A stretch of 64,000 bases of DNA, from contig CAMYVW010000001.1 of the NCBI GenBank assembly GCA_947302655.1, forward strand, positions 186,001-250,000, written 5' to 3'. Made by a program: the position numbers and the translations under genes. Positions 1 to 64,000 of the stretch are shown piece by piece. The notes under the pieces were generated by a model that saw only the letters and a list, made by a program, of their open reading frames with translations, did no database searches and was not told the DNA's origin. Within the stretch, counting starts at the first letter, position 1, and every line of letters starts with the position of its first letter. The stretch comes from an uncultured Mycoplasmatota bacterium (GTDB lineage Bacteria; Bacillota_I; Bacilli_A; RF39; UBA660).

Positions 1-8
1 ATAAACTA

Positions 9-37
9 ATCAAGTACCTAAATACTTGATTTTTTTA
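9..37 (+). terminator. Rho-independent terminator of an upstream gene
   Basis: An 8-bp perfect stem (atcaagta / tacttgat) with a 6-nt loop is followed by seven T residues. It ends whatever gene lies left of the window; no coding sequence of that gene is inside. Confidence 0.8.
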
Positions 38-70
38 TGTATTTTTGATATTCTAATTAAGTCAAGAAAT

Positions 71-147
71 GGCGGTATTGGTGAAGTGGTTAACACGCTA
101 GATTGTGGCTCTAGTATGCGTGGGTTCGATTCCCACATCCCGCCCCA
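71..147 (+). tRNA. tRNA-His (anticodon GTG)
   Basis: A cloverleaf can be folded by eye. The anticodon stem ctaga/tctag closes loop ttGTGgc at 103-109, and the T-arm is gtggg-ttcgatt-cccac at 120-136. The extra 5' G at 71 faces C at 144, the G-1:C73 pair that identifies tRNA-His. The CCA end is encoded at 145-147. The acceptor stem has one U:C mismatch at position 5:68. A terminator follows directly, so it appears to be a single-tRNA transcript. Confidence 0.95.
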
Positions 148-160
148 TATTGAAGTGTAA

Positions 161-187
161 ATCGAACCCACGTTGGTTCGGTTTTTT
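161..187 (+). terminator. Terminator after tRNA-His
   Basis: Stem cgaacc/ggttcg (163-168 with 175-180) with a short loop, followed by a run of T residues. Confidence 0.85.
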
Positions 188-228
188 CTTTTGATTATGT
201 GCTATAATATTATTGAAGGGATGATATT

Positions 229-981
229 ATGAAAGCACTTATTACAGGAGCATCATCAGGAATTGGTAAAGATTTTGCTAAATTACTTATTAATAAATAT
301 GATGAATTAATTTTAGTTGCAAGAAATGATGAAGGATTAAAAAAGTTAAAAGAAGAATTAAATAAACTTCCTGATAAAAGAATTAAAATTATTGCAATGG
401 ACTTAAGTAATCCAAAAAATTGTGAAAAATTATTTGAAGAGAATAAAGATGTTGATTTATTAATAAATAATGCAGGATTTGGAGACTGTGGATATTTTAA
501 CAAAACTGATTTAGAAAAAGATTTAGATATGATCAATACAAATGTAGTTGCAGTGCATATATTATCTAAACTTTATCTTAGTGAAATGATTAAAAATAAT
601 AAAGGACATATATTAAATGTTGCATCCATTGCTGGTTTTATGCCTGGCCCTTTAATGGCAACATATTATTCAACTAAGTCGTATGTACTTAGATTATCTG
701 AAGCCATAAGAAGTGAATTAAAAAACCTTAATACCAATGTAAAAATAAGTGTTTTATGTCCTGGACCTGTAAAAACAAATTTTGAAAAAACAGCTAATGT
801 TCAATTTCAAATAAGTAAAGCAAGTAGTTTTAAAGTTGCAAGCTATGCTTTAAAACATTTAAATAAGTTTTATATATGCCCTGGATTTGGTGCTAAAATG
901 ATTAGAATTGGATCAAAAATATTACCAAATACTTTGCTAGCAAAAATGGCATTTAAATCACAAAAAAGAAGAATCAAATAA
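229..981 (+). CDS. Short-chain dehydrogenase/reductase
   Basis: This is a 250-aa classical SDR, a cytosolic NAD(P)(H)-dependent oxidoreductase with a Rossmann fold. The cofactor-binding glycine motif TGASSGIG is at residues 6-13, the structural NNAG motif is near residue 83, and the catalytic Tyr-x-x-x-Lys is in YYSTK near residue 145, preceded by a Ser in VASIAG. Length is typical. The start is supported by an SD (gaaggga) just upstream and by a TATAAT-like box at about 204-209. It stands alone between two terminators, so the neighbourhood gives no hint of its substrate. Similar proteins are often annotated as DltE/YdfG-like, but I cannot assign a substrate. Confidence 0.9.
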   Translation: MKALITGASSGIGKDFAKLLINKYDELILVARNDEGLKKLKEELNKLPDKRIKIIAMDLSNPKNCEKLFEENKDVDLLINNAGFGDCGYFNKTDLEKDLDMINTNVVAVHILSKLYLSEMIKNNKGHILNVASIAGFMPGPLMATYYSTKSYVLRLSEAIRSELKNLNTNVKISVLCPGPVKTNFEKTANVQFQISKASSFKVASYALKHLNKFYICPGFGAKMIRIGSKILPNTLLAKMAFKSQKRRIK

Positions 982-1012
982 AAAAATAAGCTATTTTATA
1001 ACTTATTTTTTT
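981..1012 (+). terminator. Terminator after SDR gene
   Basis: aaaaaataag (981-990) pairs with cttatttttt (1002-1011); the T-rich arm doubles as the T-tract. Confidence 0.6.
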
Positions 1013-1013
1013 G

Positions 1014-1042
1014 TTGAAATAGTTTTGAAATAAGAATACAAT
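1014..1042 (+). promoter_or_regulatory. SigA-type promoter of aquaporin gene
   Basis: TTGAAA (1014-1019), 17-nt spacer, TACAAT (1037-1042). It lies just after the previous terminator and about 25 nt before the aquaporin start. Confidence 0.6.
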
Positions 1043-1067
1043 TAAATTAAGAAAGGATAATGTGATT

Positions 1068-1733
1068 ATGAAAAAGTACATCGCAGAATTTATTGGAACT
1101 TTTACTCTTGTTTTATTTGGTACAGGAATAGCTGTAGTATCAGGTGGAAATGTTTTAGTTACCGCACTTGCTTTTGGACTTGCAATTATTGCATCAGCAT
1201 ACGTAATTGGAAATATTTCAGGATGCCATGTTAATCCTGCAGTTTCACTTTCAATGTATCTAAATAAAAAAATAACTTTAGAAGAATTTATCAGCTACGT
1301 TGCATCTCAAATAGCTGGTGCCTTTGCTGCAACCGGAGTTTTATACTTCATTTTATCATCAACAACTATTGGTACAGCTGCATTGGGAGCTAATGGTTAT
1401 GGTGATTTATCAGCAACTGGCATTTCATTAATTGGTGCCATTGTTACTGAGATTATTCTAACTTGTATATTTATATATACAATCTTAGGTGTAACAAGTG
1501 ATGAAAAAAAATCAAGTATTGCTGGAGTTGTTATTGGATTAACACTTACATTTGTTCATTTACTTGGTATTAACTTAACTGGTACATCTGTAAACCCTGC
1601 AAGAAGTTTAGCTCCTGCTGTTATTCAAGGTGGAGATGCTTTATCTCAAGTATGGGTATTTATTGTAGCACCTTTAGTAGGTGCAGTTATTGCCACATAT
1701 ATTTTTAAATATTTAAATAAAGCAAAAAAATAA
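1068..1733 (+). CDS. Aquaporin (MIP family channel)
   Basis: Six-helix membrane channel for water or small neutral solutes. Both pore half-helices are visible: HVNPAVS near residue 62 and SVNPARS near residue 172, the second with the selectivity-filter Arg directly after NPA. The His residue of the aromatic/Arg filter cannot be assigned by eye. Length (221 aa) matches AqpZ-type channels and is shorter than glycerol facilitators, which carry long extra loops; water specificity is inferred from this. ATG 1068 is preferred because the family starts with a short MKKYIAEF segment. An in-frame GTG at 1062 sits nearer the SD (aaagga, 1052-1057) and remains possible. Confidence 0.9.
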   Translation: MKKYIAEFIGTFTLVLFGTGIAVVSGGNVLVTALAFGLAIIASAYVIGNISGCHVNPAVSLSMYLNKKITLEEFISYVASQIAGAFAATGVLYFILSSTTIGTAALGANGYGDLSATGISLIGAIVTEIILTCIFIYTILGVTSDEKKSSIAGVVIGLTLTFVHLLGINLTGTSVNPARSLAPAVIQGGDALSQVWVFIVAPLVGAVIATYIFKYLNKAKK

Positions 1734-1752
1734 TTATTTTGCTTTATTTTTT
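1716..1752 (+). terminator. Terminator overlapping the aquaporin stop codon
   Basis: aataaagcaaaa (1716-1727) pairs perfectly with ttttgctttatt (1737-1748), followed by T residues. The last codons and the TAA stop lie inside the hairpin. Confidence 0.75.
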
Positions 1753-1769
1753 ATTAGTAAATAGTTCCA

Positions 1770-1811
1770 AATAAAAGAAAAAATAGATATAAAATCTATT
1801 TTTCTTTTATT
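1770..1811. terminator. Long AT-rich inverted repeat, likely a second terminator
   Basis: An 18-19 bp near-perfect inverted repeat (one bulge) with core aaaatagat / atctatttt lies between the aquaporin gene and the HerA-like gene. It is A-rich on the left arm and T-rich on the right, so it could terminate from either side. Confidence 0.5.
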
Positions 1812-1854
1812 TAAATATGTTATACTATATTTAGAAAATTTAAGAGGTATGGTT

Positions 1855-3372
1855 ATGTTTAAAGATGATAAGATAATTGTTGGTAAGAACAAAAAAACTG
1901 AAGCTTGTCTACTTGCAAAACTCGCAAATAGACATGGACTTATTTGTGGTGCATCTGGAACAGGTAAAACTATTACATCAAAAGTTATGGCAGAAAGTTT
2001 ATCTGATGCTGGAGTACCAGTTTTTATGGCTGATGTAAAAGGTGACTTATCTGGTACAGCTGTTATTGGAGAAATGAATGAAAACATTTCTAAAAGAGTA
2101 GAAAGTCTTGATTTAAAAGATTTTGAAGTAAAAGAATTTCCAGTTAGATTTTGGGATGTATTTAAAGTAAATGGTCATCCTGTTAAATTTAGAGTAGAAG
2201 ATGTAGGACCTGATATTTTATCAATGATGTTAGGTTTATCTGAAGCTCAAGAAGGAGTTTTAAATATTTTATTTAGAATAGCAAAAGATAATGCTTGGCC
2301 ACTTGATAAACTAGAAGATTTAAAAACAGCACTTAACTATATTGGTGAACATAGAAATGAATATACAACTGAATATGGTAATGTTACAACACAAAGTGTT
2401 GGTGTTATATTAAGAAGCATTAGTGTTCTAGAAAATCAAGGTATAGATAATTTCTTTGGAGAACCAGAACTAGATATAAAAGACTTTGTTGCATTTGATT
2501 CAAATGGTAAAGGAATAATAAATATTTTAGATGCTGTAGAACTTTATAAAAATCCAGATTTATATTCAGCAATAATGTTATGTTTATTTACTAAAATTTA
2601 TGATTCAATGCCAGAAGTTGGTGATTTAGATAAACCTAAAATTGTTTTCTTCTTTGATGAAGCTTATTTCTTATTTAGAGAAATGCCTTCATATAGATTA
2701 AAGCAAGTAGAAAAAATTGTAAGGTTAATTAGATCTAAAGGAATAGGTTTATACTTTATATCACATAACACCACTGATATTCCAGCAACTATACTTGATC
2801 AACTTGGAAATAGAGTTCAACACAACTTAAGGGCATATACTCCTGCAGATCAAAAGATTGCAAAAGCTGCAGCTGATTCATTTAGAACAAATCCTGAGTT
2901 TAACACATATGATGCTATTTTGGAACTTGGAACAGGTGAAGCTATAGTAAGTTTCCAAAATGAAAAAGGTGAACCAAGTGTTTGCGAAAGAGTATTTATT
3001 CTTCCCCCACAAAGTATGATTGGTATTATTGACGCATCAACTAGAAACAGAATTATTAATAATAGTGCTATTGCAGGTAAATATGATTCTGAAGAAAATG
3101 ATGAATCTGCTCATGAAATGATTTCTGAAATAAATAAAAAAGAAAAAGAAGAAAAAGAAGCCATTTTAAAAGCTAAAGAGGATGCTAAACTTGCTAAAGA
3201 AGAAGCAAGAATAGCAAAAGAAAAACAAAGAGAAGAAGAAAAGAAAAAACGTGAAGCTGAAAGAGAACGCAAGAAAAAAATGAAATATGTTGAGAAAACT
3301 AAAAATAGAATTTTTAGTTTCTCACTAACAAAAATTCTTAACGGTGTTTTTAACAAAATATTTAAAAAATAG
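1855..3372 (+). CDS. HerA-like/DUF853 ATPase (YjgR type)
   Basis: About 505 aa, cytosolic P-loop ATPase of the HerA/FtsK superfamily, DUF853 branch (E. coli YjgR). The Walker A motif GASGTGKT is at residues 32-39, followed by MADVKGDLSG, typical of the branch. A Walker B-like segment ending FFFDEAYF is near residue 265. The family function is unknown; a DNA- or protein-translocating motor is the usual guess. The C-terminus (about 415-480) is a Lys/Glu-rich segment likely to form a long helix or coiled coil, then a short basic tail. ATG 1855 is chosen over ATG 1849 because the SD taagaggt ends at 1848. Single-gene unit between terminators. Confidence 0.88.
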   Translation: MFKDDKIIVGKNKKTEACLLAKLANRHGLICGASGTGKTITSKVMAESLSDAGVPVFMADVKGDLSGTAVIGEMNENISKRVESLDLKDFEVKEFPVRFWDVFKVNGHPVKFRVEDVGPDILSMMLGLSEAQEGVLNILFRIAKDNAWPLDKLEDLKTALNYIGEHRNEYTTEYGNVTTQSVGVILRSISVLENQGIDNFFGEPELDIKDFVAFDSNGKGIINILDAVELYKNPDLYSAIMLCLFTKIYDSMPEVGDLDKPKIVFFFDEAYFLFREMPSYRLKQVEKIVRLIRSKGIGLYFISHNTTDIPATILDQLGNRVQHNLRAYTPADQKIAKAAADSFRTNPEFNTYDAILELGTGEAIVSFQNEKGEPSVCERVFILPPQSMIGIIDASTRNRIINNSAIAGKYDSEENDESAHEMISEINKKEKEEKEAILKAKEDAKLAKEEARIAKEKQREEEKKKREAERERKKKMKYVEKTKNRIFSFSLTKILNGVFNKIFKK

Positions 3373-3397
3373 TGTGTTTATTACACACTTTATTTTT
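3371..3397 (+). terminator. Terminator after HerA-like gene
   Basis: Stem agtgtgt/acacact (3371-3377 with 3383-3389), 5-nt loop, then a T-rich run. It overlaps the stop codon. Confidence 0.8.
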
Positions 3398-3403
3398 TAT
3401 TAA

Positions 3404-3547
3404 GAATATTTCTTATTATGTTATAATATTTTTGAACTTAATTATAGTGAACAAGAAAACAAAAGAATTTGTACAAATTGTAAAAATGATCTTGGTGAAG
3501 ATATCGAAACATCCGAATTTAAAATATACGATGAAGATGAGTATTAA
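3404..3547 (+). pseudogene. Remnant of a small zinc-ribbon-like gene
   Basis: The frame is open from 3404 and ends with TAA at 3545-3547. The last 30 or so codons read like a real protein: a CTNCKNDLG segment with a CxxC pair, then an acidic tail ending YDEDEY. There is no ATG, GTG or TTG start in frame and no SD, so it appears to be the 3' end of a gene that lost its beginning. It could also be a gene using an unusual start. The 317-nt gap before the XRE gene holds this remnant and the inverted repeat described next. Confidence 0.35.
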
Positions 3548-3610
3548 ATAATAAAAATATATAAAATTACACAGAATTAATGCGTTATTAAATATAAAAT
3601 GTTAATGCTA

Positions 3611-3647
3611 GTTGCGTAATTTCCAATGTTAATTGGTAGTGCGCAAC
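3611..3647 (+). other. Nested inverted repeat upstream of XRE regulator gene
   Basis: gttgcg (3611-3616) pairs with cgcaac (3642-3647), and inside it ccaat pairs with attgg around a gtta loop. There is no T-tract, so it is not a terminator. It lies 43-79 nt before the XRE start and could be an operator or a 5'-UTR hairpin; a related tgcgttatt motif occurs at 3581-3589. Confidence 0.4.
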
Positions 3648-3689
3648 CGATTATAGAGTTATGATTTTAGCGTCGAAAGGAGAAAAATT

Positions 3690-4343
3690 ATGACATTAGG
3701 AGAAAGATTATGTAAATTAAGAAAAGAGAAAGGTTTATCTCAAGAAGAAGCTGCAGATAAAATAAATGTAACAAGACAAACAATATCAAAATGGGAACTT
3801 GATCAATCACTTCCAGATTTTGATAAAATTGTTCCAATTTGTAAATTATATGGAATAACATCAGATGAATTATTAAATGGAACAACAGAAAAAGATAATG
3901 AATATGAAGATAACATTAATAGTAAACTTGCTTTAGAAGTTAGAAGTAAAAGAGCAAAGATTATAAGTGTTAGTTTAATACTATTTGTATTATCGCTTAT
4001 ATGGGTTATTGCTGTAGATGAATTATTTGAAAATAGTACAGATGTATTAATTGTTGCAGGTTTCTTTATTTTATGTACTTTAGGAGTTGTAAATATAATT
4101 ATTGGTTTTGCATCACTTCCTAAAATAAAAGAAAAGGAATGCACTAAAGATTGCTGCACGGGAAAAAGCAAAAAAGAAAGACCAATAGATAAAATAATGG
4201 CATTATCATTTTTAATTCTTTATTTAGTTGTAAGTTTTACAACACATGCATGGCATATAACATGGATTATTTGGATTATATTTGCTCTTGTTAAACAAAT
4301 AGTTCATTTACTTCTTGGTATTGAAGATAAGGAGGACGATTAA
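3690..4343 (+). CDS. XRE-family regulator with membrane-spanning C-terminus
   Basis: 217 aa. Residues 5-60 form a Cro/CI helix-turn-helix (segments SQEEAADKINVTRQTISKWE and SDELL are typical). The rest is membrane-associated, with hydrophobic segments at about 87-107, 117-140, 165-180 and 187-210, so the DNA-binding domain is probably tethered to the inner face of the membrane. A strong SD (gaaaggag) supports the start. One base separates its stop from the next ATG, so it is cotranscribed with the DUF4097 protein. Such pairs are common in Bacilli, where envelope-stress roles are suspected; the signal here is unknown. Confidence 0.88.
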   Translation: MTLGERLCKLRKEKGLSQEEAADKINVTRQTISKWELDQSLPDFDKIVPICKLYGITSDELLNGTTEKDNEYEDNINSKLALEVRSKRAKIISVSLILFVLSLIWVIAVDELFENSTDVLIVAGFFILCTLGVVNIIIGFASLPKIKEKECTKDCCTGKSKKERPIDKIMALSFLILYLVVSFTTHAWHITWIIWIIFALVKQIVHLLLGIEDKEDD

Positions 4344-4344
4344 T

Positions 4345-5166
4345 ATGAAAAAAGGAAGTACTTATACACTTGTATTTTTATTATCCATATTAATAGTACT
4401 ATTAACTGTGACATTATTTATGGGAATAAAAGACAAAAATTTTGGAAGAAAAAAAGTATCGCTACAATTATCAGAAAGCTACGAACTTGCTTCTATTAAT
4501 AACATTAATATAGAAACAAAATCAGCAGATATTTATTTTAAAAAATCTGATGATGAAAAAGTATATGTTGATATATATGCTGCAGAAAGTGAAAAAGTAT
4601 TATCTACAGTAGAAGATGAAAAATTAAATATTGAACTTAAAACTAAAACAAATTTTTGTTTCTTCTGCGTAGGAAATGGTTATCAACGAAGAATAGAAAT
4701 CAAATTACCAGAATCTTTTGATGGTAAAATTAACATCAACACAAAAAGTGGAGATGTAGAGATGGGATCATATACTGACGCTAAATTAAATTTATCTGCA
4801 AGAAGTGGCGATGTTACAATAAAAGAAATTAAAACAGCAGATATTAATTTAACTTCGGGAGATATTGAAATTTCTAAAATTAAAACAGCGAATATTAAAG
4901 CAACTTCAGGAGATATTAAACTAGGCAAAGTTAATAAGATGGTTGATATAAAAGTTACAAGCGGAGACATTAGAATTAATAATTTTGTTATTAATGCTGA
5001 TTCAATTATCAAAGCAACAAGTGGTGATATAAGAATAAAAAAACTATCTGATGCTTTTGTTGAAACTAGCGTTAAATCTGGAGATGTACATGTTAATGGT
5101 TCAAATAGAAATGCTCAATATGAATTATCAATAAAAGTTACATCAGGAGATATAAGAGTTAATTAA
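4345..5166 (+). CDS. DUF4097 beta-repeat membrane/surface protein
   Basis: 273 aa starting MKKGSTY, with SD ggagga (4331-4336) eight bases upstream. A single N-terminal hydrophobic segment (about 7-27) is a signal anchor or signal peptide. The remainder is a right-handed beta-helix-like array: eight copies of a motif containing SGD, spaced about 18-25 residues (for example KVTSGDIRI, KATSGDIKL), ending at the C-terminus. This is the DUF4097 (DUF4098-like) fold, function not established. It probably faces outward and works with the upstream membrane XRE regulator. Confidence 0.85.
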   Translation: MKKGSTYTLVFLLSILIVLLTVTLFMGIKDKNFGRKKVSLQLSESYELASINNINIETKSADIYFKKSDDEKVYVDIYAAESEKVLSTVEDEKLNIELKTKTNFCFFCVGNGYQRRIEIKLPESFDGKININTKSGDVEMGSYTDAKLNLSARSGDVTIKEIKTADINLTSGDIEISKIKTANIKATSGDIKLGKVNKMVDIKVTSGDIRINNFVINADSIIKATSGDIRIKKLSDAFVETSVKSGDVHVNGSNRNAQYELSIKVTSGDIRVN

Positions 5167-5195
5167 AAAGTAAGCTAAAAAAGCTTACTTTTTTC
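5167..5195 (+). terminator. Terminator of XRE-DUF4097 operon
   Basis: aaagtaagct (5167-5176) pairs with agcttacttt (5182-5191), followed by T residues. Confidence 0.85.
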
Positions 5196-5254
5196 ATATA
5201 TATATTTAATGAAACATATATTATTAAAACTAGCAATGTATGTATGAGTTTTAA

Positions 5255-5284
5255 TTGACAATTAATACCTAAAGTAAGTATAAT
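5255..5284 (+). promoter_or_regulatory. Consensus SigA promoter
   Basis: TTGACA (5255-5260), 18-nt spacer, TATAAT (5279-5284), both boxes perfect. It drives the small membrane protein gene at 5319. Confidence 0.8.
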
Positions 5285-5318
5285 AATTGTATAAAAAATG
5301 AAATTGGAGGAGTAAGTT

Positions 5319-5825
5319 ATGGCTGAAAGCAAAAAATCAAAATTAGAATTCAAAATTGAGAAAGGAAGATTCTTCGCAATCCTATTTGCTGCATTCACTA
5401 TCATGATGATGCTTTACGACTGGTTAAAGTTTGAAGTTTATGGTGGATATAGTGTTAAATATGGTATTTTTCACTCAGACATGTTTAGTGAAAACGCTTG
5501 CTTAGGACTTGCAAAAGTATTTACAATTATTGGTTTAGTTGTTGGTATACTTTATATTATTGCACTTGCAATAAATTTTGATAAACTAGTTCCTGGACTT
5601 AAAAAATTCAAATTTGGATTCTTTAGATTATTTGGTCTTATTTTCTACGGATTAATTTGCTTAGCTGGATTATTTTATGTAATAGGATGCATTTCTGACA
5701 GTAATGTTGTTCCAACATTCTCTGGAATTGTATTATTCATAATGATGATCTTTGCAGTACTTAAATATGCTGTACCAGCTATGTTCAAAGTAGTAGAAAA
5801 GAAATTCTTATTTACTATTGAATAA
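5319..5825 (+). CDS. Four-helix membrane protein of unknown function
   Basis: 168 aa, not recognised. A lysine-rich cytosolic start (MAESKKSK) is followed by four hydrophobic segments at about 18-38, 63-87, 98-124 and 131-152. Cys residues lie in or near segments 2 and 3 (NACLGLA, LICLAG, VIGCISD). It has a strong SD (ttggagga), a consensus promoter and its own terminator, so it is probably a well-expressed monocistronic gene. No catalytic motif is visible. Confidence 0.75.
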   Translation: MAESKKSKLEFKIEKGRFFAILFAAFTIMMMLYDWLKFEVYGGYSVKYGIFHSDMFSENACLGLAKVFTIIGLVVGILYIIALAINFDKLVPGLKKFKFGFFRLFGLIFYGLICLAGLFYVIGCISDSNVVPTFSGIVLFIMMIFAVLKYAVPAMFKVVEKKFLFTIE

Positions 5826-5834
5826 TAAATTAAA

Positions 5835-5862
5835 AAACAAGTTTTTATAACTTGTTTTTTTA
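5835..5862 (+). terminator. Terminator after membrane protein gene
   Basis: aaacaagtt (5835-5843) pairs with aacttgttt (5849-5857), followed by T residues. Confidence 0.8.
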
Positions 5863-5899
5863 ATGCCCTTATGAAATAATTTATTAGGTGATATAAAGT

Positions 5900-6607
5900 A
5901 TGAAAAATAAATTATTTATATTAACATTATTGGTTATGATATTAACTGGATGTAGCTTATTTGATAAAGAAGAAAAAGTAAAACATAATGAAAAACCTGT
6001 ACAAAAAGAACAAGAAGTTGTTGAAAAAGTTCCCGAATATATTGATGATAATCCTATTAAAATAGCTTTTTATAATAAAAACGGTTATACATTATCTTTA
6101 GCTAATGGTTATGACGGACCGATTTACGTTAAAAAAGATATTACCACATTTCAAGTGTTTTTTTCAAATGATGAACAAGTGCAGTTTTCGAATATGAAGT
6201 TTGGGGAATATTTCTATAATACATATAACGAAATTAACCAAGATAAAAAATATAAGATTGGATTTAATTTATCATATGATCTAATTGATGGTACACATAT
6301 TTCTCAAAATATTTTCGGCCCATCAACTACTCAAACTAATTATGATTATATTGAGGTATATTTATATGATTCATATAAACATCGCAATGATTCTTTCTAT
6401 TCCCACATTGAAGAGTCTGAATATAATGATGATACCTTAATGACTTCTATTAAACTCACAGCTGGTAGTAAGTTTAATGATATTTCATCAAAAATAACTC
6501 TTACTGTATTTACATATGATGAAGATGATTTTGATGAAAATAATGAATATAGAGGTATAAGTAAGTACTCTGTTCAAATTAGTAATTCTAACAAAGTTTA
6601 TGAATAA
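5900..6607 (+). CDS. Putative lipoprotein of unknown function
   Basis: 235 aa. The N-terminus is a short signal peptide with lipobox LTGC, predicting a lipid-modified Cys18, followed by a charged linker rich in Lys/Glu (residues 22-45). The mature region looks globular and beta-rich with many aromatic residues; no known domain is recognised. It may be an extracellular domain with an immunoglobulin-like fold, but that is only an impression. SD aggtg lies nine bases before the ATG. Monocistronic, with its own terminator. Confidence 0.75.
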   Translation: MKNKLFILTLLVMILTGCSLFDKEEKVKHNEKPVQKEQEVVEKVPEYIDDNPIKIAFYNKNGYTLSLANGYDGPIYVKKDITTFQVFFSNDEQVQFSNMKFGEYFYNTYNEINQDKKYKIGFNLSYDLIDGTHISQNIFGPSTTQTNYDYIEVYLYDSYKHRNDSFYSHIEESEYNDDTLMTSIKLTAGSKFNDISSKITLTVFTYDEDDFDENNEYRGISKYSVQISNSNKVYE

Positions 6608-6635
6608 AATTGATGTAAAGAACATCAATTTTTTT
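6607..6635 (+). terminator. Terminator after lipoprotein gene
   Basis: aaattgatgt (6607-6616) pairs with acatcaattt (6622-6631), then T residues. Confidence 0.85.
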
Positions 6636-6681
6636 ATTTCACATGTTATAATAATAAAGCATGATGAAAGGATTTAAAAAT

Positions 6682-8823
6682 ATGAATGAAGTAATAATAA
6701 ATGAAGTTAGTAAAATAATAAATATTAAACCAAAGCAAATTGAAGCTGTTATAAAACTTTTAAATGAAGGATCAACAATTCCTTTTATTGCAAGATACAG
6801 AAAAGAAGTTACAGGTTATTTAAATGAAGATGAAATAAGAACTATAAATGATTCTTATAATTATCAATTAAACTTATCTGAGAAAAAGGAAAATGTTATT
6901 AAATTAATTGATGAAAAGAAAATGTTAACTCCCGAAATTAAGGATGCAATTTTAGCGTGTACTAAAATAAGTGAAGTTGATAATATTTATGAACCATTTA
7001 AAGAAGAAAGAAAAACTAAAGGAACAGAAGCTATAAAATTAGGTTTAGAACCACTAGCAAATTTAATTATGAAGTTTCCAAGGGAAACAAGAGAAGAAAT
7101 TGCTAAACCATTCTTAAGTGATAAAGTTATAAGTATTGATATGGCAATTGAAAATGCAGGTTATATTATTGCTGATAAAATAAATACAAATGTTAAATAT
7201 AGAGATTACATAACTGAGAATACGAGAAAATTCGGAACTGTTGAAACGAAGAAAAAGAAAAATAGTGAAGATGAAAATAAATTATATGAAATATATTATG
7301 ATTTTAAAGAAAAAGTATCAAAAATAAAATCATATCAGGTTTTAGCAATATCAAGAGCAACGAAAGAAAAAGTAATAACTTATAATATTGAAAATGACCA
7401 TCAAAGAATGATTGATTATTTAAAAAGTAAGATTCTTTCAGATAGAGATTTTCCTCTTAGAAAAGATTATGAGTTATTTATTGAAGATGCTTATAAAAGA
7501 TTGATATTTCCAAGCATAGAAAGAAATATAAAATCTGAGCTTTTTGATAAAGCAAGTGAAGATGGAATAAAAGAGTTTGGAATTAATCTAGAAAATCTTT
7601 TATTAACTCCACCAATAAAAGAAGCTGTTGTATTAGGTTTTGATCCAGCATTTAGAACCGGATGCAAACTTGCTGTATTATCACCTCAAGGACAGGTTTT
7701 AGAAATAGGAGTTATTTATCCCCATGAACCTAAAAATGATAAAGAAGGTTCTGAAAAAAAATTATTAGAATTAATAAATAAACATCATGTAAATATTATT
7801 GCTATAGGTAATGGAACAGCATCAAGGGAAAGTGAATCATTTGTTGCAGATGTAATAAGAAAAAATAATTTAGATGTAAAATTTGTAATTGTAAGTGAAG
7901 CTGGAGCATCAGTATATTCAGCATCTCCACTTGCTAAAAAAGAATTTCCTGATTATTCAGTCGAACAAAGAAGTGCTGTATCAATTGGAAGAAGGTTACA
8001 AGATGCATTGTCGGAACTTGTTAAAATTGACCCTAAATCAATAGGTATTGGATTATATCAACATGATTTAAAACCAAAAGAGTTAGATGAGGAACTTGAT
8101 TTCGTTGTAAGTAAAATCGTAAACCAAGTTGGTGTAAATGTAAATAGTGCAAGTGAAAGCTTATTATCTCATGTTTCAGGACTTGATAAAAAATCTATTA
8201 AAGGTATTTTGTCATACCGAGATAAACATGGAAAAATAAAAGAAAGAAAAGAACTGGAAAATATTAAAGAGATTAATGAACATACATTTGAACAGTGTGC
8301 TGGTTTCTTAAGAATAGTTGAAGGAATTAATCCACTTGATAAAACAAATATTCACCCTGAGGATTATGAATTAGTAAAAAGTATAATTAATGATATTAAT
8401 TTTGATTTATCATTAATAGGTAAAGCTGAAGGCAAAGAGATATTAGATAAAATTGATGATAATCAAATAATTAATAAATATAATATATCAGTAGATAAAT
8501 TAAATACAATTAAAGATAACCTGATTAATGGTATTATAGATCCAAGATCTGAAATTAAGAAAGTACAATTAAAAAGTGATATATTAACAATAGATGATTT
8601 AAAAGAAGGCATGGAGCTTGAAGGAACTGTAAGAAATGTTTTACCATTTGGTGCATTTATAGATATTGGATTACATGATGATGCTCTTTTACATATTTCC
8701 AAAATGAGCACAGAATTTGTATCTCATCCTAATGAATTACTTAAGGTTGGAGATATCATTAATGTTTATGTTTCTGATATTGATAAAAATAAACAAAGAG
8801 TTGGGTTAAGCTTAATAAAATAA
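6682..8823 (+). CDS. tex: Tex-family transcription accessory/RNA-binding protein
   Basis: About 713 aa, a cytosolic nucleic-acid-binding protein of the Tex/Spt6 family (B. subtilis YdcI). Order of parts: N-terminal helical Tex region with the PFIARYRKEVTG signature near residue 30, an RNase H-like YqgF domain around 320-430 (LGFDPAFRTGCKLAVL), helix-hairpin-helix repeats around 490-560, and a C-terminal S1 RNA-binding domain from about 640 (GTVRNVLPFGAFIDIG). ATG 6682 is preferred over ATG 6661: SD aaagga sits at 6667-6672, and a TATAAT at about 6646 would place the upstream ATG at the transcript's 5' end. Full length for the family. Confidence 0.93.
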   Translation: MNEVIINEVSKIINIKPKQIEAVIKLLNEGSTIPFIARYRKEVTGYLNEDEIRTINDSYNYQLNLSEKKENVIKLIDEKKMLTPEIKDAILACTKISEVDNIYEPFKEERKTKGTEAIKLGLEPLANLIMKFPRETREEIAKPFLSDKVISIDMAIENAGYIIADKINTNVKYRDYITENTRKFGTVETKKKKNSEDENKLYEIYYDFKEKVSKIKSYQVLAISRATKEKVITYNIENDHQRMIDYLKSKILSDRDFPLRKDYELFIEDAYKRLIFPSIERNIKSELFDKASEDGIKEFGINLENLLLTPPIKEAVVLGFDPAFRTGCKLAVLSPQGQVLEIGVIYPHEPKNDKEGSEKKLLELINKHHVNIIAIGNGTASRESESFVADVIRKNNLDVKFVIVSEAGASVYSASPLAKKEFPDYSVEQRSAVSIGRRLQDALSELVKIDPKSIGIGLYQHDLKPKELDEELDFVVSKIVNQVGVNVNSASESLLSHVSGLDKKSIKGILSYRDKHGKIKERKELENIKEINEHTFEQCAGFLRIVEGINPLDKTNIHPEDYELVKSIINDINFDLSLIGKAEGKEILDKIDDNQIINKYNISVDKLNTIKDNLINGIIDPRSEIKKVQLKSDILTIDDLKEGMELEGTVRNVLPFGAFIDIGLHDDALLHISKMSTEFVSHPNELLKVGDIINVYVSDIDKNKQRVGLSLIK

Positions 8824-8898
8824 TTAAAAAATCTTTACATTTATATTTAATAAAATTATAATGAATATATAGGATACTTTTGTATTAGTGGGGTATAT

Positions 8899-9903
8899 AT
8901 GGCAAGTAATGGATTGTATTCAAGAGAAGATGAAACATTTGTAAAAAAACTGTTAGAACATGGTGTTCTTCTTGACGAATTTGTTAACAGATTCGGATTT
9001 ACACAAGAACAAATTACAGCCATGTTTCAATCCTTTAGAAAAGATTTTTATCGTGTCTTCATTATTGAAAAATGTGGGGATTTATGGCTTGTTTTAAAAC
9101 CAGATTACATGAAGTTCATGGGATATAATGATAAAATCATAACTAAGAAAAACGTCTTAAAAATATGCTTAACTGCCGATCCACATTTTGGTTCTGTAAA
9201 CGATAACCCAGGAATAATGGACAAAGTAGAAGAATTTTGTACTGGAGAAGGCATAGAACACATTGTATATTTAGGCGATACCAGAGAAGGTACTGAATAT
9301 TACATAAAAAAATATGCAAAAGGAAAATGCCGATGTGAACTTGATGAAGAAAGTGAACTTGAATATTTAAATCAAAATATTCCTTATAATAAGTTAACAA
9401 CAAAACATATTCTTGAAACTAATCATGATGTTTTTTCAGATGATGGTATATCTCGTGATTTTGTTAAACAATTACGTGATAAATATGGTAGAGAAGATTT
9501 AAAAGTTACTGGTTTTGACTACGCTGAACTTCCAGTTAATGGAGATACGTTATATTTAAACCATGGGTATGTAAGAGATTTCTCTGATTTCGATTACGAG
9601 AATGAAAGTAGATTATATTTATGTGGTCACTCACATAGATCATTAAGTAGAAATAATTTAGAACGTGGTTACTTTGTTGAGTATGTAACAACACTAAGTA
9701 ATATTGAACATAAAAATAGAAATAGGCCTGATGAAGAGAATAATTTCTATGTCGGTTTTGAAGTATTAGAAATAGAGTTTAATGATAACAAGTCATTTAA
9801 TAATGTTTTAATAACAAGATATAAAACAACAAACTCTCCATATAGTAAACCGGAGGCTCTTCCTCATCAAGACTTAATAGAATTTAGTCGTGTTAGAAAA
9901 TAA
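8899..9903 (+). CDS. Calcineurin-like metallophosphoesterase
   Basis: 334 aa. The five metal-ligand blocks are present in order: ADPHFG near residue 94, LGDTREG near 126, TNHDVF near 174 (the usual GNHD with Thr for Gly), LNHGYV near 222 and CGHSHRS near 248. This is a dinuclear-metal phosphodiesterase/phosphatase fold, substrate unknown. The first 85 residues lie outside the catalytic domain and look like a small helical, possibly winged-helix domain. A ggggt SD precedes the ATG. Monocistronic as far as can be seen. Confidence 0.85.
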   Translation: MASNGLYSREDETFVKKLLEHGVLLDEFVNRFGFTQEQITAMFQSFRKDFYRVFIIEKCGDLWLVLKPDYMKFMGYNDKIITKKNVLKICLTADPHFGSVNDNPGIMDKVEEFCTGEGIEHIVYLGDTREGTEYYIKKYAKGKCRCELDEESELEYLNQNIPYNKLTTKHILETNHDVFSDDGISRDFVKQLRDKYGREDLKVTGFDYAELPVNGDTLYLNHGYVRDFSDFDYENESRLYLCGHSHRSLSRNNLERGYFVEYVTTLSNIEHKNRNRPDEENNFYVGFEVLEIEFNDNKSFNNVLITRYKTTNSPYSKPEALPHQDLIEFSRVRK

Positions 9904-9957
9904 CCGACTTTTTTTATTTATATGTTATTATATATATTATATAAGAGGTAATAAAAT

Positions 9958-11190
9958 ATGAAAAAGAAATTAATTATTATTTCAGTTATTATTGCACTGT
10001 TATTAAGTAGCATAATTATTTTTATGTTAATAAAAAACAAAAAAGAGAAAAAGATAGTTTATACAGATGCTTTAATAGATGAAAATATAAATGTAGTAAA
10101 AGATCTTAATATTGAGTTTGGAAAAATCTCATATCTTAAAGATTATATTTTTATTAATGATGGTGATTTTAAAAATTTAGAAATTAAGTATGAAGAATTA
10201 GGAGAAGTTGAAGTTAAATTTTCATATAAAAATGATTTAGGAGAAAATTATCGTTATATAAAATTTAACGTTGTTGATACTACTAAGCCATATATTTCTG
10301 TACCTTCATATAAAACGGTATTAATAAATTCAGATACTGAATTTATATATGATTTTTTCTGTGCTGATAATCATGATAAAGATGTAAAAAGAGTATTAGA
10401 AGGTGAATATGATCTTGGTAAAGTGGGAACATATAAAGCTAAATATATTGCAACAGATTTGTCAGGTAATTCTTCAGAAAAAGAATTAACAATAAATGTC
10501 GTTGAAACTATCCCAAAACAACAACCAAATAAAGAATCACAAATTAATTATATAAATTATTCTGATATATATAATGAATATAAAAATGATAATACAAAAA
10601 TAGGTATAGATATATCAAGATGGCAAGGCGATGTTGATTTTGATTTACTTAAAGAAAACAATGTAGAATTCATTATGATAAGACTAGGTGGTCAAAATGG
10701 TATAGATGGAGATTATTATATTGATTCTAAGTTTGAAAGAAATATAGAAGAAGCAACTAAAAGAGGATTTGATATAGGAGTATATTTTTATAGTTATGCT
10801 TACACTAATGAAGAAGCTATCAAACAAGCAAAGTACGTTATAGAAAACTTAAAAGACTATAAATTAACATTACCAATTGTATTTGACTGGGAGTGTTGGA
10901 ACAAGTTTAATGACATGCATATAAGTTTATATGATATAACAAAAGTACAAGACACATTTTTAAACTATGTTATAAAAAAAGGATATAAAGCTTCAAGATA
11001 TGGAAGTAAGAATTATTTAACTAATGTATGGCAAGATTCAAAACATTTAACATGGCTTGCACATTACGTTATAAATACTAATTATGAAGGAACTTATTTT
11101 ATGTGGCAAAGATGTGATACAGGTAAGATTCCTGGAATAAATGGAGCTGTTGATATTGATATATTATATTTAGATAATTATGACCTATAA
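9958..11190 (+). CDS. Membrane-anchored GH25 lysozyme with Ig-like domain
   Basis: 410 aa cell-wall muramidase. Residues 5-25 are an N-terminal hydrophobic anchor or signal. About residues 100-185 form a bacterial Ig-like/cadherin-like domain (VVDTTKPYIS then GTYKAKYIATDLSGN). The GH25 domain starts near 213 with IGIDISRWQG (Asp218) and contains FDWECW with Asp310 and Glu312, the catalytic acidic residues of this family, which cleaves the MurNAc-GlcNAc bond. The enzyme should act on peptidoglycan outside the membrane. SD aagaggt precedes the ATG. It may be cotranscribed with the small membrane protein 26 nt downstream. Confidence 0.92.
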   Translation: MKKKLIIISVIIALLLSSIIIFMLIKNKKEKKIVYTDALIDENINVVKDLNIEFGKISYLKDYIFINDGDFKNLEIKYEELGEVEVKFSYKNDLGENYRYIKFNVVDTTKPYISVPSYKTVLINSDTEFIYDFFCADNHDKDVKRVLEGEYDLGKVGTYKAKYIATDLSGNSSEKELTINVVETIPKQQPNKESQINYINYSDIYNEYKNDNTKIGIDISRWQGDVDFDLLKENNVEFIMIRLGGQNGIDGDYYIDSKFERNIEEATKRGFDIGVYFYSYAYTNEEAIKQAKYVIENLKDYKLTLPIVFDWECWNKFNDMHISLYDITKVQDTFLNYVIKKGYKASRYGSKNYLTNVWQDSKHLTWLAHYVINTNYEGTYFMWQRCDTGKIPGINGAVDIDILYLDNYDL

Positions 11191-11216
11191 TTCATAGAAT
11201 TATATAGGTGATAATT

Positions 11217-11735
11217 TTGAAAGAAATATTATGTACATTTTTAATATATTCTATTATAGGAACTATTTTACATTTTACTTATAAATTGAGTAAGAGAAAT
11301 ATCATTGTTGGATTTTTTTCATCAATAAACGAATCAACCTGGGAACATATTAAGTTATTATTAACTCCAATATTTTTATATAACACAATAAAGTATTTAT
11401 TTGGTTATCAAACCAATTATTTTATAATGCTATTATTAGAGCTTCTTACTGCTATAGTTGGAATAATAACTTTTTATAAAATAAAATTAAAAATAATTGG
11501 TAACAAGTTACCAATTATTAATATTTTAATATTTTATATAACCGCATTATTATGTTCTATATTTGGTTACTATATTCAAAACATTTATATAAATGAATTA
11601 TTAAATATAATTTCCGCATTTGGATCAATGATAATATATATTTTATATATATTATTTACCGTATGTCCTCCTAAAAATAATCTTTTTAAAGATCCCATTA
11701 CAGGTAGTTATGGTATTAACTGTGTAAAGAATTAA
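11217..11735 (+). CDS. DUF6512-like membrane protein
   Basis: About 172 aa, mostly hydrophobic with five or six membrane segments. The N-terminal pattern (FFSSINESTWEHIKLLLTP) is typical of the DUF6512 family of small integral membrane proteins with no known function. TTG 11217 is chosen as start: SD taggtg at 11205-11210 gives the same spacing used by many genes here, while the GTG at 11208 is inside the SD. Just downstream of the GH25 lysozyme gene, so a cell-envelope role is possible but not shown. Confidence 0.7.
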   Translation: MKEILCTFLIYSIIGTILHFTYKLSKRNIIVGFFSSINESTWEHIKLLLTPIFLYNTIKYLFGYQTNYFIMLLLELLTAIVGIITFYKIKLKIIGNKLPIINILIFYITALLCSIFGYYIQNIYINELLNIISAFGSMIIYILYILFTVCPPKNNLFKDPITGSYGINCVKN

Positions 11736-11793
11736 ATAAATTATATATTTAATAATCTTTTTATTTGTTATACTAACTATAGAGGTAGATATT

Positions 11794-12216
11794 ATGAAAA
11801 ATAATAAAGGATTTACTTTAGTAGAACTTCTTGCAGTTATAACTGTAATAGGTGTTATACTAGCACTTGCAACAACTGCAGCTGTATCAACTATGAATAG
11901 AGGAAGAAAAAGAGCTGAGAAATTATCTGCTAAAGATTATGTTACTGCAGTAAATGATTATAATTATATATCTAATAGTAGTGAGAAAATATCCACAGTA
12001 AATACAAGTTGTACGGCTTTATCAACAAATATAATAAGATGTAAAATAGAAGGAACCAATGGTCTTTCAGTTAAAATAAAAGATTCTGTTGATGGAAAAC
12101 TACCTAAATCTGGTACTGTTGATATAAATACAACAACTTATAAAGTTACTAGTGCAAAAATAAAAGTTAAGAACTATACAGTTATTTATGATAGTGCAAA
12201 ATATAAAATAAAATAA
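11794..12216 (+). CDS. Type IV pilin-like (pseudopilin) protein
   Basis: 140 aa. The N-terminus MKNNKGFTLVELLAV is a class III prepilin leader: cleavage and methylation are expected between Gly6 and Phe7, with the conserved Glu at mature position 5 and a hydrophobic helix to about residue 30. The C-terminal globular part is small and contains two Cys (residues 69 and 79) close together, which could form a disulphide. It is a single gene with its own terminator; no pilus assembly gene is nearby. Confidence 0.85.
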   Translation: MKNNKGFTLVELLAVITVIGVILALATTAAVSTMNRGRKRAEKLSAKDYVTAVNDYNYISNSSEKISTVNTSCTALSTNIIRCKIEGTNGLSVKIKDSVDGKLPKSGTVDINTTTYKVTSAKIKVKNYTVIYDSAKYKIK

Positions 12217-12241
12217 TCAATGATCAATTGATTATTTTTTT
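12212..12241 (+). terminator. Terminator after pilin-like gene
   Basis: aataatcaat (12212-12221) pairs with attgattatt (12227-12236), followed by T residues. Confidence 0.8.
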
Positions 12242-12290
12242 ATGTATCAATATAAAAAATATGTTAAAATAAATGCTGAAGGTGATTATT

Positions 12291-13397
12291 ATGTACTATT
12301 TTGATTATTCTGCAACAACAAAAACTGATCCAAAAGTTTTAGAGCGATTTAATGAAGTATCACAAAATTATTTTGGAAATGCTAATTCTTCATATCAGTA
12401 TGCAAAAGATTGTAAAAGTATTATTGATCAAAGCAGCGATATAATCGCCAATTATTTTAATGTTTTACCAAATGAAATTATATATACAAGTGGCGCAAGT
12501 GAAGCAAATAATCTTGCTATAAAAGGTGTTGCTGAACTTACTAATAAAAAACATATAATAACTACTAAAGTTGAGCATTCATCAGTTGTTAGTACTTTAG
12601 GTTATTTACAATCAAAAGGATATAAAGTTGATTTTGTAAATATGACTAAAGAAGGAACTGTTGATATAGAACATTTAAAATCATTAATTAATGATGATAC
12701 TTTTTTAGTAACTATGTGTGGTGTTGATAGTGAACTTGGAATTAAACAACCAATTGATGAAATTGGTAATATCTTAAAAGATTATGATGATATAATTTTC
12801 CATGTTGATATCACTCAGTGCTTAGGAAAAGTACCAATTAATTTAGATAATATTGATTTAGCATCTTTTTCTGGTCATAAAATTTTTGCTCCTAAAGGAA
12901 TTGGTGCTTTAATCAAAAAAAATACAGTTAAATTATCTCCATTAATTCATGGTGGTAAATCAACAACAGTTTATAGAAGTGGTACTCCACAAAATGAATT
13001 AATTGCATCACTTGCAAAAGCAATTGAACTAATAGGTCCAAATGTTGAAAAAAACTACGAAATAGTTAAAGAGTTGAATTCTTATTTAAGGGATAGCTTA
13101 AAAGATATTGCTTTATTTAATTCAACTGATAAATCAATTCCGAATGTTTTAAATATTAGTTTACCTAATGTTTCAAAACAAGATATTCAAAATTATTTAT
13201 CAAAATATGAAATATATGTTTCATTAAATACAGCATGTAGTTTAAATAATGATTATAGTAAAACTGTATATGAATTATATAACGATATGGAACGTGCAAA
13301 GTCATCTATAAGAATCAGTTTATCTTATAAAACTACTAAAGAAGAAATTGATTATTTAGTATCTAAAATTAGGAGTTATTTAAATGAAAATAATTAA
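12291..13397 (+). CDS. Cysteine desulfurase family protein (NifS/IscS-like), copy 1
   Basis: 368 aa, PLP-dependent fold-type I enzyme that removes sulfur from cysteine to give alanine and a protein persulfide. FDYSATTKTDP marks the N-terminus, SGASEANNLAI the cofactor phosphate region, SFSGHKIFAPKG the PLP-binding Lys, and NTACSLNN the active-site Cys loop. ATG 12291 is chosen: SD aaggtgat lies just upstream. It overlaps the thioredoxin gene by 14 nt and is followed by a DsbD-like gene, so it may serve a thiol or persulfide pathway different from the thiI-linked copy at 40891. The sulfur acceptor is unknown. Confidence 0.9.
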   Translation: MYYFDYSATTKTDPKVLERFNEVSQNYFGNANSSYQYAKDCKSIIDQSSDIIANYFNVLPNEIIYTSGASEANNLAIKGVAELTNKKHIITTKVEHSSVVSTLGYLQSKGYKVDFVNMTKEGTVDIEHLKSLINDDTFLVTMCGVDSELGIKQPIDEIGNILKDYDDIIFHVDITQCLGKVPINLDNIDLASFSGHKIFAPKGIGALIKKNTVKLSPLIHGGKSTTVYRSGTPQNELIASLAKAIELIGPNVEKNYEIVKELNSYLRDSLKDIALFNSTDKSIPNVLNISLPNVSKQDIQNYLSKYEIYVSLNTACSLNNDYSKTVYELYNDMERAKSSIRISLSYKTTKEEIDYLVSKIRSYLNENN

Positions 13398-13638
13398 GAT
13401 ATCTGCACTTTGGTGTCCTTCATGTTTAATAATGAACGATGTAATTGATGATGTTGTTAATGAAAAAAATATTGAGTTAATTAAATATGACTTTGATTTA
13501 GATGCAAATATTGTTGAAAAATATAATGTAGGTAATATCTTACCAGTATTAATATTATTAAATGATAAAGATGAAGAGATAAAAAGGATAGTTGGGGAAC
13601 ATTCAAAAAAAGAAATTTTTGAATTTATAGAAGGGTAG
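13384..13638 (+). CDS. Thioredoxin-like protein
   Basis: 84 aa, cytosolic thioredoxin fold. The redox motif is WCPSC at residues 10-14, and a cis-Pro is present in NILPVLILL. It is shorter than classical thioredoxin (about 105 aa). The start overlaps the end of the cysteine desulfurase gene by 14 nt, with SD aggag at about 13371-13375. The next gene starts 5 nt downstream. Probably the cytosolic electron donor for the membrane thiol transporter that follows; this is inferred from position. Confidence 0.85.
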   Translation: MKIIKISALWCPSCLIMNDVIDDVVNEKNIELIKYDFDLDANIVEKYNVGNILPVLILLNDKDEEIKRIVGEHSKKEIFEFIEG

Positions 13639-13643
13639 TTTAT

Positions 13644-14861
13644 ATGAAAAGTAACATAAAAAAAATATTGTTCCTATGCATTATGTTTGCACTACTTACT
13701 ATTCCTTTAAGTGTAAATGCAAAAAAAGAAGATAAACAGAAGATATATATGTTTTATGGTGATGGTTGTCCACATTGTAAAGCAGAAGAAGAGTATCTAG
13801 ATAAAATTCTCAAAAAGGAAAAATATAGTAACTACGAACTTGAGAAATATGAAGTTTGGTACAATAGTGAAAATGCTAAAAAAGCAGATGAAGTTGGCGA
13901 TATATTAGAAGTACCAGCAACCAGTATTCCGTATTTAATTATTGGAACAAACGTAGTTATTGGTTATAACTCAAGTTATGATTATAAAATAACCGTTCTT
14001 TTAGATTTTTATAAAAATAAAGAATATCAAGATCCAGCAGGTGATTATCTACATAATAAAAATACTAAAGATTTAGATTATCTACATTATGATAGTACTA
14101 ATGATGAATATGATGTACCAGTTCTTGGTAAGATAGATGCTAAATCAGTATCACTTCTTTTACTTTCAATTGTTATTGGTACTATTGATGGATTTAATCC
14201 ATGCGCTATGTGGATCTTATTATTCCTTCTTAGTTTATTAATATCAAATAAAGATAGAAAGAAAATGTGGATATTAGGTTTAACATTTATCTTAACAAGT
14301 GGATTCATATATCTATGCTTCATGCTTTCATGGCTTAGCGTTGCTAAGTATACTACAGGCATAATTTTTGTAAGATATTTAATTGGTGTCTTTGCTATTA
14401 TCTTTGGTTTAGTAAATGTCTTTAGGTATATAAAATCAGTTAAACAAAAAGATGTAGGTTGTGATGTAACTGATGCTAAAAAGAAAAGAAGAATAATGGA
14501 TAAAATAAGAAATATTTTATCTGAAAACAAACTTCTTTTAGCAGCAATTGGTATTGCACTCCTTGCAGTATCTGTAAACATGATTGAGCTATTATGTTCA
14601 CTTGGATTACCAGTTATGTATACTGAGATACTTGGTTTAAACAATTTAAGTTCTTTTGAGTATGGTTTTTATATATTTATTTACATGTTATTCTTCCTAA
14701 TAGATGACTTAATTATTTTCTTTATTGCAATGAAAACATTTAAAGTTAAAGGAATTTCTAATAAATATATGAAGTATTCACACTTAATAGGTGGAATAAT
14801 AATGCTTCTAATTGGTATTATTATGGTAGTTAAACCAAACTGGATAATGCTTAATTTTTAA
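13644..14861 (+). CDS. Thioredoxin/CcdA (DsbD-like) transmembrane thiol relay protein
   Basis: 405 aa. A signal sequence (about 1-26, ending SVNA) leads into an extracytoplasmic thioredoxin-like domain with GCPHC (Cys42, Cys45) and a cis-Pro in ATSIPYL near 96. From about residue 165 there are six membrane segments of the CcdA/DsbD type; Cys187 in FNPCAMW and Cys318 in LLCSLGLP match the two intramembrane Cys of that family. Predicted role: move reducing equivalents from a cytosolic thioredoxin (the preceding gene) to the CPHC domain outside. The natural substrate outside is unknown. The SD (agaagg) is modest. A terminator follows. Confidence 0.85.
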   Translation: MKSNIKKILFLCIMFALLTIPLSVNAKKEDKQKIYMFYGDGCPHCKAEEEYLDKILKKEKYSNYELEKYEVWYNSENAKKADEVGDILEVPATSIPYLIIGTNVVIGYNSSYDYKITVLLDFYKNKEYQDPAGDYLHNKNTKDLDYLHYDSTNDEYDVPVLGKIDAKSVSLLLLSIVIGTIDGFNPCAMWILLFLLSLLISNKDRKKMWILGLTFILTSGFIYLCFMLSWLSVAKYTTGIIFVRYLIGVFAIIFGLVNVFRYIKSVKQKDVGCDVTDAKKKRRIMDKIRNILSENKLLLAAIGIALLAVSVNMIELLCSLGLPVMYTEILGLNNLSSFEYGFYIFIYMLFFLIDDLIIFFIAMKTFKVKGISNKYMKYSHLIGGIIMLLIGIIMVVKPNWIMLNF

Positions 14862-14892
14862 AGAATTAGATGTTAATCTAATTCTTTTTTAT
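14860..14892 (+). terminator. Terminator of desulfurase-thioredoxin-CcdA operon
   Basis: aaagaattaga (14860-14870) pairs with tctaattcttt (14877-14887), followed by T residues. Confidence 0.85.
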
Positions 14893-14979
14893 TATGTATA
14901 ATGTTTTACACAAATTATTCTTTATTATTGTTATGAATTAAAATACTTTATAAAATAAATATAGATAGTAGGCGATTAT

Positions 14980-16185
14980 ATGAATAATGAAGAACCACTT
15001 GATTTTTCCTGGGCTACATATAAAGATCCAGATAAAGTTGAAAAATATTTAGAAACTTATGAACCAAAAAATAATGTTATAAATAAAAAGCCATTAAATA
15101 ATGTTAAAAGTAGTGTTTCAAAAAAGGTAGTAAAAACAGCAAAGTTTTCGATAAGTGATAAACAAAGGAAAACTATCACTTGGATAAGTATTTTTGTTGC
15201 ATCTACAATGGCTTTTAATATTGTTAGTGCAAAAGCTAAAAAGATTAGTGCGAGTAATGATAATGATACAATCTCAAGTATTGGTTCGGGTTTAATGATA
15301 GATGATAGTAGCGTGAAAATAAACGATATTAAAGATGAAGAAACTTTTACTATCAATCCAGAAATTGATAATAATGATACTAAAGTAATAGAACACGTTA
15401 CTCCTGAAGATGAAATAAAAGATAACAGTTTTATTGAAAATAAACATACACAAATAAATAATATCAATCAAAACATAATTGAAACTAATAAGTCTTATAA
15501 AGATGTTTGTATCAATGTTTCCGAAAAAGCAGCTAATTATTTAACTGATGATGTATATAATACTATAATTAATAATTATAAGGACTCTATAATAAAATAT
15601 TCTGAAATGTATGGTGTAGATCCTAATATAGTAGCTGGTTTAATTATGGTTGAATCTCCTGATTATGATATAAATAATGATCATGATTTCCATAAAATTG
15701 GTCTTGGTCAATATAAGGGTGAATATTTTGATAATGATACTTTTACAACATATAACTTTAAAAAAGGAGAGATGGAGTCATATACAGTTCATGCAGATAA
15801 TTTATATGCTAATCCGGATGAACAAATAAAAATGATATGCATAACTTTAGCAACATCTACAAAATTATACGATTATAATTTAGTTGCTACTTTAGAACAT
15901 CATAATAAAGGATGTGGTTCTGTAAAAGATGCTCTTGAAGACATAATGATTGAAAAAGGATATGACAACATAAAAGAAGTACAAAACTATGAAGATCAAA
16001 ATGAGATAGTAAGTCACATACAAAAAATAGGCGATCCAAGATATTCACAAAAAATAGTATATTGTGCATGTAAATGTTTAGAAAACAAAGTCTTTGGTGA
16101 AAAGGATAATATAGTATTTAAAGATTATGAAAATAATATGGAACATATTACAAATCTTTCTTATAATACGATGCAAAGATCGTAA
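14980..16185 (+). CDS. Single-pass membrane protein with lysozyme-like (SLT-type) domain
   Basis: 401 aa. Residues 1-62 are cytosolic and polar, residues 66-85 span the membrane, and a low-complexity linker rich in Asp/Asn/Ile reaches to about 190. From about 200 the pattern YSEMYGVDPNIVAGLIMVES, then IGLGQYKG and a later THN-like ATLEHHNKGCG, resembles a soluble-lytic-transglycosylase fold with Glu225 in the catalytic position. Expected to act on peptidoglycan outside the membrane. The match is by motif layout only, so a catalytically silent relative is possible. Four Cys lie in the C-terminal third. Confidence 0.65.
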   Translation: MNNEEPLDFSWATYKDPDKVEKYLETYEPKNNVINKKPLNNVKSSVSKKVVKTAKFSISDKQRKTITWISIFVASTMAFNIVSAKAKKISASNDNDTISSIGSGLMIDDSSVKINDIKDEETFTINPEIDNNDTKVIEHVTPEDEIKDNSFIENKHTQINNINQNIIETNKSYKDVCINVSEKAANYLTDDVYNTIINNYKDSIIKYSEMYGVDPNIVAGLIMVESPDYDINNDHDFHKIGLGQYKGEYFDNDTFTTYNFKKGEMESYTVHADNLYANPDEQIKMICITLATSTKLYDYNLVATLEHHNKGCGSVKDALEDIMIEKGYDNIKEVQNYEDQNEIVSHIQKIGDPRYSQKIVYCACKCLENKVFGEKDNIVFKDYENNMEHITNLSYNTMQRS

Positions 16186-16240
16186 AATTGCAAAGTAGAT
16201 AAAAATTAGGTATAATTAACTAACGAAAAGGTGATTAACT

Positions 16241-16822
16241 ATGCAAATAAATAGTGTTGATTTAAAAAGTATAGCAGTAAGAACTAGTCAGTATCCTGAA
16301 GATGACTTACCAGAGTTTTTACTTGTTGGTAGAAGTAATGTAGGTAAAAGCAGTTTTATTAATACTTTAATTGAAAGAAAAAACTACGCTCATACTTCAT
16401 CAAAACCAGGAAAAACAACAACATTAAATTTTTACTTAGTAAATAATAGTTTTTATATTGTTGATGTACCAGGTTATGGATATGCTATTGGTGGTAAAGA
16501 AAAACAAAGAAAATTTGGTATGATGATAGAAGAATATCTTAAAACTAGAGAATCAATGAAGAAAGTCTTTCTTCTAGTTGACTATCGTCATAAACCAACT
16601 GAAGATGATATTTTAATGTATAACTTTTTAAAATATTACAATATAAATGTTGAAGTTATAGCAACTAAGTTTGATAAAGTAAATAAAAATAGTCGAAACA
16701 AACAAGATAAATACATAATTGATGCTTTTAAACTTGAAGGTGAAAATCCATTTATTCATTTTTCAACAGTTACAAAAAAAGGTAAAGACGAAGTTTATAA
16801 AATAATTGAAGAAAATATTTAA
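16241..16822 (+). CDS. engB: Ribosome biogenesis GTPase EngB (YsxC)
   Basis: 193 aa TrmE-Era-EngA-like GTPase needed for late 50S subunit assembly. G1 GRSNVGKS is near residue 29, G3 DVPGYGY near 75 and G4 TKFDK near 144. The length is typical. SD aaggtgat precedes the ATG. A pilin-like gene follows after 9 nt, so the two are probably cotranscribed. In Bacillus the gene follows lon; here it does not. Confidence 0.96.
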   Translation: MQINSVDLKSIAVRTSQYPEDDLPEFLLVGRSNVGKSSFINTLIERKNYAHTSSKPGKTTTLNFYLVNNSFYIVDVPGYGYAIGGKEKQRKFGMMIEEYLKTRESMKKVFLLVDYRHKPTEDDILMYNFLKYYNINVEVIATKFDKVNKNSRNKQDKYIIDAFKLEGENPFIHFSTVTKKGKDEVYKIIEENI

Positions 16823-16831
16823 GGTGATTAT

Positions 16832-17308
16832 ATGAAAAATAAAAAGGGTTTTACTCTTATTGAACTTTTAGCAGTTATTGTTATAATTGCAGTTACTTCT
16901 GCAATTGCTTCATTTGCAATAAGTAATATATTAAATAAAAATAAAGAAAAAGCTCTTGAAACAAAAGAAAATATAATATTAAAACAAGCTATTCAGTATG
17001 CTAGAGATTATGAAGAAACTTTATTTCATAATTCAAGCAAAATGTATGGTAACTATGTTTGTGAAGTTATAACTATTGGTGATTTAGTAACTGCTGGATA
17101 TGTTAATGAAGATGATAACGATGTTGATGGTGGTCAAAAGGATGTAAGAAATCCTGTAAACGGTCAATCAATGAAAAATAGAAAGATTGTTTTATACATT
17201 AAATCAAGTGAAAATCCAAGTGATATAAATTATAGTACAATTGGTAAATATGTTGGAACAGTTCTTAGTAAATTTGACGTAACTAGTGGAACTAGTTTAT
17301 GTCATTAA
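16832..17308 (+). CDS. Type IV pilin-like (pseudopilin) protein
   Basis: 158 aa. Leader MKNKKGFTLIELLAV predicts cleavage after Gly6 with Glu at mature position 5, followed by a hydrophobic helix to about residue 30. The globular part holds two Cys (in YVCEV and near the C-terminal end, SLCH). It lies 9 nt after engB with SD aaggtgat overlapping the engB stop, and just before der, so it sits inside a ribosome-assembly gene cluster. The globular part resembles the pilin at 50457 (DLVTAGYVN vs DLLANGYLV; a similar NP/DPRD-type segment). Confidence 0.88.
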   Translation: MKNKKGFTLIELLAVIVIIAVTSAIASFAISNILNKNKEKALETKENIILKQAIQYARDYEETLFHNSSKMYGNYVCEVITIGDLVTAGYVNEDDNDVDGGQKDVRNPVNGQSMKNRKIVLYIKSSENPSDINYSTIGKYVGTVLSKFDVTSGTSLCH

Positions 17309-17349
17309 TAATGTGAGTATTTTATTTATTATGAAAGGAGGATTATTAT

Positions 17350-18657
17350 ATGAAAAAAACAATATGTATAATAGGTAAACCAAATGTAGGTAAATCTACT
17401 ATCTTTAATCGTTTGATTAAAGATAATAAATCTATTATTATGGATACACCTGGTGTAACAAGAGATCGAATTTATGGAACTTGCACATATAATAATAAAT
17501 CCTTCTTCGTAATTGATACAGGTGGAATTGAAATAGGTCATAGTGACTTTAATGAAGACATTAAAGTTCAAGCACAACTTGCTATTGATGAATCAGATTT
17601 AATTATGTTTGTTGTTGATGGTAAAAATGGTTTAGATGCAAATGACTATTTAATTAAAGATATGTTACTTAAATCAGGTAAGGATGTTCTACTTTTAGTT
17701 AATAAAATAGATAATGAAGGTAGAAAAGAGAATATATATTCATTCTATGAATTGGGTTTTGAAAATATCATTGGTGTAAGTGCTGAACATAATCTTGGTT
17801 TTAGAGAGTTACTTGAGTTTTTAACGAAAAACATCAATGAAAATGAAGAACCAGATGAAGGAATCCCTAAATTTGCAATTATCGGTAGACCTAATGTTGG
17901 TAAAAGTAGTTTAATAAATGCTCTTTTAAATGAAGAAAGAGTTCTAGTTGGTAATGTTGCCGGAACAACTCGTGATGCAGTTGATACAAGATTTACTTAC
18001 AATAATAATGAATACATAGCTATTGATACTGCTGGAATGAGAAAAAAAGGTAAAATATATGAAGATATTGAAAAATATAGTTTGATAAGAAGCTTAAAAG
18101 CTATTGAAAGATCAAATGTATGTGTTGTTGTTATTGATGCATCTGAAGGTATTATTGAACATGATAAACATATTTTAAGTTATGCTGTTGATGCTGGAAA
18201 AGGTATTGTAATATGTGTTAATAAATGGGACACAGTTAAAAATCCTGATCAAGAAATTAAAAAGTGGAAAGAATTAATTAAAAACGATTTACAATTTGTT
18301 CCATATGCTAACGTTGTTTTCTTATCCGCACTAAATAAAAAAAGAATTTATACATTAATGCCTGAAATAATTAATGCATATGAAAATAATAATAAGGAAA
18401 TATCAACATCACTTTTAAATGACGTTATAACTGAAGCTGTAACAATTCATCCAGCTCCTTCATATAAGGGCAAAAGATTAAAAATATATTTTGTAAGTCA
18501 AACTGGTATAAATCCTCCAAAATTTACTTTTAATGTAAATAATAAAGGATTAGTTCATTTTAGTTATGAAAGATATTTAGAAAACCAAATTAGAGAAAAC
18601 TTTGATTTAACAGGAACTCCAATAATTCTTCAATTTAAAAATAAAAGTGATCGATAA
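17350..18657 (+). CDS. der: Ribosome assembly GTPase Der (EngA)
   Basis: 435 aa, double-GTPase required for 50S subunit maturation. First G domain: GKPNVGKS (8-15), DTGGIE, NKID. Second G domain: GRPNVGKS (about 178), DTAGMR, NKWD. The C-terminal KH-like domain ends with TPIILQFKNK. A strong SD (gaaaggagg) precedes the ATG. In Bacillus der begins the der-gpsA-...-spoIVA-hup segment; here gpsA is absent but the spo genes follow. Confidence 0.97.
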   Translation: MKKTICIIGKPNVGKSTIFNRLIKDNKSIIMDTPGVTRDRIYGTCTYNNKSFFVIDTGGIEIGHSDFNEDIKVQAQLAIDESDLIMFVVDGKNGLDANDYLIKDMLLKSGKDVLLLVNKIDNEGRKENIYSFYELGFENIIGVSAEHNLGFRELLEFLTKNINENEEPDEGIPKFAIIGRPNVGKSSLINALLNEERVLVGNVAGTTRDAVDTRFTYNNNEYIAIDTAGMRKKGKIYEDIEKYSLIRSLKAIERSNVCVVVIDASEGIIEHDKHILSYAVDAGKGIVICVNKWDTVKNPDQEIKKWKELIKNDLQFVPYANVVFLSALNKKRIYTLMPEIINAYENNNKEISTSLLNDVITEAVTIHPAPSYKGKRLKIYFVSQTGINPPKFTFNVNNKGLVHFSYERYLENQIRENFDLTGTPIILQFKNKSDR

Positions 18658-18685
18658 AAGTTGTGTTAAAACACAACTTTTTTTA
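18657..18685 (+). terminator. Terminator after der
   Basis: aaagttgtgtt (18657-18667) pairs with aacacaacttt (18670-18680), with a T run after it; the tight loop probably opens the top pair. Confidence 0.8.
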
Positions 18686-18717
18686 ATTTTTATCATAATA
18701 ATAATTAGGTGATTATT

Positions 18718-18960
18718 ATGTCATTAAATGATTCGTTTTTTGAAAAAGTGCAAAAGAAGACTAATGTTGATAAAAATACAATATACACTCTTGCAGAAAA
18801 ATTAAATAATGGAAACATGAAAAATGAAGATACAATTAGAGAAATTATTGATACTTTAAGTAAAATGACAGGAAAGAAAGTATCAAAAGAAACAAGTGAT
18901 AAAATAGTATCTAAAATAAAAAATGATGAGGTTCCAAAAGGTATAGATAAATTTTTTTAA
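18718..18960 (+). CDS. Stage VI sporulation protein F-like (SpoVIF)
   Basis: 80 aa. The pattern FFEKVQKKTNVDKNTIYTLA, then LNNGNMKNEDTIREII and GKKVSKETSDKIV, matches the SpoVIF family (B. subtilis YjcC type), a small protein used in late spore coat/germination steps. No membrane segment. ATG 18718 is chosen because SD aggtgat lies directly before it; an upstream in-frame start would be inside the SD. Position between der and spoIVA, as in several Bacillus-group genomes, supports the call. Confidence 0.8.
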   Translation: MSLNDSFFEKVQKKTNVDKNTIYTLAEKLNNGNMKNEDTIREIIDTLSKMTGKKVSKETSDKIVSKIKNDEVPKGIDKFF

Positions 18961-19010
18961 TAAAAAGGTATTAAATATGTTATTATGTTTATAGTAGTGA
19001 AGGTGAAAAC

Positions 19011-20402
19011 ATGAAGAAAAATGGATTTACTCTAGTTGAATTGCTTGCTGTAATATTAATAATAGGTTTAATATTTCTACTTGCAGTTACAAACGTTATA
19101 CCTATATTTAGAAAATCTAAAACTAAAGGTTTTATTAATGATGCAGTTACTCTAGCGGAAGCTGCAAGAATAAAATATAAAGATGATATATTAAATAACA
19201 TAGATGATGATCTTTTTGCTGGTAATATGGCAGGAAAGAAATGTTATTCAATCCAAGATAATTTAATCGGAACTTATGCGTCAGATTTAAATACAAATTT
19301 AGTTGGTTCGGTTGAAGTTTGTTTTGGAACATCTTGTACATATGAAACAAAAGTATGGCTTACTAATGGTGATATGTATATTGATGGATCTATAATTGAT
19401 GAAAATAATAATAGTACTTCTTTAATTAAAGAAAGTTTTACATCAACAAATACTTCAACTTGTGGAGTTGATTTGGTTACTTCTAATATAATGTATACTT
19501 TTAATGCAACAGGAGCTATTCAATCTTTAACTATTCCAGAAACTGGAACATATAAACTTGAAGTATGGGGTGCTCAAGGAGGAAATGCCAATAAAATTAG
19601 GGGAGGTTATGGAGGATATTCTGTAGGTACAATTTCTCTAAATCAAGGATCGGTTTTATATATTGGTGTTGGAAAACAAGGATCATCAGGACTTTGTAAT
19701 GCTGCTCGACCAGGTGGATATAATGGTGGTGGAAGTGTTCCAAATGCTAATCAGGTTAATAGATATGTTGCTGGAGGAGGCGGTGCAACACATATTGCAT
19801 TAAACTCTAACAGGGGTACATTATCAAATTATTCATCAAATCAATCAGAAGTATTAATAGTTGCTGGAGGAGGCGGTGGAGGATACTATCACAATGCCTC
19901 AACAACAACAAACAAATACTACGGCGAAGGTGGAGATGCTGGAGGATACATTGGTGAAAATGGTGAAGGATTAAAAACCAATAATCTCTATGGTTTAGGT
20001 GGATCTCAAACTCAAGGTGGTTGCGCATATAATACTAATAATTTACAATGTGGTGGCTTTGGCTACGGTGGTGACTGTGGTAGTGGAGTTCACGGATCTG
20101 CTGGAGGTGCCGGATGGTACGGTGGTGGAGGAAGTTCTGGAGTATCAGGTACTGCAAATAGTTCAGGTGCCGGAGGATCTGGATACATCGGAAATGCCAA
20201 CTTAACTAATAAAGCTATGTACTGTTATAACTGCCCTGAAGCTTTAAATCTTCCTATTGATGAAGGAGTGTATACTGTATCAACAACTGGTACATCTAAA
20301 TTTAGAAATACAAGTACTTGTTCAGAAGGATATAGTTCTAAAGCTATAAGTAAATGTGCTAAAGAAAATGATGGCTTTGTTAGAATTACACATGTGTCAT
20401 AA
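19011..20402 (+). CDS. Pseudopilin with ALK/LTK-type glycine-rich domain
   Basis: 463 aa. The leader MKKNGFTLVELLAV predicts prepilin processing after Gly5. Residues 30-135 form a pilin-like globular region with Cys pairs (KKCYSI, VEVCFGTSC) and a VWLTNGDMYIDG strand. From about 160 to the end lies a glycine-rich domain: IPETGTYKLEVWGAQGG, GSVLYIGVGKQG, VAGGGGATHIA, VLIVAGGGGGG, then poly-Gly stretches and a closing DGFVRITHVS. This order matches the Gly_rich (ALK/LTK GRD) family. At least ten Cys in the domain may form disulphides. It is probably surface-exposed. It sits between spoVIF and spoIVA with SD gaaggtga and its own terminator. Confidence 0.82.
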   Translation: MKKNGFTLVELLAVILIIGLIFLLAVTNVIPIFRKSKTKGFINDAVTLAEAARIKYKDDILNNIDDDLFAGNMAGKKCYSIQDNLIGTYASDLNTNLVGSVEVCFGTSCTYETKVWLTNGDMYIDGSIIDENNNSTSLIKESFTSTNTSTCGVDLVTSNIMYTFNATGAIQSLTIPETGTYKLEVWGAQGGNANKIRGGYGGYSVGTISLNQGSVLYIGVGKQGSSGLCNAARPGGYNGGGSVPNANQVNRYVAGGGGATHIALNSNRGTLSNYSSNQSEVLIVAGGGGGGYYHNASTTTNKYYGEGGDAGGYIGENGEGLKTNNLYGLGGSQTQGGCAYNTNNLQCGGFGYGGDCGSGVHGSAGGAGWYGGGGSSGVSGTANSSGAGGSGYIGNANLTNKAMYCYNCPEALNLPIDEGVYTVSTTGTSKFRNTSTCSEGYSSKAISKCAKENDGFVRITHVS

Positions 20403-20413
20403 AAATATATAAT

Positions 20414-20442
20414 AAAACTGTAATCTTTAATTACAGTTTTTT
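20414..20442 (+). terminator. Terminator after glycine-rich pilin gene
   Basis: aaaactgtaat (20414-20424) pairs with attacagtttt (20430-20440), followed by T residues. Confidence 0.85.
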
Positions 20443-20445
20443 CTT

Positions 20446-20474
20446 GGTATATTTTATATTCTTATTCATATTCT
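20446..20474 (+). promoter_or_regulatory. Candidate SigE (mother-cell) promoter of spoIVA
   Basis: GGTATATT (20446-20453) resembles the SigE -35 (GKMATATT). A 13-nt spacer leads to CATATTCT (20467-20474), which resembles the -10 CATACANT. It ends 24 nt before the spoIVA start, and spoIVA is a SigE gene in Bacillus. Match by eye only. Confidence 0.45.
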
Positions 20475-20498
20475 TTAATAAATGAAAGAGGTTATTAT

Positions 20499-21977
20499 AT
20501 GCAAAATAAGGATATAATTGAAGCTATTGCTGCTCGTGGTGGAGGAGAGATATATCTTGGTGTAGTTGGCCCAGTTAGATGTGGTAAGTCAACTTTTATT
20601 AAAAAATTTATTGAAAATTTAGTGGTTCCAAATATAGAAGATGAGTTTACAAAGAAGAAATGTCTAGATGAAATCCCACAAACAGCTGAAGGTAAAGCTA
20701 TTATGACAACAGAACCTAAATTTGTTCCATCAAACGGTGCCACAATTTCAATTGATAAATTTGAAACAAATATCAAATTAGTTGATTGTGTTGGTTATGT
20801 TATAAATGATGCAACTGGCTATGAAGATGAAAATAAAAATCCCAGAATGGTTAAAACACCATGGTTTCCTGATTCAATACCTTTTGTTGAAGCAGCAGAA
20901 ATAGGTACACAAAAAGTAATCGAAGATCACGCTACTATAGGTATTGTTATAACAACAGATGGTTCTTTTGGTGAAATAAAAAGAGATTCATATATTGAAG
21001 CTGAAGAAAAAGTAGTAAATGAATTAACAAATATTAATAAGCCATTTATTATTGTATTAAATACAAGAATGCCAAATAGTGATAAAACACTTAAACTAAA
21101 AGATGAATTAGAAGAAAAATATCAAGTTCCTGTACTTCCAATAGACGTTGAAAATATAACTGAAAAAGAAATAATGAGTGTTTTAAAAACTTCACTAGAT
21201 GAATTTCCTGTATTAGATATAGAGTTTAATATGCCTAAATGGATTAGTGCTCTTCCACAAAATAATGATATTAAATTATCCTACATAAGTAGCATAAAAA
21301 ATGTAGTCATTAGTGTTAATAAATTAAAAGATGTTAAAGATGTTATTAGTTATTTTGAGAATAGTGATTATATAAAAGAAGCATATATTAGTGAACTTAA
21401 TCCATCAACAGGTATAATTAAAATTAATATTAATGAAAAAGATAATTTATTCAATGATGTTTTATCAAACATCATTGGTGAAGAAAAAATGACTAGATCT
21501 AGAGTTATTAATATATTTACAACATATAAAGATACTAAAGAAGAGTATGATTCAATTAAAAAAGCTATGGTTATGGCTGATACAACTGGTTATGGTATTT
21601 TATACCCAACTCTTAAAGATATGAAACTTCAAACACCAGAAGTAATTAAACAAGGATCAAGATATGGAGTAAAACTAAAAGCTGTTGCATCAAGTATACA
21701 TTTAATGAAAGTTGATGTTGAATCGACATTTGAACCTATAATCGGAACTGAGTCACAAAGTAAAGAATTAATTGATTACATCATGAAGGATTATGAATCT
21801 AATCCTGATAACATCTGGCATAGTGAAATATTTGGAAGAAGTCTAGATTGCATTGTTCAAGAAGGTATCCAAGCTAAGCTATCTTTAATGCCAGATTCAA
21901 CAAGAAATAAACTATCGCAAACGGTTACAAAAATAGTAAATAAAGGTGCTAATAACTTAATAGCTTTTGTAATCTAG
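20499..21977 (+). CDS. spoIVA: Stage IV sporulation protein A (spore coat ATPase)
   Basis: 492 aa, the same length as B. subtilis SpoIVA, the ATPase that polymerises on the forespore surface and forms the coat basement layer. The Walker A motif GPVRCGKS is at residues 24-31, LVDCVGY and TPWF follow, and the conserved C-terminal stretch (FGRSLDCIVQEGIQAKLSLM) is complete, ending NLIAFVI. All domains appear intact, which argues that sporulation is or recently was functional. SD aaagaggt precedes the ATG. The hup gene follows, as in Bacillus. Confidence 0.97.
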   Translation: MQNKDIIEAIAARGGGEIYLGVVGPVRCGKSTFIKKFIENLVVPNIEDEFTKKKCLDEIPQTAEGKAIMTTEPKFVPSNGATISIDKFETNIKLVDCVGYVINDATGYEDENKNPRMVKTPWFPDSIPFVEAAEIGTQKVIEDHATIGIVITTDGSFGEIKRDSYIEAEEKVVNELTNINKPFIIVLNTRMPNSDKTLKLKDELEEKYQVPVLPIDVENITEKEIMSVLKTSLDEFPVLDIEFNMPKWISALPQNNDIKLSYISSIKNVVISVNKLKDVKDVISYFENSDYIKEAYISELNPSTGIIKININEKDNLFNDVLSNIIGEEKMTRSRVINIFTTYKDTKEEYDSIKKAMVMADTTGYGILYPTLKDMKLQTPEVIKQGSRYGVKLKAVASSIHLMKVDVESTFEPIIGTESQSKELIDYIMKDYESNPDNIWHSEIFGRSLDCIVQEGIQAKLSLMPDSTRNKLSQTVTKIVNKGANNLIAFVI

Positions 21978-22013
21978 TTAAATAAGTGTATATATAAAGT
22001 AAATATAGTGTTA

Positions 22014-22037
22014 TATAAGGGTAAAATATACCTTATA
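22014..22037 (+). terminator. Possible weak terminator after spoIVA
   Basis: tataagg pairs with ccttata with one bulged G and two further pairs; a T-rich stretch (22044-22050) comes 7 nt later, so termination may be inefficient. Confidence 0.35.
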
Positions 22038-22051
22038 TTAGTATATTTTTC

Positions 22052-22080
22052 TTGATTTTAACTAAAGTTTTTGCTAATCT
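22052..22080 (+). promoter_or_regulatory. SigA promoter of hup (extended -10)
   Basis: TTGATT (22052-22057), 17-nt spacer, TAATCT (22075-22080) preceded by TGC, an extended -10. Near the expected transcript 5' end is a small hairpin, aaggg/ccctt (22089-22093 with 22099-22103), which could protect the mRNA end. Confidence 0.55.
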
Positions 22081-22135
22081 TAATATGTAAGGGTAAAGCC
22101 CTTCGTGATAATAATTCTATGGGAGGTATTAGATT

Positions 22136-22408
22136 ATGTCAAAAGCTGAATTAGTTGAAATTATTGCTTCAAAAGCTGGTCTTACTAAAGCTGACGCTGC
22201 TCGTGCTTTAGATGCTACTATTGAAGGTATTACAACTGGTCTTAAAAAACAAGGAAAGGTTGCTTTAGTTGGTTTCGGAACTTTCTCTGCTAAAAAAAGA
22301 GCTGCTAGAGAAGGAATTAATCCATTAACTAAAAAAGCTATCAAAATTCCTGCTAAGACTGTTGCATCTTTCAAAGCTGGAAGCAAATTAAAAGACGCAT
22401 TAAATTAA
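22136..22408 (+). CDS. hup: HU-type DNA-binding protein
   Basis: 90 aa, nucleoid-associated HU protein. The canonical features are all present: a start like MSKAELVEIIA, the VGFGTFSAKKRAAREGINPLT arm region, and FKAGSKLKDALN at the C-terminus. It binds and bends DNA as a dimer. The SD (gggaggt) is strong and the 5' leader is about 50 nt. Codons are those of a highly expressed gene. Location after spoIVA matches Bacillus hbs. Confidence 0.97.
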   Translation: MSKAELVEIIASKAGLTKADAARALDATIEGITTGLKKQGKVALVGFGTFSAKKRAAREGINPLTKKAIKIPAKTVASFKAGSKLKDALN

Positions 22409-22417
22409 TCTAATCAT

Positions 22418-22445
22418 AAAAAACTGACTTTTGTCAGTTTTTTAT
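22418..22445 (+). terminator. Terminator after hup
   Basis: aaaaaactgac (22418-22428) pairs with gtcagtttttt (22433-22443) around a 4-nt T loop. Confidence 0.9.
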
Positions 22446-22456
22446 TTTTATATAAA

Positions 22457-22485
22457 TTGACAACTAATTTATCAAATAATATACT
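22457..22485 (+). promoter_or_regulatory. SigA promoter
   Basis: TTGACA (22457-22462), 17-nt spacer, TATACT (22480-22485); drives the membrane protein gene at 22522. Confidence 0.75.
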
Positions 22486-22521
22486 TTAAATATAAATATA
22501 GTATAGTATGGAGTGAAATGA

Positions 22522-23346
22522 ATGAAAAAAGGAACCAAAGGTATAGTTATAACTATATCAATTATTACGGCATTAGTTATTGGCATAGTTGTTTGCATTT
22601 TATGTCTAAGTAACAAGGATAGTAAAGGTAAAAATAATAAACCTACAAATAATACTAAAATAAACAATAATAATATTGATGATAAAGATAAAGATTCTGT
22701 TAGAAAATTATCAGATGATGAAGTTTTGTTATTAATGGATAAAGTAAAAAAATATTTTCTATTTGATTTAAGAAATATTAATAAAAAAATTATTATTAAT
22801 AAAGATAATGTAACTAATGAAATGTTATATTCAGCTTATTACTATGCATCAAGTTTAGATGATAGCTTTGAAAAGCACTGGGAAGATGGAAATAGCTGGT
22901 CTTTTAGTACAAAAGTAGCTGATGAATATTTTCAAAACGCTTTTGGTTTTATACCAAAAGAATATAAAAGCATTATGTGCCTTGAAGATAATATTGAACT
23001 TTTATATTATAGTAAGTCAAAATCTTCGTTTGTATATAATGATGAACATCCCGGTCATGGAATGTGGCCTGTTGGTTTTTTAGATTATGTTGTTACAGAT
23101 TCTAAAAAAGAGGGAAATATATATACAGTTTATGCAGTGTTCTTAACAGGTAATATGTTGGATGGTTTTTATATTAATGCCGATGAATTTATGCCTGATA
23201 ATTTAAATGATGAATCAGAACCAGAAGATTTTATTAAAGAATTTAGAAAAAGAAAAGATGATTTGTCATCTTCATCAAAATTTGCTTTAACTTTTGAAAA
23301 AGAAAAGAATAATTACTATTTTAAAAGTATTGAATTAATAAAGTAA
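22522..23346 (+). CDS. Membrane-anchored protein of unknown function
   Basis: 274 aa, not recognised. Basic MKKGTKG is followed by a single hydrophobic segment (8-30), then a Lys/Asn-rich linker (31-60) and an extracytoplasmic globular region of about 210 residues. That region has many aromatic residues and motifs such as HPGHGMWPVGF, but no known catalytic signature. SD is atggagtg. Monocistronic with a good promoter. Confidence 0.72.
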   Translation: MKKGTKGIVITISIITALVIGIVVCILCLSNKDSKGKNNKPTNNTKINNNNIDDKDKDSVRKLSDDEVLLLMDKVKKYFLFDLRNINKKIIINKDNVTNEMLYSAYYYASSLDDSFEKHWEDGNSWSFSTKVADEYFQNAFGFIPKEYKSIMCLEDNIELLYYSKSKSSFVYNDEHPGHGMWPVGFLDYVVTDSKKEGNIYTVYAVFLTGNMLDGFYINADEFMPDNLNDESEPEDFIKEFRKRKDDLSSSSKFALTFEKEKNNYYFKSIELIK

Positions 23347-23353
23347 TTATTAG

Positions 23354-23382
23354 TTGTTAAATTGAGTTAAGTAATGTATAAT
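23354..23382 (+). promoter_or_regulatory. SigA promoter of methyltransferase gene
   Basis: TTGTTA (23354-23359), 17-nt spacer, TATAAT (23377-23382). It overlaps the farthest-upstream in-frame ATG of the methyltransferase, which argues against that start. Confidence 0.55.
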
Positions 23383-23418
23383 AAAAGGGTATTACCAAAA
23401 AAAGAAATGGTGAAGCCC

Positions 23419-24039
23419 TTGGAACATTACTTTACAAATAATGATAATTTAAAAAGTGAAATAAAAAAACTTAGTTATTCATGGGATAACTATGTTTTTT
23501 CGTTTTTAAGTGACAATGGAGTTTTCTCTAAACAAAAAATAGATTATGGGAGTTTATTTCTACTGGAAACTTATCTTAAAAATAAAAAAGAGGATCCTCC
23601 ACATAATTTCTTAGATGTTGGATGTGGATATGGTTTTCTTGGAATAGTTCTATCAAAGGTATTAAATATTAAGGGGACTATGATAGATGTAAATAAAAGA
23701 GCTGTTCATCTAACAAAGAGAAATATTGATTTAAATAAGGTTGATTGTGAAGCTTTGTTAAGCAATGTATATGATGAAATAAAAAACAAATACGATCTAA
23801 TAATAACTAACCCTCCAATAAGGGCAGGTAAAAAAGTTCTACTTGATATACTAAGGGGAGCAATTAACTATTTAAATGAAGACGGAGAAATCTATTTTGT
23901 AATGCGAGTTGATCATGGTGTAAAAACTATGATTAGAGACATAAGTGATATATATAATTGTGAAGTTGTTGACAAAAGTAAGGGTTTTTATGTTGTTTCT
24001 TTAAAAATAAAGAAAAATGCGTTGACAAACAATTTATAA
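23419..24039 (+). CDS. Class I SAM methyltransferase (RsmC-like, YbxB type)
   Basis: About 207 aa. The Rossmann SAM-binding motif LDVGCGYGFLG is followed by an acidic IDVN and the catalytic NPPI motif of N-methyltransferases acting on nucleic acid bases; rRNA guanine methylation is the likely role by similarity to RsmC. The family begins with (M)xHYF, which here matches a TTG start at 23419, with ggtg seven bases upstream. ATG at 23407 or 23374 are alternatives, but the latter lies inside the promoter. As in Bacillus it precedes rpoB, whose promoter lies in its last codons; rplJ-rplL are not adjacent here. Confidence 0.85.
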   Translation: MEHYFTNNDNLKSEIKKLSYSWDNYVFSFLSDNGVFSKQKIDYGSLFLLETYLKNKKEDPPHNFLDVGCGYGFLGIVLSKVLNIKGTMIDVNKRAVHLTKRNIDLNKVDCEALLSNVYDEIKNKYDLIITNPPIRAGKKVLLDILRGAINYLNEDGEIYFVMRVDHGVKTMIRDISDIYNCEVVDKSKGFYVVSLKIKKNALTNNL

Positions 24040-24050
24040 ACTGATAAAAT
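24022..24050 (+). promoter_or_regulatory. SigA promoter of rpoB-rpoC
   Basis: TTGACA (24022-24027), 17-nt spacer, TAAAAT (24045-24050). It lies within the 3' end of the methyltransferase gene and leaves a leader of about 65 nt. Confidence 0.7.
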
Positions 24051-24122
24051 CTTAAGTTGGTGACGTATTTGTTTTTTTAAGAAAAATGAATTAATCAAAA
24101 AATTAGATATTGGGGTGAAATC

Positions 24123-27100
24123 GTGGCTTATAAATTTCAAAAATTTGGAGATTACACAGAAAGAAAGAATTTTTCAAAAACAAAGAATACTTTAGAATTA
24201 CAAGATTTATTAGAGGTTCAAAAGAAGTCTTATCAAGAATTCCTAGAAAAGGGCATTAAGGAAGTTTTTGATGAGCTTTTTCCAGTTGAAAGTTTTACTG
24301 GAAATATATCACTAGAATTTGGTGATTATTCTTTTGATGAACCAAGATATTCTGTAAAAGAAGCTAAAGAAAGAATGGTAAACTATGCTGCTCCTTTAAA
24401 GGTTCAAGCTCGTTTATTTATTCATGAAACTGGTGAAGTTAAAGAGCAAGAAATCTTCTTAGGTGACATGCCTTTAATGACAGAAGCTGGTACATTTATT
24501 ATTAATGGTGCAGAACGTGTTATTGTTTCACAATTAGTTCGTTCACCATCTATTTACTTTAAAAAGGAAATAGATAAAAATGGCCGCTTAATTGTTAGTG
24601 GTGAAGTTATTCCTAATAAAGGTACTTGGCTTGAATATGAACTAGATGCTAGAGATGTTGTATACGTAAGAATTGATAGAACAAGAAAAGTTCCTGTAAC
24701 AACATTCTTAAGAGCATTAGGTTTATCTAATGATGAAGATATCATTAGTGTTTTTGGTAACAATAAATTTATCCAAAATACTATTGAAAAGGATTCAACA
24801 AAAAATACTGATGAAGCCCTAATCGAAATATATGAAAAATTAAGACCAGGAGAACCAGCTACACTTGATTCTGCTAAGAACCAATTAGTAACTAGATTCT
24901 TCGATAGATTTAGATATGATCTTGCAAAAGTTGGTCGTTATAAATTTAATAAGAAATTAAATGTAACAGACAGACTTTTAGGATGCACATTAGCTGAAGA
25001 TATTAAAGATGGTAAAAAGATTGTAGCTAAAAAAGGTACTGTAGTAACTAAAGATATTTTAAATGAATTAAAACCTGTATTTGCTAACGGTTATAATTTA
25101 AAAGAAACAATTACTAATGAAGAATTAGATGAATATAATAAAATTCAAACAGTTAAAGTATTTAGTAAAGAAAATCCAGAAGAAGTTATTACCATTATAG
25201 GTAATGATCAATCAACTGATACTAAACGTTTAACTATTCCAGATGTATATGCATCTGTTTCATACTATTTAAACTTATTAAATGATATTGGTAATATCGA
25301 TGAAATCGATAACTTAGGAAATAGACGTGTTCGTCAAGTTGGTGAGTTAATCCAAACTCAATTTAGAGTAGGTATGGCTCGTATGGAAAGAGTTATCAGA
25401 GAAAGAATGACAACTCAAGAAATAGCCGATGTTACTCCTAAAACATTAATTAATATTAGACCTGTAACTGCTGCTTTAAAAGAGTTTTTTGGTTCATCTC
25501 AATTATCAAAATTCATGGATCAAATTAACCCAATAGCAGAGCTTACTGATAAACGTCGTTTATCATCTCTTGGTCCAGGTGGATTATCAAGAGATAGAGC
25601 AAGTATGGATGTTCGTGACGTTAACCCATCACACTATGGTCGTATTTGTCCAATTGAATCTCCAGAAGGACAAAATATCGGTCTTATCACATCACTTGCT
25701 GGTTACGCTAAAATTAACGAATATGGTTTCATTATGACTCCATATAGAAAAGTTGTTAATGGTGTCGTAACAGACGAAATTTGTTATTTAACTGCTGATG
25801 AAGAAAATGATTATTATATTTCTCAAGCAGCAATTAAATTAGATAAAGATAATAAAATAGAAGACGAAAGTGTTATCGTTCGTATTAATGGTGATAACGT
25901 TATCGTAAAACGTGAGGAAGTTGATTATATCGACGTATCTCCATCACAAATCGTATCTATTACAACAAGTTGTATTCCATTCCTTGAATATGATGATGCA
26001 CACAGAACCCTAATGGGTGCAAACATGCAACGTCAAGCAGTTCCACTACTTCAAGCAGAAGCTCCAATTGTTGGAACAGGTGTTGAATATATTGCAGCTC
26101 GTGATTCAGGTTCTACAATCGTAGCAAAAGCTGATGGTGTAGTTGAATACGCTGACTCACTAAAAATTATAGTTAAAACTGCTAAAGGTAAAGATACATA
26201 TTATTTAGCAAACTATGAAAGAAGTAACGCAGCATCATGTGTTAACCATTCTCCACTTGTTAAAGCAGGAGATAAAGTTCATAAAGGTCAAGTTATTGCT
26301 GATGGACCATCAACTAAAAATGGTGAATTAGCACTTGGTAAAAATATGACTGTTGCCTTCATGACATATAATGGTTATAACTATGAGGACGCTGTAATAC
26401 TTAACGAAAGATTAGTTAAAGATGATGTTTATACATCACTTCATATTGACCACTACGATATTGAGTGCCGTGATACTAAACTTGGTCCAGAAGAAATTAC
26501 TCGTGATATTCCAAATGTTGGTGATGAAGCTCGTAAGAACCTAGATGCTAACGGAATTATTAGAATTGGTACTGAAGTTAGAGAAGGCGATATTCTAGTT
26601 GGTAAGGTTACACCAAAAGGTGTCCAAGAACTTACTAGTGAAGAAAAACTACTTCATGCTATCTTTGGTGAAAAAACTAGAGAAGTTAGAGATACTTCAC
26701 TAAGAGTTGAACACGGTGCAGATGGTATCGTTCATAACATCAAGATTTATACTAAAGAAAATAGTGATGAACTTCCTGCAGGTGTATCAAAAGTTATTCG
26801 TGTATATATAATTCAAAAACGTAAGATTCAAGTTGGAGATAAAATGTCAGGTCGTCATGGTAATAAAGGTGTTATTTCCCTTATTTTACCAGAAGAAGAC
26901 ATGCCATATTTACCAGATGGTAGACCAGTTGATATCATGCTTAACCCAATGGGTGTTCCATCTCGTATGAACATTGGACAGATCCTTGAGTTACATTTAG
27001 GTATGGCTGGATCTAAATTAGGTGTTAAATATGCATCTCCAGTATTCGATAGCGCAACTTGGGAAGATATTAAAGAAGAAATGAAAGAAGCTGGTATCGA

Positions 27101-27725
27101 TGAAGACGGTAAAACTACTGTTTACGATGGACGTACTGGTGAAGCCTTCGATAATAGAATTTCAGTTGGTGTAATGTACATGGTTAAGTTGCATCACATG
27201 GTTGATGATAAGTTACATGCTCGTGCAACTGGTCCATATTCTTTAGTTACACAACAACCACTTGGTGGTAAAGCTCAGTTCGGTGGACAAAGATTCGGAG
27301 AAATGGAAGTTTGGGCACTATATGCTTATGGTGCAGCTCACGTTCTTCAAGAAATTTTAACTGTTAAAGCCGATGACATTGTTGGTCGTGTTAAAGTATA
27401 TGAATCACTAGTTAAAGGTAAAACTGTAAATCAAGCTGGTGTTCCAGAATCATTTAGAGTACTTGTTAAAGAGTTCCAAGCTTTAGGCTTAGACATGCAA
27501 GTGGTAACTAATGATGATGAAGTAGTTGACTTCAAAGACATGGAAGAAGACGACGGTGATGATTTAAGAATTAATGAACTTGAAAATATCGCTAAAAACG
27601 TTGATGAACCAGAGGAACCAGAAGACATCGAAGAAGTAGATGAATTCGAAGATGATGAGTTCGATGATGAACCAGATTTAGACGATTTAGAGTTTCCTGG
27701 TGATGAAATAGAGGAGGGTGAATAA
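24123..27725 (+). CDS. rpoB: RNA polymerase beta subunit
   Basis: 1200 aa, full length. Typical segments include [43 protein letters not shown] and [19 protein letters not shown] near the C-terminus, then a strongly acidic Asp/Glu tail (about 1145-1200) seen in many Bacilli. In the rifampicin-binding cluster, Lys463 and Asp476 stand where E. coli has Gln513 and His526. GTG start with SD ggggtga. The rpoC start follows after 2 nt. Confidence 0.98.
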
Positions 27726-27727
27726 TT

Positions 27728-30700
27728 ATGATAGATGTAAGAAATTTCAAAGGTATCAAAATTGGAATTGCCTCTCCTGAAAAAATTCGTAGTTGGTCTT
27801 ATGGTGAAGTTAAAAAACCAGAAACTATCAACTATAGAACACAAAAACCTGAACGTGATGGTTTATTCTGTGAGAAAATTTTTGGTCCAACTAAAGACTA
27901 TGAATGTTCTTGTGGAAAATATAAACGTTTAAGATATAAAAATGTTATTTGTGATAGATGTGGTGTTGAAGTAACACAAAGCAAAGTTCGTCGTGAACGT
28001 ATGGGTCACATCGAACTTGCTGCACCATGTTCTCACATTTGGTTCTTTAAAGGTGTTCCTTCTAAAATGGGTCTAGTTCTAGATATGTCCCCAAGAGATC
28101 TAGAAGAAGTACTATATTTTGTTAGTTATGTAGTAATTGATCCAGGAACTGCTCCTTTAGAGAAAAAACAAACTCTATCTGATAAAGAATATAGAGCATT
28201 CTATGAAAAATATGGAAACAGCTTTAAAGTAGGTATGGGTGCTGAAGCTATCCAAGCATTACTTAAAGAAGTTGACGTTGATAAAGAAGTAGAAGATTTA
28301 AGAAAAGAATTAGAATCTGCAACTGGTCAAAAGAGAATTCGTCTTGTTAAAAGACTTGACTGTTTAGTTGCATTCCAAGAATCAAATAATAGACCTGAGT
28401 GGATGGTACTAGATGTACTACCTGTTATTCCACCAGATTTAAGGCCTATGATTCAACTTGATGGTGGTAGATTTGCTACATCTGATTTAAATGATTTATA
28501 TAGAAGAATTATTAATAGAAATAATCGTCTTAAAAAACTTTTAGAATTAGGTGCTCCATCAATCATTGTTCAAAATGAAAAACGTATGCTTCAAGAAGCA
28601 GTTGATTCATTATTTGATAATGGTAGAAGAGGAAGAAGTATAACTGCTGCTGGTAATAGACCACTTAAGTCACTATCTAGTATGCTTAAAGGTAAACAAG
28701 GACGTTTCCGTCAAAACTTATTAGGTAAACGTGTTGACTATTCTGGTCGTTCAGTTATCGTTGTTGGACCAAACCTTAAAATGTATCAATGTGGTATTCC
28801 AAAAGAAATGGCGTTAGAGTTATTTAAACCACATGTTATTCATGGTCTAGTTGAAAGAGATTTAGCTCATAACATTAAAGGAGCTAAGAAATTAATTGAT
28901 TCAAGAGATGAATGTGTATGGGATGTAGTAGAAGATGTTATTACTGAACATCCAGTACTTTTAAACCGTGCACCTACACTACATAGACTTGGTATTCAAG
29001 CATTCGAACCAAAGCTAGTTGGTGGTAAAGCTATTAGATTACACCCATTAGTTTGTACAGCATTTAATGCCGATTTCGATGGTGACCAAATGGCTGTCCA
29101 TGTACCACTATCTGAAGAAGCTAAAGCTGAAGCTAGACTTTTAATGCTTGGTGCTAACAATATTCTATCTCCAAAAGATGGAAAACCTATCGTTACACCT
29201 TCACAAGACATGGTATTAGGTAACTACTATCTAACTATGGAAAAAGCTGGTGAACCAAATGAAGGTAAAGTTTACAAAAACCCTAATGATGTATTAATGG
29301 CTTACGAAAGAAGAGAAATAACTCTTCATACTCGTATAGCTCTTCCAGTAAATTCATTTAGACATAAATTATTTATGGATGATCAAAAAGACAAATATTT
29401 AGTTACTACTGTTGGTAAAATTATCTTTAACGAAATTTTACCTGATACATTCCCATATCTAAATGAAGGTACAAAAGAAAATATTGAAGGATTTACTCCT
29501 AATAAATATTTACTAGAAATGGGTACTGATATTCCAAAAGCTATTAAAGAAATGGAAGTTGTTGCTCCATTTGCTAAAAAGACATTTGGTTCTATCATTG
29601 CTCAAGTATTTAAAAGATATAAAACAACTGAAACATCTATCATGCTTGATAAATTAAAAGATTTAGGATTTAAATATTCTACAATCGCTGGTATTACTGT
29701 TTCAGCTGCAGATGTTATAACAACTGATAAGAAACATGAAATTGTTGAGCGTGCTCAAGAAGTTGTTGATAAAATTACTAAACAATATCAAAGAGGTTTA
29801 ATAACTGATGAAGAACGTCATGAATCTATTTGTGCTGTTTGGAACAAAGCATCAGATGAAGTTGCTGATGATCTTAAGAGAATTTCAACTGAAAATCCAT
29901 ATAACCCAATCTTCATGATGATGAACTCAGGAGCTCGTGGTAATATTGGTAACTTTAGACAACTTGCTGGTATGCGTGGTCTTATGGCTAAACCAAACGG
30001 AGAATCAGTAGAAATTCCAATTCTATCAAACTTCTTCGAAGGACTTCACGTATCAGAGTTCTTCTTATCAACACATGGTTCAAGAAAAGGAGATGCCGAT
30101 ACAGCTCTTAAAACTGCAGACTCTGGATACTTAACACGTCGTTTAGTTGACGTTGCTCAAGATATTCTAGTTAAAGAAGAAGACTGTGGTGCAAGCCAAG
30201 GTGTTGTTGTAACTGATATTATTAATGATAAAGATGGTTCAATCATTGAACCTTTAGAAGAACGTATTTTAGGTCGTTATTCTGCTCAAAAAATTATTAA
30301 TCCTGAAACTAAGGAAGTAATTTTAGACAAAAATGAAATGATTACTGAAAATATTGTTTCTAAAATTAAAAAAGCTGGAATTAAAGCTGTTGAAATAAGA
30401 AGTGTACTATCATGTCGTACAATTAATGGTGTATGTCAAAAATGTTACGGACGTAACCTTGCAACTGGTAACCTTGTTGAAACTGGTGAAGCAGTTGGTG
30501 TTATGGCTGCACAATCAATTGGTGAACCTGGTACACAGTTAACAATGCGTACATTCCACTCTGGTGGTGTTGCCCATGGTGGTGATGCGGATATTACTCA
30601 AGGTCTTCCAAGAGTTGAAGAATTATTCGAAGCCCGTACACCAAAAGGTAAAGCTACAATTGCAGAAGTTGCAGGTAAAGTTATTTCTGTTGAAGAATCT

Positions 30701-31429
30701 GGTGGAAAACACAAGATTATGATAGAAAACGAAGCTGGTGTTACTGATCAAACAACACTTTATAACCAAAAAGTTATTGTTAATGTTGGTGATGAAGTAG
30801 TTGCAGGTCAAAAACTTACTCAAGGTGTTATTTCACCTAAAGAGTTACTAGCTGTAACAGATCCACTTACTGCACAAGAATACATTATTAAAGAAATTCA
30901 ATCTGTATATAAACTTCAAGGTGTTGATATTTCTGATAAACACGTTGAAATCCTTGCTAAGAGAATGATTAACAAAATTAAAATTGTTGATGGTGGAGAT
31001 ACAGAATTTGTTGAAGGCTTAACAGTATCATTAAGAGAATTTGCTGATGGTAATAAACCAGTAATTCTAAATGGTGGAGTTCCTGCAACAGGTAGACCAA
31101 TAATGCTTGGTATTACAAAATCTGCTCTTGAAACTGATTCATTCTTATCAGCTGCATCATTCCAAGAAACTACAAGAGTTTTAACAGATGCTGCTATTAG
31201 AGGAAAAGTAGATTATCTACAAGGATTAAAAGAAAATGTTATCATTGGTAAGTTAATCCCTGCAGGTACTGGAGCTAGACAATATGCTGATATTGATCTA
31301 CTTCTAGAAAAAGAATTCTTAGATGATGATCCTAGTGAAAAACTAGAAGAAAAATTAATGGGTGATGATTCTATTGCTGATGAAGAAGATGCAGTAGTTG
31401 ATTCAATAGATACACCTCTTGAGGCGTAA
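27728..31429 (+). CDS. rpoC: RNA polymerase beta' subunit
   Basis: 1233 aa. The N-terminal zinc site (CSCGKYK ... CDRCGVEV, residues about 58-80) and the catalytic NADFDGDQ (Mg2+ Asp triad, near residue 450) are present, as is the second zinc-binding region (CGASQGV, then [12 protein letters not shown]). C-terminal [15 protein letters not shown] and [12 protein letters not shown] are as expected. The last 30 residues are acidic. SD gaggaggg overlaps the end of rpoB, so the two are translated in tandem. Confidence 0.98.
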
Positions 31430-31438
31430 CTATCACAC

Positions 31439-31475
31439 AAGTACTTACTATCCATATAGTGAGTACTTTTTTTAT
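31439..31475 (+). terminator. Terminator of rpoB-rpoC operon
   Basis: aagtacttactat (31439-31451) pairs with atagtgagtactt (31456-31468), with one G:T pair, followed by T residues. Confidence 0.9.
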
Positions 31476-31589
31476 TATAAATATGTAAAGAAATAACAAA
31501 ATAATAGTAAAGAACGATATCATTAGCTTTAAAAAGAAATAAAAGTATGATATTCTTTAATAAATAAGAAGATAGAAAGAGGTTTTTGT

Positions 31590-31754
31590 ATGGCTACAAC
31601 TAAAAAGAAAACACCTGCAAAGAAATCTGCAAAGAAATCAAATAAAGTATTATTTAATGATTCACAAAAAAGTGGTTTTTGGGTAATATTTATTGTACTA
31701 ATGGCTTTAATTGCAGCATTATTTTTCTATTGCACAATGTATACAGGTATTTAA
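31590..31754 (+). CDS. 54-aa small membrane protein
   Basis: A short gene with good signals: SD gaaagaggt, ATG 31590, stop 31752-31754. The N-terminal 18 residues are very Lys-rich (MATTKKKTPAKKSAKKSNK), then a short linker and one membrane helix (about 31-48) ending in FFYCTMYTGI. The shape suggests a tail-anchored protein with its basic end in the cytosol, perhaps touching nucleic acid or phospholipid. I do not recognise the family. It has its own downstream terminator, so it is a separate unit from rpoC. Confidence 0.7.
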   Translation: MATTKKKTPAKKSAKKSNKVLFNDSQKSGFWVIFIVLMALIAALFFYCTMYTGI

Positions 31755-31787
31755 TAACAAGTTAATTATTTGCTTTTTATAATTAAA

Positions 31788-31820
31788 TAAATTATTATTG
31801 AATAAATAATAATTTTTTTA
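31788..31820 (+). terminator. AT-only terminator after 54-aa membrane protein gene
   Basis: aattattatt pairs with aataataatt around a short loop, followed by seven T residues. The stem is purely A:T, so it is weaker than the others. Confidence 0.5.
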
Positions 31821-31848
31821 TTTATTTCAAGAAAAGGATATGAAATAC

Positions 31849-32724
31849 ATGGACAAGTTTAAAAAAATAAGAAATGCTAGTTTATTAGGCGTTATAGGTA
31901 ATTTATTTTTATTAATTATTAAAATGATTGTAGCTGTTATGTTTGGTAGTAGTGCAATGCTTGCAGATTCTTTTAATAGTGCTGGCGATATTTTTTCATC
32001 AATAATGACATTTATTGGAAATAAAATATCAAGTAAACCAATTGATGAAGATCATGATTTGGGTCATGGTAAAGCTGAATACGTTTTTTCGCTTATAATT
32101 AGTGTTATTATGATACTATTTGGTTTTATGTTAATTAAAGACACAATATTAAATATTATTGATAAAAATAATTTTGTATTTTCTAAATGGCTAATCATAG
32201 TTTGTATAATTACAATTATTACTAAGTTCTTACTATTTTTATACACTAATTATTTATCAAAGAAATTTCATAACATTTTAATTAAAGCTAATTCAAAAGA
32301 TCATTTAAATGATGTTTTTGTTACTTTAACAAATATGATAGCTATATTACTTTCAACAATAAATATTAAATATATTGATCAAATAGCTGGAATCATTATA
32401 TCTTTATGGATAATATATGCTTATTTTAAAATACTGATTGAAAGCTATCATGTTTTAATGGATAGATCTATTTCTTTAGAACAAAAAGAAGAAGTAATAA
32501 AAATAATAAATAAATATCCAGAAATAGTAAAGTATAACCATTTTAATGCAACACCTATTGGATATGAATATCAAATATCAATATCAATATTTGTAGATGG
32601 AAATCTTTCTACTTTTAAATCACACGAAATAGCTGATAATTTAGAAAAAGATATTGTAAATAACATTGATAATATATACCTTGCTGTAATTCATGTTAAT
32701 CCTATAAAAAAAGAAAATAAATAA
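31849..32724 (+). CDS. Cation diffusion facilitator transporter
   Basis: 291 aa CDF-family efflux protein for Zn2+, Fe2+, Mn2+ or similar ions, driven by proton exchange. Six membrane helices and a cytosolic C-terminal domain are expected. The metal-site pattern is visible: DSFNSAGD in helix 2, DHDLGHGKAE after helix 2, and HLNDVF in helix 5 (HxxxD). The substrate metal cannot be told by eye. ATG 31849 is preferred over ATG 31840 because SD aaaagga ends at 31838. Followed closely by the dNTPase gene. Confidence 0.92.
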   Translation: MDKFKKIRNASLLGVIGNLFLLIIKMIVAVMFGSSAMLADSFNSAGDIFSSIMTFIGNKISSKPIDEDHDLGHGKAEYVFSLIISVIMILFGFMLIKDTILNIIDKNNFVFSKWLIIVCIITIITKFLLFLYTNYLSKKFHNILIKANSKDHLNDVFVTLTNMIAILLSTINIKYIDQIAGIIISLWIIYAYFKILIESYHVLMDRSISLEQKEEVIKIINKYPEIVKYNHFNATPIGYEYQISISIFVDGNLSTFKSHEIADNLEKDIVNNIDNIYLAVIHVNPIKKENK

Positions 32725-32771
32725 TCGAAATTTTAGTAAATTTTGATATAATACATAAGAAGGTGATTTAT

Positions 32772-33881
32772 ATGACTATTGAAGAAAATATGAAAAAACA
32801 TAACTTAAATTTATCTCAGTATGCAACTAAAGATGAAGATGTTGAATTTCTAAGTGATAAGAATAATCTTGATATTAGAACACCATTTTTTAGAGATATA
32901 GATCGCATTTTATATTCACTATCTTATACAAGATATATGGATAAAACTCAAGTATTTTCATTTAATGAAAATGATCATATATGTAAAAGAATGATTCATG
33001 TTCAGTTTGTTAGTAAAATAGCTAGAACAATAGGTAGAGCACTTGGATTAAATGAAGATTTGATTGAAGCTGCTGCTCTAGGACATGATTTGGGTCACGT
33101 TCCATTTGGTCACCTTGGTGAACATATATTAAATGATATCAGTTTAAGACATAATGAAGGATATTTTAACCATAATATTCAAAGTGTAAGAACTCTTATG
33201 TTTATTGAAAATAAAGGATTAGGTAAAAATATATCTGTACAAGTTTTGGATGCTATTATGTGTCATAATGGTGAACTTGCTATGGATAAATATGAACCAA
33301 GAAAGAAAACAAAAGAAGAGTTTTTAGAAGAATATTATGATAGTTATCATAAAGATGTAAAACTTATTCCAATGACACTAGAAGGATGTGTTGTAAGAAT
33401 AAGTGATTTAATAGCTTATATAGGAAGAGATATTGAAGATGCCCTAAGACTTGGAATTATTAAAATCGAGGATATACCAAGTCATATTACAAGCGCACTT
33501 GGAAAAAGTAATAGTGAAATAGTAAATACTATTATTTTAGATATAATAAATAATAGTTTTAATAAAAATTATATAAAAATTAGTGATAATATTTATAAAG
33601 CTATTGTTGATTTAAAAGATTTTAACTATAAAAATATTTATGCTAAAGCTAATTCAAGTGATGATATTAAAAGATATGAAAAAATGTTTAATGAATTATT
33701 TGATAAATTTTTAATAGATTTAGAAATAGGTAACCATAGCTCAACGATATACAAAAACTATATAAATTACATGGATGAAGAATATAAGAAAAATACTGAT
33801 GCAAGAATAGTTATAGATTATATTGCTGGTATGACTGATGATTACTTTGTAAGGGAATATAATAATAATTGTAAAAAATAA
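32772..33881 (+). CDS. HD-domain dNTP triphosphohydrolase (dGTPase-like)
   Basis: 369 aa. This is a dGTPase/YwfO-type HD phosphohydrolase: RTPFFRDIDRIL and YTRYMDKTQVF at the N-terminus, a first metal His in KRMIHVQFV, the HD pair in LGHDLGHVPFGHLGE and a later metal Asp in RISDLIAYIGRD. It would hydrolyse dNTPs to the nucleoside and triphosphate. SD aaggtgat precedes ATG 32772. It is 20 nt upstream of the M16 pair and may be cotranscribed with it. Confidence 0.88.
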   Translation: MTIEENMKKHNLNLSQYATKDEDVEFLSDKNNLDIRTPFFRDIDRILYSLSYTRYMDKTQVFSFNENDHICKRMIHVQFVSKIARTIGRALGLNEDLIEAAALGHDLGHVPFGHLGEHILNDISLRHNEGYFNHNIQSVRTLMFIENKGLGKNISVQVLDAIMCHNGELAMDKYEPRKKTKEEFLEEYYDSYHKDVKLIPMTLEGCVVRISDLIAYIGRDIEDALRLGIIKIEDIPSHITSALGKSNSEIVNTIILDIINNSFNKNYIKISDNIYKAIVDLKDFNYKNIYAKANSSDDIKRYEKMFNELFDKFLIDLEIGNHSSTIYKNYINYMDEEYKKNTDARIVIDYIAGMTDDYFVREYNNNCKK

Positions 33882-33901
33882 AAATAGATAGGAGAAGAAA
33901 A

Positions 33902-35179
33902 ATGAAGTGTATAAAAGTAAACAAAAAGAATTACAATTTACATGTCATAATTGTTGATACATTTCGTAGTTGTAATTTTCAACTATCTTTTAAATGTCCT
34001 TTTGATTCAAAGAAAAGCATTGCTTATGCAATGCTTTCAGATATATTAACTGATCAATCAGTTAATTATCCAACAAGTAAATATATAACAAGACATATGC
34101 AGGAGTCATATATTTTAAATTTTTTTGGATCTTTTAGTAGAACCGGGAAATCTATTTGTACAAATATTAACTGCGAATATATTGATCCTAAATATATAGA
34201 TGAAAAAAACTATTTAGATGAAACATATAAATTTATTTTTGATGTTATATCAAACCCATTAATTATAAATAATGGATTCGAAGAAAAGAATTTTAATATA
34301 GTAAAAAACCGCTATATTAAAGAGTTAAAAGAACTTGAAGGAAATAATAAATTTTTAAGTATAAATAATGCTTTAAAATATTTTACAAAAGATGAAATAA
34401 TAAGTTTTCATCCTCATGATATGTTATCATTTGTTGAAAATATAACAAGTAAGGATTTATATGATTATTATTTAGATATGATCCAAAACACTTCTATAGA
34501 TATTTTTATAACAGGATCAACACCTAAAGAAAAAATAGAAAAACTAATTGAGAAATACTATCCATTTAAAAATAATGAATATCAAAAATATAATGATTTA
34601 GTATATGCTAAAAACAAAATTATACCTAAAAAAGTATTTTGTAAATCACATTATAAACAAAGCTGCTTAGTTATGATTTACAACGTTAATTATCTTTCAA
34701 CTTATGAAAGAGAATTTGTAATGCCATTTTATTTAAATATTTTAAATGGCAGTGGTTTAACTTCAAAATTATATCAAAACTTAAGGGAAAAAAATTCTCT
34801 TTGTTACAACGTTAATACTACATACCATGATAGATGTAATTATATGACAGTTGTAAGTACAATAAATGTGGGTAAAGAAAATAAAGCAATTAGATTAGTT
34901 AAAAAGTCTGTTAATGCAATGAAAAATAATATATCTGATAAAGAATTTATAAACGCATATTATGGCTATCAAAGTTCTTTAAAGGGTTCGCTTGATAGTT
35001 TATCTGCAATCTTAAGAATATATTTAAATAAGTATTATGCTGATTTTAGTTCTTATGAAGAAAAACTTAATACATTTAAAAAAGTAAAATTAAGAGAGGT
35101 ATATGAACTTTCGAAAAAGATTAGGTTAAACACAATATACGTATTAAAGGGGGATATAAATGAAAGAAATCAAGATTAG
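33902..35179 (+). CDS. M16 peptidase-family protein, non-catalytic subunit (YmfF-like)
   Basis: 425 aa. The fold pattern is of the M16 (pitrilysin) family, but the zinc motif HxxEH is not present at the expected site near the N-terminus (ESYILNFFGSF instead), so it is likely the inactive partner of a two-subunit enzyme. A NGSGLTSKLYQNLREKNSLCY segment is typical of the C-terminal domain of the family. SD aggag precedes the ATG. It overlaps the next gene by 20 nt, supporting a shared complex, as with ymfF-ymfH of B. subtilis. Confidence 0.85.
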   Translation: MKCIKVNKKNYNLHVIIVDTFRSCNFQLSFKCPFDSKKSIAYAMLSDILTDQSVNYPTSKYITRHMQESYILNFFGSFSRTGKSICTNINCEYIDPKYIDEKNYLDETYKFIFDVISNPLIINNGFEEKNFNIVKNRYIKELKELEGNNKFLSINNALKYFTKDEIISFHPHDMLSFVENITSKDLYDYYLDMIQNTSIDIFITGSTPKEKIEKLIEKYYPFKNNEYQKYNDLVYAKNKIIPKKVFCKSHYKQSCLVMIYNVNYLSTYEREFVMPFYLNILNGSGLTSKLYQNLREKNSLCYNVNTTYHDRCNYMTVVSTINVGKENKAIRLVKKSVNAMKNNISDKEFINAYYGYQSSLKGSLDSLSAILRIYLNKYYADFSSYEEKLNTFKKVKLREVYELSKKIRLNTIYVLKGDINERNQD

Positions 35180-36434
35180 TGAATCAAATGAAGTGTTATA
35201 TACATTTAATACTTCAACAAATCTTCCTGTTTATATGTGGGTTAACGATAAAAAGAAAAATACCTATATGGGGCTTGGTGTAAAATACGGTTCAGCTGGT
35301 ACAAATTTTAAATGTAATGGTATTAAGTATAATGTACCAACTGGTATAGCACATTATCTTGAACATATTAAGTTTTATTTAAATGATTGTGATGCATCTG
35401 AATTATTTACTGATTTAGGTTGCGATTCTAATGCTTATACTTCATTTAAAGAAACTGTATTTGAAGTTTATGCAAATGATAATATTTATGATGCAGCAAA
35501 GTTATTATTAGATTTTGTATATAATGATTATTTCTCAAAACAAATTGTTGAAAATGAAAGAGGAGTAATTATTGAAGAAGCAAATTCAGGAAAGGACAAT
35601 CCTGAATATGAGTTTCATATTAATTTTTTAAAAAATTACTTTTTAAAAAGTAATTTTAAAAACTCAGTTATAGGTACAGAAAAAGATATTAGTGAAATAT
35701 CACTAGAAGACATAAAACTAGTATATGATTTTTTCTATCGACCTGAAAATATGTTTCTTGTAATAACAGGAAATTTTGATCCAAAAAAAATGGAAGAAGA
35801 AATCCTTAAAAACGAATCAAAAAGAATTATAAAAGCTGTTGGAGATATCAAAGTAATTGATGAAATTGAAACTGATGAATTAAAAACAAACTCGTTTGAA
35901 GTAAAGTCTTTAAATTGTAAAAATACTAAAGCTAAATTAACTATTAAAACATCTTTAAAAACATTTAAAGGTTATAAAAAAGAAGAGGTACTTGTTGCTT
36001 TAAGAGCATTATGTTCAGCAAAATATGGTTCATCTAGTGATTTTTATGAATCACTAATGCAGAGCAACTTAGTAACAGATTTTTATACATATGTTTCATA
36101 TGATGCAGGTGTTGTTAGTATTGAGTTTAATTATTGCAGTCAAAAAGACAAGAAAGTTAAAGAACTTATACTTGAAAGTCTTAAATCTCTTATGATCGAC
36201 AATGAAGAATTAAATCGATTCAAGAAATATGCAAATTCTAGATATATAATGAAGTTTGATAATATTTATGGTGTTGCTGCTTCGATTATTTATAATTTGG
36301 TGGAAAATGATACACCACAGTTTTCTGAAATGTCATTTATTAATTCATTAACTACTAAAAAAGTTAATGATATTTACAGAAAAGTAAAAATTAACAATTA
36401 CTTATATGGTTTATTAAAACCTAAAAATAAGTAA
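35160..36434 (+). CDS. M16 zinc peptidase (YmfH-like)
   Basis: 424 aa. The inverted zinc motif HxxEH is in GIAHYLEHIKF near residue 65, and the third ligand Glu lies in ENERGVIIEEA near 140. It is the catalytic half of the pair with the preceding gene. Cytosolic peptide-degrading protease by family; substrates are unknown. The SD (aaaggggg) is inside the upstream gene. A terminator shared with rpsD follows. Confidence 0.88.
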   Translation: MKEIKISESNEVLYTFNTSTNLPVYMWVNDKKKNTYMGLGVKYGSAGTNFKCNGIKYNVPTGIAHYLEHIKFYLNDCDASELFTDLGCDSNAYTSFKETVFEVYANDNIYDAAKLLLDFVYNDYFSKQIVENERGVIIEEANSGKDNPEYEFHINFLKNYFLKSNFKNSVIGTEKDISEISLEDIKLVYDFFYRPENMFLVITGNFDPKKMEEEILKNESKRIIKAVGDIKVIDEIETDELKTNSFEVKSLNCKNTKAKLTIKTSLKTFKGYKKEEVLVALRALCSAKYGSSSDFYESLMQSNLVTDFYTYVSYDAGVVSIEFNYCSQKDKKVKELILESLKSLMIDNEELNRFKKYANSRYIMKFDNIYGVAASIIYNLVENDTPQFSEMSFINSLTTKKVNDIYRKVKINNYLYGLLKPKNK

Positions 36435-36470
36435 AAAAAAGATGCATAATTTTATACATCTTTTTTAATC
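36433..36470. terminator. Bidirectional terminator between M16 gene and rpsD
   Basis: aaaaaagatg and catctttttt pair around an AT-rich centre with one internal mismatch; A-tract on the left and T-tract on the right, so it can serve the convergent genes on both strands. Confidence 0.75.
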
Positions 36471-36472
36471 TA

Positions 36473-37075
36473 TTATCTGTTGTAGAATTCAACGATAAGA
36501 GCTTCATTGATTTCAGAATTAAGTTCTGATCTATCAGGATATCTTACATAAGTTCCAGACATTTTCTTTTCATCAAATTCAACAAAAGCAGGTTTATTAG
36601 CATTTGCTTCTAAAGCAGCTTTAATTGCAGGATGTTCTAAAGAGTTTTCTTTAACACTTACAGTATCTCCAGGTTTAACTTGATATGAAGGAATGTCAAC
36701 TTTGATTCCATTTACTAAGATATGTCCATGATTAACAACTTGACGAGCAGCACGACGTGTTGTAGCAAGTCCCATACGATAAACAATATTATCTAAACGA
36801 CTTTCTAGTAAACGAAGTAGGTTTTCACCAGCAATACCACTCATCTTTTGAGCTTTTTCAAAAGTTCTTCTGAATTGTTTTTCATTTAAACCATACATTA
36901 ATCTAACTTTTTGTTTTTCTTGAAGCTGAATACCGTATTCAGAAAGTTTACGACGTCTATCAGTTCCATGTTGTCCAGGTGCGTATGGTCTTTTAGCAGT
37001 TTCTTTACCATTTTCTAAAAGTGAAAAACTTAAATGACGAGCTTTTTTATAAGCAGGTCCAGTATATCTTGCCAT
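36473..37075 (-). CDS. rpsD: 30S ribosomal protein S4
   Basis: 200 aa, primary 16S rRNA-binding protein that starts 30S assembly and binds its own mRNA leader in Bacillus. N-terminus [14 protein letters not shown]4 RNA-binding domain with [12 protein letters not shown] and VNGHILVNG, and C-terminus ALIVEFYNR are standard. The start is the ATG giving MARYTGP, preceded by SD aaaggaga on the reverse strand. Monocistronic, with a long leader. Confidence 0.97.
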
Positions 37076-37250
37076 ATTAATAATATCTCCTTTCATTATA
37101 TTTGCACATAACTTAAGGGTTTGTTAAAGCTTTAAAAATAGGGAGTTTATTTATAACTGTTCCTTAGGGCAGCCCTAATTACTAAGTTACCATAAATATG
37201 GATATAAACACATTACTTTAAAGGCTATAACGCTGCCAAATGTAATTGCA
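37076..37250 (-). promoter_or_regulatory. Structured rpsD leader RNA, candidate S4 autoregulation site
   Basis: Between the promoter and the rpsD start the reverse-strand transcript has a leader of about 170 nt. It contains ggcagc and, about 70 nt on, gctgcc, which can pair over a distance, plus a local hairpin ttaggg-ctg-ccctaa competing for the same bases. Mutually exclusive or pseudoknot-like pairing fits known autogenous control of rpsD in Bacillus. The stretch 37097-37400 has no gene; the rest is the rpsD and ezrA promoter regions. Confidence 0.5.
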
Positions 37251-37255
37251 TTAAT

Positions 37256-37283
37256 ATTATACAATATATTTAGTAAAAGTCAA
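37256..37283 (-). promoter_or_regulatory. SigA promoter of rpsD
   Basis: On the reverse strand TTGACT (37283-37278), 16-nt spacer, TATAAT (37261-37256). Confidence 0.7.
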
Positions 37284-37400
37284 ATAAATACCAATATTTA
37301 GGACGTTTTTTATCCTCGATTTTATATTAAAAAAATTTATTAAATTATGGAATAATATTTATTAATATGTTAAAATGGTATAGAAGGTAAGGGATTATAA

Positions 37401-39116
37401 ATGGGAAAGAGTGCAACAGTTTTAATAGTTAGTTCATATATAATTGTTGGTTTAATCATTATAATCGCAGTTTTAGTATTAATTAATCGTTCTAAAAAGA
37501 AGAAGTACAATAGTGAACTTACAGATCTTGAAAGAGAAAAGAACTTAATTATTTCAGCTCAAATTCTTGCTGAATTAAATAAAGTAGAAGGTTTAATAAA
37601 TAACGACACATTAAGAGAAAAATTTAATAACTGGCAAGAAAGATTTAATAAAATTAAAAATCATGATTTACCTAAAGTTACTGATACACTAATAAAACTT
37701 GAAGAACACTTTGCTAAAAAAGAATATGATAAATTAAAAGATGGTATTACTAATGCTGAACTTGAAATTACATATCTTAAAACTAAAACAAACTTTTTAC
37801 TTGATGAAATAAAGGAAATTACATCAAGTGAAGAAAGAAATAGAGAAGCTATTATTAAATTAAAAACTGAATATCGAGAAATAAAGAATAAATATGATAA
37901 TAATAAAACAGATTATGAAGTTGTTCAAAAACCATTAGAACTTCAATTTGAAAATGTTGATAAATTATTTCAAACTTTTGAACTTGCCATGGATCAAAAT
38001 GCATATACCGAAGTTGGCAAAATAGTTAAAGCTATCGGAAGTACTGTGGGTAATTTAAAAGAAGTTATAGAAGAAGCCCCAGTAATAGTTATGCTTGGTA
38101 AAAATGCTATTCCTAAAAAGATTGAAGATATAGTTGAGATATCTGAAAAAATGACTAAAGAAGGATATAACATTGATTATCTAAATATTGATCATAATGT
38201 TACAGAAACAAATAAAAAAATATCTGATATTTTTCAAAGACTTAATGTTTTAAATATTGAAGATTCAGTCTTTGAATTAAAAACTATGCTTGATTATTTT
38301 GATTCTTTATATTTTGATTTTGATAAAGAAAAAACATCAAGAAGATTATTTGAAGGTTATATTAGATCAATTCTACTTAAATTAACTAAACTTGAAAAAA
38401 TAAGTAATGATATTTATCGAAAACTTGATGATATTAAATATAGTTATGATTTAGATGATGATGAAGTATCAATAATTGAAGGAATAAGAACTGAACTTAT
38501 TGATATAAGAACTAGTTATGATAGAACTATTAGTATGCATAGAAATCATACATTTGCATTTTCAAGATTAAATAAAGAAATGGAAATTATAAATAACCGT
38601 TTATCTAAAACAGAAGAGAAACTAGAAATCACACTTAAAACTCTAAGTAGTTTAAAAGATGATGAACTAAGAGCAAGAGAGCAACTTGATGAAATTAAAG
38701 ACATTTTAAATAAAGCTAAAAACAAATCAAGAAGTTACAAGCTTCCAATTGTTCCTAAAAATTATTATGTTGAAATGTCAGAAGCTCAAATGTCTATTAA
38801 TGAAATGATCAAAGAACTTGAAAAAAGACCTATTTCAATTAAAACACTAAATATGAGAGTTGATACAGCAAGAGACTTAGTTTTAAAAGTATATAATACT
38901 ATTAATGAAACAGTTAAAACAGCCAAAATGGCAGAGCAAGCTATCGTTTATGGTAATAGATATAGACCAGTTAACAAAGATGTTGATTTTGGTTTATCTA
39001 AAGCTGAAAGCTTATTTGAAAAAGGTAATTTTAAATCAAGTTTAGAGCAATCAATAATTGCCATAAACATTGTTGAGCCAGGAATTCATGAAAGGTTAAT
39101 GAACGAATATAATTAA
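37401..39116 (+). CDS. ezrA: Septation ring formation regulator EzrA
   Basis: 571 aa, membrane-anchored regulator of FtsZ ring assembly. One N-terminal membrane helix (about 5-28) followed by KKKK, then the rest is long helices of spectrin-like repeats with few Gly or Pro, as in EzrA. The length agrees with the family (560-575 aa). The C-terminal conserved segment EQAIVYGNRYR is recognisable. SD aaggtaaggg lies upstream. Confidence 0.93.
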   Translation: MGKSATVLIVSSYIIVGLIIIIAVLVLINRSKKKKYNSELTDLEREKNLIISAQILAELNKVEGLINNDTLREKFNNWQERFNKIKNHDLPKVTDTLIKLEEHFAKKEYDKLKDGITNAELEITYLKTKTNFLLDEIKEITSSEERNREAIIKLKTEYREIKNKYDNNKTDYEVVQKPLELQFENVDKLFQTFELAMDQNAYTEVGKIVKAIGSTVGNLKEVIEEAPVIVMLGKNAIPKKIEDIVEISEKMTKEGYNIDYLNIDHNVTETNKKISDIFQRLNVLNIEDSVFELKTMLDYFDSLYFDFDKEKTSRRLFEGYIRSILLKLTKLEKISNDIYRKLDDIKYSYDLDDDEVSIIEGIRTELIDIRTSYDRTISMHRNHTFAFSRLNKEMEIINNRLSKTEEKLEITLKTLSSLKDDELRAREQLDEIKDILNKAKNKSRSYKLPIVPKNYYVEMSEAQMSINEMIKELEKRPISIKTLNMRVDTARDLVLKVYNTINETVKTAKMAEQAIVYGNRYRPVNKDVDFGLSKAESLFEKGNFKSSLEQSIIAINIVEPGIHERLMNEYN

Positions 39117-39140
39117 GGCATCAATTGGTGCCTTTTTTAA
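39113..39140 (+). terminator. Terminator after ezrA
   Basis: aaggcatc pairs with ggtgcctt (one G:T pair) with a 4-nt loop, followed by six T residues; the stem overlaps the ezrA stop. Confidence 0.85.
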
Positions 39141-39207
39141 TTTTCTATAAATATTGCAATTTTTGTCGAAAAGTAATAAAATATCATGAATAAAAGAGGT
39201 GGTGTTT

Positions 39208-40824
39208 ATGGCAAATATTAAAGCGCAAGATGTTGTTAATAAGATGCACGATTTTGTATTGAGCCCTGAACAACAAGAAGAACTTGAAACTTTGCTTAAA
39301 CACCACTCTGGAACTAATAATAGTAAGAAAATGATTACTGATGCGTATAAATTTGCAATTATTGCGCATGAAGGTATTTTTAGAGACAGTGGTGATCAAT
39401 ATATAGTTCATCCAGTAGGTGTCGCTAAAATATTAGATAATATAATGCATGCTGACTATGAAACTATATGTGCTGGTCTTTTACATGATACTATAGAAGA
39501 TGTTAAATGGGTTAATAAGAAACTACTTGAGGATTTATTTACACCTACAATAGCACAAATAGTTGATGGCGTTACTAAAGTTTCAGCAGAACTTGAAGGA
39601 ATATCAAAAGAAGAAGCAAGAGAATGGACAATAAATAAATTCCTAAGGGATGCAATGAAGGAACCAAGAAGTATTTGCGTAAAACTTGCAGATAGAGTTG
39701 ATAATATTAAATCTATACATGGAATAAAAGATCCTAAAAGAAGAGTAAGAATAGCAAAAGAAACACTTACATACTATGTTCCTTTAGCAGGACTACTTAG
39801 TATGTATGAAGTAAAAGATTATCTTGAAGAAAGATGCTTTGAAATCATACAAGTTGATGGAAATTTGCATGACTTAGAAGAAATAAAAAAAGAAAAGAAA
39901 AGATTATACGATGATAATGCGGAAATAATGAACTTTGTTAACAAGGCAAGTCAAGTTGATTTGGAAACTAAGACTAATTTCTTTGTTGATGTACTAAAAA
40001 CAGACCCTAAAATTAAGTTAGTAACAAGTAATATTTCAGCAAATGTTGATTATAAATTTAAAACATATCCACAAATAAAAGAAAAACTTGACCATTTAAA
40101 AAATACATTTGGTAATGGTCAAATATCACTCGAAGATGTTCATGATTTATTTAAGTTTAAAGTTAATTTAAGTAGCATTGAAGATTGCTATAGAGCAAAA
40201 AAAGCATTTGAGTCATTTATAGCTGAAGGTGATAGTGATTTATTTTTTGGAGAGCCATTTTATGTTAAAGACTATATTCAAAAACCTGCATTTAATGGAT
40301 ATCAAGCTATTCATGCTAGATACCTTGTTAAATCCATAAATTTAAAAATCCAAATAGAGTTTAGAACATTTGAGATGAAGAAAAGAGCTATGGATGGAAT
40401 TGCATCATGTTGGAATTATGATTATATAGATGCAAAAAATGATATGCTTGAATATCTTAAAAAGAAACCATTTTATGAAGATTTAAAAGAATTGTGTAAT
40501 ATATATTATGAAAATATATCAAAGAAAAATGCTAATAGATCACTGATTGAAAAAGAATTTCATCAAGGTTTATATGATTGGGTATATAAAAAACGAATAA
40601 AAGTAAGGTTAAATGATGAAGAACATCAGGTACGAAGTGAATGTACATTAGTTGAATTTTTATTTAAAGTACATCCTGAGTTTATAGAAGACGGCTCTAT
40701 TTTTGTAACTAATGGTGGAATTATACTAATTGATGAAAAATTATATGATGAAATAATCATAAAGAGAATACCTCCACAAAAAGAGGAATCTTTTGAAAGA
40801 ACATTAAAAAGAAGAGATATCTAA
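39208..40824 (+). CDS. RelA/SpoT-family protein, hydrolase-like, divergent synthetase domain
   Basis: 538 aa. The N-terminal HD domain keeps (p)ppGpp hydrolase features: HPVGVAKIL, LLHDTIED and KLADRVDNI (the family usually has RLHN). The central region aligns with the synthetase domain (HDLFKFKV, KDYIQKPAFNGYQAIH, IEFRTFEM), but the basic G-loop segment is lost, the usual AVRI Arg is Lys, and by my alignment the catalytic Glu of E-V-Q-I-R-T is Gln. A TGS-like region closes the protein; the ZFD/ACT part is absent. It is therefore shorter than Rel (about 730 aa) and may only hydrolyse. ATG 39208 follows SD agaggtgg. Confidence 0.8.
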   Translation: MANIKAQDVVNKMHDFVLSPEQQEELETLLKHHSGTNNSKKMITDAYKFAIIAHEGIFRDSGDQYIVHPVGVAKILDNIMHADYETICAGLLHDTIEDVKWVNKKLLEDLFTPTIAQIVDGVTKVSAELEGISKEEAREWTINKFLRDAMKEPRSICVKLADRVDNIKSIHGIKDPKRRVRIAKETLTYYVPLAGLLSMYEVKDYLEERCFEIIQVDGNLHDLEEIKKEKKRLYDDNAEIMNFVNKASQVDLETKTNFFVDVLKTDPKIKLVTSNISANVDYKFKTYPQIKEKLDHLKNTFGNGQISLEDVHDLFKFKVNLSSIEDCYRAKKAFESFIAEGDSDLFFGEPFYVKDYIQKPAFNGYQAIHARYLVKSINLKIQIEFRTFEMKKRAMDGIASCWNYDYIDAKNDMLEYLKKKPFYEDLKELCNIYYENISKKNANRSLIEKEFHQGLYDWVYKKRIKVRLNDEEHQVRSECTLVEFLFKVHPEFIEDGSIFVTNGGIILIDEKLYDEIIIKRIPPQKEESFERTLKRRDI

Positions 40825-40839
40825 TCTCTTCTTTTTTTA
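40809..40839 (+). terminator. Terminator after Rel-like gene
   Basis: aagaagagat (40809-40818) pairs with atctcttctt (40824-40833), followed by T residues; the stop codon is in the loop/stem. Confidence 0.85.
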
Positions 40840-40890
40840 ATTATTATTTTATAGTATAATTAAATATATAAATTAAGGATGTGATCTTTT

Positions 40891-42033
40891 ATGATATATC
40901 TAGATTATAGTGCAACAACACCGGTATCTTTTGAAGTTTTAGATACATTTAATAGAACAACAAAAGATTTTATAGGTAATCCTAACTCACTTCATAAATT
41001 AGGTGTTAAATCTCAAGAATTAATTACGTCTGCTACAAAACAAATTGCTGATATTTGTAATATTATGCCAAGAGAAATCACATATACCTATAGTGCAACT
41101 GAAGCTAATAACTTAGCTTTAATTGGTGTTATGATGGCAAATCATCATCAAGGTAAGCATTTAATCGTATCTAAACTTGAACATCCTAGTATTTATAAAA
41201 TATGTGATTATTTAACAAGTGTTGGCTTTGAAGTAAGTTATGTTGATAATGACGAAGATGGTCTTATTAATTTTGATCATTTAAAAAAATTAGTCAGAGA
41301 AGACACAGTTTTAGTATCTATTTGTGCTGTAAATAGTGAAACTGGAGTAAGGCAACCACTTAAAATGATTAGACAAATCATTAAAAAAGAGAATAATAAT
41401 ACCTTACTTCACTCAGATTTTACTCAAGCAATAGGTAAAATACCGGTTAATTTTAATGACGTTGATTTAGCTTCTTTATCAGCTCATAAATTCTTTGCAC
41501 CTAAAGGAATAGGTATGCTTTATCGAAATGAGAAAGTCAAAATTAAACCATTAATTTACGGCTCAAGTAAAAATGGAAGTGACCTTCATCCAGGTACACC
41601 ATCTGTTGCTTTAATTGCATCATTTGCAAAAGCACTTCGTATAGCTTTAACTGATATAGAAAAAAGAGAAAGATTTGTAACAAGACTTAATGAAAAATTA
41701 GTAAAAGAATTTAGTGTTCATAAAGATATTCAAATTAATCAAACTAAATATTCTATCCCTCATATTTTAAATATCAGTTTAAATAATATAAAACCTGAAA
41801 CATTTATTCATGCTTTAGAGGGAAAAGATATTTATGTTGGTACAAATACTGCATGCTCATCCGGTGATCTATCTACTGCAGTTATGGCAATATATAATGA
41901 TAAAAAAAGAGCAACTTCTACAATTAGAATAAGTATTTCACACATAACAACAAGTGATGAAATTAATCAGTTTATAAATGTCTTTAATGAAGTGTATAAT
42001 AACTTAAATAATTTAACATCAAAAGAGGTCTAA
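40891..42033 (+). CDS. Cysteine desulfurase (NifS/IscS-like), copy 2, thiI partner
   Basis: 380 aa PLP enzyme. LDYSATTPV at the start, YSATEANNLAL, PLP Lys in SLSAHKFFAPKG and active-site Cys in NTACSSGDLS. It lies one base upstream of thiI, the arrangement of B. subtilis nifZ-thiI, where the desulfurase hands sulfur to ThiI for 4-thiouridine in tRNA. Sequence clearly differs from copy 1 at 12291 although both have a full set of catalytic residues. SD is aaggatgtgat. Confidence 0.93.
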   Translation: MIYLDYSATTPVSFEVLDTFNRTTKDFIGNPNSLHKLGVKSQELITSATKQIADICNIMPREITYTYSATEANNLALIGVMMANHHQGKHLIVSKLEHPSIYKICDYLTSVGFEVSYVDNDEDGLINFDHLKKLVREDTVLVSICAVNSETGVRQPLKMIRQIIKKENNNTLLHSDFTQAIGKIPVNFNDVDLASLSAHKFFAPKGIGMLYRNEKVKIKPLIYGSSKNGSDLHPGTPSVALIASFAKALRIALTDIEKRERFVTRLNEKLVKEFSVHKDIQINQTKYSIPHILNISLNNIKPETFIHALEGKDIYVGTNTACSSGDLSTAVMAIYNDKKRATSTIRISISHITTSDEINQFINVFNEVYNNLNNLTSKEV

Positions 42034-42034
42034 T

Positions 42035-43219
42035 ATGGAAAAATTAATAATTATTAAATATGGAGAATTAACAACAAAAAAAGATAATATTAATTATTTT
42101 ATTAAAACTTTAAATGATAATGTTAAAAAAACATTATCATCTTTTGATGTTTCAATAAATTATGATAAAGGTAGAATGTATATTGAATGTAGTGAAGAAT
42201 ATTTTGATAATATTATAACTAAATTAAAAAGAATTTTTGGTATACATGAAATAATGATTGGTTATAAGTTTAACGAAAGAAATATTGATTCTATTGGAAA
42301 TAACACAGTTAAATTATTAAAAGAAACTACTTTTGATACTTTTAAAGTTATAACTAAAAGAAGTGATAAAACTTATGAACTTGATAGTATGGAAATATCA
42401 AGAAAAATAGGTGGATACATTTTAAAAAATATTGATAATGTAAAAGTTGATGTTCATAATCCCGAAAAAGAAATTTTTATCGAACTTAGAAAAGATGCTG
42501 TATATATTTATTTTGAAAAAATAAAAGGTATAGGTGGATATCCTGTTGGAACGCTTGGTAAAGGTATTTTAATGCTTAGTGGTGGAATAGATTCACCAGT
42601 TGCAGGTTTTCTAGCTATGAAAAGAGGAGTAAAAATTGAAGGTGTATACTTTGAAAGTCCTCCTCATACTAGTGAAAATGCTAAAAATAAAGTTATCGAA
42701 CTTGCTAATATATTATCTGAGTATAATTCATCTATGAAACTTCATGTTATTAACTTTACTAAGATTCAGGAAGAAATATATAAAAATATTCCTCATGAAT
42801 ATTTAATAACTATTATGAGACGTATGATGTATAGAATTACTGAAATGATAGCAAGAAAAAATAATGCTCATGCAATTATTAATGGTGAATCAATTGGTCA
42901 AGTTGCAAGTCAAACTCTTACGAGTATGACTGTAATAAATGAAGTAATTAAAACTCCAGTTATAAGACCAGTTGCTTGTTTTGATAAACTTGAAATAATT
43001 GATATAGCTAAAAACATTGATACATATGAAACAAGTATATTACCATATGAAGATTGCTGCACTATATTTGTTCCAGATCATCCAGTTATAAATCCAGAAC
43101 ATGATAAATGTGTTGAATATGAAAAATTAATCAATTATGAAGAACTTATTTATGAAGCAGTAAAGAATCATGAAATTATTAAAATAACTAACGAAAATAA
43201 ATATCAAGATTTATTATAA
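42035..43219 (+). CDS. thiI: tRNA 4-thiouridine synthase ThiI
   Basis: 394 aa. A THUMP RNA-binding domain covers about residues 55-165, followed by the PP-loop ATPase motif SGGIDS near 185. The C-terminal part has Cys residues (EDCCTIF) but no rhodanese domain, as in Bacillus ThiI. It activates uridine-8 of tRNA by adenylation and inserts sulfur supplied by the upstream desulfurase. SD agaggt overlaps the desulfurase stop. Confidence 0.95.
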   Translation: MEKLIIIKYGELTTKKDNINYFIKTLNDNVKKTLSSFDVSINYDKGRMYIECSEEYFDNIITKLKRIFGIHEIMIGYKFNERNIDSIGNNTVKLLKETTFDTFKVITKRSDKTYELDSMEISRKIGGYILKNIDNVKVDVHNPEKEIFIELRKDAVYIYFEKIKGIGGYPVGTLGKGILMLSGGIDSPVAGFLAMKRGVKIEGVYFESPPHTSENAKNKVIELANILSEYNSSMKLHVINFTKIQEEIYKNIPHEYLITIMRRMMYRITEMIARKNNAHAIINGESIGQVASQTLTSMTVINEVIKTPVIRPVACFDKLEIIDIAKNIDTYETSILPYEDCCTIFVPDHPVINPEHDKCVEYEKLINYEELIYEAVKNHEIIKITNENKYQDLL

Positions 43220-43232
43220 TTTATAAAAAATT

Positions 43233-43260
43233 GTGCATCATATAAATAGTGGTGATGCAC
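43233..43260 (+). other. Hairpin covering the start of a small ORF
   Basis: gtgcatca (43233-43240) pairs with tgatgcac (43253-43260) around a 12-nt loop. There is no T-tract after it. The ATG of the 54-aa ORF (43255-43257) lies in the right arm and the ggtg SD candidate in the loop. Confidence 0.55.
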
Positions 43261-43419
43261 ATAAAGAAGAATATAACTTATATAAGTAATTTAAGTTTAG
43301 TAAAACCCAACTTAAATTTCTCATCTAATATTGATATATTACATCAAGATGATAGTTTTACTAAGGAAATAGTAGCTAATAATGATGTAAAACATAAGAT
43401 TTTAAAAGGAAAAGGATAG
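43255..43419 (+). CDS. Candidate 54-aa protein of unknown function
   Basis: The frame runs from ATG 43255 (or GTG 43249/43252) to TAG 43417-43419, immediately before a strong terminator, so an RNA certainly reaches here. The protein starts MHIKKNITYISN, is hydrophilic, carries NFSSNIDILHQDDSF in the middle and ends basic (KHKILKGKG). No membrane segment, no known motif. It could be the real product of a gene whose start codon is masked by the hairpin, or only a tail of the thiI transcript. Confidence 0.45.
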   Translation: MHIKKNITYISNLSLVKPNLNFSSNIDILHQDDSFTKEIVANNDVKHKILKGKG

Positions 43420-43437
43420 TATTCTTTTCCTTTTTTA
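43404..43437 (+). terminator. Terminator before ackA
   Basis: aaaaggaaaag (43404-43414) pairs with cttttcctttt (43424-43434), followed by T residues. Confidence 0.9.
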
Positions 43438-43466
43438 TGTATAATTATACATGAGGTGTTTAATAA

Positions 43467-44660
43467 ATGAAATTATTATGTGTAAATGCTGGTAGTTCAT
43501 CACTTAAGTATCAACTATTTGAGATGCCAGAAGAAAAAGTTTTAATTAGTGGTTATATTGAAAAAATCGGACTTGAAGATAGTTTCTGGACTACTAAAGT
43601 AAATGGAGAAAAAATTAAAGGAGCTAAATATTTAAAAAATCATAGCGAAGCTGTTAAAGTAATGCTTGATGAATTAATTGATCATGAAGTAGTTAAATCA
43701 CTTGATGAAATCAAAGGTGTAGGACATAGAGTGCTTCATGGTGGAGAAAAGTATAGTGATTCAGTACTTATTACAGATGAAGTAATAAATGATATTAAAG
43801 ATTTAACTAAACTTGGACCACTTCATCATCCAGGAAATTTAGCTGGTATTGAGTCATTAAAAGAAGTACTTCCAAATGTACCAATGGTTGCTGTTTATGA
43901 TACTGCATTCCATCAAACAATGCCTAAAGAAAACTTTATGTATCCAGTTCCATATGAATGGTATTTAAATTATGGAGTTAGAAAATATGGATTCCATGGA
44001 ACTAGTCATAAATACATTACTACTGTAATGAAAGAAAAGTTAGGTAAAGAAGACGTTAATTTAATTATTTGTCATATTGGTTCAGGAGCTAGTATTTCTG
44101 CTGTTAAGGATGGCAAATGTTTTGATACAACAATGGGTATTACTCCGCTTGATGGACTTATGATGGGAACACGTTCTGGTTCTATTGATCCATCAATTTT
44201 AGAATATGTTTGTAAAGAATCAGGTAAATCAATTTCTGATGTTACTAATGAATTAAATAAAAAGAGTGGACTTTTAGGTATTTCTGGATTCTCTGATTCA
44301 AGAGATGTTGAAACAGCTGCAGCTGGTGGAGATGAAAGAGCTAAACTTGCACTTAGAATGTATAATGATAGAGTATCTAAATATATAGCAGATTACTATA
44401 TTGAACTTGAAGGAAATGTAGATGCCATTATTTTCACTGCAGGTGTTGGCGAAAATGGTTCTGATGCAAGAAGTGAAATGATTAAAAAGCTTGCTCCTCT
44501 TGGAATCAAATTAGATGAAGAAATGAATAGTAAAGTAGCTTCATTTAAAGAAATTAGTGAAGGAGTAATTTCTTCAAAAGATTCAAAAATTCCTGTTTGG
44601 GTTGTTCCAACAAATGAAGAATTAATGATTATTAAAGATACATATAAATTTGTAAAATAA
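43467..44660 (+). CDS. ackA: Acetate kinase
   Basis: 397 aa. Converts acetyl phosphate and ADP to acetate and ATP, the energy-yielding end of acetate fermentation. Motifs: NAGSSSLKYQL at the N-terminus, GHRVLHGGEKY, YGFHGTSHKY and FTAGVGENG for nucleotide binding. Full length, SD atgaggtg. No phosphotransacetylase gene is in the window. Followed closely by a DHH phosphoesterase gene. Confidence 0.97.
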   Translation: MKLLCVNAGSSSLKYQLFEMPEEKVLISGYIEKIGLEDSFWTTKVNGEKIKGAKYLKNHSEAVKVMLDELIDHEVVKSLDEIKGVGHRVLHGGEKYSDSVLITDEVINDIKDLTKLGPLHHPGNLAGIESLKEVLPNVPMVAVYDTAFHQTMPKENFMYPVPYEWYLNYGVRKYGFHGTSHKYITTVMKEKLGKEDVNLIICHIGSGASISAVKDGKCFDTTMGITPLDGLMMGTRSGSIDPSILEYVCKESGKSISDVTNELNKKSGLLGISGFSDSRDVETAAAGGDERAKLALRMYNDRVSKYIADYYIELEGNVDAIIFTAGVGENGSDARSEMIKKLAPLGIKLDEEMNSKVASFKEISEGVISSKDSKIPVWVVPTNEELMIIKDTYKFVK

Positions 44661-44673
44661 GAAGTAGAAGGGC

Positions 44674-45657
44674 GTGATTAGTATCACAAAGCCAGTTATT
44701 AATCAAATTTTTAAAAAAATTAGAAAGTATAACAATATTGTTATTGCAAGACATGTAAGTCCAGATCCTGATGCAATAGCATCACAGCTTGCTTTAAGAG
44801 ATTCTATCCTTGCAACCTTTCCAAATAAAAAGGTTTTAGCTGTAGGTGTTGGGGTTGCTAGATTTAAAGATTATGGTACTTTAGATAAACAAGATTATAC
44901 TGACATAAAAGATGCTTTATTATTTACTTTAGATGTTCCAAATATGCATAGGGTAGATGGAATAGAAAATTTAAAGTATAAAGAAATAATTAGAATAGAT
45001 CATCATCCTGATGAAGATATTCCTGCTACCATTAACTGGGGAGATATTACTTATTCTAGTACTTGTCAAATGGTATCAGAACTTATTATGGACTCTAAAT
45101 TAGTACTAAATAAAAAAGTTGCTGCTAACTTATTTTTAGGTATGGTATCTGATAGTGACAGATTTTTACTTAAAAATACAACTGCAGATACTTTTGAAAT
45201 TGCAGCAAGGTTAATAAGAGAAAGTGAACTTGATTTTCCACCTCTATATGATAAACTTTATATAAGACCTTTTAATGAAATTAAATTTCAAGCATATATT
45301 ATCAATAATTTAACAATTATTGACAATGCCTTTGCTTACATAAAGATAAACGAAGATATATTAAAGGAATATAATGTTGATGCTGCTACAGTTACTAACA
45401 TGATTAATAATTTTAATTTTGTAAATGACTATGTTGTGTGGTGCTTTGTTGTAAATGATAAAAGGAATGAACAAATAAAGGTTTCAATTAGAAGTAGAGG
45501 ACCTATTATTAATACTATAGCAAGTAAATATAATGGTGGAGGCCATAAACTTGCTGCAGGTTGCCGCATTAAAACCAATGAAGAAGTGGATAAACTACTA
45601 GAAGAGCTAAAAGACGCCGCCGTTAGTTATATTTCGACAGAAAAGGTTAGTGAATAA
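44674..45657 (+). CDS. DHH/DHHA1 phosphoesterase (NrnA-like)
   Basis: 327 aa. DHH-family Mn2+ phosphodiesterase of the nanoRNase/pAp phosphatase type, which degrades short RNA or cyclic-dinucleotide products. Motifs: RHVSPDPDAIAS (residues 25-36), IDHHPDED, GMVSDSDRF, and DHHA1 motif YNGGGHKLAAGC near the C-terminus. The start is unsure: GTG 44674 lies only one base after the aaggg SD, while a start a few codons later would have to be non-standard (ATT or ATC). Probably cotranscribed with ackA. Confidence 0.88.
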   Translation: MISITKPVINQIFKKIRKYNNIVIARHVSPDPDAIASQLALRDSILATFPNKKVLAVGVGVARFKDYGTLDKQDYTDIKDALLFTLDVPNMHRVDGIENLKYKEIIRIDHHPDEDIPATINWGDITYSSTCQMVSELIMDSKLVLNKKVAANLFLGMVSDSDRFLLKNTTADTFEIAARLIRESELDFPPLYDKLYIRPFNEIKFQAYIINNLTIIDNAFAYIKINEDILKEYNVDAATVTNMINNFNFVNDYVVWCFVVNDKRNEQIKVSIRSRGPIINTIASKYNGGGHKLAAGCRIKTNEEVDKLLEELKDAAVSYISTEKVSE

Positions 45658-45670
45658 CTAATCTTTTTTT
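45641..45670 (+). terminator. Terminator after DHH phosphoesterase gene
   Basis: aaaaggttagt (45641-45651) pairs with actaatctttt (45657-45667), one G:T pair, followed by T residues. Confidence 0.8.
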
Positions 45671-45707
45671 ATTATAATAATTTAATTAATAAAGGAGAAT
45701 TTATTAT

Positions 45708-46103
45708 ATGGAAACACCAAGAAGTTATGCTTTAAGATTATTAAAAACAAAGAATTATTATATAAAAGAAATGTATGATAAATTAAATAATAAATATGAT
45801 AAAAATACTACTAATAAAGTTATTAAGGATTTAATTAAAAATGATTATTTAAATGATAGAAAACTGGTATATTTAAAAATGAATTATTTAATTAATGAAA
45901 AGAAATATGGAAAGAATTATGTTATAGATTATTTTATTAATAAAAATATTTCATATAATCTAATTTCATATATCTTAGATAATTTTAATAATACAATTTT
46001 TTTAAATAATAAGAGTGAAATTATAGACTTATTATTAAAAAAAGGAAAAGATAAAAAGTATATAAGTAGTTATTTAATTAGAAAAGGGTATGATATTGAA
46101 TAA
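45708..46103 (+). CDS. recX: RecX-family regulator
   Basis: 131 aa, all-helical. The first repeat SYALRLLKTKNYYIKEMYDKLNNK followed by IKDLIKNDYLNDRK matches the three-helix RecX repeat that binds and restrains RecA filaments. At 131 aa it is shorter than most RecX (150-270), so one repeat may be partial. Very Lys/Asn/Tyr-rich. The SD (aaaggag) is strong. The identification is by pattern and could be a distant relative. Confidence 0.75.
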   Translation: METPRSYALRLLKTKNYYIKEMYDKLNNKYDKNTTNKVIKDLIKNDYLNDRKLVYLKMNYLINEKKYGKNYVIDYFINKNISYNLISYILDNFNNTIFLNNKSEIIDLLLKKGKDKKYISSYLIRKGYDIE

Positions 46104-46104
46104 A

Positions 46105-46129
46105 AAAACCACTAATTGTTAGTGGTTTT
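46105..46129. terminator. Bidirectional terminator between recX and prsA
   Basis: aaaaccacta (46105-46114), 5-nt loop, tagtggtttt (46120-46129); A run to the left and T-rich on the right, serving both converging genes. Confidence 0.85.
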
Positions 46130-46132
46130 AAA

Positions 46133-47155
46133 TTATTTTTGTTGTGTATTTTGATTAAGTGCTGCATTCATATATTTAGAATATTGTGATTGAATATCAT
46201 CATCAATGATATCAACACCATATTCTTTTCTAAAATATTGCATTGCTTTAACCATAATCTTGGCATCACTTGCCATAATATTTTTAGATAAAATAGTTCT
46301 AATAGAATCTTCTGCTTTTTCTAGTGAAGCTTTTTTCTTTTGATCAACTTTTAATATTACATGATATCCTAAATCAGTAGTAATTACTTCAGTTGAATAT
46401 TCACCTTTTTTAAGTTTAATAGCTGCATTAACAAGTTCATCATAGTTACTTCCTAAAGAATTTATATTAATAAATCCTAAAGCTCCACCTGATTTCTTAG
46501 TTGAATCATCATCAGAATATTCTTTTGCTAAACTTGTAAATGTTTCATTTACATCTTTACCATCTTTTTTAGCTTTATTTAGTTTTTCAATAACCTCTTT
46601 AGCTTTATTTAATGCTTTTTCTTCAGCTTTAGAAATATCTTCAGTAGATGCTCCTGATTTGACATTTGGTGTAATTAAAATATGATTGATTGAAACATCA
46701 CCTTGATATACATTTTCATAGTAATCTTTTAAGTCTTTTTCTGAAACAGTAGTTTTAGCGTATTTTTCAGCAGCTCTATTTTGTAGATAATTTAAATAAA
46801 TATAGTTTTTATAAGCTTCTACAGTAGAGTAGTTAGTATAATACTGAATAGCTTTTAATAACTCTTCATCACTACCATATGTTTCTTTCATAGATTTAAT
46901 AGTATTATCAGCATACTTTTCAGCATCTTTAAGTTCTTTTTTAAATTCTTGCTCTAAAATCTTTTTATCAATAATATTAATAGTAGCCTCTAAAGCAAAA
47001 TCATTCTTTAATGTACTATATAGTTCTTCAGCACTAATTTTATCCCCATTTTTAAACGTAATTACAGCTTCTTCACCATTTTTAAGTTTAGGTATTTTTC
47101 CACAACCACAAATTAAAAATAGGGAAAGTGTAATTAAAAATAATTTCTTTTTCAT
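46133..47155 (-). CDS. prsA: PrsA-type foldase lipoprotein (parvulin)
   Basis: 340 aa. Signal peptide with lipobox ICGC, lipid-modified Cys expected near residue 19. The parvulin (PpiC) domain spans about 145-245, starting SINHILITPNV and including GGALGFIN and LGYHVILKV. It assists folding of exported proteins at the membrane-wall interface by prolyl isomerisation and chaperone action. ATG 47155 follows SD ggaggg; a longer frame exists but has no SD. The C-terminus is Gln/Asn-rich. Convergent with recX. Confidence 0.92.
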   Translation of the reverse strand: MKKKLFLITLSLFLICGCGKIPKLKNGEEAVITFKNGDKISAEELYSTLKNDFALEATINIIDKKILEQEFKKELKDAEKYADNTIKSMKETYGSDEELLKAIQYYTNYSTVEAYKNYIYLNYLQNRAAEKYAKTTVSEKDLKDYYENVYQGDVSINHILITPNVKSGASTEDISKAEEKALNKAKEVIEKLNKAKKDGKDVNETFTSLAKEYSDDDSTKKSGGALGFININSLGSNYDELVNAAIKLKKGEYSTEVITTDLGYHVILKVDQKKKASLEKAEDSIRTILSKNIMASDAKIMVKAMQYFRKEYGVDIIDDDIQSQYSKYMNAALNQNTQQK

Positions 47156-47298
47156 TATACCCTCCAATAACAATTATTATAGCAATATCAAAATTCAAAT
47201 TCAAGTTTTGTTTTAAATTTGATACATAATATAGTACTCACATATTTTGAAAGTTTGTATAAAATATTAATGAAAAGACAAATAAAGGAGGAATGAAT

Positions 47299-47394
47299 AT
47301 GAACGGTAATTTCGGATGCGGCGGAGGTCTTGGTGCAGCTATCATTTTAGTGCTATTTATTCTATTAATAATCATATTAGGAGCAGCTATTTAG
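47299..47394 (+). CDS. YjcZ-family sporulation miniprotein
   Basis: 31 aa, starting MNGNFGCGGGLGAA, followed by a single membrane helix of Ile/Leu/Val and a short GAAI end. This is the pattern of the YjcZ/sporulation membrane miniproteins (Gly-rich start, then ALIVVLFILLIIVG-type helix), which are made in late sporulation in Bacillus. SD aaaggagg precedes the ATG by seven bases; the ATG at 47293 is too close to the SD. Below usual ORF length limits. Confidence 0.8.
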   Translation: MNGNFGCGGGLGAAIILVLFILLIIILGAAI

Positions 47395-47421
47395 TCTTTT
47401 TAAATAAGGAGGTCCCTTTTT

Positions 47422-47547
47422 ATGGGAACAAATAACAAAGAATGTTGTGGAGGAAAACCATCATTAAATAAGTGCACTAATCCTGTTTTTGTAGTTTTAA
47501 TATTATTTATTCTTATGGCTATTATTATTGGTGGTAGATTCTACTAA
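47422..47547 (+). CDS. YjcZ-like Cys-containing membrane miniprotein
   Basis: 41 aa. N-terminal half is polar with MGTNNKECCGG and KCTNP, followed by one membrane helix (about 22-37) ending IIGGRFY. SD aaggagg lies upstream and the gene starts 27 nt after the first miniprotein, so they are one operon. Same architecture as its neighbour, with three Cys that could form disulphides or bind metal; function unknown, sporulation inferred from the neighbour. Confidence 0.7.
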   Translation: MGTNNKECCGGKPSLNKCTNPVFVVLILFILMAIIIGGRFY

Positions 47548-47548
47548 A

Positions 47549-47580
47549 AAAACACTGAAGTTTTTAACCTTCAGTGTTTT
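47549..47580. terminator. Bidirectional terminator after the miniprotein operon and capA
   Basis: aaaacactgaag (47549-47560) pairs with cttcagtgtttt (47569-47580). On the reverse strand it is followed by seven T residues; it includes the capA stop codon. Confidence 0.85.
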
Positions 47581-48778
47581 CTATTTGACTAAATAGTGGT
47601 TCAATTTTATATTCATCATTTCCACCAGTTACGATATTCTTAAACTTTTCATAGTTACTTTCATAGTTTGTTAAATATTTTGCTATTTCAGAATTTGTAA
47701 ATGGAATTATTATGTGACCAGAATAAGATGGAACGTGTCTCCATGTAAATATCAAAGCACCACCAACATCACTTATTTCTATTTTTGACTCACCGTTTTC
47801 TACAGTCTTAGTGATATTTAAAGTTCCGAGTAAACCAACACGTTTATAGTCTTCAATTTGATTAGATAAATAATTACCTAATGAATAGTAAATAACAGTA
47901 TTACCAATTTTTTCTATTGGTTGAACAACATGTGGATGTGCACCTATAACAATATCTACACCTAAATCAGCAAGAAATTGTGCTTTTGTTCTTTCAGATT
48001 GTGTAGGAACATGTGTGTATTCTTCACCCCAGTGCATTGCTACAATTAAAACATCAACTTTATCTCTTAAATATTCTACATCTGCTTTAACTTTTTCATC
48101 ATTCCATACATTTACTAAATATGGTTTATCTGATGGTAGTGGAAGACCATTAGTGTGCTCTGTATAAGATAGCATTGCGTAAGTTATATTATTTTTTTCT
48201 TTTATTATATAATTAGTTCTTGTTTCTTCACTATCAGCTTGCCCATTCCACATAACATCAGTGTTCTTCCAGTAATTAACAGAATTTAATACACCTTGAA
48301 CTCCTTGGTCCATTGAGTGATTATTTGCAAGTGATACCATATTAAAACCAATATCTCTCATTGTATCAGCGAATGCTGAAGGGGTATTAAATCTTGGATA
48401 GCCAGAGTAACCTCGATCATCTCCGCCAATAATGGTTTCTTGATTGTAATATCTTAGATCAAATTGTTTTATATAATCAGCAACATATTTTTGTTGCTTA
48501 TAAAAATCAAATGTTCCATCACTTTTTTGAGCATCTCTAAATACATTACTATGTATTAAAGCATCTCCGCCCATAACCATGGATAATTTATATACTTTTT
48601 TAGTTTCTTTAACTTCTTTAGGTTTTGCATTATTGTTAGTATTATTCGAATTGGATTTATTTGTATTAGTTTCTTTATTAAATACTTTAAAATAAAGTAA
48701 ACCAGATAACGAACCAACAACAACTAAAAATATCAATGCTTTAACCCAAGTTTTAATTTTAGTTTTATGTCTTGCCAT
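47564..48778 (-). CDS. CapA-family metallophosphoesterase-like protein
   Basis: 404 aa. A cytosolic basic start and one membrane helix (about 10-28) precede a Thr/Asn-rich linker and a CapA (PGA capsule synthesis) domain: MGGDALIHS, YNQETIIGG, LANNHSMDQG, MHWGEEYTHVPT, GAHPHVVQPIE. These are metal-binding His/Asp/Glu blocks of the calcineurin-like fold. The family includes polyglutamate synthesis proteins, but no capB/capC is near, so a general envelope role is as likely. One base separates it from the HIT gene. Confidence 0.88.
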   Translation of the reverse strand: MARHKTKIKTWVKALIFLVVVGSLSGLLYFKVFNKETNTNKSNSNNTNNNAKPKEVKETKKVYKLSMVMGGDALIHSNVFRDAQKSDGTFDFYKQQKYVADYIKQFDLRYYNQETIIGGDDRGYSGYPRFNTPSAFADTMRDIGFNMVSLANNHSMDQGVQGVLNSVNYWKNTDVMWNGQADSEETRTNYIIKEKNNITYAMLSYTEHTNGLPLPSDKPYLVNVWNDEKVKADVEYLRDKVDVLIVAMHWGEEYTHVPTQSERTKAQFLADLGVDIVIGAHPHVVQPIEKIGNTVIYYSLGNYLSNQIEDYKRVGLLGTLNITKTVENGESKIEISDVGGALIFTWRHVPSYSGHIIIPFTNSEIAKYLTNYESNYEKFKNIVTGGNDEYKIEPLFSQIENTEG

Positions 48779-48779
48779 A

Positions 48780-49145
48780 CTAACTCTCCATTATATTTTT
48801 ATAAACTTCATCAACAGAATATTCCAATTTTTTATTAAATCCTGGAATGATATGTTTGTGATAGTGTTTTACAGCTTGAGCATCCATATAGTTTACAACA
48901 AAAGTAACAGAATTTTTGTGAAATATATTTTCAAGTTTATCACTTAATATTTTTGTTACTTTATTAATATGAATTAATAAATCATCAGGAATCTCTTTAT
49001 AATCTTCATAATGTTTTTTAGGAATTATTAAAGTATGACCATCACCATGAGGATTAATGTCTAAAATTCCAATAACAAGTTCATCTTCATATATTTTCTT
49101 TGAAGGTATATCACCATTAACTATTTTACAAAATATACAGTCCAT
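48780..49145 (-). CDS. HIT-family nucleotide-binding hydrolase
   Basis: 121 aa. Typical start MDCIFCKIVNGDIPSKKIYE and catalytic triad HYHKHIIPG (HxHxH). HIT hydrolases cleave nucleotide phosphoramidates and similar compounds. ATG 49145 is chosen over the longer frame because SD aggaga lies seven bases upstream on the reverse strand. Cotranscribed with capA. Confidence 0.93.
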   Translation of the reverse strand: MDCIFCKIVNGDIPSKKIYEDELVIGILDINPHGDGHTLIIPKKHYEDYKEIPDDLLIHINKVTKILSDKLENIFHKNSVTFVVNYMDAQAVKHYHKHIIPGFNKKLEYSVDEVYKNIMES

Positions 49146-49199
49146 TTTTTTATCTCCTATCATATAAACATATTATAACAAATTAATATTTGAATGGGT

Positions 49200-49227
49200 A
49201 CTTTTTTATAGGTATTAGCATAGATTA
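49200..49227 (+). promoter_or_regulatory. Candidate mother-cell (SigE/SigK) promoter of cotE
   Basis: gCATAGATTA (-10 at 49219-49227) matches SigK CATANNNTA fully and SigE CATACANT at seven of eight positions. An AC at 49200-49201 lies 17 nt upstream, as in SigK promoters; no clear SigE -35 is seen. In Bacillus cotE is read by SigE, so both are listed. Confidence 0.4.
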
Positions 49228-49248
49228 TATTAAAAGGGGGCTTGAAAA

Positions 49249-49773
49249 TTGGCAAGCTATAAAGAAATTGTTACTAAAACTGTAATTGGTAAAGCAAAAA
49301 AGACAAGTAAAAATGAGGTTTCATTAAAACCTGAAAATATGCCAAATACAGTTTTAGGCTGCTGGGTAATAAATCACTCATTTAGTGGTACAAATGAAAA
49401 TGGGTTAGTAAAATTAAATGGTTCATTTGATGTAAATGTTTGGTATTCGTATGATAGTGATCATAAAACAGCTGTATCTACAAAAACCTATAATTATGAA
49501 GATATTATGAACATACCTATAAAAAATAATGCTACACTAACTGATAGTTCAGAAATAATAGTTAGAAGTTTAAAACAACCAACTGTAAGTGATGTAAAAG
49601 TAGTTAATGGTGATGTAAAACTATTAGTTGAAAAAGAACTAGGTGTTGAGATAATTGGTGAAGCTAAAATTAAAGTATCTATAGAAGATGATGAAGATGA
49701 TTACGAAGAATTAATTGATGATTCTGAAGTTGATAATATAATAAATGAAATCGATGAAGAATATTTAAAATAA
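49249..49773 (+). CDS. cotE: Outer spore coat morphogenetic protein CotE
   Basis: 174 aa. The start ASYKEIVTKTVIGK, the NTVLGCWVINHSF segment, SFDVNVWYSYDSDHKT and a strongly acidic C-terminal tail are the CotE pattern; length close to B. subtilis (181 aa). CotE is recruited by SpoIVA and directs outer coat assembly. TTG start with SD aaaggggg eight bases before it. It is a single gene, not next to mutS as in Bacillus. Confidence 0.93.
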   Translation: MASYKEIVTKTVIGKAKKTSKNEVSLKPENMPNTVLGCWVINHSFSGTNENGLVKLNGSFDVNVWYSYDSDHKTAVSTKTYNYEDIMNIPIKNNATLTDSSEIIVRSLKQPTVSDVKVVNGDVKLLVEKELGVEIIGEAKIKVSIEDDEDDYEELIDDSEVDNIINEIDEEYLK

Positions 49774-49790
49774 GTGTTAACCAAAAAATG

Positions 49791-49819
49791 TTGACATGCA
49801 ATAATTAATAAAGTAAAAT
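49791..49819 (+). promoter_or_regulatory. SigA promoter of rpsP-khpA
   Basis: TTGACA (49791-49796), 17-nt spacer, TAAAAT (49814-49819). Confidence 0.75.
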
Positions 49820-49845
49820 ATATAGCAGTTAAGGAGGATTATATC

Positions 49846-50127
49846 ATGGCTGTTAAATTAAGATTAAAAAGAATGGGTTCTAAACAAAAACCTTTTTATC
49901 GTATTGTTGCTGCTGATTCAAGATTCCCAAGAGATGGACGTTTCATTGAAACAGTAGGAACTTATGATCCAATTAAAAAAGATGCTGATGTTACAATTGA
50001 TGAAGAAAAGGCATTAAAATGGTTAAATAATGGTGCTCAACCAACTGATACTGTAAAAAGCATTTTATCTAAAAAAGGAATTATGGCAAAATACGCTGCA
50101 CAAAAAAATAAAAAAGCAGGTAAATAA
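49846..50127 (+). CDS. rpsP: 30S ribosomal protein S16
   Basis: 93 aa. [21 protein letters not shown], then [18 protein letters not shown] and the [15 protein letters not shown] segment are standard S16. SD aaggagg. In most Firmicutes rpsP is followed by khpA, rimM and trmD; here khpA follows after 2 nt, but rimM and trmD are not in this operon. Confidence 0.98.
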
Positions 50128-50129
50128 TT

Positions 50130-50375
50130 ATGGAAATTGTAGAGTTTACTGAAAATCTTGTAAAAAGCATTGTAAAAGAACCAGATATGGTAAAAGTTCA
50201 AAGCTTTGGTGGAGAAGAAGATTCACAAATTCTTGAAATCATCGTAGCTGATTCTGATAAAGGTGCTGTAATTGGTAAAAATGGACGTATGGCTAACTCT
50301 CTTAGAACAATCGTTCAAGCATATGCTTTTTTACACGATAATAAAAAAATCAAATTAAATATTGATTCGTTTTAA
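50130..50375 (+). CDS. khpA: KH-domain RNA-binding protein KhpA (YlqC)
   Basis: 81 aa. One KH domain with GxxG motif in VIGKNGRMANSLR. In Firmicutes KhpA pairs with KhpB to bind small RNAs and mRNAs and affects cell size. It begins two bases after rpsP and shares its promoter. A terminator follows at once. Confidence 0.95.
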   Translation: MEIVEFTENLVKSIVKEPDMVKVQSFGGEEDSQILEIIVADSDKGAVIGKNGRMANSLRTIVQAYAFLHDNKKIKLNIDSF

Positions 50376-50404
50376 AAAATGATTTTAAACAAATCATTTT
50401 TTTT
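50374..50404 (+). terminator. Terminator after rpsP-khpA
   Basis: aaaaaatgatt (50374-50384) pairs with aatcatttttt (50392-50402), followed by T residues. Confidence 0.85.
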
Positions 50405-50456
50405 ATTTATTAAAATTAATGTTTATGTATGGTATAATAAATTAAGGTGGTATGAA

Positions 50457-50870
50457 ATGAATAAAAAAGGGTTTACCTTAATTGAACTACTTGCAGTAAT
50501 AATATTAATTTCTGTAATTACATTAATTACAATTCCATCAATCAAATATGCAAGTAGAAAAATTAATGAAAGAAATTATGAAACTAAACTAAAAATGATT
50601 AAAGCATCTGCTGAGGATTATGGTAACGATTATAAAGAAATTATTCAGTATAACTCTTCAGAAACTTATACTAATCCAAGTGATAGTATAGCTTATCCAT
50701 CAGTTACTGTAACTGTTTCTGATTTACTTGCAAATGGATATTTAGTAAAAGATGCCGATATTGCTCAAGATGATATTTTAGATCCACGTGATAAAACTAG
50801 TTTAAAATCAAATTCTATTACTATATATATTAAAAATAACAGTGCATATGCTGTCTTAAATTTTAATTAA
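50457..50870 (+). CDS. Type IV pilin-like (pseudopilin) protein
   Basis: 137 aa. Leader MNKKGFTLIELLAV with cleavage expected after Gly5 and Glu at mature position 5. The globular region carries DYGNDYKEII, DLLANGYLVKDAD and DPRDKTSLKSNSITIYI, similar in layout to the pilin at 16832. No Cys is visible in the mature part. SD aaggtgg is six bases before ATG 50457; the longer upstream frame has no SD. A TATAAT box at about 50433-50438 suggests its own promoter. fmt follows 12 nt downstream. Confidence 0.88.
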   Translation: MNKKGFTLIELLAVIILISVITLITIPSIKYASRKINERNYETKLKMIKASAEDYGNDYKEIIQYNSSETYTNPSDSIAYPSVTVTVSDLLANGYLVKDADIAQDDILDPRDKTSLKSNSITIYIKNNSAYAVLNFN

Positions 50871-50882
50871 AGGACTGATTAT

Positions 50883-51806
50883 ATGAAACCAAAAGTTATA
50901 TTTATGGGTACTCCAGAGTTTGCGGTTCCTATTTTAGAAGTTTTATTAAATGAAACCGATGTAAAGTTAGTTGTTACCCAGCCAGATAAACTTGTAGGAA
51001 GAAAACAAGAATTGAGTTATTCACCAATAAAAAAATTAGCTTTAGAAAATAATATTGATGTTTTTCAACCAGAAAAACTTAGAAATGATATTAAACCAAT
51101 TATTGATATTGATGCTGACTTAATTGTTACATGTGCATATGGTCAGATACTTCCTTTAGAAGTATTAAATCACCCTAAAATAGCATCAATAAATGTTCAT
51201 GCATCTCTTCTCCCTAAATTAAGAGGCGGAGCTCCAATTCATCATGCTATTATAGATGGATATGATGAAACTGGAATAACCATTATGTATATGGCAGAAG
51301 GTATGGATGATGGAGATATTATAAGTCAGGTAAAAACAAAAATAGAACCAACTGATAATGTTGGAACTCTTCATGATAGATTAAGTATTTTAGGAGCTAA
51401 ACTTTTAAAAGATACTTTACCAAGTATTATAAATAAAGAAAATAACCGTGTTAAACAAGATGAGGATTTAGTTACTTTTGCTTATAACATTAAAAGAGAA
51501 GAAGAACATATTGATTTTAATAAAGAAGGTAAAGTAATTATTAATCAAATTAGAGGTTTGAATCCATGGCCTACATCTAATACCATATTAAATGATGTAG
51601 AGTTTAAAGTTTTAAATGCTACTTTTGAACCTCAAAATGTTGATAAACCATACACCGTAAAGGTGGAAAAGAATAAACTTGGAGTTACATGTAAAGATGG
51701 AATCATATATTTTGATTTAATAAAGCCATTTGGAAAAAAAGTTATGTCTGTAAAAGATTTTTTAAATGGTGTTCATGATGATATATCAAAATGGAGCGTA
51801 AAATAA
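50883..51806 (+). CDS. fmt: Methionyl-tRNA formyltransferase
   Basis: 307 aa. Transfers the formyl group from 10-formyl-tetrahydrofolate to initiator Met-tRNA. Motifs: FMGTPEFAVP at the N-terminus, HASLLPKLRGGAPIHHAI with the catalytic His, and IRGLNPWPT at the C-terminal domain. The usual neighbours def and rsmB are absent. Its stop overlaps the next start by one base (TAATG). Confidence 0.97.
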   Translation: MKPKVIFMGTPEFAVPILEVLLNETDVKLVVTQPDKLVGRKQELSYSPIKKLALENNIDVFQPEKLRNDIKPIIDIDADLIVTCAYGQILPLEVLNHPKIASINVHASLLPKLRGGAPIHHAIIDGYDETGITIMYMAEGMDDGDIISQVKTKIEPTDNVGTLHDRLSILGAKLLKDTLPSIINKENNRVKQDEDLVTFAYNIKREEEHIDFNKEGKVIINQIRGLNPWPTSNTILNDVEFKVLNATFEPQNVDKPYTVKVEKNKLGVTCKDGIIYFDLIKPFGKKVMSVKDFLNGVHDDISKWSVK

Positions 51807-52480
51807 TGAAATTATTTAAAGAAAAAAAACAAAGAGAAATAAAAGAGGATGATAGTTTACTAGTTAAACTTTGGTATAACAAAAGAACTCATGCACTAAT
51901 GGTTCTTGGAATGTATGGGATCTTCTTATTAATTTTATTAATATTAGCATCTATTAGTTCATCTAAACCAGTAAATAATAATATTGTTAAAGCTAAAGAT
52001 GTAGAAAAATATTTTATATCATTAAATGATAAAGAAATATCCTATAGTGTTGTTATAAATAGCAATAATGAAGACATATATTATTTTACTGGAAAAAATG
52101 TTGATGATAACATTGTTGGTAAACTTCTTCATAATAATGAAGACTATCAAATAAGCATATCAAATGATGAGTGTAAAGTAGGAACTGTTACAGATGATGG
52201 TTTTATAGAAGATAGTGATAAATTATGTCCAGATGTAATTAATTATGATATTTTTAATTATGAAAAACTATATAATGATGTTCTTAATAAAGATACAACA
52301 AGAATAAGAAAGTATAATGATTATTATTCCTTTAAAGACAAAAATACAGCTTACAAATTATATGTTAAAAATGATACTTTATCAAAAGTTGATATTAGTA
52401 ATAAAGATGTGACTTATAGTATTAATTATTTTGAAAATATTACTGAAGATATTTTAAATGAAGATATTGCTGAAGAATAA
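51806..52480 (+). CDS. Single-pass membrane protein of unknown function
   Basis: 224 aa, not recognised. N-terminal 25 residues are highly charged and cytosolic, a membrane helix spans about 30-51, and an extracytoplasmic region of about 170 residues follows that is rich in Asp/Asn/Tyr with two Cys (DECKVGTV and DKLCPDV) likely to form a disulphide. The start overlaps the fmt stop; SD ggag (51793-51796). Part of an fmt-headed operon. Confidence 0.75.
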   Translation: MKLFKEKKQREIKEDDSLLVKLWYNKRTHALMVLGMYGIFLLILLILASISSSKPVNNNIVKAKDVEKYFISLNDKEISYSVVINSNNEDIYYFTGKNVDDNIVGKLLHNNEDYQISISNDECKVGTVTDDGFIEDSDKLCPDVINYDIFNYEKLYNDVLNKDTTRIRKYNDYYSFKDKNTAYKLYVKNDTLSKVDISNKDVTYSINYFENITEDILNEDIAEE

Positions 52481-52509
52481 AAACCCATACTATTAGGTGG
52501 TGAAAAATA

Positions 52510-53166
52510 ATGGATAAAAAAAGAAAACATATTCTAGTTCTTGTTAATTTAATAACGCTTTCAAGAATAATTGGATCAATATTTTTATTTCCAATTTATT
52601 TTGCATATGGAAAAATAGTTGTTGGTTTAATTCTAGCATTTTTATTTTTCACTGATTCAGTAGATGGTTACCTAGCAAGAAAATATGATGTTAGTACTTT
52701 TTTTGGAAGTATAATTGATAGTTTATGTGATAAAGTAATCATAATAGTTTCATGTCTTTTATTATGTTTTATTAATAAATACATGTATGTATGCATTATT
52801 ATAGAAACTTTAATTTGTTTAGTTAATTTATATGCATTAATGCAAAATGGTAATATTAAATCTAGTCAAATAGGTAAAATAAAAATGTGGGTTATAACTA
52901 TATGTGTTATTTGTGGATTTTTCGTTCCATCAAATAAAGAGGTTGTTAATATATTGATTGCAGCACCTGCAATTATATTTGAACTTCTAACTGTTACTGA
53001 TTATATAATTAAAGCATCAAAACTTAAACCAAGTATTAAAATAAAAAAACCACATTATAAAAACAAAACTGAAATTAAGCGTATGTTATTTGATCCTGAA
53101 TTCTATAGAAAACATAAAGATGAAAAAGGATTAATTTCTAACATATATAAAGATGGAAATAGTTAA
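52510..53166 (+). CDS. CDP-alcohol phosphatidyltransferase family protein
   Basis: 218 aa integral membrane enzyme of phospholipid synthesis. The signature DGx2ARx8Gx3Dx3D is complete: DGYLARK, then G and the two Asp in SIIDSLCDK (residues about 49-73). Several membrane helices. PgsA (phosphatidylglycerophosphate synthase) is one candidate, but the long basic C-terminal extension (about 175-218) is unusual, and I cannot decide the acceptor alcohol. SD aggtggtg upstream; 29 nt after the preceding gene. Confidence 0.88.
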   Translation: MDKKRKHILVLVNLITLSRIIGSIFLFPIYFAYGKIVVGLILAFLFFTDSVDGYLARKYDVSTFFGSIIDSLCDKVIIIVSCLLLCFINKYMYVCIIIETLICLVNLYALMQNGNIKSSQIGKIKMWVITICVICGFFVPSNKEVVNILIAAPAIIFELLTVTDYIIKASKLKPSIKIKKPHYKNKTEIKRMLFDPEFYRKHKDEKGLISNIYKDGNS

Positions 53167-53180
53167 CTATTTCTTTTTTT
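53156..53180 (+). terminator. Terminator after CDP-alcohol phosphotransferase gene
   Basis: A perfect palindrome gaaatagttaactatttc (53156-53173) followed by seven T residues; it overlaps the stop codon. Confidence 0.8.
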
Positions 53181-53225
53181 ATACCTTTGTGTTAAGATTT
53201 ATTTATGGAAAGTAGGTTATTAAGT

Positions 53226-54476
53226 ATGAAAAAGAAAATTTGTTTACTTATTATAGTTGCATTACTATTAGTATTTAGTATTTTCTTGTTATTTAATAAA
53301 ATAATATTAAAAAATAATAATGAAAATAAATCATCAAAAGTTGGTAGTTACAACATTAAATTAATTAAGGCAACAAAGGATAATAAGAATTATTTAGTTA
53401 GTCCATATTCTATTGAAATTGCCCTTAATATGCTAAAAGAAGGAGCAGATAATAACACACAAAAAGAATTAGAAAAACTGCTACCTGATAGAAAGATAAA
53501 TAATGTCTATGTTAAAGATAGAATAAATGTTGCTAATTCTTTATTTATTAGAAATACATATAAAAATAAAGTAAAAGATTCATATAAAGATAAGTTAGTT
53601 AATGATTATGATTCTGAAATCTTATATGATAATTTTAAAACTCCAGATGTAATAAATAACTGGGTTGATAACAAAACTAACGGAATGATTAATAAGGTTA
53701 TAGATGAAGTTCCAGAAGACATGGTAGTTGGTCTTGCCAACGCTATTGCAATTGATGTTGATTGGGCTTCAGAATTCGAATGCTTTAATACTACTGCTGA
53801 AAAATTTACAAAAGATGATGGAAGTATAATTAAAGTTGAAATGATGCATAATTCATATGAAAACGGCGCTAAATATATTAAAACAAAAGATGCAACAGGA
53901 ATTATCATTCCATATAAATCATATGATAGCAAAACTGGTAATGTAGATTATGATGACGGAACAAATCTAGAGTTTGTAGGTATTTTACCTGAAAAAAGTG
54001 TTGATTCATATATTGATAGTTTAACTGATGCTAAACTTAATGAATTATTTAAAAATGCTAAATCTTCATCAAGTAAATATGAGATTAATTTATCTTTACC
54101 AAAATTTAAATATGAGTATGAAGTTAAAGACTTTACTAAGGCTTTAAATAACCTAGGTATTAAAGATGCATTTAATCCTAAAAAAGCTGATTTTACTAAT
54201 ATGATTGATAAAAAAGATATGGAAAATAATATCTATGTTGGTACAGCAGTTCATAAAACATACATTGATTTAAATGAAAAAGGTACAAAGGCAGCTGCAG
54301 TAACATTCTTTGGAATGAAGAATTTTGCTGCAATTGATGAAGAAAAAGAATCTGTTGATATTATCTTTAATAAGCCATTTGTGTATATGATTAGAGATAA
54401 AGAGACTAAAGAAATGTTGTTCTTCGGTGCAGTATTTGAACCAAATAAGTGGACTGGATCAACTTGTGGTAATTAA
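53226..54476 (+). CDS. Serpin-family protease inhibitor, secreted or membrane-anchored
   Basis: 416 aa. A basic start with one hydrophobic stretch (about 5-24) serves as signal or anchor; there is no lipobox. From about 50 the serpin fold is clear: YLVSPYSIEIALNML, NAIAIDVDWASEF, and the hinge EKGTKAAAVT followed by a reactive loop and FNKPFVYMIRD and FGAVFEP. Counting from the hinge Glu as P17 gives P1 Phe (codon 54324-54326), suggesting chymotrypsin-like targets. Ends with WTGSTCGN. ATG 53226 is chosen; an upstream ATG (53205) has no SD. It has its own terminators on both sides. Confidence 0.9.
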   Translation: MKKKICLLIIVALLLVFSIFLLFNKIILKNNNENKSSKVGSYNIKLIKATKDNKNYLVSPYSIEIALNMLKEGADNNTQKELEKLLPDRKINNVYVKDRINVANSLFIRNTYKNKVKDSYKDKLVNDYDSEILYDNFKTPDVINNWVDNKTNGMINKVIDEVPEDMVVGLANAIAIDVDWASEFECFNTTAEKFTKDDGSIIKVEMMHNSYENGAKYIKTKDATGIIIPYKSYDSKTGNVDYDDGTNLEFVGILPEKSVDSYIDSLTDAKLNELFKNAKSSSSKYEINLSLPKFKYEYEVKDFTKALNNLGIKDAFNPKKADFTNMIDKKDMENNIYVGTAVHKTYIDLNEKGTKAAAVTFFGMKNFAAIDEEKESVDIIFNKPFVYMIRDKETKEMLFFGAVFEPNKWTGSTCGN

Positions 54477-54483
54477 AACTAAA

Positions 54484-54510
54484 AAAGGGTAGATTATTCT
54501 ATCTTTTTTT
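54484..54510 (+). terminator. Terminator after serpin gene
   Basis: aaagggtaga (54484-54493) pairs with tctatctttt (54498-54507) using G:T pairs, followed by T residues. Confidence 0.7.
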
Positions 54511-54536
54511 GTGATATAATTATATTGGTGAATAAT

Positions 54537-55556
54537 ATGAATCATATTATGGATTTATCAAGAGAGTCATGGAAAAGGTATTTTGAAAGTATAAATGAAA
54601 AAACATTTAAAGCAACACAGATAATTGAATGGCTTTATAGTAAAAAAGAATATAATCCTAATAATTGGACTAATTTTAAAAATGAAACAAGAGAAATAAT
54701 TTCATCTTCATTTAAACATAACTTTATAAAAATAGTAAAAAAAGAAGAGGATAATTTAACTAAAAAATATTTATTTGAACTTGAAGATAATAATCATATT
54801 GAAGCCGTGTTAATGAGTCATGATTATGGCTTATCTATTTGTGTATCAAGCCAAGTTGGTTGTAATATGGGGTGCACATTTTGTGAAAGTGGAAGACTTA
54901 AAAAAGTTAGAAACCTTGAAACCTATGAAATGGTAGAGCAAATATTATTAATTGAAGAAGATATAAAAAAGAGAATATCAAGTGTTGTAATCATGGGAAT
55001 CGGTGAACCACTAGATAATTATGATAACGTTATTGAATTTATTAAAATCATTAATGATGATAAAGGTATTGCCATTGGAGCAAGACATATAACACTTTCC
55101 ACTTGTGGACTTATTCCTAAAATAAAAGAATTACAAGAATTACCACTTCAAATAAATTTGGCGATATCACTTCATGCATCTAATAATGAATTAAGAAGTA
55201 AGATTATGCCAATTAATAAAGTATATAAATTAGACGATATTTTGCTAACAGTTGACGAATATATTAAACATACTAATAGACGAGTAACCATAGAATATGT
55301 TATGCTTAATAATGTAAATGATAATGAAGAAAATGCAAAGGAACTAATTAACTTGCTGAAAGGTAAAAATGTTTACGTTAATTTAATTCCTTATAATGAA
55401 ACAAGTCATATTATTTATAAAAAGAGTCCAAAAGATAAAATATTAAAATTTTATGATATACTTAAAAAAGGTGGAATAAACGTAACCATAAGAAAAGAAT
55501 TTGGTTCTAAAATTTCTGCTGCATGTGGACAACTTAGAAGTAAAGAGGTGAAATAA
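54537..55556 (+). CDS. rlmN: 23S rRNA/tRNA (adenine-C2)-methyltransferase RlmN
   Basis: 339 aa radical-SAM enzyme that methylates C2 of A2503 in 23S rRNA and A37 in some tRNAs. The iron-sulfur motif CNMGCTFC (CxxxCxxC) is near residue 105. The conserved Cys residues are seen in LSTCGLIPKI and near the C-terminus in AACGQLR. ATG 54537 has SD ttggtg six bases upstream; TTG/GTG codons before it are part of the SD. First gene of the rlmN-prpC-prkC-rsgA-rpe operon as in Bacillus. Confidence 0.96.
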   Translation: MNHIMDLSRESWKRYFESINEKTFKATQIIEWLYSKKEYNPNNWTNFKNETREIISSSFKHNFIKIVKKEEDNLTKKYLFELEDNNHIEAVLMSHDYGLSICVSSQVGCNMGCTFCESGRLKKVRNLETYEMVEQILLIEEDIKKRISSVVIMGIGEPLDNYDNVIEFIKIINDDKGIAIGARHITLSTCGLIPKIKELQELPLQINLAISLHASNNELRSKIMPINKVYKLDDILLTVDEYIKHTNRRVTIEYVMLNNVNDNEENAKELINLLKGKNVYVNLIPYNETSHIIYKKSPKDKILKFYDILKKGGINVTIRKEFGSKISAACGQLRSKEVK

Positions 55557-56303
55557 ATGAGAACATTTTATTTAACTGACGTCGGAAAAATTAGAAGTCA
55601 TAATGAGGATAGTGTAACAATTTTAAAGAATAATTCTAATGAATATTTACTTGTTGTTGCAGATGGAATGGGTGGACATAGAAAAGGTGAGGTAGCATCA
55701 CAACTTGTTGTTAACTACCTTGCAAAAGTATTTTCATCAATGGATACAATTGGAGATAAAGCTAATGCTATAAATTGGCTTAAAGCCATACTTGATGAAA
55801 TGAATGATCAAATTATTGAATATGGTAAGACTCATGTTGATTCAAGTGGACTTGGAACAACAGTAGTTGTATCAATTGTAACTAATGATTTCCTTTTAAT
55901 AGGAAACGTCGGAGATTCTTCTGGTTATGTTATGAAAAGTGGAAAACTTCATAAAGTTACTAAGCCACATACATTAGTAAATTTACTTGTTGAATCTGGT
56001 GATATAACTGAAGAAGAAGCAAGAAATCATCCAAAGAAAAATGTTTTACTTAAAGCTTTAGGTTCCGGAGAAAAAGCTGAACCAGATATTCTAGATGTTG
56101 ATAATGATTGTGATGCTGTACTACTATGTAGTGATGGCTTAACAAATATGTTAACTGATGAACAAATCGAAAAAGTTTTACTTGATGAAACTTTAGATTA
56201 TGAAGAAAAGATTATTAAACTAGTAAGAAAAGCAAATGCAAGAGGTGGAGTTGATAATATCTCTATTGCTTATCTAGATAGGAAAGGAAGTGAAACATTA
56301 TGA
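55557..56303 (+). CDS. prpC: PP2C-type Ser/Thr protein phosphatase PrpC (Stp)
   Basis: 248 aa. Mn2+/Mg2+-dependent phosphatase that opposes PrkC. Motifs: a first RSHNEDS, VADGMGGHRKGE, a GDSSGYVM segment, SDGLTNM and GGVDNISI with metal-binding Asp residues. It begins immediately after the rlmN stop with SD aaagaggtg, and its TGA stop overlaps prkC by 4 nt, a coupled pair. Confidence 0.96.
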   Translation: MRTFYLTDVGKIRSHNEDSVTILKNNSNEYLLVVADGMGGHRKGEVASQLVVNYLAKVFSSMDTIGDKANAINWLKAILDEMNDQIIEYGKTHVDSSGLGTTVVVSIVTNDFLLIGNVGDSSGYVMKSGKLHKVTKPHTLVNLLVESGDITEEEARNHPKKNVLLKALGSGEKAEPDILDVDNDCDAVLLCSDGLTNMLTDEQIEKVLLDETLDYEEKIIKLVRKANARGGVDNISIAYLDRKGSETL

Positions 56304-58057
56304 TCGTTAAGGGTCAAAAGATTTCCGATCGTTACCAAATAATTAAAAGTATTGGTGAAGGCGGAATGGCTAATGTTTATTTAGCGTATGACACTATATT
56401 AGATCGTAATGTTGCTGTTAAGATTTTAAGGGGAGACTTAGCAAGTGATGAAAAATTTGTAAGGCGTTTTCAAAGAGAAGCTCTAGCAGCTAGTAGCCTT
56501 TACAATCAAAATATAGTGGAAGTATACGACGTTGGTGAAGATAACGGAATGTATTATATAGTAATGGAATATATTGATGGTAAACATCTAAAAACATTAC
56601 TTAAGAAGCGTGGAAAATTAACTGTATCTGAAGCCATAGATATAATGATGCAAATAGCATCAGGTTTATCTGTTGCTCATGATCAGTATTTAATACATAG
56701 AGATATTAAACCACAAAATATTATGATACTTGAAAATGGTTTAGTAAAAATAACTGACTTTGGTATTGCTATGGCAATGAACTCAACACAACTTACTCAA
56801 ACAAATTCAGTAATGGGAAGTGTACACTATTTACCTCCAGAACAAGCAAGTGGTAAAGGTGCATCACTTCAATCTGATATTTATTCAATGGGTATTTTAA
56901 TGTATGAACTATTAACAGGTAAACTTCCATACCATGGAGATAATGCTGTTGAAATAGCTCTAAAACATTTAAAAGAACCTCTTCCATCAATAAGAGAAGA
57001 GCTTCCAACAATACCTCAAAGTGTTGAAAATATTATTATTAAAGCAACAGCTAAAAATCCTAAAAATAGATATGCTGATGCCAAAGAAATGTATGAAGAT
57101 TTAAAAACATGTTTAGATGATAATAGATTAAATGAAGATAAATATGTTTTGAAATATCCTGAAAATGATTACGATGAAACAAAAATGCTTAAAGTAATTA
57201 AAGAAAAGGAAAAAGAAGAACAAACTGATAAGAAAAAGGTAGATGCAAAAAAATCAAAGAAGGTAAAAAAAGAAGTACCTACTGAAATAAAAAAACAAAA
57301 CAAGTTTTTAATTATCCTTGCATCTATATTTACCGGACTTGTACTCGTTATTACTTCTTTAGTTATACTAATACCAGTAATAACATCAAAATCACAAATT
57401 GAAGTTCCTGACGTAACTAATAAAACACTTAAGGAAGCAACTAAAATTATTCAAAGCAAAGGATTCCAAATAAGTGAAGAACAAGTTGAACAAGCATCTG
57501 AAACAGTTAAAGAAGGATATGTTATAAAAACAAATCCAGTAGCTGGAACTAAACGTAAAAAAGGCTATGAAATAGTTTTATATGTTTCTTTAGGTGATGC
57601 TAATATAGTTGTTGAAAACTATACTGGTAAAAATTTCTCAGAAGTAAAAGGTGCTCTTGAAGCTCAAAAGATTAAAGTATTAAGAGAAGAACAAGAACTT
57701 GAAGGCGATGATACTGCTGAAGAAAATGAAATTATTGGTCAATCAATAGAGGCAGGTCAAAGAATAGCTGCAGGTGATACAATTACTTTATATGTTGCAG
57801 ATAAATCTAAAAAATATCCTGACTTTACAAATGGTGAGTGGAATGAAATATCAGTAAAAGCCTTTGCTGAAGAAAATGGTCTTAAAGTTCCAGAAGTTAT
57901 TTATAAAGAAGATCTTGAAAAAGAAAATGGAACTATTGTTGATCAAAATCCACATGAAGGATATACTATTAGAGAAGGTCAAAGCTTTAGAATTACGGTA
58001 ATAGATAATAGTAATGTTCAAGAAGATAATCCAGATGACGATAGTAACTGGCATTAA
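56300..58057 (+). CDS. prkC: PASTA-domain Ser/Thr protein kinase PrkC (StkP)
   Basis: 585 aa membrane kinase. Kinase domain about 10-270: GEGGMANVYLAYD, AVKILR Lys, HRDIKPQN and TDFGIAM. A Lys-rich juxtamembrane segment leads to one membrane helix (about 333-357), then three PASTA domains outside that sense muropeptides or lipid II (starting EVPDVTNKTLKEA, VVENYTGKNF, and YPDFTNGEWNEIS). It controls cell-wall growth and, in spore formers, germination. Overlaps prpC by ATGA. Confidence 0.97.
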   Translation: MIVKGQKISDRYQIIKSIGEGGMANVYLAYDTILDRNVAVKILRGDLASDEKFVRRFQREALAASSLYNQNIVEVYDVGEDNGMYYIVMEYIDGKHLKTLLKKRGKLTVSEAIDIMMQIASGLSVAHDQYLIHRDIKPQNIMILENGLVKITDFGIAMAMNSTQLTQTNSVMGSVHYLPPEQASGKGASLQSDIYSMGILMYELLTGKLPYHGDNAVEIALKHLKEPLPSIREELPTIPQSVENIIIKATAKNPKNRYADAKEMYEDLKTCLDDNRLNEDKYVLKYPENDYDETKMLKVIKEKEKEEQTDKKKVDAKKSKKVKKEVPTEIKKQNKFLIILASIFTGLVLVITSLVILIPVITSKSQIEVPDVTNKTLKEATKIIQSKGFQISEEQVEQASETVKEGYVIKTNPVAGTKRKKGYEIVLYVSLGDANIVVENYTGKNFSEVKGALEAQKIKVLREEQELEGDDTAEENEIIGQSIEAGQRIAAGDTITLYVADKSKKYPDFTNGEWNEISVKAFAEENGLKVPEVIYKEDLEKENGTIVDQNPHEGYTIREGQSFRITVIDNSNVQEDNPDDDSNWH

Positions 58058-58069
58058 AATGGATATATT

Positions 58070-58903
58070 ATGAATGGTCAAATTGTAAAAATAATAAGTA
58101 ATTTATATACTGTTAAGTCAGGTAATGATTTAATAGAATGTCGTGCAAGAGGAAAGTTCCGCTATGAAAAGGAGGTTCCTCTTGTTGGCGATTTAGTAGA
58201 AATAGATCCTAAAGAAAAATATATATTAAAAATACTAGAAAGAAGAAACTACTTAAATCGTCCATCAATAAGTAATGTTGATGTAGCTTTAATTATAACA
58301 AGCATAAAAAAACCGGATATATCTTTTAATTTACTTGATAAATTAATTTTAGTTATAAAAGAAAAAAACATCGAACCTGTAATATGTATTAGTAAGCTTG
58401 ATCTAGTACCATTTCTAAAAAGAAATAAGTATAGAAAAACATTGAAATATTATGAAAGTATTGGCATAAAAGTATTTTATAATAGCAATTTAAATCCATT
58501 AGTTAAATATTTAAAAGGCAAATTAGTTGTTTTAACTGGTCAAACAGGAGCAGGAAAATCAACTCTTTTAAATAAACTTGATAAAAAATTAAATCTAGAT
58601 ACTAATCCAATATCTGAAGCCTTAGGTCGTGGTGTTCATACAACAAGACATACTGAGATTCATGAAATAAACGGTATTTCTTTTGCAGATACTCCAGGTT
58701 TTTCATCACTTGATTTAACTGATATAACTAAAGAGAATATTAAACTTGGTTTTCCAGAGTTTGATAAATATCCGTGTGATTTTAAAGACTGTGCTCATAT
58801 TGATGAAAAAAACTGTAGTGTGAAAGAAGCCGTAAATAATAACAAAATTCTTAAATCAAGATACGATAGTTATTTGTCGTTTTATAAGGAGATAAAAAAA
58901 TGA
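58070..58903 (+). CDS. rsgA: Ribosome small subunit biogenesis GTPase RsgA
   Basis: 277 aa circularly permuted GTPase. N-terminal OB fold, then G4 (ISKLDLV) before G1 (GQTGAGKST) and G3 (DTPGFSS), the permuted order. C-terminal zinc site in CDFKDCAH and CSVKEAV. Matures the 30S subunit. The SD is poor (tggata), so coupling to prkC termination is likely. Overlaps rpe by ATGA. Confidence 0.96.
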   Translation: MNGQIVKIISNLYTVKSGNDLIECRARGKFRYEKEVPLVGDLVEIDPKEKYILKILERRNYLNRPSISNVDVALIITSIKKPDISFNLLDKLILVIKEKNIEPVICISKLDLVPFLKRNKYRKTLKYYESIGIKVFYNSNLNPLVKYLKGKLVVLTGQTGAGKSTLLNKLDKKLNLDTNPISEALGRGVHTTRHTEIHEINGISFADTPGFSSLDLTDITKENIKLGFPEFDKYPCDFKDCAHIDEKNCSVKEAVNNNKILKSRYDSYLSFYKEIKK

Positions 58904-59535
58904 TTAGTGTTTCTTACTTAAAAAGCGTATATGATTTTGAAAAAACCATCAATTTACTTGATGATATTAAAGGTATTAATTACATTCATCTTGATTTAAT
59001 GGATGGTAAGTATGTTTCAGAAAATAACATTGATATTATAAAAATAAAAGGAGGTTTTAAAAATATATCTAAACCAAAAGATATTCATCTTATGGTTAGT
59101 AATCCTCTTTTATATATAAATGATTTAAAAGAAATAAAACCTGACATTATTACTTTTCATCCAGATGCAGTTGATGATCCAATGAAAGTAATAAATACTA
59201 TTAAAGAATTAGATATTAAAGTTGGAATAGCCATTAACTACGATGTTGATGTAGAAGATTACGAAAAGCTTTATAAATATGCTGATAATATTTTAATAAT
59301 GAGTGTTCAAGCTGGTTATGGTGGTCAAGAATTTAAAAAAGATGTTATTTCAAAAATAGAATACTTTACTAATTTAAAAGATGATGGTGAGGAATTCTTA
59401 CTTGAAATAGATGGTGGTATAAATGCAGATATATATCATAAATTACAAAAATATCCAATAGATATTTTTGTAATTGGTGCATACATATGCACTAATGAAA
59501 ACTTTGAAAGGCCACTAAAAAAGATATTAAATTAG
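58900..59535 (+). CDS. rpe: Ribulose-phosphate 3-epimerase
   Basis: 211 aa TIM-barrel enzyme of the pentose phosphate pathway. Conserved segments: IHLDLMDGKYV (catalytic Asp and metal His), HLMVSNP, MSVQAGYGGQEF with the usual PGFGGQ slightly altered to AGYGGQ, and LEIDGGI (second Asp). Slightly short; the AGYGGQ change in the phosphate-binding loop leaves room for a related hexulose epimerase. Overlaps rsgA by 4 nt; SD aaggag. Confidence 0.88.
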   Translation: MISVSYLKSVYDFEKTINLLDDIKGINYIHLDLMDGKYVSENNIDIIKIKGGFKNISKPKDIHLMVSNPLLYINDLKEIKPDIITFHPDAVDDPMKVINTIKELDIKVGIAINYDVDVEDYEKLYKYADNILIMSVQAGYGGQEFKKDVISKIEYFTNLKDDGEEFLLEIDGGINADIYHKLQKYPIDIFVIGAYICTNENFERPLKKILN

Positions 59536-59539
59536 AATT

Positions 59540-59575
59540 AAAAAGAAATCACTTAAACGTGATTTCTTTTTATTT
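59540..59575 (+). terminator. Terminator of rlmN-rpe operon
   Basis: aaaaagaaatcac (59540-59552) pairs with gtgatttcttttt (59559-59571), 6-nt loop. Confidence 0.9.
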
Positions 59576-59625
59576 GACTTTCTATTATGTATCACCTAAA
59601 ATAAAAATATAGGTAGGGTGGTTTT

Positions 59626-60453
59626 GTGAGAGTAGATAATGTATATGTTAGAAAACTAAATGAACTTTATGAAGTTGGATATATAGATAAAGTAAAAAGA
59701 TATTATTTGATGTGTAAAGATACATTATTAAATGAATATCCCTTTATTGAAAATTATAATGATGAAGTAATGAGCATCTATATAGCGTATTATTTTCAAT
59801 CAATTGCAATTAATACTGATGAGTATAAACATATTACAGATTATTTAGATTATGATAATTTATCTGATAATGATAGAAATGCTATTATTACATATTATAG
59901 TGATTCTATACTTGAATGGATGGAATCTATATACGAACTTGAATACAATACAGATGAAAACGCTAAAAGTTCATATAAATCATATAAAATATCATGCATA
60001 AATGAATATTCAGAAAATAAATTTACTAATAAATTTATGAAAGATTGCTATAATGAGATATTTGAAACAACTGTTAAAGTATATTTTTTAAATAATAAAT
60101 TAGATCTAGAAAAAATCGATATGGATGTTGAAGGGGATAAATTATATACTAACGCTTTATATGTATTATATGTTCTTCTTTCTAAAGGTTTTAGAAAAGA
60201 GTATGAAAATAATAAAAGAAAACTAATTAAAGCATTTAAAAATATAGAATATAATGAAGCTTTAGAAATCACTAATACATATTTTTTAAGTTTAGATGAT
60301 GAACTATGTTCTTTCGAAGAGTTTATGGAACTTAGAAATTTAAGAAAAGATATTGCTAGAGAAGTTATAAGATTTGCTGATAACGAAATAGAAGAACAAA
60401 AACTAAACCCTAAATATCAAAGAAGATTAATTAAACAAAAAAACAATGAATAA
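59626..60453 (+). CDS. Protein of unknown function
   Basis: 275 aa, GTG start with SD tagggtgg. Soluble, predicted mainly helical, very rich in Tyr, Asn, Glu and Lys, with few Gly or Pro and no signal peptide or membrane segment. Helical-repeat type segments (RNAIITYYSDSILEWMESIYELEY) suggest a scaffold or TPR-like fold, but no family is recognised. Its stop is adjacent to the stop of convergent rpmB. Confidence 0.7.
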   Translation: MRVDNVYVRKLNELYEVGYIDKVKRYYLMCKDTLLNEYPFIENYNDEVMSIYIAYYFQSIAINTDEYKHITDYLDYDNLSDNDRNAIITYYSDSILEWMESIYELEYNTDENAKSSYKSYKISCINEYSENKFTNKFMKDCYNEIFETTVKVYFLNNKLDLEKIDMDVEGDKLYTNALYVLYVLLSKGFRKEYENNKRKLIKAFKNIEYNEALEITNTYFLSLDDELCSFEEFMELRNLRKDIAREVIRFADNEIEEQKLNPKYQRRLIKQKNNE

Positions 60454-60472
60454 TTATTTATTCATTGTTTTT
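60439..60472. terminator. Bidirectional terminator made of both coding ends
   Basis: aaaaacaatgaata (60439-60452) pairs with tattcattgttttt (60459-60472). The two stop codons of the convergent genes, TAA at 60451-60453 and its opposite at 60454-60456, fall in the upper stem and loop; runs of A on the left and T on the right serve both strands. Confidence 0.8.
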
Positions 60473-60615
60473 GCTTCTCTTGCACTAATAATTACTTTTT
60501 GTCCATTAATAGTCTTTTTTTGAAGATTTGGTTTTTGTTTTGTTTTTGTTGCATTACATGCGTGACTTCTTAAGTTACCAGTTAATGGTTTTTTCTTTGT
60601 TACTTTTGTTGCCAT
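60454..60615 (-). CDS. rpmB: 50S ribosomal protein L28
   Basis: 53 aa, encoded on the reverse strand and short enough to be missed by length cut-offs. TGNLRSHACNAT, then KPNLQKKTINGQKVIISAREAKT, matches L28 (family: GNNRSHAMNASKR, NLQKVRI...KVYVSARALK). The usual N-terminal zinc-type start (ARKC) is replaced by ATKVTKKKPL and the protein is about ten residues shorter than Bacillus L28. SD ggaggtgg precedes the ATG, and a good promoter lies upstream. In Bacillus rpmB also lies near rpe. Confidence 0.93.
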   Translation of the reverse strand: MATKVTKKKPLTGNLRSHACNATKTKQKPNLQKKTINGQKVIISAREAKTMNK

Positions 60616-60645
60616 AATATGCCACCTCCAATTAATTACCTAAAA

Positions 60646-60674
60646 ACTATACCAAAATATAGCTTGAAAGTCAA
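60646..60674 (-). promoter_or_regulatory. SigA promoter of rpmB
   Basis: On the reverse strand TTGACT (60674-60669), 17-nt spacer, TATAGT (60651-60646). The remaining stretch up to 60803 is AT-rich with no gene seen. Confidence 0.7.
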
Positions 60675-60803
60675 ATAAATAAGGCTTTTCATAATATTTT
60701 ATGTTCTAAATAAGATGTATATTATATGTTAAACTACAATTATTTTTTATTTTATAAATTTTATTGATAGTTTATACTTTTAATTAAGTGAGGTTTATAT
60801 TAC

Positions 60804-61238
60804 ATGAAAAAGGGATTAATGTATAAAATAATATCTTGTACTTTTCTTTTAGTATTTATGTATCTTGCTGCATCTTGCTCTATATCAAATGATAAAACTG
60901 AAGACAATGGGATTAAAAAATCTTATGATAACGTTGAAGAAGCCAAAAAAATTTCATTTGCAGATGAAGCTATGGCATTTGTAAGAGCTGCTCAAGAAGC
61001 ATATGTTACATCAGCAGTGGAAGGTGTAGATAAAACATGCTTTACTGTTTCTGAACTTATTGATGGCTTTGTTTCAACTAATAGTCCAGATAAGTACTAT
61101 GGTATAGTTGAAAAGATTTCTGATAACGAATGGAAAATATATGTTAGTAACGGAAAATATTCCATTGATGGTAAAAAATTTCCTTTAAGTAAAAATGATG
61201 TTATTAAATCAAAAGATATTTCGAAAACTAAATGTTAA
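60804..61238 (+). CDS. Lipoprotein with pilin-like globular domain
   Basis: 144 aa. The signal peptide ends in lipobox AASC, so the protein is lipid-anchored outside the membrane through Cys25. The mature part runs AMAFVRAAQEAYVTSA, then KTCFTVSELIDGFV, YYGIVE and WKIYVSNGKYSIDG. This order and spacing resembles the globular half of the pseudopilin at 19011 (KKCYSI, VGSVEV, KVWLTNGDMYIDG). It therefore looks like a pilin head on a lipid anchor in place of the pilin helix. Two Cys (55 residues from the end and the last residue) may pair. SD gtgagg. Confidence 0.72.
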   Translation: MKKGLMYKIISCTFLLVFMYLAASCSISNDKTEDNGIKKSYDNVEEAKKISFADEAMAFVRAAQEAYVTSAVEGVDKTCFTVSELIDGFVSTNSPDKYYGIVEKISDNEWKIYVSNGKYSIDGKKFPLSKNDVIKSKDISKTKC

Positions 61239-61244
61239 ATTAAA

Positions 61245-61275
61245 AAAAAGTGTGAATAATTTCACACTTTTTTTA
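61245..61275 (+). terminator. Terminator after lipoprotein gene
   Basis: aaaaagtgtgaa (61245-61256) pairs with ttcacacttttt (61261-61272), 4-nt loop. Confidence 0.9.
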
Positions 61276-61371
61276 TTGATATATATTAAATTTATTATTA
61301 AAATATTTATAAATACACATTACCATGATAGTGTGTGATATACTTTAATTAAAAGTAAGGGTGGTGATTAT

Positions 61372-64000
61372 ATGAATATTCCTATTAAAATAACATCTGA
61401 TTATTCACTTTTAAAAAGTTTAATTACCACTGATAAACTAATAACAAAAATAAAAGATAATAATATCAAAGTATGTGGACTTTGCGATAATAATTTATTT
61501 GGGTCATATGCTTTTTATAAAGGATGTAAAAGTAATGATATTAAACCAATAATAGGTTTAGAAGTACAAATAGATGATTACATCATCTATTTATATGCTA
61601 AAAACTATGATGGATATTTAAATTTACTTAAACTAAATTATATTTCATATGATAGAAGTATAGCTTTATTAGATCTTAGTAAATATAGTGATAACTTAAT
61701 ATTTATTGTTCCTTACGAATCAAGGAATCTTGCTAAAGAATTTAAAAACTATGATTTATATGTATCTTATAAAAATATTGAAGAAAAGAAAAACATTGAT
61801 ATAACAAGTTATAAATCAATATATTTAAAAGATATTAGATTAATAAATAAAGATGATAACATTTATTTAAATTATTTAAATCTAATTGATTTAGGTAAAA
61901 CAAAACCTGAACTAACAGAGATAAAATATAATTCACTTGAAGATTATTTAAATGATGAAATAAATGATGAAAATATTGAAGAGTTTATTAATAAGATTAA
62001 TATTGAGTTTCCTTCAAAACCTAATTATCTTCCAAAATATCCAACTGATAAAGATCCATTTAATCTTTTAACAAGTCTTTGTTTAAAGGGCCTTGAAAAA
62101 AGATTTCATGGAGAAATAAAAAGTGAATATAAAGAAAGACTTAATTATGAACTTGATGTAATTAAAAAAATGGGTTTTGTTGATTATTTTCTTATTGTAT
62201 ATGACTATGTCTTATATGCTAAAAAAAATAATATTGGTGTTGGACCTGGAAGAGGTAGTGCGGCTGGTTCACTAGTAAGTTACTGCCTTGGAATCACCAA
62301 TATTGATCCATTAAAATATAATCTATTATTTGAAAGATTTTTAAATCCTAAAAGAGTGACTATGCCTGATATTGATATCGACTTTGAAGATGAAAAAAGA
62401 TATGAAGTTATTAATTATGTAAAAGAAAAATATACTCAAGATAAAGTTGGTTTAATTATAACTTACGGAACATTAGGTTCTAAGCAAGCTTTAAGAGATG
62501 TAGCAAGAGTTTTAGAACTTGATGATAGTAAAATAACAAATTTAATGAAACTTATTTCATCAGACAAGAGTTTAAAAGATAATTATACTAAAGAAGTTGA
62601 GGAACTCTTAAACTCTGATAAGGATTTAAAACTATGTTATAAAATTGCAAGCAAGATCTATGGACTTAAAAGACACACATCCACTCATGCTGCAGGAGTT
62701 GTTATTTCAAGCGAAGATTTAAAAGATATTGTTCCAGTACTTAAAACAGAAAATGAATTAATTGTTGGTTTAACAATGAATGAACTCGAAGAAAATGGTT
62801 TACTAAAAATGGATTTTTTAGGCCTTAAAAATATATCAACAATTAAAGAAATTGTTAATAATATTTCTAAAAGAGAAAAAATAGATATTAATAGTATTCC
62901 TCTAGATGATAATAAAACATACCGTTTACTTTCAAGCGGAAATACACTTGGAATATTTCAGTTTGAAACAAGTGGAATGCAAAACTTGTTACCAAAATTA
63001 AAACCAACTAATTTTTCAGATTTGATAGCAGCAGTTGCATTATTTAGACCTGGACCTATGGATAATATAGATCTATATATTAAAAACAAACAAAATCCTG
63101 AAAAAATAAAATATCCTCATGAGTCTTTAAAAAACATTTTAAAGGAAACATATGGAATTATTATTTATCAAGAACAAATAATGCAAATTTTAAGTGTAAT
63201 GGCTGATTATGATTATGCCGAAGCAGATAATATAAGAAGAGCCATGAGCAAGAAAAAAGAAGATATTATTCTTAAAGAAAAAGACACTTTTATAAGTAGA
63301 TCAATTAATAAAGGATATACTAAAGAAGTAGCAGAAAATGTTTACAATTTAATCTTAAAATTTGCTAATTATGGATTTAATAAAGCTCATAGTGTATCTT
63401 ATGCTTTAATAGGTTATAAAATGGCTTACTTAAAAGCCAACTATCCTGATATGTTTATTGTTTCGAACTTAAATATATTTGGTAAAGCACAAATTAAATG
63501 TAAAGAGTACTTATCTGAAGCTCAAAAGTTTCATTTAAAGCTTTTTAAACCAATAATAAATAAAAGTACAGATGAATTTATAATTAAAGGAATTAATATA
63601 TTACTTCCTTTTAATCAAATAATTGGAGTATCAGAAGATTTTTCTAGAGCTATTGTTGAAGAAAGAAAAAATGGTGATTTTAAAAGCATCTTTGATTTTG
63701 TAAGAAGAATGCCTGAAAAATATATTAATAAACTTAATTTAGAAAAATTAATTAAAGCAGATATATTTAGAGATTTTTCTTATAATCAAAAAACATATAT
63801 GAATAATATTGATAGTATTTTAAATTTTGCTGAAATAGCAAGAGGATTGGATGAAAAAGAAATTGAAGAACCATACTTAATTATTGAAAAAAATTATGAT
63901 GAAAATGAACTTCGAATTAATGAAAAACTATCATATGGATTTTATGTAAGTAATCATCCTTCATCATCTTACCAACAAAATGTTATTAAGATTGAAAATA
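61372..64000 (+). CDS. dnaE: DNA polymerase III alpha subunit DnaE (partial)
   Basis: The first 876 codons of DnaE; the gene runs off the window. SD aagggtggtgat precedes ATG 61372. The polymerase region is clear: VGPGRGSAAGSLVSYC (about 289-304), the PDIDIDF motif with palm Asp residues (332-338), SGNTLGIFQFETSGM, ALFRPGPMDN and FNKAHSVSYALIGYKMAYLK (from 669). The N-terminal PHP domain has lost its metal ligands: IKITSDYSLLK stands where HxHxxYS is usual, and LCDNNLFGS where TDHGNMFG is usual. Helps replicate the chromosome; a PolC may exist elsewhere. Confidence 0.95.
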   Translation, partial: MNIPIKITSDYSLLKSLITTDKLITKIKDNNIKVCGLCDNNLFGSYAFYKGCKSNDIKPIIGLEVQIDDYIIYLYAKNYDGYLNLLKLNYISYDRSIALLDLSKYSDNLIFIVPYESRNLAKEFKNYDLYVSYKNIEEKKNIDITSYKSIYLKDIRLINKDDNIYLNYLNLIDLGKTKPELTEIKYNSLEDYLNDEINDENIEEFINKINIEFPSKPNYLPKYPTDKDPFNLLTSLCLKGLEKRFHGEIKSEYKERLNYELDVIKKMGFVDYFLIVYDYVLYAKKNNIGVGPGRGSAAGSLVSYCLGITNIDPLKYNLLFERFLNPKRVTMPDIDIDFEDEKRYEVINYVKEKYTQDKVGLIITYGTLGSKQALRDVARVLELDDSKITNLMKLISSDKSLKDNYTKEVEELLNSDKDLKLCYKIASKIYGLKRHTSTHAAGVVISSEDLKDIVPVLKTENELIVGLTMNELEENGLLKMDFLGLKNISTIKEIVNNISKREKIDINSIPLDDNKTYRLLSSGNTLGIFQFETSGMQNLLPKLKPTNFSDLIAAVALFRPGPMDNIDLYIKNKQNPEKIKYPHESLKNILKETYGIIIYQEQIMQILSVMADYDYAEADNIRRAMSKKKEDIILKEKDTFISRSINKGYTKEVAENVYNLILKFANYGFNKAHSVSYALIGYKMAYLKANYPDMFIVSNLNIFGKAQIKCKEYLSEAQKFHLKLFKPIINKSTDEFIIKGINILLPFNQIIGVSEDFSRAIVEERKNGDFKSIFDFVRRMPEKYINKLNLEKLIKADIFRDFSYNQKTYMNNIDSILNFAEIARGLDEKEIEEPYLIIEKNYDENELRINEKLSYGFYVSNHPSSSYQQNVIKIEN

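Follow-up and report, generated by a model that had tools for sequence, protein, structure and literature searches.

A prepilin with a C-terminal ALK/LTK-type glycine-rich domain in an uncultured Mycoplasmatota bacterium, a candidate pilus-displayed adhesin

The DNA analysed here, referred to as the window, is a stretch of 64,000 nucleotides from an uncultured Mycoplasmatota bacterium (assembly GCA_947302655.1, contig CAMYVW010000001.1, positions 186,001 to 250,000), the genome of which amounts to 1.04 Mb in 9 contigs and is ~94% complete. Between spoVIF and spoIVA lies a gene encoding a prepilin that continues into a glycine-rich domain (GRD) of the type known from the animal receptors ALK and LTK. 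The parts of this gene, its neighbours and three further prepilins of the window are collected in Table 1. The gene is surrounded by conserved core genes, and its contig of 509 kb includes both the pilus machine and pilin arrays, which makes contamination an unlikely source.

Table 1. Features of the window that bear on the pilin-GRD gene.
Feature	Position	Strand	Evidence or remark
CDS, modular prepilin with C-terminal ALK/LTK-type GRD	19011..20402	+	463 aa, ATG start
Prepilin leader MKKNG	19011..19025	+	PF07963 and TIGR02532 matches
Pilin module, consisting of a long helix (residues 8-63) and a small beta head (ending at ~residue 118)	19026..19364	+	AlphaFold2 model
Linker, residues 119-157, predicted disordered	19365..19481	+	pLDDT <50
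ALK/LTK-type GRD, residues 161-463	19491..20399	+	PF12810, AlphaFold2, Foldseek to ALK/LTK
Neighbour spoVIF	18709..18960	+	PF14069, 73.3 bits
Neighbour spoIVA	20499..21977	+	TIGR02836, 623 bits
Terminator-like hairpin between der and spoVIF, preceding the pilin gene	18656..18681	+	weak: 1 found vs 0.8 expected in shuffles
AT-rich hairpin, possible terminator, after the pilin gene and before spoIVA	20414..20440	+	weak: by eye, missed by scan
Another prepilin, 140 aa	11794..12216	+	PF07963, 34.4 bits
Another prepilin, 158 aa, between engB and der	16832..17308	+	PF07963, 35.6 bits
Another prepilin, ORF of 163 aa, likely start MNKKGFTLIELL	50379..50870	+	N_methyl at C1:236457-236531

The domain make-up of the protein was evident directly from profile searches. 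The N-terminus matched the N_methyl family PF07963 at residues 2-25 with 23.6 bits against a Pfam cut-off of 21.2 and, also over cut-off, NCBIfam TIGR02532, bearing out the prepilin leader and pilin anchor named in a preliminary description of the gene. All features of a class III leader are present (a short basic leader, glycine at -1, phenylalanine at +1, glutamate at +5 and a hydrophobic helix), and cleavage is predicted from this motif between G5 and F6 (KKNG/FTLVE). The pilin fell below the NCBIfam equivalog cut-offs for the type II secretion pseudopilins GspG (20.2 versus 88.85) and GspH (17.4 versus 80) and for ComGC (24.7 versus 75) and ComGD (20.5 versus 70). A search against PF12810 (ALK_LTK_GRD), which had been proposed as a check on the C-terminal domain, gave a match at residues 177-461 with an E-value of 1.7e-35 and 123.6 bits, well over the Pfam cut-off of 24.5, spanning profile positions 6-242 of 243. 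The same region was matched by PHROG families of unknown function, while no tyrosine kinase domain was found among the Pfam matches of the protein. The domain boundary including the closing strand is nearer to residues 161-463 than to the 160-460 given at first. The protein is best interpreted as a type IV pilin of modular build, in which a pilin module is followed by a disordered linker and a displayed binding module.

The fold of the protein was predicted and compared with known structures. A full-length AlphaFold2 run, for which the alignment of 64 sequences comprised only the window and related loci, returned the helix, beta head and disordered linker of Table 1 and a GRD mostly with pLDDT >90. 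For the GRD alone (residues 159-463), run with 82 sequences, namely the window GRD plus 81 from bacteria and phages, the mean pLDDT was 91.4 and the pTM 0.91. In Foldseek comparisons with the PDB all 21 chains matched with an E-value of 0.001 or lower were ALK or LTK. The best of them reached 1.4e-9 with the full-length model and 4e-9 with the isolated GRD, followed only at 0.2 and 0.03, respectively, by the fibre of the cyanophage Pam3. The superposition on ALK/LTK was loose, with TM-scores of at most 0.48 and RMSDs mostly of 7-14 Å. Since the TM-scores are below 0.5 and the RMSDs this large, the models suggest a topology in agreement with that of ALK/LTK and a detailed geometry that differs. 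A profile of the same 82 GRDs compared with the PDB reached ALK (E-value 2.4e-9) and LTK (1.7e-5) and nothing else. Searching the PDB with the single sequence yielded only leader matches, to geopilin and GspG, indicating that the alignment profile is needed to reach ALK. Many GRD proteins were also found by fold in a library of viral models (best E-value 5e-19), several of them automatically named 'receptor protein-tyrosine kinase', a label that shows how easily the pattern is misread. The assignment of an ALK/LTK-type GRD in the preliminary description therefore stands, resting on PF12810, on the independent profile of bacterial and phage sequences and on the fold; the absence of a Pfam match and the disordered model, named beforehand as outcomes that would speak against it, did not occur.

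Across the 82 aligned GRDs the glycine motifs and the anchor residues Y181, E184, W186, Y237 and N238 are nearly invariant. The loops between the motifs vary strongly, from 5 to 25 residues between Q333 and F350 and from 7 to 21 between G353 and G365. The conserved glycine core may act as a stiff scaffold on which the loops between the glycine runs, variable in both length and sequence, would form a binding surface.

The genome encodes an assembly machine consisting of a prepilin peptidase, an ATPase and a platform protein. At C1:479-483 kb, genes for a PilB-like ATPase and a PilC-like T2SSF protein are found together with that for a prepilin peptidase containing both A24 domains; this PilD is the single type IV leader peptidase of the genome. 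Prepilin leaders number 25. Several of the other prepilins have PF09479 or DUF285 modules, and pilins of ~340 and ~685 aa are encoded in two tandem arrays. An array pilin of the same genome has a pilin module that shares 31% identity over 150 aa with residues 3-152 of the window pilin, and a C-terminal part unrelated to the GRD. Homologous pilin modules joined to different C-terminal modules indicate module swapping on one carrier within one genome.

Additional pilin-related loci were observed in this genome. Just past the end of the window is a tandem array of eight modular pilins (L061, G000:C1:249001-264000), four of 334-357 aa, with PF09479 on the one tested, and four of 680-687 aa, the long module of which has no Pfam family in the part searched; a second pilin array is located at C1:321-336 kb. 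A Tad-like cluster (L062, G000:C2:84001-98000) encodes a TadA-like ATPase identified by profile and probable TadB/TadC- and CpaB-like proteins assigned by eye, and adjoins the gene for a cysteine-rich predicted surface protein of 1243 aa. Within the window, positions 60804-61238 (+) encode a predicted lipoprotein of 144 aa with a signal ending in LAASC. Over 63 aa, the mature part of this protein shares 44% identity with a prepilin head of the same genome (L037), an arrangement corresponding to a pilin head on a lipid anchor.

The preliminary description had called the fusion unusual, which was not borne out by its distribution. Within the order, 84 of 193 genomes, representing 43 of 83 genera, contained PF12810, with up to 14 matches per genome; of ~284 genomes sampled from the phylum outside the family, only one did. 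A scan of a genome collection gave at least 425 GRD relatives; the 80 listed are mainly from gut Bacilli MAGs and include some from Segatella/Prevotella and Lachnospiraceae and one from a spirochaete. Scanning of viral contigs with a GRD alignment as query gave 34 relatives and with the full-length protein none. A weak match to a cyanophage, listed under two accessions, was the only one obtained when annotated phages were searched by tblastn with the GRD. Horizontal transfer from animals was rejected as unsupported, GRDs being present in Bacteroidota, Spirochaetota, Lachnospiraceae and phages.

Sorting of GRD open reading frames by N-terminus identified 23 with a full prepilin leader (21 after removal of duplicates), so that the pilin-GRD architecture, sought in related genomes as the preliminary description had suggested, recurs in ~13 genomes of gut Bacilli; both domains were confirmed with Pfam in the six cases checked. 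In a genome of the same genus (G097), seven GRD pilins are encoded in tandem over ~15 kb (contig 3, 966838-981418; L101 and L113). One of these seven pilins was seen to have two GRDs. In a tree of 124 GRDs, obtained by a quick search with SH-aLRT as the only support, a total of 17 changes in the pilin label is required over 21 rows, and strongly supported branches force at least six of these. These results indicate repeated attachment of the GRD to, or loss from, pilins, gains and losses not being separable in this tree. The closest relatives of the window GRD, in L096 (58% identity) and L064, are on non-pilin anchors, which indicates that the domain is not inherently tied to pili.

Other GRD proteins differ in their anchors. 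A second class (L091/L146, L122, L169, L029, L026 and L135) begins much as a degenerate prepilin leader would, with NKGF followed by a hydrophobic run, and lacks glutamate at position 5. The L091 protein is the same as that of Candidatus Onthousia faecavium (L146), a member of a genus placed in the order RF39 by GTDB. Giant open frames of ~3000-6106 codons with several GRDs each were seen in related genomes (e.g. G091:C17 and G090:C17). Segatella paludivivens (NZ_KB890640.1; L132, L142, L149 and L152), a cultured Bacteroidota species that may be an easier organism for experiments, has clustered genes for numerous GRD paralogues, the N-termini of which resemble those of lipoproteins.

Because an assembly machine is present, the association of pilin and GRD is repeated and the loops are variable on an invariant core, the protein is proposed to be a modular type IV pilin displaying the GRD as an adhesin, with a probability of roughly 0.6. 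Following export, PilD would cut the leader after G5, PilB and PilC would build the long N-terminal helix into the filament, and the rigid TNF-like plus glycine-rich domain would project outward on the flexible linker of ~40 residues, most probably close to the tip of the filament. The ligand would be on the host, a food particle or a neighbouring cell. This adhesin function is suggested by analogy with PilB of Streptococcus sanguinis and with phage tail tips, and the steps from export, cleavage and polymerisation to the tip position are inferred from the features described above. Among the ATPases of the genome (~94% complete) only the PilB-like and TadA-like proteins passed PF00437 in a search for PilT/PilU, and since no PilT-like ATPase was over cut-off, adhesion driven by force is doubtful.

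An unlikely alternative to adhesion is that the GRD serves cohesion, packing on other GRDs or on matrix and thereby bundling pili or clumping cells. Glycine lattices could self-associate, and GRDs are also found many-fold in giant surface proteins, the open frames of which extend to 6106 codons. However, the window genome encodes a single GRD, so that contact between GRDs on the same cell would be limited to copies of this one protein, and variable loops would be expected of diversified binding more than of a surface for uniform packing.

Less probable still is that the protein is a pseudopilin of a type II-like secretion machine, with a GRD at the cell surface that helps in capturing substrates or in gating. 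Although the ATPase and platform protein scored best to the GspE and GspF models, and a PilT-like ATPase over cut-off was missing, no Gsp equivalog cut-off was reached by the machine proteins or, as given above, by the pilin. The 25 prepilins, which carry diverse large modules, are also far above the number known for a secretion pseudopilus.

The position of the gene raised the question of a sporulation-linked surface protein, co-transcribed with spoVIF and acting on the spore or mother cell. The gene begins 50 bp downstream of spoVIF, the terminator-like hairpin precedes spoVIF and spoIVA is the next gene, and a co-transcript with spoVIF is possible. However, among 30 loci of relatives examined der, spoVIF and spoIVA are contiguous in many, a few have other, unrelated genes inserted in this block, and none (0 of 30) has a GRD pilin between spoVIF and spoIVA. 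In G097 the spoIVA match is a fragment inside an implausible open frame of 24,039 codons, probably a masked stretch; no sporulation gene was seen beside the tandem array of GRD pilins in this genome. Since the block is conserved without the pilin gene, the sporulation neighbours are taken to be core genes at an insertion site and their presence incidental. The functional tie to sporulation was therefore rejected, the meaning attached to this neighbourhood in the preliminary description does not hold, and a sporulation-linked role is considered very improbable.

Of the two roles offered in the preliminary description, that of a surface adhesin is plausible, and nothing in the results pointed to a ligand trap. 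Hardly any credence is given to the idea that GRD copies bind or mimic animal ALK ligands. Least probable of all, and rejected, is that a low-complexity glycine-rich stretch merely mimics the GRD profile: the region is glycine-rich and the profile comparison with the PDB carried a large bias term (37 bits), but glycine makes up only 23% of residues 160-463, four residue shuffles and the reversal of this region matched zero Pfam families, from which it follows that glycine content alone does not account for the PF12810 match, the match covers nearly the whole profile, the model is confident, and non-glycine anchors (the five given above together with C405 and C408) are kept in aligned relatives.

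Beyond the single protein, it is tentatively suggested that in this family of small-genome gut Bacilli the TNF-like/glycine-rich fold might be the main diversifying recognition domain, moved repeatedly between pili, other membrane anchors and phage, with the pilus copies forming a strain-specific repertoire of adhesins. The interest of the results is chiefly in the lineage-wide expansion of the GRD and the repeated use on pili of a fold common to phage tips and animal receptors. Present in nearly half of the sampled genomes of these uncultivated gut bacteria of ~1 Mb, the GRD is a strong candidate for an important role in attachment, and as a soluble domain of ~300 residues with a confident model it makes a direct binding screen feasible.

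The proposed adhesin can be compared with several known systems. The TG/GRD region of ALK and LTK (PDB 7nx1, 7lrz and 7lir) belongs to the same Pfam family and provides the only significant fold matches in the PDB; unlike these receptors, the bacterial protein has neither a kinase domain nor a receptor make-up, and the superposition remains at a TM-score of 0.48 or below. Other GRD proteins of gut Bacilli (e.g. L096 and L064/L124) share the GRD subtype of the window protein and have transmembrane or signal-type N-termini instead of a pilin. In phage, gp24 of Pam3 (7yfw/7ypx) has a TNF-like plus glycine-rich tip likened by its authors to C. elegans ALK (PMC9608196), and hypervariable loops protruding from the poly-Gly lattice of gp38 of S16/PP01 recognise OmpC (PMC12892980). 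In these tips the host is recognised by variable loops at the distal end of a glycine-rich lattice (PMC9608196, PMC12892980), an arrangement similar to that proposed for the window protein; their anchor, however, is a tail fibre, and the Pam3 structure is a weak match (E-value 0.03-0.2); gp38 structures were absent among the PDB fold matches listed. The closest parallel in architecture is given by the modular pilins of S. sanguinis, of which PilB is a bimodular pilin adhesin that binds host proteins, and 264 such architectures have been catalogued (PMC8179133). With PF12810 following the pilin module, the window protein fits the definition of a modular pilin given in that work. Literature searches, the coverage of which did not extend to the full architecture list of PMC8179133, returned no report of a pilin-GRD fusion. 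Like PilB (pilin and vWA) and PilC (pilin and lectin) of S. sanguinis, also from a monoderm host, the window protein has a small N-terminal pilin module, a linker and a bulky domain that is not specific to pili (PMC8179133); the grafted module here is an ALK/LTK-type GRD, for which adhesion is the proposed role. The ligand-binding fold of ALK/LTK, the tips with which phage fibres recognise their hosts and the modular pilins of monoderm bacteria, three lines that are usually kept apart, are joined in the window protein.

Follow-up and report, generated by a model that had tools for sequence, protein, structure and literature searches.

The main phylogenetic survey of serpins calls their role in bacteria enigmatic; it places tengpin in Group T of a 6,000-sequence tree and describes the native state of tengpin as stabilised by an N-terminal tail (Spence et al. 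2021; PMC8233489). Tengpin, from the thermophile Thermoanaerobacter tengcongensis (PDB 2pee, 2pef, 2vh4), is the nearest solved relative of the serpin described here, with the hinge GTKAGAVT against GTKAAAVT. The same survey describes contacts between a C-terminal tail and the breach for thermopin of Thermobifida fusca, in which the tail packs on top of sheet A, and for miropin of Tannerella forsythia (PDB 5ncs), which has one disulfide; disulfides are also described for aeropin (PMC8233489). Miropin, a bacterial serpin like the present one (profile E 1.4e-71), differs in that several cleavage bonds are used (PMC8201313). The siropins of Eubacterium siraeum, gut bacterial serpins likened to it here by description, have been shown to inhibit elastase and proteinase 3 (PMC5127057). 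The portions of the literature on Erysipelotrichaceae/Mollicutes and RF39 that were available to us describe no serpin of this lineage.

The window (the whole stretch of 64,000 nucleotides that was analysed) encodes a complete serpin of 416 residues (Table 1). The ORF listing gives 53205 as an alternative start; the second ATG is the likely one, since the relatives in the genus begin there. The protein matches PF00079 with 237 bits (cut-off 27; E 5.1e-70) over profile positions 12-370 of 370, has no NCBIfam match at E 0.001, and among solved sequences is nearest to tengpin (E 1.5e-44; profile E 5.4e-92). With this match and a complete frame, the gene is a real serpin, as the initial annotation had it, and a fairly ordinary member of a known family; what is new relative to known serpins is possibly its way of fixing the tail. 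It is the single serpin match in its own genome (1.04 Mb assembly, 9 contigs). The reading favoured here, held with moderate confidence, is of a suicide inhibitor anchored at the surface and directed against a protease from outside the cell that is perhaps chymotrypsin-like; its gene would be an inherited unit and its tail probably pinned by a disulfide. A serine protease would cut the exposed loop near Phe367, the hinge would slide into sheet A to form one more strand, and the protease, by then acylated, would be carried along and distorted in a one-shot trap.

Table 1. Position of the serpin gene, its functional elements and its flanking features in the window
Feature	Position	Strand	Basis or remark
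Hypothetical gene between fmt and rlmN	51791-52480		
pgsA-like gene between fmt and rlmN	52510-53166		
Terminator-like hairpin and T run, pgsA-like/serpin gap	53148..53181	.	z -3.95 vs shuffles over 53148-53184
Serpin coding sequence	53226..54476	+	ORF, Pfam, alignment A1
Putative membrane anchor, codons of most hydrophobic 19-mer (residues 5-23)	53238..53294	+	Mean hydropathy 3.4
Trp180, breach tryptophan	53763..53765	+	Invariant over 29 rows
Cys186, first of co-occurring pair, beside breach	53781..53783	+	Alignment and co-occurrence count
His343, shutter histidine	54252..54254	+	At least 90% conserved over 29 rows
Reactive-loop hinge P17-P8, EKGTKAAAVT	54276..54305	+	Loop alignment; modelled as inserted strand
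Bait stretch P7 to P1', Phe367 at P1 (codon 54324-54326)	54306..54329	+	Count from P17, profile alignment
Cys414, second of pair, C-terminal tail	54465..54467	+	Alignment and co-occurrence count
Terminator-like hairpin and T run after serpin	54480..54511	.	z -4.87 vs shuffles over 54474-54512
Extended -10-like element TGATATAAT before rlmN	54512..54520	+	Sequence reading; at 5/5 genus sites

Counting from P17 places Phe367 at P1. In an alignment of the family profile with conserpin carrying the alpha-1-antitrypsin loop, the stretch from hinge to P1 is ungapped and a Met falls opposite Phe367. This Met is taken to be P1 of the alpha-1-antitrypsin loop, and the alignment therefore upholds both the count and the earlier assignment of P1 as Phe. 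On the P' side the loop of the window serpin exceeds that of conserpin-AATRCL by about six residues, so the bond actually cut may differ. P1 is Phe, Met and Tyr in the three serpins of the genus, and across the nearest clade of 14 rows it is, by count, F, M, Y, K, V, S, E, T, Y, S, S, A, S and A, nine different residues (for the L027 row, T in the aligned column and A by count). Over these rows the mean pairwise likeness is 90% in the hinge, 48% in the body and 19% at P4-P1, and P1 is more variable than 98% of body sites. In the aligned sequences, this contrast between hinge and bait is what one would expect where a bait changes fast while the machinery that carries it is preserved.

The scissile bond could lie elsewhere than Phe367-Ala368, either after Lys365, as for a trypsin-like enzyme, or after small residues, as for an elastase-like one, or at several bonds that serve different proteases. 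In siropins 1 and 2 the cuts fall at P3-P2 and P6-P5 (PMC5127057), and in oral miropin at several bonds (PMC8201313), in each case away from the counted P1; of the 14 clade rows, 9 have Lys or Arg at P3. Cleavage at such a site is nevertheless judged rather unlikely, given the ungapped alignment with Phe at P1 and the peak of variation there, which suggests that P1 is the residue that meets the target. With cleavage at or near Phe367 as the preferred reading, the class of the target can reasonably be guessed but the individual enzyme is not predictable, because the characterised gut serpins and miropin are cut away from the counted P1. Phe, Met and Tyr at P1 in the genus suit perhaps a chymotrypsin-like target, and this part of the target proposed by the initial annotation can be kept; nothing singles out chymase or cathepsin G, which it had also named, and with nine P1 residues among 14 close relatives the whole inference of a target is a weak one.

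The likeliest prey would be a protease from outside the cell, in an animal gut. A gut habitat is suggested by one relative, RUG11168, in whose name RUG presumably stands for rumen. The most hydrophobic segment of the protein lies at its N-terminus, where residues 2-33 form a helix in the AlphaFold model and a lipobox cysteine is absent; the same region of the serpins of two other genus members, G003 and G002, ends in cysteines and has, by eye, a lipoprotein-like look. From its sequence, the window serpin is probably a single-pass, membrane-anchored and outward-facing protein. By eye in alignment A1, the family serpins L053 and L007 seem to be without an N-terminal anchor and are perhaps cytoplasmic. 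A surface serpin might alternatively restrain a protease of the cell itself. For subtilases, no match was found in the 5 genus genomes. An HtrA-like protease is encoded in all five. The serpin gene of G003 has the HtrA gene about 1.5 kb away, separated from it by DUF2441 and by a cyclophilin whose N-terminus is hydrophobic; a two-component system lies beyond. Restraint of HtrA by the serpin is nonetheless improbable, as HtrA also occurs in G001 and G004, two genomes that gave no serpin match, the serpins of G000 (the genome of the window) and G002 are not beside it, and P1 is unconserved across the clade, although a conserved endogenous target should conserve it.

Whether the protein would inhibit at all depends on the hinge and on the machinery beneath it. 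The consensus of inhibitory hinges has Glu at P17, Gly at P15, Thr or Ser at P14 and small residues at P12-P9; the window serpin has E, G, T and A-A-A-V at these positions, the Val at P9 being a minor departure. P17, P15, P14, P12, P11, P10, P8 and P6 are unvarying over the 14 rows of the nearest clade. In alignment A1, made from the window serpin and all listed locus references but the two L126 rows (28 of 30), the shutter residues Ser59, Ser62, Asn172 and His343 and the breach Trp180 are conserved. Trp180 is assumed to correspond to Trp194 of alpha-1-antitrypsin, and the other shutter and breach residues are likewise assumed to have their equivalents in that protein. The AlphaFold model, built on 29 rows, has a mean pLDDT of 85.9, and the hinge appears in it as a strand. 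The serpin fold of the window protein is seen in this predicted model, whose best structural match is antithrombin in its loop-cleaved form (1att; Z 41.5 over 343 residues, 2.1 A); native tengpin (2pee) scores lower, at Z 36.6. The best matches thus being loop-inserted forms, the hinge is taken to be modelled as inserted. By this model, the sequence of the hinge is suited to insertion into sheet A. A non-inhibitory protein, acting as a substrate or a structural surface protein, is also conceivable, given the Val at P9, where inhibitory serpins usually have a small residue, and given that inhibition is read from sequence and model. Spence et al. consider one clade of Group U, from Streptomyces, to be non-inhibitory (PMC8233489). 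A non-inhibitory role is improbable here, with the invariant hinge positions, the preserved shutter and breach residues and the modelled strand against it. The preferred reading is that the window serpin is complete and probably inhibitory, and the earlier description of a proper hinge of the inhibitory kind holds at the level of the residues.

A new feature is the pair of cysteines. Cys186 stands six residues past Trp180, and Cys414 lies in a C-terminal tail with mostly the motif W-x-G-(S/T)-T-C. Both cysteines are present in 16 of 70 serpins, neither in 54 and one alone in none (in alignment A1, both in 16 of 29 and neither in 13), a count behind which there are few evolutionary events, since the rows bearing the pair are related. 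One serpin inside the clade, L052, is without both cysteines and without the tail, and in sequence its state reads as a joint loss of the two. This co-occurrence suggests a disulfide linking Cys414 in the tail to Cys186 at the breach, and the pair would probably tie the tail down there. The model is of low confidence at the tail (block mean pLDDT 61). Matches to disulfide-forming enzymes are nearly absent from the 27 genomes searched (DsbB, PF02600, and VKOR, PF07884, in none; DsbA-like PF13462 in one, as a weak match in G001, where no serpin was found), and this speaks against a disulfide made by enzymes. By profile alignment, tengpin has no C-terminal tail and no Cys in the Cys186 column. 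Thermopin also has a C-terminal tail at the breach, which the survey describes as making its contact through an aspartate (PMC8233489), whereas a cysteine pair is proposed for the window serpin; homology of the two tails is not claimed.

Serpins are scattered through the lineage, with PF00079 matches in 12 of 60 relatives, in 80 of 386 family genomes (78 above the cut-off) and in 67 of 395 class genomes. Two builds occur in the family, the canonical one of the window type and an 'inserted' one of about 508-684 aa in full-length frames, in which the two serpin halves are parted by about 130 aa of largely helical sequence. By a reading of the match list, the inserted build is present in about 50 of the 80 matching genomes. 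The inserted serpins L010, L014, L015, L016 (from the same genus as the window), L020 and L011 are split after strand s3A, and the model of L010 has a mean pLDDT of 78. Their loop has a conserved GG-x-G-(A/D/N)-A and Ile at P14, whereas the canonical loop is hypervariable instead. Canonical serpins occupy many unrelated sites. Multiple copies were seen in a Prolixibacteraceae contig, with five consecutive serpin ORFs (L028, 3837-11944), and in one genome of the same class, with five serpin matches (G050:C1:1444011-1461942 and 199903-264633). Carriage by phage was considered and rejected: IMG/VR holds one distant relative (25% identity, on a stretch of 64% GC), and two 'Bacteriophage sp.' records in GenBank, marked UNVERIFIED, hold serpins at 29-32% identity among ORFs that look bacterial. 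These records, one with two serpins in tandem, are MT835777.1 (L162, 4690-7214) and MT835510.1 (L163, 11827-13062); by eye, from the beginnings of the ORFs, the neighbours in the former resemble sugar-metabolism enzymes and ribosomal proteins, and the ORF pattern of the latter looks like Bacteroidota. Plasmid carriage was likewise rejected, all 79 records being below 60% and the ten listed being remote at 25-28%.

The gene order around the window serpin is fmt - hypothetical - pgsA-like - serpin - rlmN - prpC - prkC - rsgA - rpe, with names beyond Pfam and NCBIfam matches assigned by reading. The serpin does lie between fmt and rlmN, as had been noted; it does not separate them immediately, as the hypothetical and pgsA-like genes also intervene, and the true site is between pgsA-like and rlmN. 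The terminators described on both sides of the gene are borne out as predicted hairpins that fold better than shuffled sequences. A consensus terminator scan returned one terminator, neither of these two, because the hairpins are A/T-rich and the scan demands three G-C pairs; a consensus promoter scan was at chance level (44 found, 46.2 expected). At the empty site of G004 there is one pgsA-rlmN terminator, and the hairpin that follows the serpin is similar to it. From this similarity, and from the extended -10-like element before rlmN at all five genus sites, we infer that the serpin unit was added between a terminator and a promoter that are both older. Other genes of the window include a CotE spore-coat family match (PF10628, 5.8e-42; 49249-49773) in this genome of about 1.04 Mb, a type IV pilin-like N-methylation protein just before fmt (PF07963; 50379-50870) whose counterparts occur throughout the five genus members, a PGA_cap capsule-synthesis type protein on the - strand (PF09587, 7.8e-65; 47564-48778), and a small lipoprotein-like protein of 144 aa at 60804-61238 with no Pfam or NCBIfam match.

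Three of the five genus genomes carry a serpin. It occupies the pgsA-like|rlmN site in G000 and G002; the site is empty in G001, G003 and G004, with the flanking genes 63-65 bp apart by match coordinates. The serpin of G003, apparently relocated, lies on another contig amid the DUF2441, cyclophilin, HtrA-like and two-component genes mentioned above (L060, 2659-6707), and no serpin match was found in the drafts of G001 and G004 (83% and 89% complete). In a tree built from seven neighbouring proteins, G000 pairs with G003 (100/100) and G001 joins next (87/95), leaving G002 and G004 unresolved. For the serpin tree, 78 sequences were collected and eight dropped, L140, L012, L139 and L058 as partial and L008, L009, L141 and L142 by choice as divergent; class loci L143-L146, missed by the collecting phmmer step, and family or class matches without a returned locus lie outside it. 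The resulting tree of 70 rows gives ((window, G003) 99/76, G002) 100/97 inside a family clade of 33 (100/100), an order in the genus that matches the species tree. The simplest history read from these sequences has the serpin already present in the ancestor of the genus, then lost in two lineages and relocated in one; two independent insertions at one site are also conceivable. Recent acquisition from outside the family (the initial annotation had allowed for an acquired gene) would suit the patchy presence, the empty sites and the many unrelated sites of canonical serpins, but is very improbable, since the genus clade follows the species tree within the family clade, the best matches beyond the family share about 25-38% identity, and both records labelled as phage look bacterial. 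The gene would instead be a self-contained unit with its own terminator, inherited in the genus and lost or moved in some of its members.

The lineage has a genus in which the site is filled in some members and empty in others, bait loops that vary from one close species to the next, and a mutable cysteine pair; these make the choice of target and the effect of a link from tail to breach testable with purified proteins. As a tentative and more speculative proposal, the serpins would form a family-specific surface shield, tethered to the membrane, with a conserved machinery and a rapidly exchanged bait, in which the disulfide-pinned tail tunes loop insertion, perhaps by redox. If this is true, the pinned tail would correspond, in covalent form, to the contacts that thermopin and miropin make between tail and breach, in uncultured bacteria with genomes of about 1 Mb.
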